From positions 1 through 64,000 of the forward strand of contig NZ_ATUY01000008.1 in NCBI RefSeq assembly GCF_000420445.1: 64,000 nt of DNA, in the 5' to 3' direction. Made by a program: the position numbers and the translations under genes. Positions 1 to 64,000 of this stretch are shown piece by piece (the first letter of the stretch is position 1; each line of letters starts with the position of its first letter). Below the pieces are notes generated by a model. That model worked only from the letters and a program-made list of their open reading frames with translations, was not told the origin of the DNA and did not search any database. The DNA is from Actinotignum urinale DSM 15805. Lineage in GTDB: Bacteria > Actinomycetota > Actinomycetes > Actinomycetales > Actinomycetaceae.

Positions 1-1013
1 TCGTGCTTGGAGTCCACCTGCAACACCGCCTCATCCTGGCCGAGGTATTCCGGGGTGCGCAGCAGCTCAGCAACCTGGGTGGCATGCTCAACATCGGAAC
101 ACACGACGAAAGCGACCGCGTTCACATGATCGCGGTTCTGGGAAGCCGCGTAGGAATCATAGTAGGCCTGCTTGAGCGCACGTAGCTGCAGCGCGTCACG
201 CAACTGCTGCTCCTCAGAGGCTTCATCGGTCCCATATCCAGCCTTGCGGAACGCCAACACTGGGGCTTTGACATACTTGTCCTGGATCGCCCGGTAGAGC
301 GGATACTCGAAGATCACATGATCGGTCTTTTTATTCACCGAAGCCGTCAAACCAATCGCCACTGCTGGATCAAGTTCCTTCAACGCTGCATTAAACGCCA
401 CCGCACTCGCCCCGTAGAGGTGAGATTCGTCGGCGATCACCACCAGATCATCAAGGTTCTTTAGGTAGTCGAAAAGCACGCCGGCGTTTTCATCAAACCG
501 CCGCGGTTTACGGCGCATCGCATCCTGCGTAGCACCGCGGGTATCCCCCTCGGCTTCCTTCGGCGCGATGAGCTGCTGGATATTGAAGATAAACGCCAAC
601 ATCGGGGTTTCCCGCCCAAACGAAAGCCGAGCCGGGCCGTTCTGCCGGGCAATCCACGCCGAATAGTCCTGCGGGGTGACCACCTCGGGCGGCACAACCG
701 ATCCCGTGATGTAGCGGGGCGCCCCTGGCGTGAAATTCTGCACCGTCTTGGCCTGCACCGTCTTGCCCGGGGTGACAATCACGACGTTACCAACTCCTTG
801 GCGGCGCAGATATTCCACAAACGCCGCCATCAAATACGTCTTGCCCACACCCGTAGCAAGGTTCAACACCTGCATCACCGATGGGTCATAATCCCCATCA
901 AGGGTGAAGATAAGCTTTCGTAGCGCTTCCTTGTTAGGAGCACGCAGATCGAACTCGGCACTAATCGACTCCAACATGTCCGAATCAAAACTAATATTCA
1001 GCCGCTTAGCCAT
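1..1013 (-). CDS. Type III restriction enzyme Res (helicase/nuclease) subunit, 5' part only
   Basis: The reading frame starts with ATG at 1013 and runs off the left edge, so only about 337 N-terminal residues are visible. They contain a Walker A motif ATGVGKT near residues 53-59 and a DEAH-like box IADESH near residue 195, followed by the next helicase segments (GLTAS). This is the SF2 translocase core of Res subunits, which translocate on or switch along DNA and cut when paired with Mod. The start ATG shares one base with the TGA of mod (TGATG), so the two are translationally coupled. The nuclease domain expected at the C-terminus lies outside the window. The stretch looks more GC-rich than the housekeeping genes, which fits transfer, but I did not measure it. 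Confidence 0.85.
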   Translation of the reverse strand, partial: MAKRLNISFDSDMLESISAEFDLRAPNKEALRKLIFTLDGDYDPSVMQVLNLATGVGKTYLMAAFVEYLRRQGVGNVVIVTPGKTVQAKTVQNFTPGAPRYITGSVVPPEVVTPQDYSAWIARQNGPARLSFGRETPMLAFIFNIQQLIAPKEAEGDTRGATQDAMRRKPRRFDENAGVLFDYLKNLDDLVVIADESHLYGASAVAFNAALKELDPAVAIGLTASVNKKTDHVIFEYPLYRAIQDKYVKAPVLAFRKAGYGTDEASEEQQLRDALQLRALKQAYYDSYAASQNRDHVNAVAFVVCSDVEHATQVAELLRTPEYLGQDEAVLQVDSKH

Positions 1014-2848
1014 CACAGCTCACCACCCTCGCTATAACGGAACACATCATCGGGCAACGCAACCACCCGCGCCCCCTTCACCAGTTTGCGCAAATGCTGA
1101 CGCACCCCATCCATCACCGAGGTAGCTGCCAACACGATCGTCTCCCCGGGCTGGATCTGGGAGGCAAGCCAATCAACAATCTCGATCGTGGCCACGCCTT
1201 CTACCACCTTCAACAAGGCGTTACCGCGCCTGGCGTCAAAAATATAGTCATCATCCGTGTGCAGCAGCGTGAAGCCGAGGTTGGCGGCCACCGACCGGGT
1301 CAAGGTCTCACCGGTCGCGGCCGCCGTTAACATCACCCGATCTAGTGCGGGGTCGTAGTCGAAACACGCAGGCGAGAGGTGCGCCACCTGGAAGCCGCCG
1401 CCACCACGCCAGTTGACCACTTCCTTCGTGCGCTTCGTCTTTGAGGCAGCCTTCAGTGACTTTACCTCGACGCTCTTCTTCAATTCCGGATCGTCCTTAA
1501 TCAGCTTGTTGAGCACGCTCGTGAACTTCGCGGCATCCTCCGGCGAGACACCATCAGGCAGCCCATCTTCCGTCGCGTCAACCCGTTCACCCTTCGTCCG
1601 CGTAATTCCGCCCGGGTCTTGATCGCCCACGACCTTCTCCAAGCGCGGACGCGTGAACCTCGTGAACGTCGACTCCAACAACTCACACGTCACCCAACGC
1701 CGCCCCATCTTCTGCGCCACCGCAGCAGTCGTCCCAGAACCCGCAAACACATCCAGCACAATGTCACTTGGGTCAGTAGATGAGGCCATGATGAAGCTCA
1801 GCAATTCTTCTGGCTTTGGAGTATCGAAAAGCTCGGGGGTTGGCATTCCGGGAAATAGGATCTTGAGGTGATTCTTAGCTCCTCGAGTACTTCCAGTTTT
1901 TCCAACAGAATGCCACGAATCACTCGGTGGAAGACCTGCCTGTTCCCACAGGTAGGTCTTCCTCTTCAATGCCGTCTCATCGTCGTTGAAATAAACTTCT
2001 CCCGTAGCCATTTTGGAGGCCATCGTGGTTTGGTCCCAGCGCCAGCCATTTGTTGGCGGTTCCAAGAAACCGCCAGAGGGCTTTGCGATTGGATATTTTA
2101 GGGCAGGGCGGTCTTTGGGGTTCTGTACGTCGCGACCGTCATACCAAGGGCCTCTAGGGTCATTGTCTGGATTCCGATAATGTGATTGCTTCTCCGGATC
2201 AGGAAGGTGGCGAGGCCGCCATCCCGGATTTTTTCCGTAGACACATATTTGATTCTTGTCCTTGGAAAAGGATCCCGCATTGTTGCTCGAGCTATCTGAC
2301 GCAAGCCACGAGACATCAGCAACGAAACATTGCGGCCCGAACACCTCGTCCAGGAGAAGGCGCATTCTGTGGCTCTCCACGTCGTCAAGATGCACCCAGA
2401 TGGAGCCGTCGTCGGCGAGCAACTTCTTCATGTGCAGCAACCGGTCGCGCATCATGGTGAGCCAGATGGAGTGCTCTAGGTTGTCCTCGTAGGAGGCGAA
2501 TGTTTGCGCGGTGTTGAACGGTGGATCAATGTAGATCAGCTTCACCTGACCCACATATTTCTCGGCAAGCTCGGGCACGCGGGTGAGGGCTTCGAGGACA
2601 TCGCCCGATTCACCCAAGATCAGCAGGTTATCGTCTTGTGGCTCTAGGTCGGCGCGCTCAGAATATTCAAACTCGTCACTCTTGAAAGTTTGTTTGCCCT
2701 CAACATATTCGTCATAGATCAGGGTATGGGTTTCGCAGTAACGCGGGTCTGAGGGGTCAACCCACGTGTAGCCGTACTTACCGGTCTCGGTGGGAATGAG
2801 AGCCTTGTCCTTGTTGTACCAGGTGAGCTGCAAGCGTTGATTGGCCAT
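1013..2848 (-). CDS. Type III-like DNA adenine methyltransferase (Mod)
   Basis: A 611-residue site-specific DNA methyltransferase. The catalytic motif IV is IDPPFNT (DPPF at residues 108-111) and the AdoMet-binding motif DVFAGSGTTAA comes later, near residue 366. This order (catalytic before AdoMet motif) is that of beta-class N6-adenine methyltransferases, including type III Mod subunits. The middle region, about 150-350, would hold target recognition. It starts directly after the HTH regulator stop (TAG then ATG) and its TGA overlaps the res start by one base, giving a three-gene operon. The recognition sequence cannot be predicted from here. Beta-class solitary or type II enzymes look similar, but the adjacent Res subunit makes type III the best call. 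Confidence 0.88.
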   Translation of the reverse strand: MANQRLQLTWYNKDKALIPTETGKYGYTWVDPSDPRYCETHTLIYDEYVEGKQTFKSDEFEYSERADLEPQDDNLLILGESGDVLEALTRVPELAEKYVGQVKLIYIDPPFNTAQTFASYEDNLEHSIWLTMMRDRLLHMKKLLADDGSIWVHLDDVESHRMRLLLDEVFGPQCFVADVSWLASDSSSNNAGSFSKDKNQICVYGKNPGWRPRHLPDPEKQSHYRNPDNDPRGPWYDGRDVQNPKDRPALKYPIAKPSGGFLEPPTNGWRWDQTTMASKMATGEVYFNDDETALKRKTYLWEQAGLPPSDSWHSVGKTGSTRGAKNHLKILFPGMPTPELFDTPKPEELLSFIMASSTDPSDIVLDVFAGSGTTAAVAQKMGRRWVTCELLESTFTRFTRPRLEKVVGDQDPGGITRTKGERVDATEDGLPDGVSPEDAAKFTSVLNKLIKDDPELKKSVEVKSLKAASKTKRTKEVVNWRGGGGFQVAHLSPACFDYDPALDRVMLTAAATGETLTRSVAANLGFTLLHTDDDYIFDARRGNALLKVVEGVATIEIVDWLASQIQPGETIVLAATSVMDGVRQHLRKLVKGARVVALPDDVFRYSEGGEL

Positions 2849-3094
2849 CTAGTCGGTCTCTCCCTTCATATCATTGAGGACAATCTCGCAGCTGTCGGGT
2901 AGCGAGCAGTTCAGGTATTGGCAGATGCGAAGGAGCGAGTCAGTTGTGACGTTTTCACCTTTGTTGAGACGGGCGATCGAAGCTACTGAAACTCCTGCCT
3001 CTCGCTTGAGGTGTTCCTTGTTTCGTTGTTTGTCAATCAGGAGTTTCCACAGGTTGGTGTAGTCGAGTCTTATAGTCAGCGTAGGTGCGTTCAT
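2849..3094 (-). CDS. Small XRE-type helix-turn-helix regulator of the R-M operon
   Basis: An 81-residue protein with a helix-turn-helix (residues about 27-72): HLKREAGVSVASIARLNKGENVTTDSL style, ending with an acidic tail. This is the Cro/C1 (XRE) fold seen in small repressors and in controller (C) proteins of restriction-modification systems. Its TAG stop is followed at once by the mod ATG, so it is first in the operon. A 12-bp inverted repeat lies 37-92 bp upstream and is a plausible operator. I infer that it times or limits mod/res expression; the sequence does not show whether it activates or represses. Confidence 0.75.
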   Translation of the reverse strand: MNAPTLTIRLDYTNLWKLLIDKQRNKEHLKREAGVSVASIARLNKGENVTTDSLLRICQYLNCSLPDSCEIVLNDMKGETD

Positions 3095-3130
3095 GGCTTT
3101 TTCTGGCTCTTCCGGTTTTGACTTGTGTTG

Positions 3131-3186
3131 GGCTGTGCGGTACAGATTTAGGTTGTGAAAAAGAAATCTATTTATACCGCACAGCC
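3131..3186. promoter_or_regulatory. Nested inverted repeat in the R-M operon promoter region
   Basis: Perfect 12-bp arms GGCTGTGCGGTA (3131-3142) and TACCGCACAGCC (3175-3186) enclose a second inverted pair AGATTT (3144-3149) and AAATCT (3164-3169). On the minus strand the interval is AT-rich with TATAAAT next to one arm. It sits just upstream of the HTH-mod-res operon. Operator for the HTH protein is the favoured reading; a remnant of a mobile element end is an alternative. Confidence 0.45.
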
Positions 3187-3218
3187 TGATATTGATTTTA
3201 CCTCCTTTAGAACCTCAA

Positions 3219-3350
3219 AGTCTTTTGGGTTTGGACGAGTTAGGCCTGATGGGTTTATCCCACGCCAGGATACGTGATAGTGACAACCACATCACCCGAA
3301 GCCTGCTACACGTAGGAGGACTCACACAAACCCTACAAGCCAAAATGTGA
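3219..3350 (+). pseudogene. Possible C-terminal remnant of a degraded gene
   Basis: Within the 475-bp space between the HTH gene and ribY, an open stretch without a start codon reads LGLDELGLMGLSHARIRDS and then an amphipathic tail ending in TGA at 3348-3350. The composition (His/Arg-rich, Leu-rich) resembles the tail of a transposase or integrase, but I cannot name a family. No upstream in-frame extension is coding-like. It may be chance. Confidence 0.2.
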
Positions 3351-3433
3351 AGAGCCGTTAAAAGTGAGTTGAGGTTTGTCATTTCACCTGCTCTGGATTT
3401 TTCGGCCGTGAAATTTTGTCGGTTTGCGGAGCA

Positions 3434-3467
3434 GGTGGGGCGCCCGAACAATTACGAGCACCCCACC
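3434..3467. repeat. Inverted repeat, possible weak hairpin terminator
   Basis: Arms GGTGGGGCGC (3434-3443) and a nearly complementary arm (3458-3467, one mismatch) can form a GC-rich hairpin. There is no T-run on either side, so a role as terminator of the ribXY operon is uncertain. The rest of 3095-3569 shows no other gene. Confidence 0.35.
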
Positions 3468-3535
3468 ATGTAACAGCACACAAAATGTTGATTTTACGTC
3501 GCTTTACGTCGTTTTTTGAGTTAATTCGTCGTCGT

Positions 3536-3575
3536 TGCGCTACCTCGCGTTACTTTGCGCTACGTAGCGTTACTT
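3536..3575. repeat. 20-bp tandem duplication across the ribY stop codon
   Basis: Two adjacent 20-bp copies (3536-3555 and 3556-3575) differ at two positions. The second copy contains the TAA stop of ribY (3570-3572). One of several stop-straddling duplications in this window. Confidence 0.7.
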
Positions 3576-4580
3576 CCTCGGCGTTGTGAGGTCAACAAAT
3601 GCCTTGTCAGCCTCAACCGGTTTCTTCAGCAAATGCGCGGACATGAACTGTGCCATCGCATTCCATCGCTCTGTCTCCTGAGAACCGAAAGTGCGACTCC
3701 CGGCATATAATTCCAGCGTATTTTCAAGAATCGTGCGAGCATACTTCGCATTATCTGCTTCCTTTAAGGCGGGAACATATTCGGAGGCAATTTTTACGCT
3801 TTCCTCCGGATTCTTTTTCGCCCACTCCACGGCTTCCTTCAAAGCCTCAAGCATACGCACATAATATTCTTTATTTTTCTCAAGATTCGACGATAACGAT
3901 CCTAGTCCCACGCCAACAAGGGGAAGTTCCCCTTGGGGAAGATCAACGGTTCGCACTTTCACGCCCTGACGCTGGGCGGCAACTGCATCAGAATTGCGGA
4001 AGCCCACAATTCCGTCGACCTTATGTGACGCCAAAGCGGCGGCCTGGGTGTAGCCGATATATTGAACCTTCACCTTTGAACGGTCAATACCTTTCTGGTT
4101 CAGCATTGCTTCCATTGTGTAATGATTTTCCCCGTAAGGCTGGGGAACTCCGATGGTGTGCCCTTCGATGTCTTTCGTCGTCTTTATTGGAGAATCTTCT
4201 GGCACGAGGAGGGTGACCGGATATTTTTGGTACATTGTTGCCCAGTTGACAACATCTACCTTGTTGCTACGGGCTTCCATCATTTCGTCTCCGCCCGCGA
4301 AGAGGACATCTTCGGAACCGTTACTTAATGCCGAAATAATGCCTTCCTGTGCGCCGTGATGGCGTAGTTTCACCGTCAATTTATGTTTGGTGAAGAGGCC
4401 TTTCTTTTCGGCAACATAGAAGGGCGCGAATTGAATATCGGGCACGTAGGTGAGCCCAACAGTAATTTGGGGGGAAAGCCCGCCTGAACCTGGTTTTTCT
4501 GCCGTGGCTTTACCTGAAGAGGAGCAGCCTGCCACGGCAACCAGGGTCGCAAGTAAGACGCCAAAGAGACGTTTCATCAT
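3570..4580 (-). CDS. ribY: Riboflavin-type ABC transporter substrate-binding lipoprotein (RibY/NMT1 family)
   Basis: A 336-residue exported binding protein. The N-terminus MMKRLFGVLLATLVAVAGCSSSG is a lipoprotein signal with lipobox VAGC, so the mature protein is anchored on the outer face of the membrane. The body (TVGLTYVPDIQFAPFYVAEKKGLF, later HTIGVPQPYGENHY and GIVGFRNSDAVAA) is the NMT1/THI5-like fold that binds thiamine precursors, riboflavin or similar ligands. It follows the permease by 10 bp and both lie behind an FMN riboswitch, which points to riboflavin rather than a thiamine precursor. No ATPase gene is in the operon, so a shared ATPase must serve it, as proposed for other RibXY systems. 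Substrate is inferred from regulation, not from visible ligand residues. Confidence 0.75.
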   Translation of the reverse strand: MMKRLFGVLLATLVAVAGCSSSGKATAEKPGSGGLSPQITVGLTYVPDIQFAPFYVAEKKGLFTKHKLTVKLRHHGAQEGIISALSNGSEDVLFAGGDEMMEARSNKVDVVNWATMYQKYPVTLLVPEDSPIKTTKDIEGHTIGVPQPYGENHYTMEAMLNQKGIDRSKVKVQYIGYTQAAALASHKVDGIVGFRNSDAVAAQRQGVKVRTVDLPQGELPLVGVGLGSLSSNLEKNKEYYVRMLEALKEAVEWAKKNPEESVKIASEYVPALKEADNAKYARTILENTLELYAGSRTFGSQETERWNAMAQFMSAHLLKKPVEADKAFVDLTTPRK

Positions 4581-4590
4581 ATTTCTTTCT

Positions 4591-5370
4591 CTAGAACAAT
4601 ATTTTGTTAACTCGCGACTCTAGGGTTAGTAAGAGGAGGTACATCATAATCGCAGAAAATGCGGTGACGAAAACGATGGCGAACATGCCCGTCATGTCAC
4701 CGGCAGGTTGTGCGTGGGCAAGTTGGGTGCCGAGCCCGTCCCCTCCAATAATCATTTCCCCGACGATTGCGCCCGTAATAGACAGCGTGAAACCTGTGCG
4801 GATTCCGCCGAGAATTCCGGGCGAGGCAAGGGGAAGAATAATGGAGAAGAGGAGCCGGAGGCTACCTGCCCCGTCCAGGCGGGCCGCAGATATAACGTCG
4901 CGGTCTACCTGGGATATTGCCACCGTCGTACTCACAATAATGGGGAAAATAACCATAATGATGCACAGTACGACGATGGGAAGGAAACCGTACCCAATCC
5001 ACACAACAAGTAGGGGTGCTATCGCTACCGCTGGGACCGCTTGGGAGGCGGCCACTATCGGTTGAATTGCTTGTGCGAAACTTTTCCATCGTGCCATGGC
5101 GCATCCGAGCGGGATACCTAGTGCGGCTGCACAAAGGCTTGCAACCACAGCTTCCTGAAGGGTGAGGAGGGTCGCGTCCCAAAGGTATGCTGACCCGGTG
5201 TCCCCGCGGAAACCGGAAAGAATGCGGTGGAAAACGTCGGCGGGGTGCGGAAGATACACGGCTTGTACGTAACCGTATTCCGTAGCGGCATACCACAAGG
5301 CACCGATAGCAACAATAACCGCTAACGGTAGCGCGATTCGTTTCACCTGGTATGTTCGCGTTATAGCCAC
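4591..5370 (-). CDS. ribX: Riboflavin-type ABC transporter permease (RibX)
   Basis: A 259-residue integral membrane permease of the BPD/SsuC-ThiX type with about six hydrophobic segments and the cytoplasmic EAA-like loop (DVISAARLDGAGSLRLLFSIILP). The open frame extends upstream to 5577, but that stretch overlaps the FMN riboswitch. The real start is taken as GTG at 5370: it is preceded by GAGGAGG at a proper distance and removes a non-membrane N-terminal extension. It forms an operon with the binding lipoprotein 10 bp downstream. Expression is controlled by the riboswitch, whose expression platform can mask this Shine-Dalgarno sequence. Family knowledge: RibXY imports riboflavin; substrate here is inferred. 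Confidence 0.78.
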   Translation of the reverse strand: MAITRTYQVKRIALPLAVIVAIGALWYAATEYGYVQAVYLPHPADVFHRILSGFRGDTGSAYLWDATLLTLQEAVVASLCAAALGIPLGCAMARWKSFAQAIQPIVAASQAVPAVAIAPLLVVWIGYGFLPIVVLCIIMVIFPIIVSTTVAISQVDRDVISAARLDGAGSLRLLFSIILPLASPGILGGIRTGFTLSITGAIVGEMIIGGDGLGTQLAHAQPAGDMTGMFAIVFVTAFSAIMMYLLLLTLESRVNKILF

Positions 5371-5380
5371 GTAGCTTATT

Positions 5381-5414
5381 CCCTCCTCGTTTTCCGTTGG
5401 CACGATAGGAGGGG
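5381..5414 (-). promoter_or_regulatory. SD-sequestering hairpin (riboswitch expression platform)
   Basis: On the minus strand CCCTCCT (about 5407-5413) is complementary to AGGAGGG (5381-5387), the Shine-Dalgarno of ribX, with a 19-nt loop. A second hairpin with 8-bp arms TGCCACGT/ACGTGGCA lies upstream (5477-5504). No T-run follows, so translational rather than transcriptional control is the better model: FMN binding would favour the SD-masking helix. Confidence 0.6.
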
Positions 5415-5520
5415 TACGTTCATCGTGTGTTGCGTTGGGTAACACAAAGTTGTGACACCACATCACGACGATTGTATGCCACGTAGTGTGTGTGCAACGT
5501 GGCAACCACCTGACGGTGTT

Positions 5521-5634
5521 AGCTACCTCCCATCCGGACTTTAACCGTCGGTTAGGGAATTTCACCCTATCGGCCACATGTGTGGTTCGCGGACTATCAC
5601 CGCCGGTTCAGATTTTCACTGACCCTGGAGCACT
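5521..5634 (-). promoter_or_regulatory. FMN riboswitch (RFN element)
   Basis: The minus strand carries the conserved RFN blocks in order: AGGGTCAGTGAAAATCTGAAC, then CCGGCGGTGATAGTCCGCGA, a P-arm with GGCCGATAGGGTGAAATTCCC, and finally GACGGTTAAAGTCCGGATGG with GAGG. These are hallmark FMN-aptamer sequences, not the TPP type. The aptamer starts right at the predicted transcription start and precedes ribX by about 150 nt. It senses FMN and is expected to shut off ribXY when FMN is plentiful. Confidence 0.95.
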
Positions 5635-5641
5635 GTTTGTT

Positions 5642-5670
5642 ACTTTAGTGCGTATGTGTACGGTTTGCAA
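5642..5670 (-). promoter_or_regulatory. ribXY promoter
   Basis: Minus strand TTGCAA (5665-5670), 17-bp spacer, TAAAGT (5642-5647). The predicted start of transcription is near 5635, exactly at the beginning of the riboswitch aptamer, which supports the call. Confidence 0.6.
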
Positions 5671-5677
5671 TGTTTTC

Positions 5678-5880
5678 TTACACGAATATGTTGGTAAGCG
5701 TGACGTTAAGGTGTGCGAAGATGCACTGCACTACCGGCTTACACGCTCAAGGCGAGTAGCGCGCCATATCCTCCTGTACGAAAATGCACTTTACTACCGA
5801 AGTAAACGGATATGCTGGCAAACGCGACCGTAACCTGTACGAATATGCACTTCAACTACCGACGTACACGAATCTGTTGG
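5678..5880. repeat. About 62-bp imperfect tandem repeat, three copies plus a partial
   Basis: Units begin with TTACACG/TAAACG/TACACG at 5678, 5739, 5803 and 5865 and each carries a GTACGAAnATGCACTnnACTACCG-like core near its end. Copies differ by many substitutions. It fills the space between the ribXY promoter and rpe. No ORF or RNA family is recognised; it could hold protein-binding sites or be an old duplication. Confidence 0.7.
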
Positions 5881-5891
5881 TGTATGTAGTT

Positions 5892-6578
5892 TTAGTGCTT
5901 GTGTGCGCGGTTCGCGAGGGAACGCAGAGTTTCGATTTCCGTGAAGGCATCTTCTGCTTTGTAAACAGCGGAGCCTGCTACGAAGTTGTTTGCGCCTGCT
6001 TCGGCTGCGCGTTCAATGGTGTCTCTGCTGATTCCGCCATCTACTTGGATCCACACATCTAAGCCGGCTGCTTCGATGGCTTTACGGGTTCGTGTAATTT
6101 TCGGCATCATGGTGTCGATGAAGGATTGACCACCGAATCCGGGTTCGACCGTCATGATAAGGATCATGTCGAATTCGTTAAGAATATCGATATAGGGTTC
6201 GATTCCTGTGGCGGGTTTGAGGGCTAGTCCGGCGCGTGTGCCTTTTTTGCGAAGTTCTCGTGCGAGGCGTAGGGGGGCTGCGCATGCTTCTGCGTGGAAG
6301 GTTACGGATCGTGCTCCGGCTTCTGCATAGACAGGTGCCCAAGTATCTGGGTTTTCAATCATAAGATGCGCATCGATGGGCAGTTGTGAATATTTCACTG
6401 CCGATTCAAAAATGGGCATCCCTAAGGCAAGGTTGGGCACGAAATGGTTATCCATAATATCAACATGCACATAGTCCGCGTTGGATATTTTGTCGAGCTC
6501 TGAAGCAAGATGTCCAAAATCGCAGTTGAGGATGGATGGAGAGATGAGGGTTGGTGGTGTTGGCGAGGTTGTCATCAT
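5892..6578 (-). CDS. rpe: Ribulose-phosphate 3-epimerase
   Basis: A 228-residue TIM-barrel enzyme that interconverts ribulose 5-phosphate and xylulose 5-phosphate in the pentose phosphate pathway. Diagnostic segments: [12 protein letters not shown] near the N-terminus, [13 protein letters not shown] (metal ligands), [23 protein letters not shown] and VDGGIS near the C-terminus. The start overlaps the rsmB stop (ATGA); the second ATG (6575) has slightly better spacing from AAAGGA. In many actinobacteria the riboflavin genes follow rpe; here the FMN-controlled transporter follows instead. Confidence 0.96.
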
Positions 6579-7984
6579 TGATCCTTTCGAATGAGTGCCA
6601 TAAACATTGCATCACTATGGTGAAGATCTGGCCATAGTTGAATATGTGGTCCGTCCCCAAGGGGCTTAAGTGCAAGTTGTTGGGCGTGGGGAACGAGGTT
6701 TTCTTCACGTGCGGCCGGAGTATTTGCGAGGAATTCGTCAATTATTGTGCGGGTTTCTGCAACTACCGGTGTGCACGTTGTGTACAGGAGCGCTCCGCCT
6801 GGGCGTAGCGCTTTAAATGCGGATGCAAGAAGTTCTCTCTGCAATCTTGTTAAGTCTGTAATATCGGAGGGTTGTTTGCGCCAGCGGGATTCTGGGCGAC
6901 GCCGAAGGGAACCTAAACCACTGCAGGGGGCATCGACAAGGATTCGATCGAAATAATCGGGTTGTTCCTCCCCGATGGTGCGTCCATCTCCTTGACGTAA
7001 CATGACACGCTCTGCCCACGGTGCGACGGCGTTTTCTACAAGGTCAAGGCGGTGTGGTTGAGGTTCGTTCGCGAAAATTTCAACACCTTCTGGGGCTGTG
7101 GAGGCAATCGTCGCAGTTTTTCCTCCCGGTCCTGCGCAAACGTCGAGCCATTGTGTGTCTTTTCCTTCGACGGGAATGGCGACGAATATGTCGCTAATTA
7201 ACTGGGATCCTTCATCTTGCACGCCAGCACTGCCGTCTTGGATAGGCCATAGGCGATGTGGATCTCCTGATTCGAGGAGGACTGCTGAAGGAACGAGGTA
7301 GGGATCTTCCCACCCCATTTTTGCTCGTGTGATTCTTTCGCGTAGATCTTCGGGTGATATTCCTCTGCAGACGAGTGCAACTTTCGCAGCATCATTATTT
7401 GCGTTGAGCACTGCTTCTAGATCTTCTTCACGTCCGTCGAGCAGGAGTGCGCGTTCAAATTCTTCCACTATCCAACGTGGCTGTGAGTACCAGACGGATA
7501 GGAATTGAGTTCGTGATGCTGTACTTTGTTCAAGAATTGTTTTCCATTCGCTTGTGCGTTCATTAATGCGTCGCAAAATAGCGTTGACGAAACCTGCAGC
7601 GCCTTGCCCTAGTTCATTGCGCGCTATAGCAACGGTTTCGTTAATGGCAGCATGGGGTGGCGTTTTAAAATCTAAAAGCTGGTGGCAGCCTAGGCGAAGA
7701 AGCTGGAGGACATCGGAGTCAATGGCTTCAAAAGGACGATCATGAGAACTTCTGCTAATGATCGCATCCCACCGACCTCGTAATCTTAAGGTTCCGTAGG
7801 TTAAATTCGTGGCGAATGCTGCGTCCTGTTTATTTAAATATGCACGGCGTATGTGGTGCGGAAGAATAAGGTTTGCGTATGCGTCATCCTCCTCGACAGC
7901 ACGTAACACGTTAAAAGCAACAAGCCTTGCCTTGCTACTGCGTTGTTTGCGTGGTACCCAACCTTCTGGGCGACGGTTTTTCAT
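6575..7984 (-). CDS. rsmB: 16S rRNA (cytosine-967-C5)-methyltransferase
   Basis: About 469 residues. The N-terminal third ([21 protein letters not shown]) is the NusB-like RNA-binding domain; the C-terminal part is the Rossmann methyltransferase with [15 protein letters not shown] (AdoMet binding), [15 protein letters not shown] with one catalytic Cys near residue 354, and the second Cys in LLYTTCTP near residue 403. The open frame has an upstream ATG at 7990, but ATG at 7984 is better spaced from GAGGA. It methylates C967 of 16S rRNA. Co-transcribed with rpe through a stop/start overlap. Confidence 0.95.
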
Positions 7985-8135
7985 ACACATATCCTCATCT
8001 GTTTATCTGCAATGTAGCTATTTTACATGCTTGGACTTTTGCTTTTATCTTCAGCACCTCGTTTACTGAAAATCAGGCTTTGAAATGTTAGGAATACTGG
8101 GAATCTTGCTTAGGTAGCTTACTCGACAGTTTCGC

Positions 8136-9167
8136 CTAGGAACCAAAACAGGTGCCTTGTTCCAAGCGTGCACCCCGTAACCAATCTGTTGCTTTCATCC
8201 ATGTTTTTCCTGGCGGGGCGACCTCACCTAATCGGATAGGCATTGTACCGGTACCCACGTAACCTTCTGCTGAAATTTCTCCAGGCATGAGTTTTTCTCC
8301 TCCTACCACTGCTGTGCCCTCTAAAATCTGGCTTTTGCTTTGTTCCACATTCCCTGAAACTGAGCCTTCACCCTGTTTTTCGTGTGCACAAGCCTCGCCG
8401 TTGGATAGTGCATTATGTTCGAGACTCTGAAGTTTTCCGATTTTGAAGCGTTGCCCGTGTAGTGTTGTCCATGCTCCTGGAACGGGTGTTGCACTTCGTA
8501 CACGCGCTGAAACAACTTCTGCTGGTTGTGTCCAGTCAATGTGTCCCCATTCGGATGTGAATTGTGGTGCGGTTGTGGCTTCACCTTCTTGTTCACGTGC
8601 CTGAAGTTCACCGTCTCCGATTTTTTGTAGAACGCGAGAAATTTGTTGTGCTCCTGAAAACGCTAAACGTTCAAGCAGTTCTCCGGCTGTCTCATTCGCT
8701 CCTATCTGGGTTTCCTCAATATCGAAAACAGGGCCCGTATCCAAACCCTCACCAATGCGGAAAATCGCTGTGCCGGTATGGGTGTCCCCCGCGGCAATTG
8801 CGTAATTCACGGGCGCAGCTCCCCTCCAGCGAGGCAACAGCGAGAAATGAAGATTAATCCACCCGTGTGTTGGTACATCAAGAAGATTTTTCGGAATAAT
8901 CACCCCGTATGCGACGACGACAACCGCATCCGGCGCTAATTCTCGAATAAGGTTTTCGCTTTCTTCACCGCGAAGATTTTTTGGCGTGTACACGGGTATG
9001 CCGTGTTTTTCTGCTGCTTGATGTACTTCGGATTTGGTCAGTATACGTTTTCTTCCACGTGGTTTTGGTTCACGTGTCAAAACAGCACACACCTCATAAC
9101 CGTCGTGTAAAAGCTGTTCAAGGGAGGGAACAGCGGTTGCGGGAGTGCCGGCAAATATAATTTTCAT
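8136..9167 (-). CDS. fmt: Methionyl-tRNA formyltransferase
   Basis: Formylates initiator Met-tRNA using 10-formyl-tetrahydrofolate. The catalytic core shows INLHFSLLPRWRGAAP (Asn/His near 105-108) and GEGLDTGPV with Asp near 143, followed by the C-terminal tRNA-binding domain. ATG at 9167 is chosen over 9188 because AAAGGA lies 9 nt upstream and the protein then begins MKIIFAGTP as in the family (343 residues). The C-terminal domain carries an unusual low-complexity insertion at about residues 250-290 (GEACAHEKQGEGSVSGN region). The leader is crossed by the 21-bp repeats that follow priA. Confidence 0.95.
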   Translation of the reverse strand: MKIIFAGTPATAVPSLEQLLHDGYEVCAVLTREPKPRGRKRILTKSEVHQAAEKHGIPVYTPKNLRGEESENLIRELAPDAVVVVAYGVIIPKNLLDVPTHGWINLHFSLLPRWRGAAPVNYAIAAGDTHTGTAIFRIGEGLDTGPVFDIEETQIGANETAGELLERLAFSGAQQISRVLQKIGDGELQAREQEGEATTAPQFTSEWGHIDWTQPAEVVSARVRSATPVPGAWTTLHGQRFKIGKLQSLEHNALSNGEACAHEKQGEGSVSGNVEQSKSQILEGTAVVGGEKLMPGEISAEGYVGTGTMPIRLGEVAPPGKTWMKATDWLRGARLEQGTCFGS

Positions 9168-9186
9168 ACCATGTTGTCCTTTCGAC

Positions 9187-9328
9187 ATTGAGGGGTTTAG
9201 GTTCTGTATCGGGCGGTTAAGTTTATGAATTGAGCAGTTTACTTTCTGTATTGAGCAGTTTACTTTCTGTATTGAGCAGTTAAGTTTCTGAATTGGCGGT
9301 TAAGTTTCTACATTGAGGGGTTAAGTTC
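9187..9328. repeat. 21-bp tandem repeat array, seven units, spanning the priA stop
   Basis: Units of 21 bp (one of 20) with core ATTGAGCAGTTTACTTTCTGT start at 9187, 9208, 9229, 9250, 9271, 9292 and 9312. Units 3 and 4 are identical. The array begins in the last codons of priA (stop at 9308-9310) and ends about 20 bp before the fmt start. Because 21 bp is seven codons, copy number could change without shifting a frame. Confidence 0.9.
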
Positions 9329-11482
9329 AAGTTTGAGGGAGCCACCAAGATGTTGCGCGGCATATGAGCCGTACACATCCCGAGCTAACATCCCGTATTT
9401 TCTTTCGTGTTCGCGTGGATAGCGAATATATACGGTGTTTTCACCGGGTCTGCTCCCAGGAACCGGCCCCATGAAATCAACATTTTTTGTGATCGTGAAG
9501 GAACCACCCCGTAGCAATTCCGGCTGCCATTCGTCCGAAAGATTCCCTTCACTAGAGCCAGCGGAGTTTGTATTTCCGGAGGCGTTATTATGCGCACCGG
9601 TGGTATTTCTACCTGCGAGTTCCATTGCAAGAATTTTATCGCGCACCATGGCGAGGTATGTTCGTACATCTCCTGTTTTACCCGAAATAGCAAGCCAATG
9701 CTTTGACGGAGGTAACTCTAAAGCCTTTCTTTCGTCAAGAAGTTCACCTGCTAACACCCCCATATTCCATGTTGTTAAGGGTTCTATCACTTCCGGTGGT
9801 GCTCCCCCGCTAAGTAATACATGTCCACCTTGGCGAGAAGGACGTACACGGGTGACAATATGTGCAAGTTTGCGGATAAAACGCATGTGAGAACCGAGCC
9901 CGTAACCAATGAGGTAACGCGAATCTACGACGATTGCTGCCGCATACCCCTTCTGGGCACGTGGTTCAGCACCGGGGGTTGCCACAATAATGCGTGAAGT
10001 ATTATCAACACTCCATACAACACCGTCCGGTGAGTGTGTGCCGGATAAAATGATTCCCGTACCGGGGAATGCCCGACCTATTTCTTCGGCTGTTCTTTGC
10101 GAACCAATACGTAAAGCCCGCAATGTTGTTCCGTGACATTCTGGGCATCTCCACTGCCACGAATACCAACCACATCGAACACAGGTGTAGGGATCTTCTT
10201 GACGTTTTTTCGACATGTCCCCACCACATTCCTGGCACACTGCATGAGTTCGACAATTCGAACACACGAGAAATGACAGGTATCCAGCATGAGGTACAAC
10301 AATAAGAACGGGACCTTGCGGTAACGCCTGGCGCATGAGCTGAAATACTGCATGAGGAAGGCGCGAATATTCTTCCGTCGAATGGCTCCATTGACTCGGA
10401 AGAGAAACCGCAGGCATATAGTCCTTACGAACCTCAAGTTTTCCCTGAAGAAGTGAGAGAAAACCGTTTCGAACATACTGCATGTTTTCTTCACTAATGT
10501 AGGAAGCCATAGATACATAAGCGGCGTTTTCGTGCTCACTACGAACAATGCACACATCCCTTGCATCAGAATATGGTGAACGCAGTTCACGCAGATGTGG
10601 CGAAAGATCATCCAGTAACAGAATAAGGCCAAGATTTTTAACGGGCGCCCACAATGCTGCACGTGTGCCTACAGTGATACGTGTGGATCCGCGCAACGTA
10701 CGGATAAAAGAACGATACCTATCCTCGTGAGTGCCATCAGAAACAATAACACTCACTTCTTCACCCACCTGCGTTTCGACCTCGGTTGCTAGAGAACGTG
10801 CATGGCGGGTTAACGGCGTTATCACCAAAACACCTCTGCCACTATTTCTACATGCAATGATTGCTTCCATAACGAGATTCGTCGAAAATTGTAGGCCTGG
10901 AAGAAGACTGAGTACGGCCTTCGGAGATTGCCCTCCATAAACCTTTCGGAGGAACTCTTCCCCACCCTCATATGCGGCCCACGCCTGGCCTCGAAACTCC
11001 GAGGGGCGAGGATTCTGTGCCTCAGGTTCATCACACACAGATTTTTCCGCACGAGCATGGCGTTCTGGAACGGCAAGACGTAAAATATCGGACACTCCGC
11101 TTGCTTGACGCGCTGCCATTAACCGTACCTCTCGATATATGTGTTCTTTCAACACAGGTATTTTTCCAGGTACTGATTCAATGGTACGAAGATGATGCGC
11201 CCATCTCGATGTGGTTGTTCTTTCAACAATAAAACCGGAAACACGCTGGCTACCGACACGAACCTTAACACGCATTCCAACTTGTGCCTGATTATCAAAT
11301 CGCGGGGGAACAAGATAATCAAAAACTTTATCCATGTGTGGTTGTGGCATAACAACATGAACACGCGCAACGGGTTTATCAATGGCAGAATCGACAAAAA
11401 GTTCCTGAGGGGCGCACTCAAGAAGCGCTTCCTGATCCCCAAATGAAGGAAGAGCCGTTAAATCTAAGGTATCCATGTCCAT
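9308..11482 (-). CDS. priA: Primosomal protein N' (PriA), actinobacterial helicase-inactive type
   Basis: 724 residues. N-terminal DNA-binding domain (RVHVVMPQPHMDKVFDYLVPP) and a zinc-binding region with paired cysteines (CSNCRTHAVCQECGG, YTCVRCGWYSWQWRCPECHG) match PriA, which restarts stalled forks. The Walker A segment is not conserved (VLVITPLTRHARSL occupies the neighbourhood) and the DEAH position reads LLLDDLS. Loss of helicase motifs is a known feature of actinobacterial PriA, so this is probably functional as a loader rather than broken. The last residues are encoded by the first unit of the 21-bp array. Confidence 0.9.
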   Translation of the reverse strand: MDMDTLDLTALPSFGDQEALLECAPQELFVDSAIDKPVARVHVVMPQPHMDKVFDYLVPPRFDNQAQVGMRVKVRVGSQRVSGFIVERTTTSRWAHHLRTIESVPGKIPVLKEHIYREVRLMAARQASGVSDILRLAVPERHARAEKSVCDEPEAQNPRPSEFRGQAWAAYEGGEEFLRKVYGGQSPKAVLSLLPGLQFSTNLVMEAIIACRNSGRGVLVITPLTRHARSLATEVETQVGEEVSVIVSDGTHEDRYRSFIRTLRGSTRITVGTRAALWAPVKNLGLILLLDDLSPHLRELRSPYSDARDVCIVRSEHENAAYVSMASYISEENMQYVRNGFLSLLQGKLEVRKDYMPAVSLPSQWSHSTEEYSRLPHAVFQLMRQALPQGPVLIVVPHAGYLSFLVCSNCRTHAVCQECGGDMSKKRQEDPYTCVRCGWYSWQWRCPECHGTTLRALRIGSQRTAEEIGRAFPGTGIILSGTHSPDGVVWSVDNTSRIIVATPGAEPRAQKGYAAAIVVDSRYLIGYGLGSHMRFIRKLAHIVTRVRPSRQGGHVLLSGGAPPEVIEPLTTWNMGVLAGELLDERKALELPPSKHWLAISGKTGDVRTYLAMVRDKILAMELAGRNTTGAHNNASGNTNSAGSSEGNLSDEWQPELLRGGSFTITKNVDFMGPVPGSRPGENTVYIRYPREHERKYGMLARDVYGSYAAQHLGGSLKLELNPSM

Positions 11483-11547
11483 ATGTACACCCTAGTTTAC
11501 GGCTCCCTCATTATTTTTTCCTCGAACTGCGCAACTTTAACGCAACA

Positions 11548-12744
11548 TTATATTGCGCGAAGCAATTCCTCCACCCGGTCAGTGTTTTCCCACGTAAAAT
11601 CGGGAAGTTCACGGCCAAAATGCCCGTATGCCGCGGTTTGTGCATAAATCGGACGCTTCAAATCAAGGGCTTCAATAATTGCTGCAGGTCGGAAATCAAA
11701 CACCTTCTTCACCGCATTTTCTATGCGTTGAACATCCGTGGTTTCCGTGCCGAATGTTTGAACACTTACGGACACCGGATGCGCTCGCCCAATAGCGTAG
11801 GCAACTTGAAGCTCGCAACGTTGGGCCAAACCGGCAGCCACAACATTCTTTGCCGCCCAACGCATTGCATACGAGGCGCTGCGATCAACCTTTGAGGGAT
11901 CTTTTCCAGAGAAAGCGCCCCCACCGTGGCGCGCCATACCGCCATAGGTATCCACAATAATTTTTCGGCCGGTAAGCCCCGCATCTCCCATCGGACCACC
12001 GATAACGAAACGCCCGGAAGGATTGACGAGAATCTTCATATCCTCACAGTCGAGAGAAATATTTTCCTCACGCAAAACAGGTTCAATCACCTGTTCTTTA
12101 ATAACCTGAGCTAACCATTCCTGAGAAACATTCTCGTCGTGTTGCGTCGAAACAACAACGGTATCAACAGAAACAGGTGTGAAACCTTCATAGTTAATGG
12201 TGACCTGGGTTTTTCCATCCGGACGCAAGCCCTGCACCACGCCATCTTTACGCACACGGGTAAGCCTTTGCGCGAAACGATGCGATAAATGAATAGGTAA
12301 AGGCATCAAGGTTGCAGATTCACGGCACGCAAAACCAAACATGAGGCCCTGATCACCTGCGCCCTGAGCGTCGAAACGATCCGTTCCCTCATGCCCCTGC
12401 CGAATCTCTAAGGAAGTATCAACACCTCCGGCAATATCTGGAGATTGTTGCCCAATAGATGTTGTTACACCGCACGAAGCCCCATCGAAACCGACCCGGG
12501 AAGAGGTATAGCCAATCTCCTTGAGAACACGGCGAACAATATGGGGAATTTCCGTATATGCCTTGCTTGTTACTTCGCCGGCAACATGAACCAGCCCGGT
12601 AGTTGCCATGGTTTCTAAAGCCACTCGTGACCCCGGATCTTCCTCTAGTAGCGCATCCAAAATGCTGTCAGAAATAACATCACAAACTTTATCTGGATGC
12701 CCCTCAGTCACAGATTCCGAGGTGAAAGGCTGGTAATACACCAT
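11548..12744 (-). CDS. metK: S-adenosylmethionine synthetase
   Basis: 398 residues; makes AdoMet from methionine and ATP. Motifs: [16 protein letters not shown] at the N-terminus, the signature [10 protein letters not shown], and [17 protein letters not shown]. Full length. It lies 13 bp downstream of rpoZ with an AGGGG ribosome site. In most actinobacteria coaBC stands between rpoZ and metK; it is absent here. Confidence 0.97.
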
Positions 12745-12757
12745 GAGTTACCCCTAT

Positions 12758-13030
12758 TTATTTGGTCCCGATCTCCCAATCGAGTTTACCTTCAACAAGT
12801 TCTTCAAAAGCAATAGAAAGGGGCTTATCCTCAGCGGTTGCAGGGACGAGCGCACCATAATGTTCAATATTGGTATCCCCACCACTTGCCATTTCCTGAC
12901 GGTAGGAATTGATTTGACGTGCGCGATCGGCCGATACGACACAGAGGGCATACTTTGAATCAATTTTTCCCAAAAGGTTATCGATGGGAGGATTGGTAAT
13001 TCCTTCGGGTTCCGGAACTGTTCCGAACAT
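12758..13030 (-). CDS. rpoZ: RNA polymerase omega subunit
   Basis: 90 residues with the omega core NPPIDNLLGKIDSKYALCVVSADRARQINSY and the C-terminal PLSIAFEELVEGKL. It assists assembly of RNA polymerase beta'. The start ATG at 13030 follows AGGAAAGGAACAG. The position after gmk is the standard one. Confidence 0.95.
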   Translation of the reverse strand: MFGTVPEPEGITNPPIDNLLGKIDSKYALCVVSADRARQINSYRQEMASGGDTNIEHYGALVPATAEDKPLSIAFEELVEGKLDWEIGTK

Positions 13031-13078
13031 TCTGTTCCTTTCCTACGCGTGATTTTCACGCATTATCAGCCTACTATT

Positions 13079-13660
13079 TTATACGATTTCGCCCATAATG
13101 TGGAGAATTTCCTCGGTGGCACGGGCCACTGAATCATTAAGGACGACGGCATCAAACTCATTTTGGGCAGCCATTTCTTCTCGTGCCGTGACCATGCGAC
13201 GCGCGATAGCCTCTTCATCTTCCGTCCCCCTACCGTGCAAACGTTCTTCGAGATGTTCGACGGATGGCGGCATTAAGAAAATTTGGTACACGTCCGGCAT
13301 TGTTTTCCGCACTTGACGCGCACCGGCAAGATCTATTTCAAGAAGTGCAGTTTTGCCTTGCTTCAACGCCTCTTCAACCGGTTTCCTCGGTGTTCCGTAG
13401 TAGTTTTTACGGTGAATAAATGCCCATTCGAGCATATCGCCCGCATCAACCATGGCTTGGAATTCGTCGTCGGTAACAAAATAATATGATTCACCGTCCA
13501 CTTCACCAGGACGCGGTTGGCGTGTGGTGGCAGAAATAGATAACCAAATATCTGGCTTGCGTTTCACAAGTTCTTTGACAACTGTTCCTTTTCCAACGCC
13601 AGATGGTCCGGCGATGAGGAAAGCTCGATGGGTGGGATGGGGTGAAGTTTGCGTCGTCAT
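13079..13660 (-). CDS. gmk: Guanylate kinase
   Basis: Phosphorylates GMP to GDP. Walker A GPSGVGKGT is near residue 17; GESYYFVTDDEFQ, LEWAFIHRKNYYGTP and LEIDLAGARQVRK are GMP-binding and catalytic segments. The open frame extends to 13711, but ATG at 13660 is preferred: it gives the usual length (193) and follows TACAAT by exactly 6 nt, suggesting a leaderless mRNA; no Shine-Dalgarno is visible. The coding region upstream is the repeat-rich tail of nusB. Confidence 0.95.
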   Translation of the reverse strand: MTTQTSPHPTHRAFLIAGPSGVGKGTVVKELVKRKPDIWLSISATTRQPRPGEVDGESYYFVTDDEFQAMVDAGDMLEWAFIHRKNYYGTPRKPVEEALKQGKTALLEIDLAGARQVRKTMPDVYQIFLMPPSVEHLEERLHGRGTEDEEAIARRMVTAREEMAAQNEFDAVVLNDSVARATEEILHIMGEIV

Positions 13661-13666
13661 GATGTA

Positions 13667-13672
13667 ATTGTA
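13667..13672 (-). promoter_or_regulatory. -10 element of a predicted leaderless gmk transcript
   Basis: Minus strand TACAAT ends 7 bp before the gmk ATG, so transcription should begin at the start codon. No convincing -35 box is seen. Confidence 0.5.
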
Positions 13673-13711
13673 CATAGTTGTGTGGCCGGCTCCTACGCGC
13701 CGACCACACAT

Positions 13712-13925
13712 GTTTATTCCGAGGTTTTTCCGGAGTATCTTCCAGGATTTCTTCGGGAGTTTCTTCCATAGTTTCTTCCGGAATATCTTCCGGGTTTCTT
13801 ACGGTGTCTCTTCCAGGATTTCTTCGGGAACTTCCTTCTGGGTTTCTTCCGGTGTTTCTTCCAGAGCATCCTTCCGGGTTGCTTCCGGTTCCTCTTCCAG
13901 AGCTTCTTCCGGTGTTTCTTCCTGA
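13712..13925. repeat. GAA/CCG-rich codon repeats of the NusB tail, continuing past the stop
   Basis: Degenerate units coding for E-E-T-P-E-E/A or E-E-I-L-E-E-T-P on the minus strand run from about 13925 through the nusB stop (13799) to about 13720. After the stop the same pattern continues in another frame (MEETPEEILEDTPEKP at 13769 downward). This looks like slippage-driven growth followed by a frameshift. Confidence 0.75.
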
Positions 13926-14443
13926 CCGCGTTGTAAAGCAGCAATCAATCCAGCATCGTCCATCTCAACATCAACCTGTTGCGAAACACCCTGCTGAGCA
14001 TGAGCCTCTTCACGTTCGATAATATCGGCGGCTCTATTCATAACACCCATGACGAAACCAACGGACTTATCCGTTGAAAGAAGGCGAACGAGTCCCGCCC
14101 ATTCCACAATAACCGCTGCGCGTTTCGTACCCACATACATGAGTTCCGCTATAGCTCCGCGCAAGCAGTTACGATCTACGGTATTCATGCGTGGCAAAGA
14201 CCAATCTTCCGAAGAGGCCTCAATCATTGTGTCCACGTCGCCAATGTGAGCTGCATAGGCACGAACAATTTCTACACCAAAACCCGAAATGGGGGTTTGT
14301 GCTGTTGATAGAACCTGGCGTTCTTCAAGGAGTGCTAATAATTCTTCGCGAGAGCGCAAGCCTTTTTCGTCGGCCTCGAAAAGTATATCCAAAGCGCGTT
14401 GACGTTGTGTTGTCCGCGCAGTTCTCCGATTTTGCTTTGCCAT
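13799..14443 (-). CDS. nusB: Transcription antitermination protein NusB with a long acidic tail
   Basis: 214 residues; the NusB fold occupies about 1-140 (RTTQRQRALDILFEADEKG, RMNTVDRNCLRGAIAELMY, SVGFVMGVMNRAAD). NusB binds boxA RNA with S10 in rRNA antitermination. The remaining 70 residues are an acidic low-complexity extension built of EETPEE-like repeats that is not part of the NusB fold. It starts 2 bp after efp. Normally the pyr genes follow nusB; here gmk follows directly. Confidence 0.92.
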   Translation of the reverse strand: MAKQNRRTARTTQRQRALDILFEADEKGLRSREELLALLEERQVLSTAQTPISGFGVEIVRAYAAHIGDVDTMIEASSEDWSLPRMNTVDRNCLRGAIAELMYVGTKRAAVIVEWAGLVRLLSTDKSVGFVMGVMNRAADIIEREEAHAQQGVSQQVDVEMDDAGLIAALQRGQEETPEEALEEEPEATRKDALEETPEETQKEVPEEILEETP

Positions 14444-14445
14444 GG

Positions 14446-15003
14446 CTAGGCGCGGGAAATATAATCGCCCGTGCGTGTATCAACCTTGACCTTATCGCCA
14501 ATGTTGAGGAACAGGGGAACCTGGATTTCAAAACCTGTTTCGAGGGTGGCGGGCTTTGTGCCGGCGTTGGAACGATCACCTTGAAGTCCGGGTTCGGTTT
14601 GCGCAACTTCAAGGACGACGGATGCCGGAAGTTCAACGCTCAACACAGTTCCTTCGTGGAAAGCTACGATAGCGCGCTGATTTTCAAGAAGGAAGTGAGC
14701 CGCATCGCCAAGAACTTCAGGGGTGACGGGAATCTGTTCGTAGGTGTCCTCATCCATGAAAATATAATCGGCGCCGTCGTTGTAAAGGTATTGCATGTCG
14801 CGACGATCAACTGTTGCAGTTTCAACCTTCACACCCGCGTTGAGTGTACGATCGACGGTTTTTCCAGAGAGCACGTTTTTCAACTTCGTACGAACAAATG
14901 CTGGTCCCTTACCGGGCTTCACATGCTGGAATTCAACAACCTGCCAAAGCTGGTTATCAAAGACAAGAACCATACCATTTTTTAAATCATTACTTGTTGC
15001 CAC
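14446..15003 (-). CDS. efp: Translation elongation factor P
   Basis: 185 residues in three beta-barrel domains. It relieves stalling at polyproline. The tip loop reads [12 protein letters not shown] with Lys32 at the position that is modified in some bacteria. Starts with GTG at 15003 after AAAGGAAG. Runs with nusB 2 bp downstream. Confidence 0.97.
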
Positions 15004-15087
15004 GAGGCTTCCTTTCGATAATTGCAGCTATAAGGATACATGGATAATGGCGCATTGTGTGCCATTTCCTCGAATTAGCGCCTTTTT

Positions 15088-15597
15088 TCACTCCTGAGGG
15101 AGAAGGCGCATAATCTTTCTCACCACCCTAATGGGCGCTCCCCCGTCAGAATGCACCGTTTCACGGGCGACTGAACGATAGAGATGATTACGTTCCCGGC
15201 TCAATTTTTCCAAACTTGCCCTGGGGTTGTGGACAAGAAGGGGACGAACCGTGCGTGAATTCGTAATACGTTTCGTTAATACGTCCAGAGATGCTTCAAT
15301 GAGGAAAACAGGGTGGCGACGCAGGCGTTTTCGTGTTTCAGAATTAAGTACCGCTCCCCCTCCGAGGGAAAGAACACCGTGAAAATTTATTAAAGAATGT
15401 TCAATCACGTCAGCTTCAAGGGTTCGGAAAACTTTTTCCCCACTTTCTGCGAAAATTTCTGGAATTTTTTTCCCCGCGTGTTTTTCGACGAGATCGTCGC
15501 TATCAGCGAAGGGAACTCCGAGTTCTTTTGCAAGAAGTTTTCCGACGGTTGATTTCCCAACCCCTGGCATACCAACAAGAACTGCTCTAACGCTCAC
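15088..15597 (-). CDS. aroK: Shikimate kinase
   Basis: 169 residues. Walker A GMPGVGKST at 9-17, shikimate-binding DSDDLVE near 32-38, SLGGGAVL, and a lid with the usual arginines. Phosphorylates shikimate at O3. Starts with GTG overlapping the aroC TGA (GTGA), so it is coupled to aroC. aroB and aroQ, which often follow aroK, are missing; efp comes next. Confidence 0.95.
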   Translation of the reverse strand: MSVRAVLVGMPGVGKSTVGKLLAKELGVPFADSDDLVEKHAGKKIPEIFAESGEKVFRTLEADVIEHSLINFHGVLSLGGGAVLNSETRKRLRRHPVFLIEASLDVLTKRITNSRTVRPLLVHNPRASLEKLSRERNHLYRSVARETVHSDGGAPIRVVRKIMRLLPQE

Positions 15598-16805
15598 TGC
15601 CTCACCTCTGGAATAGAGGACATTATAGCATTCAGTGATGCGCGAATTTGCTCGATACTATCACCACCGGTCCGCTTCAAAAGCTCCTGGGCAAGAGTCA
15701 GTGCCATCATTGATTCGGTAATCACCGCTCCTGGAACAACAGCTGTTGTGTCCGAGCGCTGATGAAGGGCTTTTGTTTCCTCACCCGTTTCTGTATCAAT
15801 GGTGCGAAGTGCGCGCGGTACCGTCGAAATGGGCTTAAAACCAACACGTACACGTACGGCTTCACCGTTACTCATTCCGCCTTCGATACCGCCGGCACGG
15901 TTGGTGACGCGATGTGTATGTCCATCCTCACGAACAATTTCATCATGAGCTTCGCTACCGGGGCGATGTGCGGTGGTGAACCCATCCCCAATTTCTACAG
16001 CTTTCACGGCTTGAATGGACATCATAGCACGCGCTAATTCAGCATCGAGACGGCTGTAGGGTGTGACGTAGGAACCCAATCCTTGGGGAACATTATATGC
16101 AATAACTTCGACGACACCACCTAACGTATCCCCCGCTTTCCTTGCGTTATCGACCTCGTTACGCATGGCTTCGGCTGTGCTTTTATCAAGGCAACGAACA
16201 TCGCTTTCGTCAAGAGCTGCAGCATCCTCGGGAGTAGGAATAGGACTGACGGTATCTTCCACGGTTCCCAGGGAAACAACGCGGGAAATAATATCCACAG
16301 CGCATGTTTGGCGAAGAATCTGGCGTGCCACTTCACCGGCGGCTACTCGCGCCGCTGTTTCACGTGCCGAGGCACGTTCTAAAACATTACGTGCATCATC
16401 AAACCCGTATTTGTTCATCCCGGTAAGGTCTGCATGTCCCGGACGTGGTTTGGTGAGTTTTTTATTTCGCGCAATCTCCTGAACATCGCCTTTACCCGCA
16501 TCTTTGAGAAGAAGTGAGGGATCAACTGGATCTGCACTCATCACAGCTTCCCACTTTGGCCATTCGGAGTTTTCAATAACTATGGCGATAGGCGAACCTA
16601 AAGTGTAACCGTGGCGTACTCCTGAAAGAACACTCACTACGTCCTGTTCAAACTTTTGCCGTGCTCCTCGACCGTAACCAAAACGCCTGCGAGCAAGTGC
16701 TGCTCGAATATCACCGCTTGTGATTTTTAGGCCAGCCGGTACTCCCTCGAGAAGGGTGACGAGTGCTTGGCCATGAGATTCTCCAGCTGTAGACCATTTA
16801 AACAT
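15594..16805 (-). CDS. aroC: Chorismate synthase
   Basis: 403 residues from ATG 16805 (MFKWSTAGESHGQ), the family start; the longer frame to 16934 runs through the neighbour. Motifs GESHGQALV, RPGHADLTGMNKYG, RASARETAARVAAGE and GGIEGGMSNGE identify it. It forms chorismate from EPSP using reduced FMN as cofactor, so it depends on the riboflavin supply. Its start overlaps the end of the prepilin peptidase gene by 8 bp. Confidence 0.97.
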   Translation of the reverse strand: MFKWSTAGESHGQALVTLLEGVPAGLKITSGDIRAALARRRFGYGRGARQKFEQDVVSVLSGVRHGYTLGSPIAIVIENSEWPKWEAVMSADPVDPSLLLKDAGKGDVQEIARNKKLTKPRPGHADLTGMNKYGFDDARNVLERASARETAARVAAGEVARQILRQTCAVDIISRVVSLGTVEDTVSPIPTPEDAAALDESDVRCLDKSTAEAMRNEVDNARKAGDTLGGVVEVIAYNVPQGLGSYVTPYSRLDAELARAMMSIQAVKAVEIGDGFTTAHRPGSEAHDEIVREDGHTHRVTNRAGGIEGGMSNGEAVRVRVGFKPISTVPRALRTIDTETGEETKALHQRSDTTAVVPGAVITESMMALTLAQELLKRTGGDSIEQIRASLNAIMSSIPEVRQ

Positions 16806-17544
16806 GGTTATATTGTCCCATATAGATAGCGAATAGGAGAAAATGTGACCAGGTGGCTGAACAGATCCACGGTCCAAGAGGAATGTGAATTCTTCCTTTC
16901 CCTCCAAATATCTTCCACATTCCCCACGTACCACTTCCTATTAAGGCACAAAGAATGATAGAAAAAATCGCTATTCCACACGATAGTGCCACCGCTGCAC
17001 ATAGTTTTACATCTCCATATCCAATAATTCCACGGCTGGAAAGCATATAGCCGATAACACATATGAGGAAAGCGACACCGATTTTTAGGACAACGCCACC
17101 AGCTCCTGCCGAATACACAAGAGCAGATAAAGCAATCCCGAATGTTAGGGTATCTGGCAAAAGGTACAGAATATTATCGATATGCGAAGCAAGAACAAGT
17201 AAAGCGCTCATTACCCCCGCACACACAAGAAAACTGTAGTGAAGCGACGTTCCTATAGCTGGAGGATCCCTGAGCGAATATTCACTATTTTTCCAGCTAA
17301 AGAAGGAAGTGGTGTGAATATTCCAGCTCGATAGAACACCACCGCCTGGGCGTCGATTCCCAAAAAAGTATCTCGGGATAAATACCGCACCACAAGATGC
17401 AAGAAAGAATACAGTTGCTGAACACAGGAATGCGCAAATAAATACCAGCGATGCCGCACCTTTGCTCAACACGCCACGAAAGGCTCTTTCACAAGAAAAA
17501 AGAGGCGGCAACCTTGCATCAACAATGCTCCTTAATACGTCCAT
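16798..17544 (-). CDS. Type IV prepilin peptidase-like aspartic protease (A24 family)
   Basis: Membrane protein with several hydrophobic segments. Two catalytic aspartate motifs of A24 peptidases are visible: YLLPDTLTFG and GYGDVKLCAA. It lacks the N-terminal cytoplasmic methyltransferase domain of E. coli PilD, which is typical for actinobacterial homologues; its N-terminal ~110 residues are poorly conserved. Two starts are possible (17559 and 17544). The second is favoured because TATGCT ends 7 bp upstream (leaderless). Its stop overlaps aroC. No pilin gene is in this window. In relatives aroE often stands between this gene and mltG. Confidence 0.8.
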   Translation of the reverse strand: MDVLRSIVDARLPPLFSCERAFRGVLSKGAASLVFICAFLCSATVFFLASCGAVFIPRYFFGNRRPGGGVLSSWNIHTTSFFSWKNSEYSLRDPPAIGTSLHYSFLVCAGVMSALLVLASHIDNILYLLPDTLTFGIALSALVYSAGAGGVVLKIGVAFLICVIGYMLSSRGIIGYGDVKLCAAVALSCGIAIFSIILCALIGSGTWGMWKIFGGKGRIHIPLGPWICSATWSHFLLFAIYMGQYNHV

Positions 17545-17550
17545 ATCTGG

Positions 17551-17556
17551 AGCATA
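17551..17556 (-). promoter_or_regulatory. -10 element of a predicted leaderless prepilin peptidase transcript
   Basis: Minus strand TATGCT, 6-nt gap, ATG at 17544. It lies just after the mltG hairpin, where a new promoter would be needed. Confidence 0.4.
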
Positions 17557-17578
17557 CACACGTATTTTTCGACGACGA

Positions 17579-17635
17579 AAAGTTATCCCCAGGAAAAAGA
17601 AACGTTACAGCCGCCTTTTTCCTGGGGATAACTTT
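17579..17635 (-). terminator. Perfect 21-bp inverted repeat after mltG
   Basis: Arms at 17579-17599 and 17615-17635 are perfectly complementary with a 15-nt loop. The stem contains a CCCCAGG/CCTGGGG core flanked by A/T runs, so it provides a U-tract in transcripts of the mltG strand. Likely a rho-independent terminator. Confidence 0.75.
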
Positions 17636-17647
17636 GACAATAGCCTG

Positions 17648-18778
17648 CTATTTTTTCGCGTAATCTGGATGTTCGGCGTACCACTTGCGGAACTCTGCCT
17701 GGAACTTTTGTTGTTCGGCATAGTCGTGAGTGAACTTTGTTTCGCCCGTTTGCAAATTCACGGTTGTAAAGTAAAGCCAGTTGCCGTCGGCCGGATGTTG
17801 AACAGCTTTAATTGCCTGTTCACTTGCCGCACCAATCGGGGTGGGAGGAAGGCCTTTAATCTTATATGTATTGAAGGAATTATCGTTATTCAGCTCATCA
17901 CGGCTAGGAACAGATCCTGTTTTGCCTACACCGTAGAGAACTGTGGAATCCATCTGCAGCCGCCCGGCAACCTCAGGAGCATTATCCCCAAGACGATTTT
18001 CAATCACACGGGCAACCTTAGCGAAATCAGCGGTTCCCGCTTCACGGTCAACAATTGAAGCTTTTATTAACACGGATTGCCACTGATCTTCAGGGACGCC
18101 TAAGCTCTTCAAACCTGCAACACGCTTCTTTACCATGGTCGAAAGCACAACTTCGAGTTTTACATTGGGGTCAAAATCGTATGTTGCCGGCGCAAGCCAT
18201 CCCTCAATGTTTCCACCGGCTTGCGGAGGAAGCCCGATTGCTTTCGCATTCTTCATGGCCTCATCTATGTCTTTGGCATCGAAGCCCATAATATTCACCA
18301 TACGATCACGTACCTGCCACTTGGTGAAACCTTCAGGAATCGTGATTTTCAACTGTGCAATATTGCTGGGATCGAGAAGCGCAGAAAGAGCTGCCGCCGC
18401 GCTCATTTTCTTCTTTAACTTGTAGCTTCCCGTTTGGATCGCTGTTGCGCGCGGATCCTTTTTGAAAGCATCGACGAAGGCCGTCGCCGAAGAAACCACA
18501 CCGTGTTCTTCCAGGATGCGTCCCATGTCTTTACCTGTGGCGCCCTCAGGAATACGTACCACCACATCGGTTGTTCCCTGCCCCGTATAATCTGTTACAG
18601 CTGACGACCCTGAATAAAATTGTTGACCTACAACAACCATTGCTGCCGTTAATACAGTTACTAGAAGAAGAGTAAGTGTTGCCGTGATAATACGGTTACG
18701 ACGCCGTATTTCCCTGCGGTGTTTTTTCCGCATGCTGGCATATTCTTCCGGTGTGAACTCTTCAAATACGTCGTTCAT
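17648..18778 (-). CDS. mltG: Endolytic murein transglycosylase MltG
   Basis: 376 residues with a basic cytoplasmic N-terminus, one membrane anchor (about 27-50), a LysM-like part and the YceG catalytic domain. The catalytic glutamate lies in KASIVDREAGTADF near residue 246; LPPTPIGAASEQAI is the family's C-terminal signature. It cuts nascent peptidoglycan strands and is thought to terminate glycan synthesis. Sits 21 bp after ruvX, the conserved actinobacterial order. Confidence 0.95.
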   Translation of the reverse strand: MNDVFEEFTPEEYASMRKKHRREIRRRNRIITATLTLLLVTVLTAAMVVVGQQFYSGSSAVTDYTGQGTTDVVVRIPEGATGKDMGRILEEHGVVSSATAFVDAFKKDPRATAIQTGSYKLKKKMSAAAALSALLDPSNIAQLKITIPEGFTKWQVRDRMVNIMGFDAKDIDEAMKNAKAIGLPPQAGGNIEGWLAPATYDFDPNVKLEVVLSTMVKKRVAGLKSLGVPEDQWQSVLIKASIVDREAGTADFAKVARVIENRLGDNAPEVAGRLQMDSTVLYGVGKTGSVPSRDELNNDNSFNTYKIKGLPPTPIGAASEQAIKAVQHPADGNWLYFTTVNLQTGETKFTHDYAEQQKFQAEFRKWYAEHPDYAKK

Positions 18779-18799
18779 TCTTCACTTTCTATTGGGGCA

Positions 18800-19279
18800 T
18801 CATCCGATTCTTGTATCCGACGGCGGATAAAGCTCAAACAATTCTCCAGGAGCACGCCCTGTTCGTCGCTCTGTTTCCAAGGCATTATCCAAAATCAGGG
18901 TTGCGGCCACCTGGTCAACAACGGCTTTATGAGCACGTAACTCTTTACCTACAGAATGAAGTTTCTGATGTGCCGTTACCGTGGTTAAGCGTTCGTCAAC
19001 CATGCGAACGGGAACAGGAGCAATTCTTTTGGCAACTCGACGAGCCCAATTACGTGCCATTCTAGCAGAGGCGCCTTCGCTTCCGTCCATATTGTAAGGT
19101 AAACCGACAATGACTTCCAAAACATTTTTTTCACGTACCAGTGACATAACTTCGTGAATGTCTTGTCCGCCCGCGCGGAATGTCCCGACGGGAGTGGCTA
19201 GGATTCCATCAGAATCCGATATTGCCAGCCCTGTTCGGGCTTTTCCAACATCGACGCCTATGCGTACGCCACGTCTCAT
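18800..19279 (-). CDS. ruvX: RuvX/YqgF Holliday-junction resolvase-like nuclease
   Basis: 159 residues with RNase H fold: GVDVGKARTGLA (first catalytic Asp), VVGLPYNMDGSEG and MVDERLTTVTA. Family proteins process pre-16S rRNA or resolve junctions. The ATG follows the alaS TAA with no gap, implying coupling. Confidence 0.93.
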   Translation of the reverse strand: MRRGVRIGVDVGKARTGLAISDSDGILATPVGTFRAGGQDIHEVMSLVREKNVLEVIVGLPYNMDGSEGASARMARNWARRVAKRIAPVPVRMVDERLTTVTAHQKLHSVGKELRAHKAVVDQVAATLILDNALETERRTGRAPGELFELYPPSDTRIG

Positions 19280-21958
19280 TTACTGAAGTTCCTCCACAAT
19301 TGCGCGGAAGGCTTCATCAATCTTTGTAATATCGCTACCGCCACCCTGGGCTAGTTCGGGCTTACCGCCACCGCCGCCGCCCATAATCTTGGCGGCCTTG
19401 GCAACGAGCTTGCCGGCCATCAAACCACGTTGACGTGCAATAGGAGATGCGGCCACAACAATATTGGGGCGTTCGTTCACAATACCGGTGATGACAACAA
19501 CGTAATCGTCGCCATCAGAAAGGCGTTCCTTAACGCGCGTGGCAAGTAGTCGCAGATCGTCGGCGCTGTCTACCGGCCCAAGATCTGCGCGGTAGACGAC
19601 ACCTGAACCAATCTCGCGGCCTTGAGAAAGAACCGTATCAACCTGCCCAGCAATGCTCTGCTGACGCAAGGATTGAATCTGTTTTTCGGCATTGCGCAAC
19701 TTGGTAAGTACATCGTCGATACGCTGAGGAAGTTCCTCGGGGCGCACACCAAACATGCTCGTGAGCTGGGATACGAGAGCACGTTCACGCGCACCTTGCG
19801 CATAGGCACCTTCACCCACAAGAGCTTCGATACGACGAACACCCGAACCGATGGAGGATTCACCAAGTATAGTGACCATCCCGATTTCTCCGGTATTCGG
19901 CACGTGTGTACCACCGCAAAATTCTCGGCTCCACGCATCATCAATGGACACAACACGCACAATATCGCCATATTTTTCACCGAAAAGCATCATGGCGCCC
20001 ATATTGCGTGCTTCGTCAATATCGTGGAGCGATGCTGTGACTTCAAGATTTTCGCGCAGGCGTTCATTCACACGCGCCTCAATTTGGCTCATAATTTCCC
20101 CAGAGATCTGTGATCCGTGGCGGAAATCGAAACGCAAACGTGAGGGGGCATCTTCCGAACCCGCCTGTGTTGCCTGCTCACCGAGGAATTCGTGAAGAGC
20201 CTTATGAACCATGTGGGTTCCGGTATGAGCCTGAGCAATCTGGTGACGCCTCAATTTGTTAATTTCCGCATGAACGACGTCCCCTACAGCAATAGAGCCT
20301 TCCGTGACGGTTCCGCGGTGTACATATAGGCCTTTAACGGGAGCCTGGACATCGTGAACATCCACAATTCCCCCGCCCTGGGCGGAGATAAGTCCGTGAT
20401 CGGCAAGCTGCCCACCGGCTTCGGCGTAGAACGGGGTGACGTCAAGAATAACATCCACGTGGCTACCGGTTGTTGCAGCCGGAACCTCTACCCCGTTTTC
20501 CAGAAGAGCAACAACTTTTGCTTCCGAAGCCGTTTCACTATATCCCGTAAACGTTGTTGGTTTGCCGGCTTCTTTCAAAATGTCGTGGTAGATACGCGCA
20601 TCGACATGTCCGGTTTTCTTCGCCTGAGCGTCTTTACGCGCGCGGTCCTTCTGTTCCTGCATAAGCGCACGGAAGCCTTTTTCGTCGACCTGGATTCCCT
20701 TTTCTTCCGCCATTTCTAAGGTTAAATCAATGGGGAAACCGTAGGTATCGTGAAGTGTGAAGGTTGCCGATCCGGGAAGAATTGCATGCCCGGATGTCGC
20801 CAATTCACGTGCTTTCGCAACCGCGTTTTCGAAGATCTGCTCACCTGTTTCCAGGGTCTTAGAGAAGGCGTTTTCTTCTTCTTCGGCGACGTGTCGAATA
20901 ATGTCAAAGTTACGTTCAAGTTCCGGATAGGATTCTTTCATTGCGTTCTTGGAAACTTCGACGAGTTGCCCAAGAACAGCGTCTTTTACGCCAAGCAAAC
21001 GCAATGAACGCACAACGCGCCTCATAAGCCGACGCAACACATACCCGCGCCCATCATTTCCGGGACGTACCCCGTCGTTAATCAACATCATGGAAGAACG
21101 GACGTGATCGCCAATAACGCGCATACGCACGTCGTCGTCCTCAATTTTTCCGTATTCCTTGCCGGAAAGTTTCTGGGTAAGTTCAATAACGGGCCAGACT
21201 TCGTCCGTTTCGTACATATTGTTTTTACCCTGAAGAAGGAAGGCAATACGTTCGAGGCCTGCACCCGTATCGATTGCGGTTTGGTCAAGTTCGCCAAGAA
21301 GCGGGTAATCAGATCCGCTTCCTTCTCCACGACGGTATTCGTCGAAAACGAGATTCCAGACTTCGAGGTAACGATCCCCGCCCGGATCAACGGTTCCGCC
21401 CACGGCTTCGGGACCAAATTCTGGGCCTCGATCATAGTGGATTTCACAGCAGGGACCTGCCGGGCCTGGTTGCCCTGTGGACCAGAAAATTTCTTCGCGG
21501 GTGAGCTTGACAATATGTTTGGGGTTCACACCAATATCGAGGAGTTTCTTGTAGGATACGTCGTCATGTTCCCAAATGGTGACCCACATGCGTTCTTTTT
21601 CTAGGCCGTATCCGCCCTCATCAAGAGAGGAGCACAGAAGCCCGAAGGCAAGGTCGATAGCGCCTTCTTTGAAATAATCGCCGAAGGAAAAGTTTCCGCA
21701 CATTTGGAAGAAGGTTCCGTGGCGTGTGGTTTTTCCGACGTTGTCAATATCGTTGGTACGGATACATTTTTGTACGGAGGCTACACGGGGATGTGGGGCC
21801 TTTTCGGTTCCAACAATATAGGGAATAAAGGGCACCATACCGGCGATGGTAAACAGAATCGACGGGTCGGGTGAAACCAAGGGAACTGAGGGTTCAATAT
21901 GGTGATTATGCTTGGCGAAGTAATCGAGCCAACGCCGACGGATTTCTGCTGAACGCAT
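19280..21958 (-). CDS. alaS: Alanyl-tRNA synthetase
   Basis: 892 residues from ATG 21958, which follows CGAGGAGAAAC; an upstream frame to 22003 is not needed. Order: class II catalytic domain (TRHGTFFQMCGNFSFGDYF), tRNA-binding region, editing domain with HTGTHMVHKAL and CGGTHVPNTG, and C-Ala domain with a glycine-rich GGGGGGKPELAQGG. Charges tRNA-Ala and clears mischarged Ser/Gly. Confidence 0.97.
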   Translation of the reverse strand: MRSAEIRRRWLDYFAKHNHHIEPSVPLVSPDPSILFTIAGMVPFIPYIVGTEKAPHPRVASVQKCIRTNDIDNVGKTTRHGTFFQMCGNFSFGDYFKEGAIDLAFGLLCSSLDEGGYGLEKERMWVTIWEHDDVSYKKLLDIGVNPKHIVKLTREEIFWSTGQPGPAGPCCEIHYDRGPEFGPEAVGGTVDPGGDRYLEVWNLVFDEYRRGEGSGSDYPLLGELDQTAIDTGAGLERIAFLLQGKNNMYETDEVWPVIELTQKLSGKEYGKIEDDDVRMRVIGDHVRSSMMLINDGVRPGNDGRGYVLRRLMRRVVRSLRLLGVKDAVLGQLVEVSKNAMKESYPELERNFDIIRHVAEEEENAFSKTLETGEQIFENAVAKARELATSGHAILPGSATFTLHDTYGFPIDLTLEMAEEKGIQVDEKGFRALMQEQKDRARKDAQAKKTGHVDARIYHDILKEAGKPTTFTGYSETASEAKVVALLENGVEVPAATTGSHVDVILDVTPFYAEAGGQLADHGLISAQGGGIVDVHDVQAPVKGLYVHRGTVTEGSIAVGDVVHAEINKLRRHQIAQAHTGTHMVHKALHEFLGEQATQAGSEDAPSRLRFDFRHGSQISGEIMSQIEARVNERLRENLEVTASLHDIDEARNMGAMMLFGEKYGDIVRVVSIDDAWSREFCGGTHVPNTGEIGMVTILGESSIGSGVRRIEALVGEGAYAQGARERALVSQLTSMFGVRPEELPQRIDDVLTKLRNAEKQIQSLRQQSIAGQVDTVLSQGREIGSGVVYRADLGPVDSADDLRLLATRVKERLSDGDDYVVVITGIVNERPNIVVAASPIARQRGLMAGKLVAKAAKIMGGGGGGKPELAQGGGSDITKIDEAFRAIVEELQ

Positions 21959-22037
21959 GTTTCTCCTCGTAAACAACATTCTGGGAGAAAGGCCTCCCCG
22001 CAACTATTATATGTTCGTGTTGCGATATTAACGCACA

Positions 22038-22076
22038 CATGCAGGGCCGGAACCCTTGTGGATCCGACCCTGCATG
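22038..22076 (-). terminator. Hairpin between rpsD and alaS
   Basis: 14-bp arms (22038-22051 and 22063-22076) pair with a single G-U type mismatch around an 11-nt loop. No strong T-run follows, so it may attenuate rather than end transcription from rpsD. Confidence 0.55.
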
Positions 22077-22099
22077 CTAATAATTCACTAAACCGGGGT

Positions 22100-22720
22100 T
22101 TAGCGTGAGTAGAATTCGACGATCATCTGGACGTCGGCTTCAACCGGCACTTCGTGACGCTTAGGGCGACGAACAAGAGTGAACTTCAACTTTTCGAGTT
22201 CAACATCCAGATATTCGGGCACGCGGGGCAGGACATCACGATGTGCGCCCTGGGCGGCAACCATAAACTGTGGTGAAGTCTGTGACTTCGGCTTCACCTG
22301 AATAACCTGACCGGGCTTCACACGGAAGGACGGGAGGTTAACAATAGAGCCATCTACCAAAATGTGACGGTGGGACACAACCTGGCGTGCCTGCTGGATG
22401 GTGCGTGCAAATCCTGCACGAAGAACGAGAGCATCGAGACGCATTTCGAGGAGCTCAACAAGGTTTTCACCGGCCAGACCTTCCTGGCGACGAGCTTCAT
22501 TCCATACCTTACGCATCTGTGCTTCACGGATACCGTACTGTGCGCGAAGACGCTGCTTTTCCTTCAAACGGATAGAGTAATCGGAATCCTTGGTGCGTCC
22601 ACGGCCGTGTTCGCCGGGACGGTAAGGACGGTTTTGCATGTAGCGTTCAGCCTTGGGCGTGAGCGCAATTCCGAGTGCGCGTGACTGACGAACAGTCTTG
22701 CGGGCGCGATTTGCTGCCAT
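22100..22720 (-). CDS. rpsD: 30S ribosomal protein S4
   Basis: 206 residues from ATG 22720 after ACAGGAGAAAAA. The S4 RNA-binding domain shows MRLDALVLRAGFARTIQQAR and VVSHRHILVDGS. It lacks the zinc cysteines, the C-minus type. Stand-alone rpsD next to alaS is usual in actinobacteria. Confidence 0.97.
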   Translation of the reverse strand: MAANRARKTVRQSRALGIALTPKAERYMQNRPYRPGEHGRGRTKDSDYSIRLKEKQRLRAQYGIREAQMRKVWNEARRQEGLAGENLVELLEMRLDALVLRAGFARTIQQARQVVSHRHILVDGSIVNLPSFRVKPGQVIQVKPKSQTSPQFMVAAQGAHRDVLPRVPEYLDVELEKLKFTLVRRPKRHEVPVEADVQMIVEFYSR

Positions 22721-22825
22721 TTTTTCTCCTGTTAGTGTACACAACTCTTACCGGCGGTAAGAGCGCGGGGCCAACACAATTCGGCTAAGACCCCAGATGT
22801 TGTGAAAACAACCTGTATTATACTA

Positions 22826-24169
22826 TCAGTTTTCTTCGTGCAATATGGCCTTTATGCGCTCTAAACGGTTCGTGATATTAGCCTCATATCCGCGCATGGT
22901 TGGCTCATAATATACCGTGCCCTCCATTCCTTCGGGCATAAATTGCATAGGTGCGACCCCGCGCGGGTCATCATGGGCGTAGGCGTATCCTTTCCCGTAG
23001 TCCATCTCTTTGGCGCCCCTAAAGGAAGGGTTGCGTAAAGCGAGGGGCACGGGTGGATTTTTCCCGGCCTTCACATCTGCTATTGCCTTGTTGATTGCCA
23101 TATATGCACGGTTTGATTTCGGTGCGGTTGCCAGGTGAACGGCAGCTTCGGCCAAAATAATTCTCGCCTCGGGCATACCCACTATTGCCACAGCTTGAGC
23201 TGCTGCGGTGGCCGTTTGCAACACAGAAGGATCCGCCATACCCACATCTTCCGCGGCACTAATCATCATTCTGCGCGCAATAAATCGTGGATCTTCACCA
23301 GCTTCGAGCATTCGCGCCAAATAGTGCATGGTAGCATCCACATCACTGCCACGTATAGATTTAATGAAGGCTGAAATGACCTGGTAGTGTTCGTCGCCAT
23401 CGCGGTCGTAACGTACAGTTGCGCCATTGGCCGCTTGAGAAATATCGTCGACGACGATAGTGCTGCTCCCTCGCTGACGCGCTCCGTCCGCTGCCGCTTC
23501 AAGAAGTGTGAGGGAACGGCGTCCATCATTCCCCGCGAGGCGGACGAGATTATGCAGGGCGTCGCTATCTATGGTAAAAGCTCCGTCCAATCCGCGTTCA
23601 TCTTTTAAGGCGCGGTTAATGAGGGTGAGGATGTCCTCGTCGTCAAGTTCTTCCAAGGTAACGAGAAGGGAACGTGACAATAGTGGTGTCACCACGGAGA
23701 AGGCGGGGTTTTCCGTGGTTGCGGCAACGAGTATGACCCACCCGTTTTCGACCGCAGGTAGCAGAGCATCCTGTTGGGTTTTTGAAAAGCGGTGAACTTC
23801 GTCGATAAAAAGAACTGTTTCTTTGCCTGTTGAGGCGAGTGCGCGCCGAGCGGTATCCAGGGCTGCTCGCACATCTTTCACCCCGGCGTTGACGGCAGAT
23901 AGTTCGACGAAATGGCGTTCGCGCACCCTTGCAATGAGGTAGGCAAGCGTTGTTTTCCCCACCCCTGGTGGTCCCCACAAAAATACTGACGATGGAACAG
24001 AACCTTCATTTGGTTCTATAAGGCGACGCAGGGGCGAACCGGGTTGCAGTATTTTTTCTTGCCCAACTACATCACTCAGGTTTTTTGGACGCATTCGAAC
24101 GGCTAGGGGGCCTCTTTCGCGAGAGGGAACACCATCGTCGTCAAAATTTTTGCTGTCAAATAAATCCAT
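22826..24169 (-). CDS. rarA: Replication-associated recombination protein A (RarA/MgsA)
   Basis: 447 residues; AAA+ ATPase of the clamp-loader family acting at stalled forks. Motifs: LSDVVGQEKIL, Walker A GPPGVGKTTL, Walker B LFIDEVHRFSKTQQDALLPAVENG, sensor ATTENPAF and the tetramerisation domain ending in a DYGKGYAYAHDDPRG block. A TACAAT box on the minus strand (24177-24182) ends 8 bp before the ATG, so the mRNA may be almost leaderless. Confidence 0.95.
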   Translation of the reverse strand: MDLFDSKNFDDDGVPSRERGPLAVRMRPKNLSDVVGQEKILQPGSPLRRLIEPNEGSVPSSVFLWGPPGVGKTTLAYLIARVRERHFVELSAVNAGVKDVRAALDTARRALASTGKETVLFIDEVHRFSKTQQDALLPAVENGWVILVAATTENPAFSVVTPLLSRSLLVTLEELDDEDILTLINRALKDERGLDGAFTIDSDALHNLVRLAGNDGRRSLTLLEAAADGARQRGSSTIVVDDISQAANGATVRYDRDGDEHYQVISAFIKSIRGSDVDATMHYLARMLEAGEDPRFIARRMMISAAEDVGMADPSVLQTATAAAQAVAIVGMPEARIILAEAAVHLATAPKSNRAYMAINKAIADVKAGKNPPVPLALRNPSFRGAKEMDYGKGYAYAHDDPRGVAPMQFMPEGMEGTVYYEPTMRGYEANITNRLERIKAILHEEN

Positions 24170-24322
24170 CGAATTTATTGTAATCGTGTGGAGGAGGAAA
24201 ATGGTTGTCCTCCAACGTTTTTCCCTGAGCGCTGAGTCGAGGGCTTAAGGCGCAACAGACGAGGCACACGTGTCTCATTCCCTTATCCATTGTGGGGGAT
24301 TTTTAGATCACGTATGTGCGCA

Positions 24323-24409
24323 ATTTCCATATCCTCGGAGGAGAAAAACGACCGAGCTTATCGGCAAAGAAGCGTCAGCGTATTTCCCTATCCGCGGAGG
24401 AGCAAAATG
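24323..24409. repeat. 28-bp imperfect direct repeat, period 59, with SD-like cores
   Basis: Copies at 24323-24350 and 24382-24409 differ at four positions; each has GGAGGAGnAAAA. A third GGAGGAGG core sits at 24190-24197 and can pair with TCCTCC at 24208-24213. The 284-bp region 24170-24453 has no substantial gene. Confidence 0.65.
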
Positions 24410-24439
24410 CTGAAAAGTATTAGATGTGTCACAAACTGA
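24407..24439 (+). CDS. Possible 10-residue leader peptide
   Basis: ATG at 24407 follows GGAGGAG with ideal spacing and encodes MLKSIRCVTN then TGA, ending 14 bp before the MMPL start. A similar 15-codon frame (MVVLQRFSLSAESRA, 24201-24248) also has a strong ribosome site. Either could be leader peptides or chance; a TATAAT box between this frame and the MMPL gene argues that the main transcript starts later. Confidence 0.2.
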   Translation: MLKSIRCVTN

Positions 24440-24441
24440 AC

Positions 24442-24447
24442 TATAAT
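24442..24447 (+). promoter_or_regulatory. -10 box of a predicted leaderless MMPL transcript
   Basis: Perfect TATAAT ends 7 bp before the ATG at 24454, so the transcript should begin at the start codon. A -35 is weak (TTAGAT). Confidence 0.55.
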
Positions 24448-24453
24448 TGAGGT

Positions 24454-27174
24454 ATGGTACGTTTACTTGCAAAAACCTCTGCACTTCATCCCTGGCGTGT
24501 CATTAGCGCCTGGTTAATTATCGCGTTCCTGGCGGGGTGCGCGGCATTAACAGGCCTTGGGCAAGGTGGACTTTTTTCCCGAATGGAATCCCAAACAACA
24601 ATTTCCGAAGGAACCGATTCCTCGCGCGTCACAGATATTGTGGCGAAAGATTCTTCCTACCAAATTGTTGCAACACTCAGCGGGGTTTCTCACCCGGATT
24701 CTTTGAACGACGATGTTCTTAGACTCGCCCAAGATATAGAAAAAATCACCGGCGTTGATACAGTGATTTCTACACCCGGCATTATCTCCAAAGCTATTGA
24801 CACAGCTAAAAAAGTTGCGGCAAAAACTGCTTCTGAAAGCTACCAAAAAAACAAAGCTCAAGCCGAACAAGAGATCCGAAGTCAGATTGAGTCAACAACA
24901 AGGATGTTGATGGCTCGCGGGCTTCCAGCCCAGGCGGCCCAGCAGCGGGCAACCCAGGAAGTTCAGGCACGTCTCGCTGCTCAACCTATGCCAAGCGAAG
25001 AAAACGTCATTGCTCAAGCTCAAGCGGAGGCAGAAAAACAGGCTACAGAAAAGGCCTCTCCTCAGGCCAATAAACTCAAGGCTCACGATGGCTACGCGCT
25101 TGTTATTAGCCTGAAAAAAGGCGCTTCTGAAACAAAAGCCGAGGAAGCGATTTCCTCCCGCCTTACCTCCTTTGAGAGCGCACATAAAGATTCTGGTGTG
25201 AAGGCAACATACACCTCACGTAACTCTGCTCGCACAGCAATTAACGACGCCGCACGCCACGATCTTGTGCGTGGTGAAATCATCGGTTTACCGGTTGCGC
25301 TTATTCTCATGGTTCTTGTTTTCGGTGGCCTTTTGACCGCTATGATGCCTCTACTTGGAGCTATAGCAGCCATTCTCATTACCCTGGGCGGAGTGTGGGG
25401 ACTCACCTTCGTTATAAATGTCGATAGTTTTGTCCTCAATGTTGTCTCCATTCTCGGTCTGGCTCTATCCATTGACTACGGTCTCCTCGTGGTTTCTCGC
25501 TACCGCGAAGAAATAAACCGAATAATGAGCGAAGAGAACATCAAGGAGACACATACTCTTCCCGAAGATAAAGCCCGCCCTCTTATTACACAAGCCCTTA
25601 TTACGACGGTAGATACCGCAGGGCGCACCGTGATTTTTTCAGCAATCACGATCGCCGTTGCCATTGCGGGGCTTTTCGCCATCGCCTCCTCTATTATGAG
25701 GGTGATTGCTATTGGTGGCTTCGTCGTCGTTCTTCTTGCTGTTATTTCGGCGGCAAGTTTAACTCCTGCACTTCTAGCGGTTTCCGGCAGGAGACTCATG
25801 CGTCCATCCAGCATTGACAGGATTCCAGGCCTGCATAAAATTCTTAGCCACGTCAAAGATCAACATACCGACCATGGCGTTTTTTCCAAGCTCGCTATTC
25901 GAGTCCAGCGCCATCCGTGGATTATTATGACAATTATTACGGCGTGCCTTGTGGCAATGGTTGTGCCCATGAAGGACTTAACGCTACGTACTGAAATGGA
26001 ATCCTATGTTCCATCCGCCTCCTCGCCGGGTATTACGACAACTACGTTGAAGAATGATTACCCGGAATTGACCTCCCCTACAGCCATTGTTTTGGTCAAG
26101 GGAAGTGATGAGCAGACGAAAGAAGTCTCCGAGTGGTTGAAGAAACGTGACAATATTTCGACGGTTCGTGAGGCGACGGATGCCGGTAGCGGATGGAAAA
26201 ATATTGGCGTTGTTGTAAAAAGTAGCGATTCTGTCGGTGAAAAAGCAATTAATGCGGTGAAAGATATTCGCACACATGTCGATGATGCGACAAAGGCAGA
26301 AGTTCTTGTTGGCGGTCAGGCAGCCATGCAAATTGACTTCAACCAGGTTCTTCTCAACGGAACCCCCTGGGCGTTTTCGATTGTGATTGTTGCGGTTCTT
26401 ATATTGCTCTTCCTGCTGACCGGATCCGTTCTCATTCCCATTAAAGCAATTATTATTAACTCGCTGTCGTTAGCTGCATCTATGGGGCTAACCATGTTCC
26501 TGTTCGAATACGGCGCATTTGGGTTGCCAAAAACCGAAGGTTTGACGGCCTTTGTTGTTGCCTGCGGTATTGCTTTCGGTTTCGGTTTGGCAATGGATTA
26601 CGAGGTCTTTCTTGTGGCGAGAATGAAAGAGTACTGGGATTCTGGCGAAACGAATAATCGTGCGGTGTCCCTAGGGCTTCAACGTTCCGGGCGCATTATT
26701 ACCTCGGCTGCGGCAATTATTGTTGCGGTATTCATTGGTTTCTGTTTTGGAGACATGCTGGCGATTAAAGAAATCGGGGTTATGCTCGCCATTATGGTGA
26801 TTGCGGATGCAACCCTCACCCGTATGTTGCTTGTTCCGGCAACGATGACTGTTATGGGTAAATGGAATTGGTGGGCGCCAAAGTGGATGTCTGGAATTTA
26901 TCGACGTTTCGGCATTTCCGAAAGTGGGCATCACCGCAAGCTCGAAAGCGATGTGACCTTAGAGGAACATAAGGAAAACAAAGAAACCGAAGCAAGCCCA
27001 GGCGAACATCAGGAAAAAACAACAACCCATGTAGCAACCCGGAGTGAACATAAAGAGCACAAAGAAATCGATGCAATCCTGGGCGAGCATGAGGAAAACA
27101 AAGAAACCGATAATGCAGAAAATAAATCGGAGAAGCCTCACGGCCGGCGGGCACTAGAATCGGAAGCTACCTAA
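24454..27174 (+). CDS. MMPL-family RND transporter
   Basis: 906 residues with the two-fold MMPL plan: one N-terminal membrane segment, a large exported domain (about 40-270, Ala/Gln-rich helices), five membrane segments, a second exported domain (about 500-620), and six more. Conserved proton-relay segments SIDYGLLVVSRYREE and AMDYEVFLVARMKEYW follow membrane helix 4 and 10 positions. Substrate unknown: lipids, siderophores or drugs in relatives. The cytoplasmic C-terminus carries about 70 residues of EHKENKETEA-like charged repeats. Leaderless start is likely. Confidence 0.88.
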   Translation: MVRLLAKTSALHPWRVISAWLIIAFLAGCAALTGLGQGGLFSRMESQTTISEGTDSSRVTDIVAKDSSYQIVATLSGVSHPDSLNDDVLRLAQDIEKITGVDTVISTPGIISKAIDTAKKVAAKTASESYQKNKAQAEQEIRSQIESTTRMLMARGLPAQAAQQRATQEVQARLAAQPMPSEENVIAQAQAEAEKQATEKASPQANKLKAHDGYALVISLKKGASETKAEEAISSRLTSFESAHKDSGVKATYTSRNSARTAINDAARHDLVRGEIIGLPVALILMVLVFGGLLTAMMPLLGAIAAILITLGGVWGLTFVINVDSFVLNVVSILGLALSIDYGLLVVSRYREEINRIMSEENIKETHTLPEDKARPLITQALITTVDTAGRTVIFSAITIAVAIAGLFAIASSIMRVIAIGGFVVVLLAVISAASLTPALLAVSGRRLMRPSSIDRIPGLHKILSHVKDQHTDHGVFSKLAIRVQRHPWIIMTIITACLVAMVVPMKDLTLRTEMESYVPSASSPGITTTTLKNDYPELTSPTAIVLVKGSDEQTKEVSEWLKKRDNISTVREATDAGSGWKNIGVVVKSSDSVGEKAINAVKDIRTHVDDATKAEVLVGGQAAMQIDFNQVLLNGTPWAFSIVIVAVLILLFLLTGSVLIPIKAIIINSLSLAASMGLTMFLFEYGAFGLPKTEGLTAFVVACGIAFGFGLAMDYEVFLVARMKEYWDSGETNNRAVSLGLQRSGRIITSAAAIIVAVFIGFCFGDMLAIKEIGVMLAIMVIADATLTRMLLVPATMTVMGKWNWWAPKWMSGIYRRFGISESGHHRKLESDVTLEEHKENKETEASPGEHQEKTTTHVATRSEHKEHKEIDAILGEHEENKETDNAENKSEKPHGRRALESEAT

Positions 27175-27196
27175 CATACTTTCCTGGTGCGTCTAC

Positions 27197-27263
27197 TGTT
27201 AAGTAGATCGGAAAAGTCGAAGAAAATCTTTGTTAAGCAGTCCGAAAAGTCAAGGAAAACCTT
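27197..27263. repeat. 34-bp imperfect direct repeat downstream of the MMPL gene
   Basis: Two adjacent copies (27197-27230, 27231-27263) start with TGTTAAG and share GAAAAGTC and a run of A. No function is apparent. Confidence 0.65.
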
Positions 27264-27270
27264 AACTATA

Positions 27271-27316
27271 GGCTGGTGGGTGGCATCGTTGTTCCCAACG
27301 ATGCCACCCACCAGCC
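27271..27316. terminator. Strong bidirectional hairpin, 21-bp perfect stem
   Basis: Arms 27271-27291 and 27296-27316 are perfectly complementary with a 4-nt loop TTCC. It lies between the convergent MMPL gene and aspS and would stop or slow transcription from both sides. Confidence 0.75.
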
Positions 27317-27329
27317 ACCTAGTTCCGGC

Positions 27330-27366
27330 GTTTGGTGTCAAAATGTCCCACATTTTGACACCAAAC
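27330..27366. terminator. Second bidirectional hairpin, 17-bp perfect stem
   Basis: Arms 27330-27346 and 27350-27366 with a CCC loop. A/T-rich ends and a nearby TTTT on the plus strand make it a plausible terminator for the MMPL and aspS transcripts. Confidence 0.75.
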
Positions 27367-27406
27367 CCTAGTTTTACTTCTGCGCGAATATACCCTCTGC
27401 CCGTTC

Positions 27407-29221
27407 CTAGGCTTCAGGCTCGCCGTTCTCACTCACTGCCTGCTGCTGGTGGCGAGGCTTGGGCTTCGCATCAACACCGGCTTCCTTACGCTGTTGGGCG
27501 GTGATTTCACCCGGAGCATCCGTGAGCGGATCCCAGCCGTTACCGATCTTCGGGAAGGCGATAACGTCGCGAATTGAAGGAGCCTTAACAAGCAAGGACA
27601 CAATGCGATCCCACCCGAAGGCAATACCACCGTGAGGCGGTGCACCAAACTTGAAGGCGTCAAGCAGGAAGCCAAACTTTTCTTGCGCCGCTTCCTTATC
27701 CAAGCCCATCACGTTAAAGACACGTTCCTGAATATCGCGACGATGAATACGAATGGAACCGCCACCGATTTCATTACCGTTGCACACAATATCGTAGGCG
27801 TTGGTCAGGGCAGAACCAGGATCGGTATCAAAAGTATCAAGACATTCAGGCTTTGGTGCGGTGAAGGCGTGGTGAACAGCCGTCCACTGCGAACCGAGGG
27901 ACACATCCCCTTCAGCTACCGCTTGGGATGCGGGCTTAAACATGGGAGCATCAACAACCCACACAAAACTCCATGCATCTTCATCAATAAGTCCTGTGCG
28001 TTGTCCAATTTCCAGACGTGCCGCACCCAAAAGTTCACGGCTAAAGGTTGCTTCTCCGGCGGCAAAGAAAATACAATCCCCCGGCTTTGCACCCGTAGCT
28101 TCAGCCAAACCACTACGTTCCACTTCGCTAATATTTTTAGCTACGGGACCGCCAAGCGTTCCATCCTCAGCAATGGTGACGTAAGCCAAACCGTGCGCGC
28201 CGCGAGCTTTCGCCCACTCCTGCCACTTATCAAAAGCCCGGCGGGGCTGAGCCGCGCCACCCGGCATCACAACCGCACCCACATAGGGATTTTGGAACAC
28301 ACGGAACGGAGTGTCTTTAAAATATTCCGTCAAATCGGTCAGCTCTAAACCAAAACGCAAATCCGGTTTATCCGAACCATACTTCTCCATCGCTTCTTTA
28401 AAGGGCATGCGACGAATCGGGGTTTGAATCTCGTAACCAATAAGTTTCCAAATCTCGCGAAGCACATCCTCTGCAACACGGATAACGTCGTCCTGTTCGA
28501 CGAAGCTCATTTCCACATCGAGCTGTGTAAATTCCGGTTGGCGATCCGCACGGAAATCTTCATCACGGTAGCAGCGAGCAATTTGATAGTAGCGTTCCAT
28601 ACCGCCAACCATGAGCAACTGCTTAAACAACTGTGGAGACTGCGGAAGAGCATACCAGTGCCCCGGGGTCAAACGCGCAGGCACAATAAAATCGCGCGCA
28701 CCTTCAGGAGTTGAACGAGTGAGCGTCGGCGTTTCAATCTCAACAAAATCTTGATCATCCAAAACCCGGCGTGTCACCTGGTTAACTTTCGCACGAAGAC
28801 GAAGTGCCTTCTGCTCATAACTCCGTCGTAAATCAAGATAACGATACTTCAAGCGAATATCTTCGCTAACTTTCCCAGCATCTTCCGCATGCATTGAAAC
28901 CTGGAACGGAAGCGGATCAGCCGAACTTAAAATTTCAACATCCTCAGCTTCAACTTCAACAGCTCCGGTAGCAAGCGCCGCGTTCTCGTTACCATCCGGG
29001 CGCTGGCGAACCGTGCCCGTCACCTTAATGCAATATTCATTACGAAGCTCATGAGCGACTTCTTCACGAAGGGTAACCTGAGCAATACCAGACATATCGC
29101 GCACATCAATAAATGCGATACCGCCGTGATCGCGTCTGCGATCAACCCAGCCTGTCAACGTAACCTGTGAACCAATATCTTCGGACCGCAAAGATCCTGC
29201 ATAACGTGTGCGAAGCACCAT
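27407..29221 (-). CDS. aspS: Aspartyl-tRNA synthetase
   Basis: About 604 residues, bacterial-type class II enzyme. OB-fold anticodon domain at the N-terminus ([21 protein letters not shown]), motif 2 [19 protein letters not shown], the bacterial GAD insertion (about 290-420) and motif 3 [16 protein letters not shown] at 29221 ([11 protein letters not shown]) fits the family; the frame continues to 29254. Whether it also charges tRNA-Asn cannot be told here. Confidence 0.95.
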
Positions 29222-29442
29222 TCCTCTTTTCTCTTGCGTGGCTAGACGGGCCACTTGGAAGGCCTGCGAGACGGGCAGGCATACGTACCCATATTATCGG
29301 ACTGTGAACGCTCCGCCACATTTTATGGAGAATAGAACACTTTATGAAGAATCAAACACTTTATGAAAAATAGAACTTTTTCACCGCCAATAAACGCCAA
29401 TAAATTCGATACTTGAGCATATAGTGTGCTACTAATAGAGGT

Positions 29443-30876
29443 GTGCGAACATTTTTACCTAAAGACAAAGAACGATTATTTACGGCATTAGCCGTCTTTT
29501 TTATTACCCTTATTGCCTTTGAAACACTTGCTGTTACAACCGCTATGCCCACGGTGACAACAGCTCTCCATGGTTCGCACCTGTATGCGCTAGCGCTCGG
29601 TATCGTGATGGCTACTCAGCTAATGAGCACCGCAGTTGCTGGTGTGTGGTCGGACACAAAAGGCCCCCATTCATGCCTCTATATTGGTTTAACCTTGTTC
29701 ACCACCGGGCTAGTATTCTGCACCGTTGCCCCAACGATGGAAATTTTTGTTGTAGGACGTGCAATCCAAGGTGTTGGTGGTGGCATGTGTATTGTGCCGT
29801 TTTACACCATTGTGGGAACAAGCATCCAACCCCGTAACCGCCCCCGTATTCTCAGCTATTTTGCGGGCGCGTGGATCCTTCCGTCACTTTTCGGGCCAGC
29901 CATCGCCGGTTTTATCGTCGAACGCATGTCCTGGCGCATCATTTTCGGGATGACACCCGTCGCAATCATTTTGAGCGCTCCCCTCATCTACTATGTCATG
30001 CGCAAAATTCCCGATATTGAACACGTGAAAGCACCGGTACGCCTACGCAAACTTCTTATCCCCTCAATCTTTTCTGGCGTTTTTGTGGGGGCTTTGCAAA
30101 CCATGAGCGGTGGCCAAAATTACACGATCTACCACTATCTCGCTATTACCGCCCTCTTCGTCGTCTCACTTATTGCGGTGCGTCCACTCTTCCCTGGGCG
30201 AACCTTCACGGCAGGACGCGGAATGCCCGCAACCATCCTCACACGAATTTTCCTCGACGGAACCTTCGTCGGCATGGAAATGTTCCTCCCGCTCCTTTTG
30301 CAAGATGTTCACGGATGGTCCCCAACACAGGCGGGGCTTATCCTCTCCGTCGGCTCAATCACTTGGGCAGTTGGTAGCTTCTTCTCCGGGAAAGTGAAAA
30401 CGCAGGTTCGGCGCGAAAGATTACCGTTGCAGGGGCTTATTGTGGGTGTCATTGGCCTCATCATTCTCACCTTCGGCACCCATCACGCTATTTCCGGCAT
30501 GTTCGTTGTGATTGGCTGGGCCATTGCCGGCTTCGGTTCGGGGCTATCCTATCCGGCTCTCACCGTTCACGCCCTCGCAATTTCCCCGCTCGAAAAACAG
30601 GGGCAAGCATCGAGCGCCCTCCAGGTTGCCGATACCCTTGGCACCGCCTTATGTGCCGCGCTCATCGGTATCGTCATCGCAACATTCTCCCCGCCGCTCG
30701 ACACCTCACTTATTATCGCTTTCGCCATGTGCGTTCTGCTCACCGCCGTGGGCGCGCTCATCTCCACGCGAATCCTTCCCCCACATTCTGAGCGTGGCGG
30801 AACCTCAACACGAGGAATTTCCGGCCCTGGTGGATCGGATGGAGATTTCACTTCACATACGTCTCAAAACAACTGA
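29443..30876 (+). CDS. MFS transporter, probable drug efflux type
   Basis: 477 residues starting with GTG at 29443. About twelve to fourteen membrane segments; motif A-like GVWSDTKGPHSCLYIG between helices 2 and 3, and GRAIQGVGGGMCIVPF resembling motif C-region glycines of DHA exporters. Possible leaderless start: TACTAAT ends 7 bp upstream; the closest purine-rich GAGG is too near to act as ribosome site. Ligand unknown. C-terminus is Gly/Ser-rich. Confidence 0.85.
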   Translation: MRTFLPKDKERLFTALAVFFITLIAFETLAVTTAMPTVTTALHGSHLYALALGIVMATQLMSTAVAGVWSDTKGPHSCLYIGLTLFTTGLVFCTVAPTMEIFVVGRAIQGVGGGMCIVPFYTIVGTSIQPRNRPRILSYFAGAWILPSLFGPAIAGFIVERMSWRIIFGMTPVAIILSAPLIYYVMRKIPDIEHVKAPVRLRKLLIPSIFSGVFVGALQTMSGGQNYTIYHYLAITALFVVSLIAVRPLFPGRTFTAGRGMPATILTRIFLDGTFVGMEMFLPLLLQDVHGWSPTQAGLILSVGSITWAVGSFFSGKVKTQVRRERLPLQGLIVGVIGLIILTFGTHHAISGMFVVIGWAIAGFGSGLSYPALTVHALAISPLEKQGQASSALQVADTLGTALCAALIGIVIATFSPPLDTSLIIAFAMCVLLTAVGALISTRILPPHSERGGTSTRGISGPGGSDGDFTSHTSQNN

Positions 30877-31166
30877 CACTAAAATACGACGCTATATCCG
30901 GGTTTATATACGGGTTAATTTACGACGATATGCACGACGAAAACGTCCCACTTTAACGCATTTTCCGAGCTGAACGGGACAAACCTTGTGGAGGATGAAC
31001 GGCGCTTATCCGGCGTCGTACAACCATAAGGACAGTGCAAAATGTACCTTAAGGTTACGTTAGATATCGGTTACGGTTGGCAATATCACCCCCCCTGCTA
31101 TGGCATGCATCTGCACTCAACCCGTATACTATATATGGCGAATTTTTACGCGAACTAAAGGATTTC

Positions 31167-33362
31167 ATGTCTGAATCTTCAGGTGTACAGACACCCAAAA
31201 ACGAAAATATTTTTTCCAACGCCTCACTACCAACGGATTCTTCCGAAGCCGAGGTCACTCAAGAAAATACTTCCCAGGCCAGCTCATCCGAACCTGATGT
31301 TACATCCGAAACGACTCCGAGCGAACACAAGGCAACAGCACACGCCTTAGAAGAAGAGGTCACTTTTGCCGAACTCGGCCTACCTGACCAGCTCCTCCAA
31401 GCCGTCACCGACATGGGCTACGAAACCCCCAGTCCAATCCAGGAAAAAACTATCCCGTACCTCCTTGAGGGACGCGATGTTGTTGGGGTTGCACAAACCG
31501 GCACCGGAAAAACCGCGGCTTTTGGTCTACCACTTTTGACACATATTGACCCATCCAACACAAACGTCCAGGCTCTCGTTCTGGCGCCAACACGCGAATT
31601 AGCGATGCAAAGCGCGGAAGCTATCCAATCTTTTGCCACCCAAACACGTGTTGACGTGCTTGCCGTGTACGGCGGATCCCCCTACGGGCCACAGTTGCGT
31701 GCCCTCGAACAAGGGGTGCAGGTTGTTGTGGGAACACCTGGGCGCATTATGGACCTTATTGACCGTGGCGCCTTGGATTTGCACAACGTCACCTATTTTG
31801 TTCTCGACGAAGCCGACGAAATGTTGCGTATGGGATTTGCCGAGGACGTTGAGAAAATTGCCTCCGATCTTCCCGAGGAACGCATTTCCGCACTCTTCTC
31901 CGCAACCATGCCTCCGTTTATCCGCAAGGTTGCCCAATCACACATGAAAGACCCTGTGGAAATTTCTATTACACCGCAGGCCTCCACCGTTGATACCGTC
32001 ACACAAGAATACGCGGTGGTTCCCTCACGCCGTAAAATCGGCGCTCTCGCGCGCGTTCTTGCCGTAAGCGACGCCGAAGCCGCAATCGTTTTTGTTCGCA
32101 CACGCGCAACAGCGGAAGATTTAGCTATCGAGCTTGGCGCTCGCGGTGTGGCAACAGCAGCACTCTCCGGGGACGTTCCCCAAAAGGATCGTGAACGTCT
32201 GGTTGCGCGCTTGAAGGATGGAACCCTGGATGTTCTTGTGGCAACCGATGTGGCGGCGCGCGGTTTGGATGTTGAACGCATTGGGCTCGTCGTCAATTTT
32301 GATGTGCCACGCGAATCCGATACCTATGTTCATCGTATTGGGCGAACGGGACGAGCCGGGCGCGAAGGGCGTTCGCTGACGTTTGTTACTCCGAAGGAAA
32401 TTTCGCGTCTGCGCAGGATTGCTCGTGTCACGAAGTCCGACATGAAAGAAATTGATTTGCCCACCCCGGCTGAGGTTTCCAAACTTCGCGCCGAGAAACT
32501 GGTGGATCAGGCTCGTGCGCGTTTCGAACTTGGGCGTCTCGATGTGTACCGTGCTGTTCTTGCACGTTTTCTTGAGGAGAATCGCGCTGCTGAAAAACCT
32601 CACGTCACGTTGACGCTCGATAGCGTACTTGCACACGATGCGGAATCCGATGCCGAATCTGAAACTTCCGAAAAAACCGAGGGAACCGAAGAAAACACAA
32701 GTGTTTCTTCACATAACGCCGACGAATTCCGCGTCGATGCCCTCACCACAACGGATGCGGAACATAGTCACGGGGTTGAAAAACCGCGTACACCCATGAC
32801 TGTTGAGGAACTCCTTCTTGCGCTCCTCGCCTTGGGGGTACGCGATCCAGGGCCGAGCGGGGACACTCCCGATCCGATTGTTGATGAAGATTTTTCTGAG
32901 ACGGTGAAAAATGCGCGTCGAGCAAAGGGAGGACAGACCTCAATTCCTGGGGCTACACGTTACCGCATTGAGGTTGGGCATAAGGACCGCGTAAAACCGG
33001 GCGCCATTGTTGGTGCGTTGACGGGCGAAGGCGGGCTACGGGGCTCCGATTTGGGGCATATTGATATTTTCCCGACCTTCTCTCTCGTGGAAATCGGGGT
33101 GCCACTCTCCCCTGAAGCAAGGCGACGAATTTCGGAAGCTGAAGTTTCCGGGCGTGCCTTGCGTATTAGTGAAGATCGCGGGCCGGGAGGTAGCGCAGCC
33201 GTTGCCGCCGCTAGCCGACGTAGTGGCTTCCGAGGCGGTAAAGGTAAATCTTCTGGGCGCGGAACTAAATTAGGCCGCAAGCATGGCGGAAGTTCTGCCG
33301 GCGGGCGTGGCGCTCACGGAAAAGATAAAGGTCGTGGAGGTAAGCGCGGCTGGCGCAAGTAG
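31167..33362 (+). CDS. deaD: DEAD-box ATP-dependent RNA helicase (DeaD/CsdA type)
   Basis: 731 residues. ATG at 31167 follows AAAGGA; the frame upstream to 31077 runs through a promoter-like TATACT region. Acidic Ser/Glu-rich N-terminus (1-70), then Q motif (YETPSPIQ), AQTGTGKT, PTRELA, DEADEML, SAT and HRIGRTGRAGR, a DbpA-type RNA-binding domain (about 590-680) and an RG/K-rich tail. Unwinds structured RNA in ribosome assembly or mRNA decay. A TATACT box at about 31128 may be its promoter. The last codons are duplicated beyond the stop. Confidence 0.94.
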   Translation: MSESSGVQTPKNENIFSNASLPTDSSEAEVTQENTSQASSSEPDVTSETTPSEHKATAHALEEEVTFAELGLPDQLLQAVTDMGYETPSPIQEKTIPYLLEGRDVVGVAQTGTGKTAAFGLPLLTHIDPSNTNVQALVLAPTRELAMQSAEAIQSFATQTRVDVLAVYGGSPYGPQLRALEQGVQVVVGTPGRIMDLIDRGALDLHNVTYFVLDEADEMLRMGFAEDVEKIASDLPEERISALFSATMPPFIRKVAQSHMKDPVEISITPQASTVDTVTQEYAVVPSRRKIGALARVLAVSDAEAAIVFVRTRATAEDLAIELGARGVATAALSGDVPQKDRERLVARLKDGTLDVLVATDVAARGLDVERIGLVVNFDVPRESDTYVHRIGRTGRAGREGRSLTFVTPKEISRLRRIARVTKSDMKEIDLPTPAEVSKLRAEKLVDQARARFELGRLDVYRAVLARFLEENRAAEKPHVTLTLDSVLAHDAESDAESETSEKTEGTEENTSVSSHNADEFRVDALTTTDAEHSHGVEKPRTPMTVEELLLALLALGVRDPGPSGDTPDPIVDEDFSETVKNARRAKGGQTSIPGATRYRIEVGHKDRVKPGAIVGALTGEGGLRGSDLGHIDIFPTFSLVEIGVPLSPEARRRISEAEVSGRALRISEDRGPGGSAAVAAASRRSGFRGGKGKSSGRGTKLGRKHGGSSAGGRGAHGKDKGRGGKRGWRK

Positions 33363-33390
33363 ACAACCGCGTCTGGTGCAAGTAAAGAAC
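33345..33390. repeat. 23-bp tandem duplication across the DEAD-helicase stop
   Basis: Copies 33345-33367 and 33368-33390 differ at a few positions; the TAG stop (33360-33362) is in the first copy and becomes TAA in the second. A third, decayed copy follows. Confidence 0.65.
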
Positions 33391-33469
33391 CGCGGTTAGC
33401 GCATATCACTAGTGCAAGTAGTTTACCGAAGTACTTCACCGAAATAGTTAGCGCAAGCAATAACGTAAT

Positions 33470-33523
33470 GTGGTTGTGTTTTACTCAAATACCTGAGCAA
33501 AACACAACCACAACTATTTTTTA
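33470..33523 (+). terminator. Rho-independent terminator of the DEAD-helicase gene
   Basis: An 18-bp stem (33470-33487 with 33494-33511, one mismatch), 6-nt loop, then AACTATTTTTT. Clear U-tract on the plus strand; reverse transcripts from the ClC gene may also stop here. Confidence 0.85.
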
Positions 33524-33540
33524 ACTGATACGGGACCGCG

Positions 33541-35418
33541 CTATTTTCGTCGTCCCTTGCGGTGTTTATCTTTCCAACGGGAACCCCAACTACTTTCGCT
33601 ACGCTGCTGGTCAATTGCTTTGCGTTGCTGGCGATACAACATATCCACAACGTCTTTTGCACGAATCCATCCGGTTAGCTTTTGCGAAGCGCCGTCAACA
33701 ACCGCAATACCAACCTGGCCCCTATCGCGAAGCATACGGAGAATCACGGAGGCATCTTCCACCGTTTCCACCGACCATTGGGTTAAGGGCAAGTCGCCAA
33801 CTGGGCTATCCGTGTTGCCTCCAGAATTACGCCACTCGAAAATTTGGGTAATAGACACAGTTCCAACGTATGTGCCGCCGTCGTCGATCACGGGGAAAGA
33901 CTGCACGCCACTTTCTCGCATTAATGAAATAACGCGAGAGATTTTGTCCTGAACGCGGACGCGCGCTGGGGAAGGATTCATGAGATCTTTCGCTCGTCGC
34001 TCACCCACCACGGTATGTGACACCGGAGTGTCGAGAATATCTCCGCGCCTGCGAAGTTTCTCCGTATAAATCGTGGAGCGAGTGAAGAAGCGCGAAACAC
34101 CCACCGCAATCACAACCGCCAACATGAGTGGCAACATTAAGGCGTACTGGCCCGTCATTTCAACAATAATGAGGACCGCGGTAAGTGGGGCACGTGCGGC
34201 ACCGGCGAAAGCCGCACCCATACCAATAACCCCGAAAACTGCTGGTTCAATTGCTGTTATCGGTGCCAAAAGTTGCCCGCAGGCGCTACCGAGAGTTGCA
34301 CCGATAAAGAGCGTCGGGGCGAAAACGCCACCTGAACCGCCCATGCCTATTGTGAGGGAGGTGTAAATCATGCGCGCACACATGAGAAGCAAGAGCATGG
34401 GAATCGTGTAGGAACCCGTGAGGGCGTCGAGCTGAACCGGATAGCCAGAACCGTACATGAGCGGGAAAGCGTAGAGCGCCAAGCCCAGAAACACCGCGTA
34501 AAAAGCGGGACATAGGGATTGCGGAAGATGAAGAAATGAGCGAACACGAGCCCATATCGCATCGAGAACATCTTCCACGCCATAGAGAAGTTTGGAAAAC
34601 AGCATTCCTGCAAGGCTCGCGAGCAAACCGACAAGCGCAACCCATACGAGGTTCACTTCGGAACCGAGATCGAGGGATACGCGCATGTCGACGAGCGGTG
34701 AATTACCGAAAAAGAGGTGGGCGATAACGGACGCCATGACGGAAGAAATAACGATATAGCCGAAAGCCTCCGCTGTGAACTGGACGAGAATCACTTCGAG
34801 GGCAAAAATCGCGCCTGCGAGTGGCGCATGAAAAGTTGCGGCAATACCCGCACCGCTACCGGCGGCAACGAGAATAATAATGCGTCCCGTGGGAAGATGC
34901 GAACGTTGGCCGAGCATGGAACCGAGAGCCGCCCCCACTTGAACGATGGGGCCTTCACGCCCCGCGCTTCCCCCGCCACCAATGGTGAGTGCGGACGCCA
35001 ATATTTTTACAAGTGCGACGACGCCCGGGATTCTTCCGCCTTTGCGTTTCACCGCAAGCATGACCTCGGGGATTCCGTGGCCTTTCGCACTCGGCGCGTG
35101 GCGGTGAATCATTGGACCGTAGATGAGGGCTGATATGACGGGAACAATAATGAGGAACCAGGGTGCAAAATGGAGAAATCCGTGTGGCGGGCGGTAGCTT
35201 GCCGTGGCCACCGCAGTGTAGTCCATATAGCCTGTTGTGAGATAGGACCATCCTGCAATGGCGTAGTTAAAAAGAACGGCAGCGCATCCGACGACGATAC
35301 CGACGATTGCACACACAAGAGCAAAAAGGGTGCGGTGGTGCGAAACCGCGTGGGCTATCGTGTCAATACGCGAATGTGTGGGCTGAGAGTTGGGCTGAAA
35401 ACGAAATATCACACACAA
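33541..35418 (-). CDS. ClC-family chloride channel/antiporter with CBS pair
   Basis: 625 residues starting with GTG at 35418. Selectivity motifs GHGIPE, GREGPIVQ (gating glutamate present) and GGVFAPTLFIG are in family order within about 11 helices (30-430). Two CBS domains follow (about 465-585), which bind nucleotides in relatives. The gating Glu fits either channel or H+/Cl- antiport. Basic C-terminus. Confidence 0.93.
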   Translation of the reverse strand: MCVIFRFQPNSQPTHSRIDTIAHAVSHHRTLFALVCAIVGIVVGCAAVLFNYAIAGWSYLTTGYMDYTAVATASYRPPHGFLHFAPWFLIIVPVISALIYGPMIHRHAPSAKGHGIPEVMLAVKRKGGRIPGVVALVKILASALTIGGGGSAGREGPIVQVGAALGSMLGQRSHLPTGRIIILVAAGSGAGIAATFHAPLAGAIFALEVILVQFTAEAFGYIVISSVMASVIAHLFFGNSPLVDMRVSLDLGSEVNLVWVALVGLLASLAGMLFSKLLYGVEDVLDAIWARVRSFLHLPQSLCPAFYAVFLGLALYAFPLMYGSGYPVQLDALTGSYTIPMLLLLMCARMIYTSLTIGMGGSGGVFAPTLFIGATLGSACGQLLAPITAIEPAVFGVIGMGAAFAGAARAPLTAVLIIVEMTGQYALMLPLMLAVVIAVGVSRFFTRSTIYTEKLRRRGDILDTPVSHTVVGERRAKDLMNPSPARVRVQDKISRVISLMRESGVQSFPVIDDGGTYVGTVSITQIFEWRNSGGNTDSPVGDLPLTQWSVETVEDASVILRMLRDRGQVGIAVVDGASQKLTGWIRAKDVVDMLYRQQRKAIDQQRSESSWGSRWKDKHRKGRRK

Positions 35419-35586
35419 AATTTTACGCCTGAAGCATGTAGTTGGCGTTATTTTGCGTAGCTTCGGGTGGTTTTGCGTATTTTCGGGACGTTTCGCGTTG
35501 TTCCACGTGTATTTCAGATATTTTTTGACTATGGGACAAGTTGGAGGATTTGTGTTAGTTCCGCGTATTTTCTGTAAGAGAAATAA

Positions 35587-35617
35587 CTGTAGCCCCGCGC
35601 GGGGCGCGGGGCTACAG
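35587..35617 (-). terminator. Terminator of rpsA
   Basis: 13-bp perfect arms (35587-35599 and 35605-35617) with core GCCCCGCG, 5-nt loop, followed on the minus strand by TTATTTCTCTT. It is 18 bp after the rpsA stop. Confidence 0.85.
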
Positions 35618-35634
35618 GTTAACGAAAGCTTTAT

Positions 35635-37113
35635 TTAGTTATTTGTGAGCTTTTCGCGAAGAGCTGCCAGAGCTTCATCAGCGTCAGAATCAAGTGACCC
35701 TGTGTGATCATTAGCTGAAGCATAGGAAGTGGGAACTTCTTCGGGGGCAGGAGCCGGTTCGTTCACCGGAGCGGCTGCAGCGGCAGCAGCTTCGGCCGCG
35801 AGAGCTTCAGCAACCTGCTTCTTGTGTTCTTCCCAACGAGCCTGAGCCTGAGTATATTCGTTCTCCCAGACTTCACGCTGTTCTTCGAAACCATCAAGCC
35901 ATTCATTGGATTCAGGATCGAATCCTTCAGGATACTTGTAGTTTCCTTCCTCATCATAATCAGCAGCCATGCCGTAGAGTGACGGATCGAAGTCCTGAGA
36001 ATTCAGATCGACACCTTCGTTGGCCTGCTTGAGGGAGAGGGAGATGCGACGACGTTCAAGATCAATATCAATAATCTTGACGAATACTTCGCCTCCAACC
36101 TTAACAACTTCTTCAGGAGCATCAATATGACGTGAAGCAAGTTCGGAAATGTGAACGAGACCCTCAATACCATCTTCAACGCGAACAAATGCTCCGAATG
36201 GAACAAGCTTGGTAACGCGTCCTGGAACAATTTGACCGATGGCGTGAATGCGTGCGAAGGACTGCCACGGATCTTCCTGGGTTGCCTTGAGTGACAAGGA
36301 AACACGTTCGCGATCCATATCCACATCGAGAACTTCAACCTTGACGCGCTGTCCAACTTCAACAACTTCGGACGGGTGATCAATATGCTTCCAGGAAAGT
36401 TCGGAAACGTGAACGAGACCGTCTACGCCACCAAGATCCACGAATGCACCAAAGTTGACGATAGAGGAAACGAATCCTTCACGAACCTGTCCGCGCTGCA
36501 ACTGGTGAAGGAATTCACCGCGTGCCTGAGACTGGGATTCTTCAAGCCAGGAACGACGGGAAAGAACCACGTTGTTACGGTTCTTATCCAATTCAATAAT
36601 TTTGGCTTCAAGTTCGCGCCCAATATAGGGCTGGAGATCGCGAACACGACGCATTTCGACGAGGGATGCGGGAAGGAAGCCACGCAGTCCGATATCGAGA
36701 ATCAAACCGCCCTTCACAACTTCAATAACGGTACCGGTTACAACGCCGTCGCTATCCTTGACCTTTTCAATTTCGGCCCATGCACGTTCGTACTGTGCAC
36801 GCTTCTTGGAAAGAAGAAGGCGACCTTCCTTATCTTCTTTTTGAAGAACAAGTGCTTCAACCTGATCACCAATTTCCACAACGTCATCGGGATCGACGTC
36901 ATGTTTGATGGAAAGTTCCTTAGAGGGAATAACACCCTCGGTCTTGTAGCCAATATCGAGCAAAACTTCGTCGTGATCGACCTTGACAACCGTACCTTCG
37001 ACGATATCTCCGTCGTTAAAGTACTTGATGGTCTTATCAACAGCTGCGATAAGATCTTCCTCTGTGCCAATATCGTTGATGGCAACTTCGGGAACGTGGG
37101 TGTTAATAGTCAT
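35635..37113 (-). CDS. rpsA: 30S ribosomal protein S1
   Basis: 492 residues with four S1 domains (about 35-105, 122-190, 207-277, 294-366), each with a GAFV/ILDIG-type core and ending GLVHISEL-like. ATG at 37113 (MTINTHVPEVAIND) is chosen over 37134. The C-terminal ~110 residues are an acidic and Ala/Pro-rich tail typical of actinobacterial S1. S1 helps mRNA loading on the ribosome. Confidence 0.95.
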   Translation of the reverse strand: MTINTHVPEVAINDIGTEEDLIAAVDKTIKYFNDGDIVEGTVVKVDHDEVLLDIGYKTEGVIPSKELSIKHDVDPDDVVEIGDQVEALVLQKEDKEGRLLLSKKRAQYERAWAEIEKVKDSDGVVTGTVIEVVKGGLILDIGLRGFLPASLVEMRRVRDLQPYIGRELEAKIIELDKNRNNVVLSRRSWLEESQSQARGEFLHQLQRGQVREGFVSSIVNFGAFVDLGGVDGLVHVSELSWKHIDHPSEVVEVGQRVKVEVLDVDMDRERVSLSLKATQEDPWQSFARIHAIGQIVPGRVTKLVPFGAFVRVEDGIEGLVHISELASRHIDAPEEVVKVGGEVFVKIIDIDLERRRISLSLKQANEGVDLNSQDFDPSLYGMAADYDEEGNYKYPEGFDPESNEWLDGFEEQREVWENEYTQAQARWEEHKKQVAEALAAEAAAAAAAPVNEPAPAPEEVPTSYASANDHTGSLDSDADEALAALREKLTNN

Positions 37114-37146
37114 TAATTGATAACTTCCGGACAATAGAATAGATAA

Positions 37147-37158
37147 CGGAACGTTCCG
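37147..37158. promoter_or_regulatory. 12-bp palindrome in the rpsA leader
   Basis: CGGAACGTTCCG is self-complementary and lies about 35 bp before the rpsA start, in a 240-bp spacer to polA. It could be a protein site or short hairpin; nothing else is recognised in 37114-37354. Confidence 0.3.
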
Positions 37159-37354
37159 CTAATCGGAAACGCCAGCACATACGGGAGCATGCGCCAATCA
37201 ACAATTTTACCCAGAGAAGATGGCGCTCTGCAAGAGAAATACATAGTAATGAGGAGATTTTCTTCACGAGTTTAGACAAAACATCATTAACCCACATAAC
37301 CTCCCAAGGCTTAAACTCCGCTTACCTCCGAAAACTCTGGAACAATCGGTTGAC

Positions 37355-40249
37355 CTAGTGCGCAGCGTCTCTCCAGTTCTTCCCAAAGCCCACACCAACA
37401 GACAGCGGAACCCTTAAATGCGCAACATTCATCATGTGCGTCACCACAAGTTCTTGCGCCACTTCACGCTCCTCATCGGGAACCTCAAGCACAAGTTCAT
37501 CGTGAACCTGAAGAAGAACACGTGTCCGCATTCCCTCCCGTGCTAAAGCATCCACAACTTGGCACATAGACATTTTCATAATATCCGCGGCCGTCCCCTG
37601 AATCGGCGCATTCAAAGCCATACGCTCCGCAGATTCACGCAAAGCTCGATTATCCGAATGAAGCTCTGGAAGGTAACGCCTGCGCCCTCCCATAGTTTCC
37701 GTATATCCATCACGCCGAGCCACGCTCACCAATCCTTGAAGATATTCGCGCACCCGCCCAAAACGCTCAAAATACGTATCCATCAAATACTGTGCGTGAC
37801 GCTGGGGAATACGCAACTGTTTACTCAACCCGAAAGCAGACAAGCCATATGCCAAACCATAACTCACCGCTTTAATATGCGAACGCTCATCGTGCGTGAC
37901 CTCGCCAAACGGCTTACCCAACACAAGCGCCGCCACCGATTTATGCAAATCCTCGCCCTGGTTAAACGCCTCAATAAGCGCCTCATCACCGGACAACGAC
38001 GCCATAATACGCATTTCAATCTGCGAATAATCCGCCGTCATTAACCAGTCGTATCCAAGGGAAGGCACAAAAGCGGCACGTATTTTCAATCCCTCTTGGG
38101 TCCGGGCATGAATATTTTGCAAATTTGGCCCGGTGGAGGACAACCGTCCCGTCGCCGTCACCATCTGTTGGAAGGTTGTACGAATCTTGTTGTCTGCCTG
38201 GCTTTCCAGGGCTTTGAGCAAACCTTCAACGCTTTGCTTTAATTTAATCGACTCGCGATGCTGCTTCAAATTCTCTAAAAATACACGCCCCTTCTCTGCT
38301 TTATCATCCTTGAGGTATGTCAATTTTTCGAGGAGATCATTCAAGGCATCGACATTCGTCGTATATCCGCGTTTCGTTTTCCGCGTTTTCGGGAGGTCTA
38401 GTTGATCGAAAAGAACCTCTTGGAGCTGTTTAGGGCTGGAAAGATTGACCGAACGTCCAATCGCTTCAACAGCATTATTTTCCGCACGGTTTACCTCAAA
38501 ATCAAAATCCTTGAGTAACTGCTGAAGATACGCCTCATCTATAGCGATTCCGGTAGCTTCCATCCCCTCCAAAACTTTTTCGACGTGCATTTCCAAGGCG
38601 ATAAGCGCCCCGTCATCGTCGCCGTGTTCACGCAGGTTGCGTTTCAAGCATTCGCTGAGCGGTTCGAGGGTTACGCAACATTCGGCAAGTTTATCGAACA
38701 CAGATTCATCGGAATCATCTGACGAATACGTAATAGGAAGTTGCCCGGGAGGCGTCGCCTCGACGTCTTTCTCCGCGTTTATGTCAACACCCAGGTAGCG
38801 CTTGACAATCGTGTCGAGAGGATATTCGCGGGCCACCGGATTTAAAAGGTATGCGTAAAGAGCCGTGTCGACGATGACGTTGTTCAGTTCCCAAAGTTCG
38901 CCTCGGCAGGCATGCCAAGCCGTTTTTGCGTCGTGAACGATTTTAGGTGCCGAAGATGCGAGCCACTCCCCTATAGCATGACGTGTTACGGAATCCTGTT
39001 GGGTTACGTCACCGCACCACACGGTTGAGCCTTGTGAAATAGCAATGTATCTAACGTTTCCACCGCCGGGTGTGCCCTCTCCCTGGATGGTCAAACCGAA
39101 AGGCTTGTGCATATCGCATGTTGTCAGCCATGAAGCAAGGCCTGTTGTCACACGTTTGGGATCAAGGGTGAAGGGTTTTTCTGCACTGCTGGATACCTGT
39201 GAGGTTGATTCATTATCGGAATTTTGCGGATGTTCTAGGATTTGCGAAAGTCCTGAATCCTTTTCGCCATCCGTGTTTGCTAAACGCTGCGCATCTACCC
39301 CGATAGAAGCCTCCCCCTGCATACCCTGGGTTGCCCCTAAACCTGGGGTGTTGTCCTCTGAATTTTTGCGAGCTTTGGGGAAAGCCGTCAAAACACGTCC
39401 ACGCATTTGCTTGAATTCAAGGACGTCGAAAATACTGTTGAGCTCGACAACATCTGTGCCTTTAACCGCGAAATCATCTAAATTCTCGCCGATAGGTAGA
39501 TCGCACACAAGCTGGTTAATCTGCCGATTTCTTTTCACAATATCGATAGAAGAACGGAAGGTTGCCCCCACCTTGCCTTTTAATTCATCGGCGTGTTCGA
39601 TGAGCCCCGCAAGGCTACCGTATTGTGTAATCCATTTCGTCGCGGTTTTTTCACCGACCCCTGGAATACCTGGGATATTATCTGCTTTTTCGCCGACGAG
39701 AGCCGCCACATCTGAATACTGTTCCGGTAAAACTCCGGTTTTTTCTTTTATCCCCTCGGGGTTATAGGCAACCAAACCCACACGAGGCATAGGGTAAAGT
39801 AGCGTAACATTATCGTCGACGAGTTGGTAAGCGTCCTTATCTCCTGACGCTATATATACGTGGAAACCGTTATTTTTCCCCCGTGTTGATAGGGTTGCGA
39901 TAATATCGTCGGCTTCGTAATCCTCGTAGGTGAGCCACGTGATTCCGAGGGTGTCAAGAATCTTTTGAATAACGCCAATCTGACCTTTGAATTCTTCGGG
40001 TGTGGGTTTTCTTCCGGCTTTATATTCGGTATATTCGCGTGTTCTGAAGGTTCCACCAGGAAGATCAAAGGCGACGGCAATATGCGTCGGGTGGTATTCG
40101 TCAACGACTTTGACTAGCGTTGAAAGAAACCCGTGAATCGCATTCGTGTATTGCCCTTGAGCTGTCACAAAACTTTCGGCCTTACGCGAATGGAAGGCGC
40201 GAAAAGCCATGGAATGCCCGTCAATAAGAAGAATTTTTGAATCAGCCAC
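37355..40249 (-). CDS. polA: DNA polymerase I
   Basis: 964 residues. N-terminal 5'-3' exonuclease (ILLIDGHSMAFRAFH, GIPGVGEKTA), a degenerate 3'-5' exonuclease domain without the usual DxE triad, and a polymerase domain with DYSQIEMRIMASLSGD (motif A), KAVSYGLAYGLS (O helix) and QVHDELVLEV (motif C). A low-complexity Ser/Glu-rich insert sits at about 295-365. Starts with GTG 40249; a TTGAAT-17-TAGGCT promoter ends 7 bp upstream, so the mRNA is probably leaderless. Confidence 0.96.
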   Translation of the reverse strand: MADSKILLIDGHSMAFRAFHSRKAESFVTAQGQYTNAIHGFLSTLVKVVDEYHPTHIAVAFDLPGGTFRTREYTEYKAGRKPTPEEFKGQIGVIQKILDTLGITWLTYEDYEADDIIATLSTRGKNNGFHVYIASGDKDAYQLVDDNVTLLYPMPRVGLVAYNPEGIKEKTGVLPEQYSDVAALVGEKADNIPGIPGVGEKTATKWITQYGSLAGLIEHADELKGKVGATFRSSIDIVKRNRQINQLVCDLPIGENLDDFAVKGTDVVELNSIFDVLEFKQMRGRVLTAFPKARKNSEDNTPGLGATQGMQGEASIGVDAQRLANTDGEKDSGLSQILEHPQNSDNESTSQVSSSAEKPFTLDPKRVTTGLASWLTTCDMHKPFGLTIQGEGTPGGGNVRYIAISQGSTVWCGDVTQQDSVTRHAIGEWLASSAPKIVHDAKTAWHACRGELWELNNVIVDTALYAYLLNPVAREYPLDTIVKRYLGVDINAEKDVEATPPGQLPITYSSDDSDESVFDKLAECCVTLEPLSECLKRNLREHGDDDGALIALEMHVEKVLEGMEATGIAIDEAYLQQLLKDFDFEVNRAENNAVEAIGRSVNLSSPKQLQEVLFDQLDLPKTRKTKRGYTTNVDALNDLLEKLTYLKDDKAEKGRVFLENLKQHRESIKLKQSVEGLLKALESQADNKIRTTFQQMVTATGRLSSTGPNLQNIHARTQEGLKIRAAFVPSLGYDWLMTADYSQIEMRIMASLSGDEALIEAFNQGEDLHKSVAALVLGKPFGEVTHDERSHIKAVSYGLAYGLSAFGLSKQLRIPQRHAQYLMDTYFERFGRVREYLQGLVSVARRDGYTETMGGRRRYLPELHSDNRALRESAERMALNAPIQGTAADIMKMSMCQVVDALAREGMRTRVLLQVHDELVLEVPDEEREVAQELVVTHMMNVAHLRVPLSVGVGFGKNWRDAAH

Positions 40250-40255
40250 GCTGTT

Positions 40256-40284
40256 AGCCTACTTTGATTGGCACGCCCATTCAA
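40256..40284 (-). promoter_or_regulatory. polA promoter, leaderless arrangement
   Basis: Minus strand TTGAAT (40279-40284), 17-bp spacer, TAGGCT (40256-40261), 6-nt gap, GTG start. Transcription should start at the G of the start codon. Confidence 0.55.
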
Positions 40285-40296
40285 CAACGGGTGCAC

Positions 40297-40917
40297 CTAC
40301 TTGGATTGTCCCACCTGTTCAATGACGGCATCGGCAACTTCACGCATTGTCAGGCGACGATCCATGGAAGTTTTTTGAATCCAACGGAATGCTTCCGGTT
40401 CGGTTAAGCCCATATGGGATTCGAGAAGCCCCTTTGCACGATCAACCCTTTTGCGTGTTTCAAACTGTTCCGCAAGGGTGCTCACTTCTGTTTCGAGAGC
40501 CTCAATTTCAAGATTGCGCGAAAATGCGATTTCGACTGCGGGAATAAGGCTTGAGGGGGTAAAGGGCTTTACCACATACGCCATTGCCCCTGCTTCATTC
40601 GCGCCTTCCACAAGATCTTTCTGCGAGAAGGCCGTGAGCATAACGATTGCAACTCGGCGTTCTTCCAATATTTTCTTTGCCGCGGTAATGCCATCCATGC
40701 GCGGCATTTGTACGTCCATGACGATCAAATCTGGTTCGAGTTCCTCGGCAAGTTTAATGGCTTCTTCACCATTGCCACCTTCGCCAACAACCTCATAACC
40801 TGCTTCTTCAAGAGTTTCTACGATATCGAGACGGATAAGAGTTTCATCTTCAACAACAAGAACGGTTATAGGAGCCTTTTCCTTAACTTCTTCCGTTGTC
40901 TTTTTTTGAGTAGCCAT
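40297..40917 (-). CDS. pdtaR: ANTAR-domain response regulator (PdtaR-like)
   Basis: 206 residues from ATG 40917 after GAAGGAGACTC. Receiver domain (about 17-130) with phosphoacceptor Asp68 in DLIVMDVQMPRMDG and Lys in AYVVKPF; the C-terminal ANTAR helix bundle (about 145-200, FETRKRVDRAKGLLESHMGLTEPEA) binds paired-hexaloop RNA to prevent termination. No sensor kinase is adjacent, as in mycobacteria where PdtaS is encoded elsewhere. Targets are unknown; stem-loops before regulated genes could be searched. Confidence 0.92.
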   Translation of the reverse strand: MATQKKTTEEVKEKAPITVLVVEDETLIRLDIVETLEEAGYEVVGEGGNGEEAIKLAEELEPDLIVMDVQMPRMDGITAAKKILEERRVAIVMLTAFSQKDLVEGANEAGAMAYVVKPFTPSSLIPAVEIAFSRNLEIEALETEVSTLAEQFETRKRVDRAKGLLESHMGLTEPEAFRWIQKTSMDRRLTMREVADAVIEQVGQSK

Positions 40918-40954
40918 GAGTCTCCTTCGACATTGCGACACACATATGCTTAAT

Positions 40955-40960
40955 TTTATA
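40955..40960 (-). promoter_or_regulatory. Possible -10 box of pdtaR
   Basis: Minus strand TATAAA lies about 38 bp before the ATG, giving a roughly 30-nt leader that contains the ribosome site. The -35 match is weak. Confidence 0.4.
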
Positions 40961-41113
40961 TCACGTTGGTGATGTATTCCTAAAGCCCAAAATGGCAACA
41001 GACAAATATGTCACAAACTATTCACAGAAAGTCATTTTCCATGTATGAGACACGTGTCCTCAAGTGATATTTTCGTCGTTTCTCACAATGCATTTCCCAC
41101 ATTGCCAACTTTG

Positions 41114-41195
41114 TGCTTCGGGCGGGAGTCGAACCCGCATGCCTTTCGGCGCTACATTTTGAGTGTAGTGTGTCTGCCAATTCCACCACCGAAGC
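41114..41195 (-). tRNA. tRNA-Leu (CAA)
   Basis: Minus strand 82 nt: acceptor GCTTCGG/CCGAAGC with discriminator A, D arm, anticodon stem CTACA/TGTAG around CTCAAAA (anticodon CAA, reads UUG), a class II variable arm GCC-GAAA-GGC, and T arm GCGGGTTCGACTCCCGC. CCA is not encoded. Confidence 0.96.
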
Positions 41196-41304
41196 GGAAG
41201 CGATACGCACGAGCGTACCGCATGGCTATCAAGTTTTCAAACTCAGAGCCATCGGCGTGATATTAATCAAATTTTCACGCCGTTCTCATTGTGCGTAAAT
41301 ACGA

Positions 41305-42729
41305 TTATCCGACTTCTTCACCAATGGTATGGACACGAATGGTGTTCGTCGAACCGGCAATACCCATAGGCATACCAGCAACGATAACCACGACGTCTCC
41401 GTCCTGACCAAGGCCGTATTCGCGCATCTTCATATCAACCTGTGCAACAACCTGATCGGTTGTCTTTGCTGTCTTTTCTGCGAGATAAGATTGTGCCCCC
41501 CACAGAAGAGCAAGCTGATTACGAACCTTCTTATGAGGCGTGAAGGCAATAACGGGAATACGGGAACGATGGCGCGTCATCTGACGTGCAGAATGTCCAG
41601 TTTCCGTGTACACCACAACTTCCTTAGCGTTCATTGCTTCAGCAATTTCCAAGGCGCTACGGCTGATTGCACGGTTCAAGGTGACATTCGGTTCGTGAAT
41701 CGGAGGAATGAGGCCCAAACCTTCGGTTTCCGTGTAATTCACGATATTGGCCATCGTCTTGACGCAAATAATCGGGAACTTACCAACGGATGTTTCACCG
41801 GAAAGCATTACGGCATCGGCACCATCGAGAATCGCGTTAGCGCAATCAGATGCTTCTGCGCGTGTTGGGCGCGGGTTATCAATCATGGATTCGAGAACCT
41901 GGGTTGCCAGGATAACAGGCTTTGCAAATTCACGGCACAGGGAAATAGCGCGCTTCTGAACAATCGGAACTTGTTCAAGCGGAAGCTCCACACCAAGGTC
42001 GCCTCGTGCAACCATAATGCCATCGAAGGACTGAACAATTTCCTTCAAGTTTTCTACAGCCTGCGGTTTTTCAATCTTTGCAATAACCGGGCGACGCACA
42101 CCTTCTTCATCCATAATGCGGTGAACATCTTCGATGTCCTTAGCGTTACGCACGAAGGAAAGGGCGATCATATCAGCGCCGTAGCGCAAGCCCCAACGCA
42201 AATCTTCCTCGTCCTTCTTGGACAGAGCCGGAATAGAAACGGCAACGCCAGGAAGATTAATACCCTTGTTATTGGAAACGTTACCCGGAACTTCAACTTC
42301 CGTCACAACATCGGTACCGTCTTTGACCTCAAGTACACGAACAGCGACTTTACCGTCGTCGATAAGAAGAATATCTCCGGGGTTACAGTCGCCAGCAAGA
42401 CCTTTAAAAGTAGTTGAGCAAATGTCTTTCGTACCTTCAACATCACGTGTCGTAATCGTGAACTTATCACCAATGTTGAGGTAATGAGGCCCCTCAATGA
42501 ATCGGCCAAGACGAATCTTGGGACCTTGAAGATCAACAAGAACAGCAATCGGACGCTTAAGTTCTTCTGCTGCAGCGCGGACGAGATCGATACGACCTTC
42601 GTGTTCTGGGTGGGAACCGTGAGATGCATTAATACGGGCGACATTCATGCCCGCCTTTACCAATTCAAGAATTCCACCTTCGTAGTCCGTAGCCGGACCT
42701 AATGTACATACAATTTTGGCTTTACGCAT
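41305..42729 (-). CDS. pyk: Pyruvate kinase
   Basis: 474 residues: MRKAKIVCTLGPAT at the start, GMNVARINASHG, VDLQGPKIRLG, catalytic Lys in PVIAKIEKPQAV, and MVARGDLGVELP. Converts PEP and ADP to pyruvate and ATP, the last step of glycolysis. Full length, including the C-terminal allosteric domain. Confidence 0.97.
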   Translation of the reverse strand: MRKAKIVCTLGPATDYEGGILELVKAGMNVARINASHGSHPEHEGRIDLVRAAAEELKRPIAVLVDLQGPKIRLGRFIEGPHYLNIGDKFTITTRDVEGTKDICSTTFKGLAGDCNPGDILLIDDGKVAVRVLEVKDGTDVVTEVEVPGNVSNNKGINLPGVAVSIPALSKKDEEDLRWGLRYGADMIALSFVRNAKDIEDVHRIMDEEGVRRPVIAKIEKPQAVENLKEIVQSFDGIMVARGDLGVELPLEQVPIVQKRAISLCREFAKPVILATQVLESMIDNPRPTRAEASDCANAILDGADAVMLSGETSVGKFPIICVKTMANIVNYTETEGLGLIPPIHEPNVTLNRAISRSALEIAEAMNAKEVVVYTETGHSARQMTRHRSRIPVIAFTPHKKVRNQLALLWGAQSYLAEKTAKTTDQVVAQVDMKMREYGLGQDGDVVVIVAGMPMGIAGSTNTIRVHTIGEEVG

Positions 42730-42774
42730 ACTTCCATTCTAACCTGGACACCCTGGAAGTTCATACATGATAAC

Positions 42775-42823
42775 CCGCCAAAGACGTGATGTTTTACTCC
42801 TTTAGAGCTATTTCTCTTGGCGG
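42775..42823 (-). terminator. Possible stem between lgt and pyk
   Basis: CCGCCAA (42775-42781) and TTGGCGG (42817-42823) can pair, extended by A-G rich flanks with a bulge; the loop is long (35 nt). Weak candidate for a terminator of lgt or a pyk leader structure. Confidence 0.3.
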
Positions 42824-42849
42824 ATTACCGTGATAGGGCTTTCTTTTCT

Positions 42850-43953
42850 TTAATTTTCTTTTTTCGACGACGACGAAGCGTCATTTTCGTCAAGCGTTTT
42901 TGGGGTGTCGCCTTGAGTGGCGGCCTCGAGGCCGGGATGTTCGTTGGTCTCGTCGTCCGTCGTCGTACTATCTTTATCCTCAAGAGAAGAACTGGAAGGA
43001 ACAGACTCGGAACCGGAGGCAACATTGGCCTCGTCACCAGAGTCCTCAACAAACTCGGAACTGAGCTCTTCACCGGAATCCTTGCCAGACTCCGCAACGG
43101 GTTCACACCCATCCATGTAGACGTTATCGACGCTGGGGTCCTCCATGTAGCGCTTGCGCAAATAGAGGAAGAAGGAGACTGCGCCGAAGAGAAGAATGAG
43201 GGTAGTCCACACATTCAAGCGAAGGCCAGCAATAATGTGCGCCTGGTCGATTCGCAGGTTTTCAATCCATACGCGCCCGAGCGAATAGAGGGCAACATAG
43301 GTGGCGAAAAGCTGACCGCCGTAAAGTTTCAAGGGTTTCTGGGCAAGGACGAGAACGAGCGCGGCGCCGAGGCACCATAGCAGTTCGTAAAGGAAGGTCG
43401 GGTGGAACAGGGTTCCGGGCATGTATCCCGTTGGGAGGTGAGCCGAATCAATTTCCAAACCCCACGGTAACGTGGTTGGGGCACCGAAAAGTTCCTGGTT
43501 GAAGTAGTTGCCGAGGCGTCCGATTGCCTGAGCGCAGAGCAGGCCAGGTGCCAATGCGTCGCCCACAGGCATCAGGCGTACACCGTTCCGGCGTGCCGCG
43601 ATGAGCGCACCGACCCCGCCAAGGGCAACCGCGCCGAAAATTCCAAGCCCGCCTCCGCGAATATTTAAGGCCTGCCAAGGATCTTTTCCGGGCCCGAAAT
43701 AGAGCTGATAGTCGGTGATAACGTGGTACAGGCGCCCGCCGATAATTCCAAAAACAACCGCCCAGCAGGCAATGCTGAGGATAATGTCTTCGTTGCCACC
43801 TTTGGCGATGTAGCGGCGTTTCACAATATAGAAGGCAACAAGAATGCCGATGGCAATGCAAATTCCATAATAGGCTACTGTAAGATTCCATGAACCAATG
43901 GTGAAAAGATGTATTTCATTGGAGCTTGGAGACGGTATAGACATGGGAAACAT
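42850..43953 (-). CDS. lgt: Prolipoprotein diacylglyceryl transferase
   Basis: 367 residues, membrane enzyme that lipidates prolipoproteins at the lipobox cysteine. Signature GRLGNYFNQELFG and HPTFLYELLW are present within about seven membrane helices (1-270). The C-terminal ~95 residues are an acidic Ser/Asp/Glu-rich extension not needed for the fold. ATG 43953 follows GAAGGATAAAT. It would process the RibY and FKBP lipoproteins found in this window. Confidence 0.95.
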   Translation of the reverse strand: MFPMSIPSPSSNEIHLFTIGSWNLTVAYYGICIAIGILVAFYIVKRRYIAKGGNEDIILSIACWAVVFGIIGGRLYHVITDYQLYFGPGKDPWQALNIRGGGLGIFGAVALGGVGALIAARRNGVRLMPVGDALAPGLLCAQAIGRLGNYFNQELFGAPTTLPWGLEIDSAHLPTGYMPGTLFHPTFLYELLWCLGAALVLVLAQKPLKLYGGQLFATYVALYSLGRVWIENLRIDQAHIIAGLRLNVWTTLILLFGAVSFFLYLRKRYMEDPSVDNVYMDGCEPVAESGKDSGEELSSEFVEDSGDEANVASGSESVPSSSSLEDKDSTTTDDETNEHPGLEAATQGDTPKTLDENDASSSSKKEN

Positions 43954-44093
43954 ATTTATCCTTCGTGAGTTTTACCTGGTATATCTTAACCCACGTTGAG
44001 GTGGAGATATACCCGGCGTCATTTTCTCGTGTTATTGGGGAAGTTTTGTGGAACATTTCAAAGGACTGCGTGCAACAATGCTAGCGCGTCTCG

Positions 44094-44099
44094 TACCAT
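44094..44099 (+). promoter_or_regulatory. -10 element of a predicted leaderless kinase transcript
   Basis: TACCAT ends 7 bp before the ATG at 44106, and no ribosome site is present. Confidence 0.4.
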
Positions 44100-44105
44100 A
44101 TCTAT

Positions 44106-44864
44106 ATGGAATCCTTTCAGGAAACTTTGACAAATAAAGGAGCAGACGTTCCGGGCAACTGTTCCGAATCCCGGGGATGCCACAACAATCTTCCCCAGAC
44201 AGGGCATACACATTTTTCACAGGGTGAATCGCCTGCTGAAACTCCGGTTTGTTCTGGGAGTGATACAACGTTGGACGCTTCGGTGAAAAGCTGGCTCGAT
44301 GCGCATGAGGCGCAGTGGCGCGAACGTATTGCACGAGGCAAGCATCTTGTTGTGGGGATTGATGGGCGAAGCGGTGCCGGGAAAAGTACGTGTGCGCGGG
44401 CGATGCAAGCATATTTTGCGTCTTGCGGGGTTTCTGCGCAAATTGTTGAGGTTGAGGATTATATCGAGGGCTGGTCTGGGCTTGTGGCTGGATGTGTGTT
44501 GCTCGCCCCGCGCGTTGCCGATTTTGTTCGCACGGGTGTTTTTGTGGCGCGGAGGTGGGATTGGTATGCAGATTCATGGTCGGTTGATGTTTCGACGACG
44601 ACTGCCAGTATTCTTCTTCTCACGGGGTGTGGGGCAACAAGTGCTTCGTTGGCGCCTTTGGTAAATCTCAGCGTGTGGATGGACGCACCGGAAGATATCC
44701 GACGTCGAATGGTTGTTTTGCGTGATGGTGACCCGGAATCGTGGTGGGCGCTGTGGGCGGAGCAGGAAGAGGCCCTTCTCCGCGAACGAAATAGTCAAGA
44801 ATGTAACGATATTATTGTCCGCGCTCATATTGGCCCCTATTCCGCCAATTTAAATCCGGTCTAA
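44106..44864 (+). CDS. Uridine kinase-like P-loop protein
   Basis: 252 residues. P-loop GIDGRSGAGKST near residue 82, then a D-Y pair (VEVEDYIEGWSGL) resembling the substrate loop of uridine/nucleoside kinases and an ARRWDWYADSW segment. Similar short P-loop proteins are widespread in actinobacteria without proven substrate. The first ~60 residues are low-complexity and may be dispensable. It is divergent from lgt. Confidence 0.6.
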   Translation: MESFQETLTNKGADVPGNCSESRGCHNNLPQTGHTHFSQGESPAETPVCSGSDTTLDASVKSWLDAHEAQWRERIARGKHLVVGIDGRSGAGKSTCARAMQAYFASCGVSAQIVEVEDYIEGWSGLVAGCVLLAPRVADFVRTGVFVARRWDWYADSWSVDVSTTTASILLLTGCGATSASLAPLVNLSVWMDAPEDIRRRMVVLRDGDPESWWALWAEQEEALLRERNSQECNDIIVRAHIGPYSANLNPV

Positions 44865-44932
44865 TAAAATAGGACTTTGCGCACATAAAAACTCGGGTAA
44901 AGCATATCAAATTACAACTGCATTCGCAGGTG

Positions 44933-45811
44933 TTAATCGTGTCCATTCAATGTCGAATTATCAAGGACAGCTAAAATGTCGATTACCGCAACAACATCTC
45001 CATTACCTTGCGCCTGGGTTGAGGGGATGAGAATAACAACGCGCGAACCAACTTTTTGATCACTTAATCCCGTGAGAATTCCCGGCATGAGGTCTTTTAA
45101 TCGAGCGCTCACAGGCCCCTTATCCCAATTTGATAACGTCATATTGCCCGCAGCTGTGAACAGTTGATAGTTCATGGCAATGGTGTCATCTTTATTCAGT
45201 TGCTCACCGGACCCTTGAATGAGCGTGATAGCTTCCAACGCGGGTATTTCTCCTCCCGCCACGGTCACAGCGACAGGTCCTTTCCCCTCTTGTGGTTGAG
45301 TTATGGTTGGCATTCCCTTCGGAACATGTTTAGGTGCAACAGGTTTGCCCTGCAAAGTTGTGTGCAAAAGATCAACAACCATAATTTCAACTGCGCTATT
45401 ATCACCCTTCGTTAACCCAGGGCGTTCAAACATGAGACGACTCCCCTCATGTTTGCCTTCAAGATAGAAGGATATGGTTTTAAAGTTTTCGGTGTTGAGT
45501 TTCGTTAAATGAACTTTGCCTGTTTCATACTGTTTAATGGGAGCAGACGTGCGTGAATCAAATGATGTTATTCGCGCAAGAACAGGCCCGTTGGATGTCA
45601 ATGCTTTCCCGTCGCCCTTTTTAAGGACGCTTTCTCGCAAGCTCTTTAAATCAAAGGTTCCTTCTATTTTAACTGTGACAGGAGATCCGAATTCCCCGAG
45701 GACTTGAACTTTTGCGGATTGCGTCTGTGTGTTTTCGTGTTGTGAACAACCGGTGAGTGCCAGAAGCGCTACCGCAACTGGCACACCGATAACTTTTTTC
45801 CATCTACGCAT
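44933..45811 (-). CDS. FKBP-type peptidyl-prolyl isomerase lipoprotein
   Basis: 292 residues with lipoprotein signal (VAVALLALTGCSQ, lipobox LTGC). The C-terminal ~100 residues (GSGEQLNKDDTIAMNYQLF, GILTGLSDQKVGSRVVILIP) form an FKBP domain; the N-terminal ~170 residues are unassigned. Starts 8 bp inside the pafA 3' end after GAGGA. FKBP genes beside pafA are common in actinobacteria. Probably an extracytoplasmic folding catalyst. Confidence 0.85.
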   Translation of the reverse strand: MRRWKKVIGVPVAVALLALTGCSQHENTQTQSAKVQVLGEFGSPVTVKIEGTFDLKSLRESVLKKGDGKALTSNGPVLARITSFDSRTSAPIKQYETGKVHLTKLNTENFKTISFYLEGKHEGSRLMFERPGLTKGDNSAVEIMVVDLLHTTLQGKPVAPKHVPKGMPTITQPQEGKGPVAVTVAGGEIPALEAITLIQGSGEQLNKDDTIAMNYQLFTAAGNMTLSNWDKGPVSARLKDLMPGILTGLSDQKVGSRVVILIPSTQAQGNGDVVAVIDILAVLDNSTLNGHD

Positions 45812-47192
45812 TCATTTCCTCAATAAGACGTGCAACGTCGGCGTTTTCCGTCGCAAGGGGATCATCCATGATAACGGTTGAGTTACCTTGAGCTTCAATA
45901 AGGCGAAGGGTTGACCAATCCACGGAAATATCGCGACGATGAAGTTTTGCCTGGCTAATAAATTCTCCGCGAAGTGCCGCGCGTGTAGTACGTGGTGGAT
46001 TAACCATTGCGGCCTGGGATTCTTCTTGCGGAATAATACGACGAAGGAGTCCTGTTTCCTCCATTTTCGTGCGCAAACCGCCAGGCGTGATGTCGTGATA
46101 GGACAAGTCGAGGCGTTGGACACGGCTATCATTTAAATTCGTCTGGGCGCGTTCACAGTAGCGTCGCAAAAGAACCAGTTTTGCAGCCCAATCAATTTCG
46201 GTGGAAATTTTTTCCGGTTCGCGATTCTTCACGGCTTCCAGAGCTCTTGTCCACAAATCCAAAAGATATGTGAGAAGAGGATCCATATCTGCCATATATC
46301 CTTTGGCATCAAGGTGGTTCATTGCGGCATCTCGCATGCGTTGCTGAATATCGAGAGGAGAAATATATCCTCCTGCTTTCAGTTCGAGGTTCGCACGCCC
46401 GGAAAGATCGCCACTGGTAACGCGAATAGCATGCATGGAATCAGCAAGTTCGAGATCAGGAAGAATCCCGCCTTCTTCCAACATAATAAGCAATGCTTCA
46501 GTTGTCGCGATTTTAAGCCCGGTTGTTGGTTGAGCAATATTTGAATCGCCGACGATAACATGCATTCTGCGCATGAGTTCGGGATTTCCATGCGGTTCGT
46601 CGCGGGTGTTAATCATGGGACGGCTTCGAGTGGATGCTGAAGAAATCGCATCCCACATTTGGTGGGAACGCTGGGAAAACTCGTAACGTACCTGGCCGTC
46701 TTCACCCTTATAGAGGACGCCTGCACCCGTGATGATTTGGCGTGTCACAAAAAACGGGACAAGGCGTTCAATCCTGTGACGATAATCTGCCCGTCGTCGA
46801 ATCATGTAGTTTTCGTGACAACCAAAGGAGTTTCCCTGCGAATCTACGTTGTTTTTAAAAAGGTGAATATCTCCGGGGATACCTTCTTTTTTTAGGGCTT
46901 TATTTGCTTTTTGGGCAAGGTTGGCAAAGAGGAGTTCGCCTGCGCGGTCTTGAGCGAGCAGGTCGCGAATATTATCGCATTCCGCAGTGGCATACTCGGG
47001 GTGAGCTCCCACATCGAGATAGAGGCGTGCACCATTTTCTAAGAAAGTATTGGTGCTACGGTGGCGTTCAATCACTGGGCGGAAGAGAACTTGGGCAGCT
47101 TCCTCAGCGTCTATGGGAGGATTACTGTGTTTGCGTGGCGCGCAGGTAATCCCATATTCAGTTTCAATGCCCATGACGCGACGAGTTTTCAC
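45804..47192 (-). CDS. pafA: Pup--protein ligase PafA
   Basis: 462 residues, glutamine-synthetase-like ligase that joins the C-terminal Glu of Pup to target lysines. N-terminal MGIETEYGITC with catalytic glutamate, and RLYLDVGAHPEYATAECD with the catalytic Asp. GTG at 47192 overlaps the pup TGA (GTGA). No Dop-type loop. Directly after pup, with no prcBA between. Confidence 0.97.
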   Translation of the reverse strand: MKTRRVMGIETEYGITCAPRKHSNPPIDAEEAAQVLFRPVIERHRSTNTFLENGARLYLDVGAHPEYATAECDNIRDLLAQDRAGELLFANLAQKANKALKKEGIPGDIHLFKNNVDSQGNSFGCHENYMIRRRADYRHRIERLVPFFVTRQIITGAGVLYKGEDGQVRYEFSQRSHQMWDAISSASTRSRPMINTRDEPHGNPELMRRMHVIVGDSNIAQPTTGLKIATTEALLIMLEEGGILPDLELADSMHAIRVTSGDLSGRANLELKAGGYISPLDIQQRMRDAAMNHLDAKGYMADMDPLLTYLLDLWTRALEAVKNREPEKISTEIDWAAKLVLLRRYCERAQTNLNDSRVQRLDLSYHDITPGGLRTKMEETGLLRRIIPQEESQAAMVNPPRTTRAALRGEFISQAKLHRRDISVDWSTLRLIEAQGNSTVIMDDPLATENADVARLIEEMNA

Positions 47193-55175: not shown

Positions 55176-57284
55176 ATGAAATATTTACAGCCCGAAGAAT
55201 TCCCGTACGAGGTCACCGTCGTCGAAAAATTTATTCCCGTCTCCGACGGAACACAACTATGGATGAAAGCATGGATGCCGGTTACCACAGAACCTGTTCC
55301 CGCCATCCTCGAATACCTCCCCTACCGCAGTGGCGACTGGACATGGCCACGCGATTCGGAACGCCACCCCTACTATGCAGGCCACGGATACGCCTCGATT
55401 CGCGTCGATATTCGCGGACACGGAAACTCCGAAGGCGTGCCCGGCGAAGAATACGATATGCAAGAACATCTCGACGGCGTGGACGTCATTAACTGGATTG
55501 CCAACCAGGACTGGTGTACCGGGAAGGTCGGAATGTTCGGGATTTCCTGGGGCGGATTCAACTCCCTCCAACTCGCCTACATGCAACCGAAGCCCCTCAA
55601 AGCCATCGTCACCGTATGCTCCACCGACGACCGCTACGACAACGACGTTCACTATATGGGTGGCTCCATGCTCGGCGTGGACATGTTCGCCTGGGGAGCA
55701 ACAATGCTTGCCTTCCAATCCCGTCCCGTCGACAAGCGCGTATGGAAAGACCAGTGGAAAGAACAGTGGTTGCGTCGCCTCAACGAAGCCGAACCCTATA
55801 TGGAAAACTGGATGAGGCACCAAACCCGCGATGAATTCTGGAAACACGGAAGCGTGTGTGAAGATTACTCGCGTATCAACGCCGCGGTTCTTGCGGTTGG
55901 CGGATGGTTCGATCCCTATCGAGACACCGTGCTGAGACTCGTCGAAAATCTTTCAGCACAAGGAAAAAACGTGAAAGGCATCCTCGGCCCGTGGTCACAC
56001 CAATATCCAGACCGCGATATTAAACCGGGCCCGCATATCGATTTCCTCGGCGAAACCCTACGCTGGTGGGACTACTGGCTCAAAGGCAAAGAAACCGGGG
56101 TTATGGATGAGCCCCTCATGAAAAATTTCATTATGGATCCGCTCCCACCACACTCCGTGTACGACGAGATTCCAGGCCACTGGGTTGCCACCCCGCAATT
56201 CCCAGACCCCACGATTCTTCACACACCCTTCCCACTCTCCCTCTTCCAAGCAACACCTTTCGCAAGCAACTCCCCCTATCCGGGAGCGAAAGGTGCGGTA
56301 GCGTACGTCAACTCCCCACAAGATACCGGGCAAAGCGCGGGCCGCTTCTTCCCCTACGGCAACGATTCGGATCTTCCCATTGACCAACGCGCAGAGGACG
56401 GGCGAAGCCAAACCTTCAATATTCCCCTCGACAACGACATCCAGATTCTCGGTAATTGCACGGCACGCCTGCGCATCACAACACCCGGAACTCGCGGGCA
56501 AGTCTATGTTCGCCTCTGCGATGTGGCGCCAGACGGCTCCTCTACGCTGGTAACACGCGGAAACCTCAACCTCTCCGCACGTGAAGGGCGCGATAAAGTG
56601 GTGGACTTCCCCGCTGGAAAATGGGTTGAGGTGGAGATTCCCATGACGGGCATCGGCTACACGATTCCTGCCGGGCACACCTTGCGCTTGTCCGTATCTA
56701 CTGCGTATTGGCCGTGGATTTGGCCCCAGGCTCAAAACGAGGGCGTTTACATTGATATTGACGCTTCTTCCCTGGTTATTCCGAAACGCCCTGATTTTGA
56801 GGCGCTCGCGAACGAGGGCAATGAATACGCCCAGATTCGCCACAATGCCGATATGGCTATTGGTTTCGCCGATCCGGTTCAGCCCGTGAACGCTAAGGTT
56901 CTCTATCCCGACGAGGGACTCCCCGGTGTGCGCCGCCCCGAACGTCTGATTTCTACGGATGTTGCCAAGCGAGAAACCTTCATTCAGGTTGACCCCATGT
57001 ATGGCGGTACACGCATCTACCCGGACGGACTGCACTATAACGAAGATTCCGTGGAACGCTACTGGATTTCCTGGGATGACCCCACCTCCGCGCGCACGGA
57101 AGCAGAGTGGAAGATTTCCCTCTCCCGCCCGGATATGGATTGGGAGGCTTCGCTCACCTCAACGTCCCGCATCGCCTGCGACGAGAAGAATTTCTTCACC
57201 GTTTCGCATGTATGGTGCTTCGATGGCGAGGAGCTTATTTTTGAGCGCAGTTGGAAAAATGTGATTCCGCGTATCGCAAGTTAA
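55176..57284 (+). CDS. CocE/NonD hydrolase, X-Pro dipeptidyl-peptidase-like (S15)
   Basis: 702 residues from ATG 55176 (MKYLQPEEFPYEV). Alpha/beta-hydrolase core (20-330) with nucleophile Ser in FGISWGGFNS (Ser124), oxyanion and acid residues, and His in GPWSHQYP (~273), then the jelly-roll C-terminal domain of the S15 family (380-700; FIQVDPMYGGTRIYPDG). Members cleave X-Pro peptides or act as esterases. No signal peptide, so cytoplasmic. Adjacent peptide importer favours peptidase over cocaine-esterase-like activity. Confidence 0.85.
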   Translation: MKYLQPEEFPYEVTVVEKFIPVSDGTQLWMKAWMPVTTEPVPAILEYLPYRSGDWTWPRDSERHPYYAGHGYASIRVDIRGHGNSEGVPGEEYDMQEHLDGVDVINWIANQDWCTGKVGMFGISWGGFNSLQLAYMQPKPLKAIVTVCSTDDRYDNDVHYMGGSMLGVDMFAWGATMLAFQSRPVDKRVWKDQWKEQWLRRLNEAEPYMENWMRHQTRDEFWKHGSVCEDYSRINAAVLAVGGWFDPYRDTVLRLVENLSAQGKNVKGILGPWSHQYPDRDIKPGPHIDFLGETLRWWDYWLKGKETGVMDEPLMKNFIMDPLPPHSVYDEIPGHWVATPQFPDPTILHTPFPLSLFQATPFASNSPYPGAKGAVAYVNSPQDTGQSAGRFFPYGNDSDLPIDQRAEDGRSQTFNIPLDNDIQILGNCTARLRITTPGTRGQVYVRLCDVAPDGSSTLVTRGNLNLSAREGRDKVVDFPAGKWVEVEIPMTGIGYTIPAGHTLRLSVSTAYWPWIWPQAQNEGVYIDIDASSLVIPKRPDFEALANEGNEYAQIRHNADMAIGFADPVQPVNAKVLYPDEGLPGVRRPERLISTDVAKRETFIQVDPMYGGTRIYPDGLHYNEDSVERYWISWDDPTSARTEAEWKISLSRPDMDWEASLTSTSRIACDEKNFFTVSHVWCFDGEELIFERSWKNVIPRIAS

Positions 57285-57333
57285 TTTTTACGACGACGAG
57301 GGTTCCGTTATGTCGCGTTGGGCTCACTAACGT

Positions 57334-60300
57334 TCAGTGGCGTTCAGCAGTGTATTCCTGAATAGTTTTCAAAGTGAATTCATGCTGTGCTTCATCCTTC
57401 ATGGACTGAACGGCGGCACCGAAAGCAGCCACAGTTGTCATAATCGGCAAGTCAGCTGCGGTTGTGGCGGCTCGAATAGCATACCCATCGCTCGCTGATT
57501 GTTGCGCGCCACGAGTGTTGACAACAAGATCAATTTTTCCGGTATTAATAAGGTCCACAATATTGTGGGCATCGCTTTTTTCGCCCGGGTTTTGGCTCAC
57601 CACATGTGCGTTAATCCCGTAGCGGGACAAAACATTTGCGGTTCCACGTGTTGCATAGATAGTGAATCCGAGATCAACTAGCTGGGACACCGGGAAAATA
57701 ATGGCTCCCTTATCTGCATCACACACGGAAATAAGCGCCGTACCGGAAGTCGGAAGTCCTCCATAGGAAGCAATTTGCGATTTTGCGAAAGCAGCCGGGA
57801 ATGTGGTGTCCATCCCCATCACCTCACCGGTAGACCGCATTTCCGGTCCAAGAATGGTGTCCACACTGCGCCCATCCGTCGTCATAAAACGCTTAAAGGG
57901 CAACACCGCTTCCTTCACACATATGGGCGCATTGTAATCAATAATCCGTGCGTCTTTCTCGGGAAGGATTCCGCGAGCTTTCAAACTACTGATTTTCTCC
58001 CCCATCATGACTCGCGTCGCTGCCGGCGCAAGCGTTACTCCCGTTGCTTTAGACACGAAAGGAACCGTACGCGACGCACGCGGGTTGGCTTCAATAACGT
58101 AAAGAATATTCGATTGGACAGCGAATTGGATATTCACCAACCCGCGCACTCCCACACCCTTCGCAATAGCCAGGGTTGCCTCATAGATATTGTCCATAAG
58201 TGTTTGCGAGAAACTAAGGGGCGGCAAAACACAGGCGGAATCACCCGAGTGAACGCCGGCTTCCTCAATGTGTTGCATCACTCCACCGAGGAAAAGCTCT
58301 TCTCCGTCGTATATGGCATCAACATCGATTTCTACCGCGTCGGCAAGGAATTTATCGATGAGGAGTGGCGCGGTTGTGCGTGAAGCATCGGTTTTTTCTG
58401 ATTCGTGGCGGTTGAGATATTCCGCGAGTTCCGTGTGGCTGTAGACGATTTGCATTCCGCGCCCGCCCAACACATAGGATGGGCGAACCAGTACCGGATA
58501 CCCAATTTTATCCGCTACACGTAACGCTTGGGCGTCGCTTGTGGCTGTTCCGTAATCGGGAGCCTTCAAGCCCGCATCTTCGAGAACTGTTCCGAACACT
58601 GCGCGGTCTTCTGCGGCGTCAATTGCCGCCGGCGAAGTTCCCACAATCGGCAAACCGGCGTCCTCAAGCGCTTTTGCGAGGGATAGCGGTGTTTGCCCGC
58701 CGAGCTGAATAATCACCCCGGCAATAGGACCAGCCTGGGATTCGGCTCGATAAATTTCCAGAACATCTTCGAGCGTTAATGGCTCAAAATAGAGACGATC
58801 CGAAATATCGTAATCTGTGGAGACGGTTTCGGGATTGCAGTTCACGATAATTGTTTCGTATTCGTCGTTCAATGCGAAGGTCGCTTGAACACAGGAGTAA
58901 TCGAATTCGAGTCCCTGCCCTATACGATTCGGGCCACTCCCGAGAATCATCACTGCCGGTTTGGTGCGTTGCGGAACTTCAGTTTCCGTATCGTAACTGG
59001 AGTACATGTAGGCGGTTGTTGCGGCGTGCGTACCGGCGCAGGTATCCACCATTTTATAGACGGGATGCAGGCCGTATGCCCAGCGAACTTCGCGAACAGC
59101 TTCCTCGCTCATACCACGTATCTGCGCGATTTGAGAATCGGAAAAACCGTGGTATTTGGCGAGCTTCAAGACATCTTTTGTCAGGGTTGGGGCTGTTTTT
59201 ATCTGATCGGCTACCTCATTAATCAAAGCGATCTGATCAAGGAAATAGGAATCAATCGTCGTAATCTCGTTGATTTCTTCAACGGTTGCACCAGCGCGCA
59301 AGGCCTGCTGAACCTGGATAACGCGGTCTTCAGTTGCCCGTTTCATCAACTCCAGATTTTCGTCCTTATCGGGTGTGCCGTTCCAGTGGAACACCGCGCC
59401 CTTTTTATCGATACTTCTCATCGCTTTTTGTAGCGCTTGTGTGAAGTTACGACCCAGGCTCATTGCCTCCCCGACGGATTTCATCGTCGTCGTAATAGTG
59501 TTATCCGCAGCGGGGAACTTTTCGAACGCAAAACGCGGAACCTTCACCACAACATAGTCAACGGCAGGATCCTCAGTGAGTGGCAGTCCCGTCATATCGT
59601 TCGTTATCTCATCCAGCGTGTAACCGACGGCGAGTTTCGTCGTCACTTTCGCAATCGGAACACCTGTTGCTTTGGAGGCGAGAGCCGAGGAACGCGAAAC
59701 ACGCGGATTCATTTCAATAACAATCATTCGCCCAGTTTTAGGCTCCACCGCAATTTGAATATTGCATCCGCCCGCGGCAAGCCCGGTTTCACGAATAATC
59801 GCCATACCGAGATCGCGAACCTTAGTAAACTCTGCATCGCTCAAGGTGAGCGCGGGAGCCATGGTGATGGAGTCCCCGGTGTGAACACCGACCGGATCGA
59901 AATTCTCGATGCTGCACACCAAAATCGCTTGATCTTTGAAATCGCGAATTACTTCGAGTTCGATTTCTTTCCATCCGAGAATGGATTCTTCCAGGAGAAC
60001 CTCAGCAGTTGGCGAATAATGCAACCCGCCACCCACAATGCGATCGAGTTCTTCCTGGTTGTGCGCAAAACCGGAACCTAAACCGCCCATAGTAAATGAC
60101 GGACGTACGACGAGAGGGTAGCCCAATTTTTCAGCCGCCTCATGGCATTCCTCAAGCGTATGGGCAATAATGGACCGCGCCGATTCTCCCCCGCACGCAT
60201 CCACAACGTCCTTGAATTCCTGGCGATCTTCACCTTTGCGGATAGCATCAATATCTGCGCCAAGAACCTCAACATTGTATTTTTGCAAAATGCCGGCATC

Positions 60301-60609
60301 GTGTAGTGCGGTTGCTGTGTTGAGCGCTGTTTGCCCGCCGAGCGTTGCCAGGAGCGCATCGGGCCGTTCCTTCGCAATAATTTTTTCAATCACGGGAACG
60401 GTAATGGGCTCAATATAGGTGGAGTCCGCAATATGCGGGTCGGTCATAATCGTGGCGGGGTTGGAATTAATAAGAATGACGCGGAAGCCTTCCTCTTTAA
60501 GAACGCGGCACGCCTGGGTTCCCGAATAGTCGAATTCGCAAGCCTGCCCGATCACAATGGGGCCTGAGCCGATAACGAGGATAGAGTTAATATCTGTTCT
60601 GCGTGGCAT
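57334..60609 (-). CDS. carB: Carbamoyl-phosphate synthase large subunit
   Basis: 1091 residues, full length. Two ATP-grasp halves: [19 protein letters not shown] and [20 protein letters not shown] start each, with [17 protein letters not shown] and [18 protein letters not shown]; allosteric MGS domain at the C-terminus ([18 protein letters not shown]). It makes carbamoyl phosphate from bicarbonate, ATP and ammonia, normally delivered by CarA. It is 21 bp downstream of a CarA that lacks its glutaminase domain. Confidence 0.97.
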
Positions 60610-60630
60610 GGATTAATCCTTCTATTCTCT

Positions 60631-61068
60631 TTACGAATGTACGACGAGATAGTTGTGTGCGTCTTCACCGCTTAAAATGGTTGCGGTTTGCGGTGTATCG
60701 CGAATTTTGCGCATAATTGCGCGCGTATCGACCTGTTGTATACCAACGACGCCGGCGTTTTTTAGGGCTTCTTCAAGTTCGCCCGTTTTTTGATAGTGGG
60801 AACCGCGCGCTATGGGATCTCGAATAATCACACCTGCTGCTGTGTACTGAGAATCTTCACCTAAATCGAGAACTCCCGTATTTCCAATATGCGGGGTTGT
60901 AAAGAGAACAATTTTTCCAGTTACGTCTTGGGATGTAAGAAGTTCTTGGTAACCGAAAGCTGCCGTGGTTCCGCATAGGACACCGCTACTTCGTCCTCGC
61001 TGAGCGTAAGGTGTTCCGTGAAAAATCGTTCCGTCTTCTAGAATAAGTAGTGCTGTATCTACCGGCAT
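60631..61068 (-). CDS. carA: Truncated CarA: N-terminal domain only, no glutamine amidotransferase
   Basis: About 145 residues (MPVDTALLILEDGTIFHG to GEDAHNYLVVHS), matching only the small-subunit CPSase domain (GVLCGTTAAFGYQELLTSQDVTGKIVLF, FTTPHIGNTGV, TRAIMRKIR). CarA is normally about 380 residues; the class I glutaminase domain with its Cys-His-Glu triad is missing, and the stop falls at the domain border. Start 61068 is the better-spaced of two ATGs after GAGGAG. Could be a functional ammonia-dependent partner of CarB or a decayed gene. Confidence 0.85.
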   Translation of the reverse strand: MPVDTALLILEDGTIFHGTPYAQRGRSSGVLCGTTAAFGYQELLTSQDVTGKIVLFTTPHIGNTGVLDLGEDSQYTAAGVIIRDPIARGSHYQKTGELEEALKNAGVVGIQQVDTRAIMRKIRDTPQTATILSGEDAHNYLVVHS

Positions 61069-61160
61069 CATTCTCTCCTCAAACATGTGTTTGATGAACA
61101 TCACAACATTCACCATAATGAATAAAAATGACGAACATGGAATAACTATACAGGAACTTT

Positions 61161-61496
61161 ATGTTGATTCTTCTACCGCCTTCAGCGGGCAAGACGGCGC
61201 CACAATCTGGCCCCACGCTCGACCTCGTCTCTCTCTATCTCCCTGAATTTACACAGCTTCGTGAAGAAATTATTGATATTTTGCAAAAAGTTTCCGCATC
61301 AAAGGACGCTCTAAAGTTACTTAAAGCCGGTCCAAAAATAGAAACAGAAATTCTTTCCCAGGTTGTTTTATACTCCCAACCGTGTTCAAAAGCACAGAAT
61401 ATATATACAGGCGTGTTATACGATGCCGCCGATTTCCCCACGCTGACACCCAAGCAAGCGCATAAACATTACCCTGAAACAGTAGGATGTGGATAA
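61161..61496 (+). pseudogene. yaaA: Truncated YaaA-like peroxide-stress protein
   Basis: 111 residues beginning MLILLPPSAGKTAPQSGPTLDL and ending YTGVLYDAADFPTLTP... This matches the N-terminal 40-45% of YaaA/UPF0246 proteins (about 250 residues); the downstream gene starts 38 bp later, so the rest is deleted. It is divergent from the equally shortened carA. Ribosome site CAGGAAC is intact. Confidence 0.7.
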
Positions 61497-61534
61497 CTTT
61501 TTGTTTCTCAACACGAGACGGCTAGGGTAAAGAT

Positions 61535-62356
61535 ATGAAACGTCTCGCAGCAATTTCGCCATCACGGGCCAAGGACTTCCATCAATGCCCCCTTCTTTTT
61601 CGCTTCCGCAGCATTGATCAGTTCCCCGAACCCCCGTCGTTAGCCATGCTCCGAGGAACACTCGTCCATTCGGTTCTTGAACATTTATACGACGTTCCAC
61701 AGCTTGAACGAACCCTAGATTATGCCCAGTCGCTTCTTCTTCACTGTTGGGAAAAACTTCACACCGAGAACCCGGAACATCTCACGCTCTTCGATACAGA
61801 AAACCACCTGAATAATTGGCTCGATTCTGCACGTCCACTTATTTCCACATATTTCACCCTAGAAAATCCCCAATATCTTCAACCTAGAGATAGGGAAAAA
61901 TTCTTGAATAGCAGGCTTTCCTCAGGCGTAGGGGTACGCGGTATTGCTGACAGAATAGACAGGGCACCCAGTGGCGCGTTGCGTGTCGTCGATTATAAAA
62001 CCGGAAAATCTCCCCATCCGCGCTACCAACAGGACGCGCTGTTCCAAATGCGTTTTTATGCCATGTTGCTATATCTCATTGAGGGGCAAATTCCGGCGCG
62101 AACACAACTGATTTATTTGAAGGACGGGCGCACGCTCACCTACGATCCCACAGATGTCGATGTGGAGATGATTGTGGAGAACGTGAATAACACGTGGAAA
62201 AATATTAAGGAACGTTTAGATTCGCGCTATTTTGAACCGCGCAGGTCCCGGCTGTGCGATTGGTGCAGTTTTCAACGCTTCTGCCCCGAATTCGGCGGAA
62301 CGCTACCGGAAATAAGCGCCACAGGCATCGAGCATATGCGCACCGTACAGCAGTAG
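61535..62356 (+). CDS. RecB/Cas4-like PD-(D/E)XK nuclease with Fe-S cysteines
   Basis: 273 residues. His in GTLVHSVLEHLYD (~45), Asp in GIADRID (~137), and VVDYKTGK (Asp~153, Lys~155) give the nuclease active site. Four cysteines (one at 18, CPLLFRF, and three in LCDWCSFQRFCPEF, 240-252) match the iron-sulfur staple of AddB/Cas4/RecB-like exonucleases. Conserved near mshC in actinobacteria. No CRISPR genes nearby, so DNA repair is the likely role. Confidence 0.88.
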   Translation: MKRLAAISPSRAKDFHQCPLLFRFRSIDQFPEPPSLAMLRGTLVHSVLEHLYDVPQLERTLDYAQSLLLHCWEKLHTENPEHLTLFDTENHLNNWLDSARPLISTYFTLENPQYLQPRDREKFLNSRLSSGVGVRGIADRIDRAPSGALRVVDYKTGKSPHPRYQQDALFQMRFYAMLLYLIEGQIPARTQLIYLKDGRTLTYDPTDVDVEMIVENVNNTWKNIKERLDSRYFEPRRSRLCDWCSFQRFCPEFGGTLPEISATGIEHMRTVQQ

Positions 62357-62359
62357 GAT

Positions 62360-63619
62360 CTACAAGGTAATATCCACCCCAAGGAATGCCTGAACGGCGC
62401 GCGCCATCTTTTGCGCATCATATGTGTGCGAGCTACGTGCCCAGTTGTCAATGAAAACACAAGCTTGTGGCGTGTTGAGATCATCAGCGAGAATATTGCA
62501 CAAGACTTCTGCGGGATCTTCACCTTTTTCTGTTTCGCTACAGCAAGCATCTGCGCCACAACAGTTATTGGCATGTGAGAAAGCCTCCCGCCATGCAGAA
62601 AGACGCTCGGATGCATGGCGTAGCAAATCCGCGGTGTATTCCCAATCGGTACGGTAATGTTGCCCCAACATAACAAGTCGGACAGCCTGCGGATCTTCGC
62701 CTTGGGAGACAAGTTCGGACACCCTCACAAGATTACCCAACGATTTCGACATTTTCTCACCCTCATAGGCAACCATCCCGGCATGCATATGAATATCCAC
62801 ACCGGAACCGGAAAATAGTTCACGCAGATGAGATTCGCTCATTTCGTGATGCGGAAACACCAAATCGCGCCCACCAGCCTGAACCGTCACGTTTCCTTTC
62901 AATTGCTCAGCCATAATTAACGCACATTCAATATGCCAACCAGGACGCCAATATCCGGGTTTTTCACCACGTGGCTGGAAGCAATCATTTTTCACGCCCT
63001 TCCAGATGAGCGGATCAAGTTCATTCTTCTTCCCCAGCCTGTTAGAATCCCCGCCATGCCCATCAAATAAGCCCCGCAAATCTAAACCACGGAAAACGGG
63101 AGCTACCGCAAATTCTTCGTCGTGCGAAATATCGAGATATACATCTTGGGATCCGTCACTGTTCTCGAGACGATACGCCAAGCCACGCTTTTCAAGATCG
63201 CGAACGGCCCCCTCCAACTCTGGCAACACTTCCGAGATGGCTGTCCACGTCTGTGGTGGAACGCAACCCAAAAGTTCCATGTCGCTACGGAAAAGATCAA
63301 TTTGTGAATCCGCAAGTTCTCGCCAATTTACCTGGGTTGCCTCGGCTCGCTCGAAAAGCGGGTCATCAATATCGGTAATATTTTGGGCGTAAATCGGTTC
63401 CTTACCCGTTGCCAGCCACCACCGCATGAGCGCATCTGCCATGACGTACGTAAAAGCGTGTCCAAGGTGTGTGGCATCGTAAGGCGTAATTCCGCACGTG
63501 TAGAGATGCGGATGTTGGGTATCTGCAACAACACGTAAATCCTGCGTAGATGTATCAAAAAGTTTCAAAGAAGTCGTGACGTGGAGAACAGGGACATGCG
63601 GTTTCGGCCAGGTTTTCAT
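62360..63619 (-). CDS. mshC: Mycothiol ligase MshC (Cys:GlcN-Ins ligase)
   Basis: 419 residues, class I synthetase-like fold derived from cysteinyl-tRNA synthetase. YTCGITPYDATHLGHAF (zinc Cys and HIGH-like motif), PGWHIECALIMAEQL and GEKMSKSLGNLV are seen; the N-terminal GITPYDATH form and short C-terminus separate MshC from CysS. Joins cysteine to GlcN-Ins in mycothiol synthesis, an actinobacterial hallmark. Converges on the nuclease gene with a 3-bp gap. Confidence 0.93.
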   Translation of the reverse strand: MKTWPKPHVPVLHVTTSLKLFDTSTQDLRVVADTQHPHLYTCGITPYDATHLGHAFTYVMADALMRWWLATGKEPIYAQNITDIDDPLFERAEATQVNWRELADSQIDLFRSDMELLGCVPPQTWTAISEVLPELEGAVRDLEKRGLAYRLENSDGSQDVYLDISHDEEFAVAPVFRGLDLRGLFDGHGGDSNRLGKKNELDPLIWKGVKNDCFQPRGEKPGYWRPGWHIECALIMAEQLKGNVTVQAGGRDLVFPHHEMSESHLRELFSGSGVDIHMHAGMVAYEGEKMSKSLGNLVRVSELVSQGEDPQAVRLVMLGQHYRTDWEYTADLLRHASERLSAWREAFSHANNCCGADACCSETEKGEDPAEVLCNILADDLNTPQACVFIDNWARSSHTYDAQKMARAVQAFLGVDITL

Positions 63620-63800
63620 AAACTTCCTTACGTTGACACAACATCATTATCTTACTCCGATAGACATAACGTGCCCACCCGCCAAAATGTTCCCAACTCA
63701 TTAGCCCCACGCACTTTCTCACTGCTCTGGCGCCCAACCCTTCTGCCCCAAAAAATCAACGCCGACACAACCGCGCGGCACTCTCCCGTCGTACATCCCG

Positions 63801-63872
63801 ATACACACAACACTCCCAACGCACACAACACTCCCGATACACACAACACTCCCAACGCACACAACACCCACC
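63801..63872. repeat. 18-bp tandem repeat, four units
   Basis: Units of 18 bp starting at 63801, 63819, 63837 and 63855, alternating ATACACACAACACTCCCA and ACGCACACAACACTCCCG types. The array sits between divergent mshC and the aldo/keto reductase gene. Confidence 0.85.
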
Positions 63873-63900
63873 CACCCATTCCTCGTTTAAACTTAAACGT

Positions 63901-64000
63901 ATGGATTACCGTGCGGTTGGAAAAAGTGGCGTTGTTGTATCCTCTATCGGACTTGGAACCCTCACCTGGGGGCGCGATACGGAAAAAGATGAGGCAGCAG
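63901..64000 (+). CDS. Aldo/keto reductase, 5' part
   Basis: The frame begins MDYRAVGKSGVVVSSIGLGTL and runs off the right edge. The LGxSGLxVS-IGLGT(M) pattern is the N-terminal signature of NAD(P)H-dependent aldo/keto reductases. There is no ribosome site; TAAACT lies 7 bp upstream of the ATG, so the transcript may be leaderless or nearly so. Confidence 0.8.
   Translation, partial: MDYRAVGKSGVVVSSIGLGTLTWGRDTEKDEAA

Follow-up and report, generated by a model that had tools for sequence, protein, structure and literature searches.

A carbamoyl phosphate synthetase with a glutaminase-less CarA in Actinotignum urinale and its relatives, probably fed by free ammonia

Glutamine is regarded as the physiological nitrogen donor of Escherichia coli carbamoyl phosphate synthetase (CPS), a view extended to all bacterial CPSs (PMC6245113, a 2018 review), and every CPS type but CPS1 is stated to use glutamine (PMC4655335, a 2015 structure paper). 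Vertebrate CPS1 (PDB 5DOT, 5DOU) keeps a glutaminase-like domain with a Cys to Ser replacement and requires NAG, and its ammonia is proposed to travel along the interface of the two moieties, bypassing the old glutaminase site (PMC4655335). Rubino et al. (1987) reported that E. coli CarB alone can use NH3 in vivo to make carbamoyl phosphate, and E. coli variants with a blocked tunnel reportedly still function on outside ammonia. CPS III of Alcolapia fish has shifted towards ammonia (PMC7657897), and ammonia use by carAB has been suggested for Blochmannia (PMC3017870).

The DNA analyzed here, called the window, is a stretch of 64,000 nucleotides from A. urinale DSM 15805 (contig NZ_ATUY01000008.1). 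Its CPS resembles E. coli CarAB (PDB 1JDB and others) in the intact CarB, in the fold of the CarA N-domain and in the carA-carB order, but its CarA has neither the class I glutaminase domain nor the Cys269/His353 pair; Glu29 and Ser47 are also lost, as is a set of CarB residues. Like CPS1, it keeps a CarA-type N-domain and, by inference, should use free ammonia. It shares with the CPS1 type the lack of a functional glutaminase in the enzyme; however, CPS1 is one fused chain with a dead glutaminase domain, whereas the genes are separate and the domain is absent in the window. E. coli CarB alone indicates that the chemistry is possible without a glutaminase subunit, but that is a laboratory situation, whereas the present case is natural and retains the CarA N-domain. 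Alcolapia CPS III represents a convergent move from glutamine to ammonia, by a residue change there and by a domain loss here. The open-access literature searched yielded no report of a glutaminase-less CarA, which is weak evidence of novelty since subscription papers are mostly outside it. The parts are known; within that literature, a natural bacterial CPS with recurrent glutaminase deletion and matching residue loss may be new.

The carA-carB locus and its genome

The locus consists of a short carA followed by carB, with these features:

60631..61071, minus strand: carA, encoding the N-terminal domain only (CarA-N), 146 aa, or 145 aa from the second ATG at 61068
60610..60630, minus strand: gap between carA and carB, 21 bp, with a ribosome-binding-like AGAAGGA; the entire glutaminase domain is absent here
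57334..60609, minus strand: carB, full-length large subunit, 1091 aa, ATG at 60609
60979..60981, minus strand: codon of CarA Val31 at the place of E. coli Glu29 (hand-counted from the alignment)
60925..60927, minus strand: codon of CarA Asp49 at the place of E. coli Ser47 (hand-counted from the alignment)

The surrounding open reading frame (60631-61116, minus strand) ends with TAA; translation likely begins at one of two tandem ATGs, 61071 or 61068, which follow GAGGAGAG. Two claims of the original prediction thus held: that CarA ends at the domain border with about 145 instead of 380 residues, and that CarB is full length with spacing and ribosome sites intact. CarA-N meets the PF00988 (CPSase_sm_chain) profile at 110.6 bits against a cut-off of 27, over positions 1-121 of 126. 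It stays below the cut-offs of TIGR01368 (108.6 vs 221) and NF009475 (105 vs 307) because its match is confined to the N-terminal part of these NCBIfam models (positions 3-134 of 359 and 1-133 of 361). The class I glutaminase domain is absent from the carA frame and from the locus, and with it Cys269 and His353, both of which are present in 72 of 72 full CarA rows elsewhere. A tblastn search (E up to 1e-3), for which the glutaminase domain was taken from a full CarA of a relative, found no glutaminase remnant in window positions 55001-64000. CarB has both ATP-grasp halves and the oligomerisation and allosteric domains, matches the whole NCBIfam models above both cut-offs (TIGR01369, 1525.6 vs 599; NF003671, 1348.1 vs 1027) and retains 14 of the 14 catalytic-type residues checked.

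A fold model of CarA-N (54-row alignment) reached a pLDDT of 85.9 and a pTM of 0.83. Over 134 columns it superposes on the chain of E. coli CarA with a TM-score of 0.83 by query length, an rmsd of 2.0 and 40% identity, and the next structural match is human CPS1. Searching PLSDB for near matches to the carAB DNA returned just two Neisseria records at 7% coverage and was uninformative. Elsewhere in the window there are an mshC-like gene (62360-63619), consistent with an actinobacterium, and, upstream of it, a perfect two-copy tandem repeat of 36 bp with an 18-bp sub-unit (63796-63867).

The genome is a 1.92-Mb draft assembly in 29 contigs with a completeness of 99.55%. PF00988 is found in it only once, at the window's carA. 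PF00117 gives three clear places, assigned by eye from frames and neighbours to TrpG, which stands behind a trpE-like frame, GuaA and PyrG; a fourth, weak match (C7:52023) was taken as noise. Consequently, neither a second carA nor a stand-alone CarA-type glutaminase, for both of which a search had been suggested, was found in the assembly with PF00988 and PF00117, which leave PF04960-type glutaminases uncovered. The sole OTC/ATC-family gene found is argF, the last gene of argC-argJ-argB-argD-argF, and no pyrB was found in this genome; therefore, carbamoyl phosphate from this CPS is inferred to feed ArgF, i.e., arginine synthesis.

Short and missing CarA among relatives

The family set comprises 213 genomes, with the CarA N-domain in 167 and the CarB-specific domain PF02787 in 179. 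A short, glutaminase-less carA is present in 27 of the 167, the window included, and is spread over seven genera (g1, g26, g23, g10, g7, g16, and g4). The truncation of the window is therefore shared, as the original prediction had proposed to check, by 26 other genomes of the family and by one outside it. In the latter, a sister-family genome (G096, L042/L043), the short carA and carB share a contig but lie about 20 kb apart. This short CarA shows the same loss of Glu29 and Ser47. In the window's genus (g1), the remaining five of six genomes (G001-G005) lack both CarA and CarB. All five retain one OTC/ATC-family gene.

The distance from the CarA N-domain to CarB domain 3 was measured for 149 of the 167 genomes (the other 18 were not covered): 26 genomes fall at 1631-1844 and 120 at 2333-2586. 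The exceptions are G044 and G195, with the genes on separate contigs, and G242, at 1408, in which both the N-domain and the CarB frame are broken. The spacing is thus bimodal with one broken exception. In 20 of the 27 short family loci the carA stop overlaps the carB start by one base, as with the 167-aa carA of G044; the window has its 21-bp gap instead.

Outside the family, a class-wide sample contained PF00988 in 383 of 394 genomes. Besides the window, only G264, G381 and G287 gave E-values weaker than 1e-40; these weak N-domain matches, all in other families, may be short carA genes or broken copies. A recent truncation, like that of G131, would escape a screen by PF00988 score alone. In a named set of 80 CarB loci, among which no Actinomycetaceae name was recognised, 71 hold CarA, always in frames of at least 300 aa. 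Two other loci deserve mention. The carA frame of L057 (G162) has 200 aa and its glutaminase continues in another frame, by a frame shift or a sequencing error, and this case was rejected as domain loss because the glutaminase sequence persists out of frame. At L059 (G168), the open frame of CarA is extended at the N-terminus (591 aa), and its glutaminase is divergent.

Short and full carA adjoin within g7, g10, g16, g23, and g4 on the CarB tree. A 46-row tree gave eight state changes, G096 included, or seven if the two short pairs of g10 are joined. This was a quick, non-mixture tree with nine trait columns excluded and 12 divergent rows of 58 omitted. Forcing the 28 short rows into one clade cost 1162 log units and was rejected (p-AU 1.8e-186). 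Forcing the two g10 pairs (four rows) together was not rejected (p-AU 0.356), so that two separate events in g10 are not secure and the event count is seven or eight. Loss rather than gain of the domain is the simpler reading, although the tree alone cannot separate them. The ends of some short proteins, compared by eye, resemble parts of full CarA: G200 has LFDRFLSHVT near its end, similar to the last helix (LFDRFISLMT in G014), and G199 and G228 end with ILTAAMEEQH (LMTAAKETH in G014). Such ends would be expected if an internal in-frame segment had been deleted and the end retained, a tentative hint of separate events.

There are also genomes having CarB without any PF00988 match. They are 13 in four clades: G010, eight of g24, three of g16, and G240, the only CarA-less genome inside a short-CarA clade. 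Full CarB is encoded at the ten loci read, L045, L046 and L118-L120 (g24), L044 (G010), L114-L116 (g16), and L117 (G240). With a profile of short CarA, no hidden N-domain was matched near carB at E < 0.09 in 10 of the 13 loci. In G028 (L045), carB stands in the row pyrC, carB, a pyrK-like gene, pyrD and pyrF, with pyrB nearby. The CarA-less state may have come about by continued reduction or arisen separately.

Residue losses and selection in CarA and CarB

Glu29 and Ser47 (E. coli numbering) are each present in 49 of 49 full CarA rows vs 0 of 28 short rows, a loss that covers all eight short clades. Tyr48 is retained in only two and Gln51 in three of the 28. Ten residues, G12, G17, G24, H59, G61, G79, R83, D114, T115, and R116, are kept in all 28. 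The 49 full rows represent 41 distinct genomes, E. coli included, eight genomes being present twice; G242 was left out of the counts. Since rows L006-L035 were chosen by the TGYQE motif, positions 37-41 are not countable, but Glu29 and Ser47 lie outside them. Glu29, Ser47 and Gln51 also occur in 72 of 72 full CarA sequences, i.e., 71 named loci and E. coli. The E. coli structures have Ser47 in contact with glutamine and Met36 in the wall of the ammonia tunnel.

CarA-N is under purifying selection, as inferred from dN/dS values of 0.06-0.34 in 11 of 12 pairs. In the remaining pair, G123/G131, the value is 0.56 and that of CarB is also raised (0.20). This value, together with the broken CarB frame of G131 and the degenerate G242, indicates that some copies may be decaying. 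The dN/dS of CarA-N exceeds that of CarB in all ten short pairs for which both are computable. In these estimates dS is saturated in several pairs, several short-CarA starts are uncertain, and two genomes are used in two pairs each.

On the CarB side, 346 columns are at least 95% invariant in 20 rows from full-CarA genomes, and loss of a column in a clade means that fewer than half the rows of that clade retain the residue. Of these columns, 305 are lost in none of the eight short clades. Convergent losses affect F348 and E535 (seven clades each), E349 (six), Q262 (five), T331 and F536 (four each), and N227, R265, and T344 (three each). F348, E349 and E535 are present in 78 of 81 CarB rows of the named set; the three rows L194, L195 and L220, apparently wrong frames, differ at both 348 and 535. 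The columns lost in at least two clades number 14 of 186 in residues 1-400 and 3 of 30 in 401-552; the allosteric part, with 13 columns, has a single one, and none is among the 117 columns of residues 553-935. According to the published domain borders, the small subunit contacts the carboxyphosphate and oligomerisation domains (PMC6245113); all nine convergent sites fall in these two domains, as placed by domain and not by measured contacts.

A mock control with eight full-CarA genera and a fixed divergent reference set gave 1.11 columns lost in at least four units (maximum 5) vs 6.35 for the real clades, and 0.23 vs 3.87 in at least five units. Losses in at least one unit were 45 real vs 50 mock, and therefore CarB is not in general decay. 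In the first mock control the separation was unclear (lost in at least four units, mock mean 4.54 with a maximum of 70 vs real 8.07 with a minimum of 0 under a subsampled reference), because the divergent reference rows were drawn at random and the comparison was confounded. Relative to full-CarA genera, the excess of convergent CarB losses in the short-CarA clades is specific, in a comparison that rests on sequence alone. The window's CarB itself retains 327 of the 346 columns, and of the 19 at which it departs, 15 are found between residues 227 and 536; the yardstick rows of this comparison helped to define the invariant columns, so that their few departures are partly by construction.

In the CarA-less genomes, F348 and E349 are lost in four of four clades. 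Furthermore, a second set of CarB residues, D459, R494, K527, C532, T540, and E552, is lost in three or four of these four clades and in at most one of the eight short clades. Possibly this set faces the CarA N-domain, an inference to be taken with caution, as R494 and K527 occur in only 56 and 58 of the 81 named rows, respectively.

An ammonia-fed synthetase and rival explanations

At the level of sequence, the glutaminase domain is gone, with no substitute CarA found; CarB is intact and CarA-N is under selection, and the short state is recurrent. The likely explanation, inferred without any enzyme assay, is that the window encodes an ammonia-fed CPS in which the intact CarB has the glutaminase-less CarA-N as a structural partner. 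In this view, free NH3 from solution would enter the carboxyphosphate site of CarB, and CarA-N would be kept to cover and stabilise the carboxyphosphate and oligomerisation surface, perhaps also lining the path of outside ammonia as proposed for human CPS1. The product would go to ArgF in the window's genome and to PyrB, for pyrimidines, in relatives such as G058, whose short carA sits in pyrR-pyrB-pyrC-carA-carB-pyrF. Since ammonia serves E. coli CPS as a substrate only when its concentration is very high (PMC6245113), either the kinetics would have to have shifted greatly or the niche would have to be very rich in ammonia.

Loss of glutamate synthase, with ammonium as the main nitrogen currency, may have been a precondition. 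GOGAT (PF01645, E < 1e-60) is found in 1 of 29 short genomes (G242 included), 1 of 13 CarA-less genomes, 0 of the 5 CarAB-less g1 genomes, and 16 of 33 full genomes, the last being chosen by the author. The link has a p of 1.5e-5 by genome and is weak by clade (10 of 12 clades wholly without vs 17 of 33 genomes, Fisher p 0.086); it is a suggestive lead that might explain the change, and no more.

The alternative that survives best, though unlikely, is that CarA is a decaying pseudogene, its N-domain a mere leftover, and that CarB works alone. In its favour, CarA-N evolves faster than CarB, 13 genomes are CarB-only with G240 lying inside a short clade, and G242 and G131 look broken. Against it stand the purifying selection in 11 of 12 pairs, the one-base overlap with carB in 20 of 27 short family loci, the ten residues retained in 28 of 28 rows, and the bimodal spacing with its one broken exception. 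The original claim that a clean domain border is not what random decay would most often give is supported by the shared truncation, the spacing and the selection.

A second alternative, that another glutaminase (TrpG, GuaA, PyrG or an unknown one) docks in trans and feeds ammonia to CarA-N/CarB, is very unlikely. TrpG, GuaA and PyrG are present in the genome, and shared amidotransferase subunits occur elsewhere. However, Glu29, Ser47 and the conserved CarB set are lost in short lineages, and thus a second glutaminase in the place of CarA is disfavoured; nor was an extra class I glutaminase found, with PF04960-type and other ammonia sources outside the search. The earlier claim that the enzyme would depend on free ammonia or on another glutaminase is thus supported as a whole, its second branch being disfavoured, and the use of ammonia remains inferred, not measured.

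An error of sequencing or assembly in the window, which the draft state in 29 contigs and the frame-shifted full CarA of G162 might suggest, is all but excluded, as there is no glutaminase sequence in any frame of the locus and the same state occurs in 26 other family genomes and one outside, by which the original prediction's refuting case of a sequencing error is ruled out.

For the ammonia-fed reading there is a bolder form, which we would neither back nor dismiss: that one bacterial family, with one sister-family genome included, turned a glutamine-dependent CPS at least seven times into a dedicated ammonia-fed enzyme by deletion of the glutaminase. The CarA N-domain would be kept as a collar guiding or gating outside ammonia, the same CarA and CarB residues would be released each time, and four more clades would have become CarB-only, one of them from inside a short-CarA clade. 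Ammonia use, inferred here, is not expected of a bacterial CPS, the enzyme that normally starts arginine and pyrimidine synthesis, and repeated natural loss of the domain, alongside full-length sisters within the same genera, would run counter to the glutamine-only view of bacterial CPS. The losses would show which residues serve the coupling to the glutaminase, and for the entry of free ammonia into CPS, which is unsettled in human CPS1, the short CarA-CarB pair would offer a minimal test enzyme.
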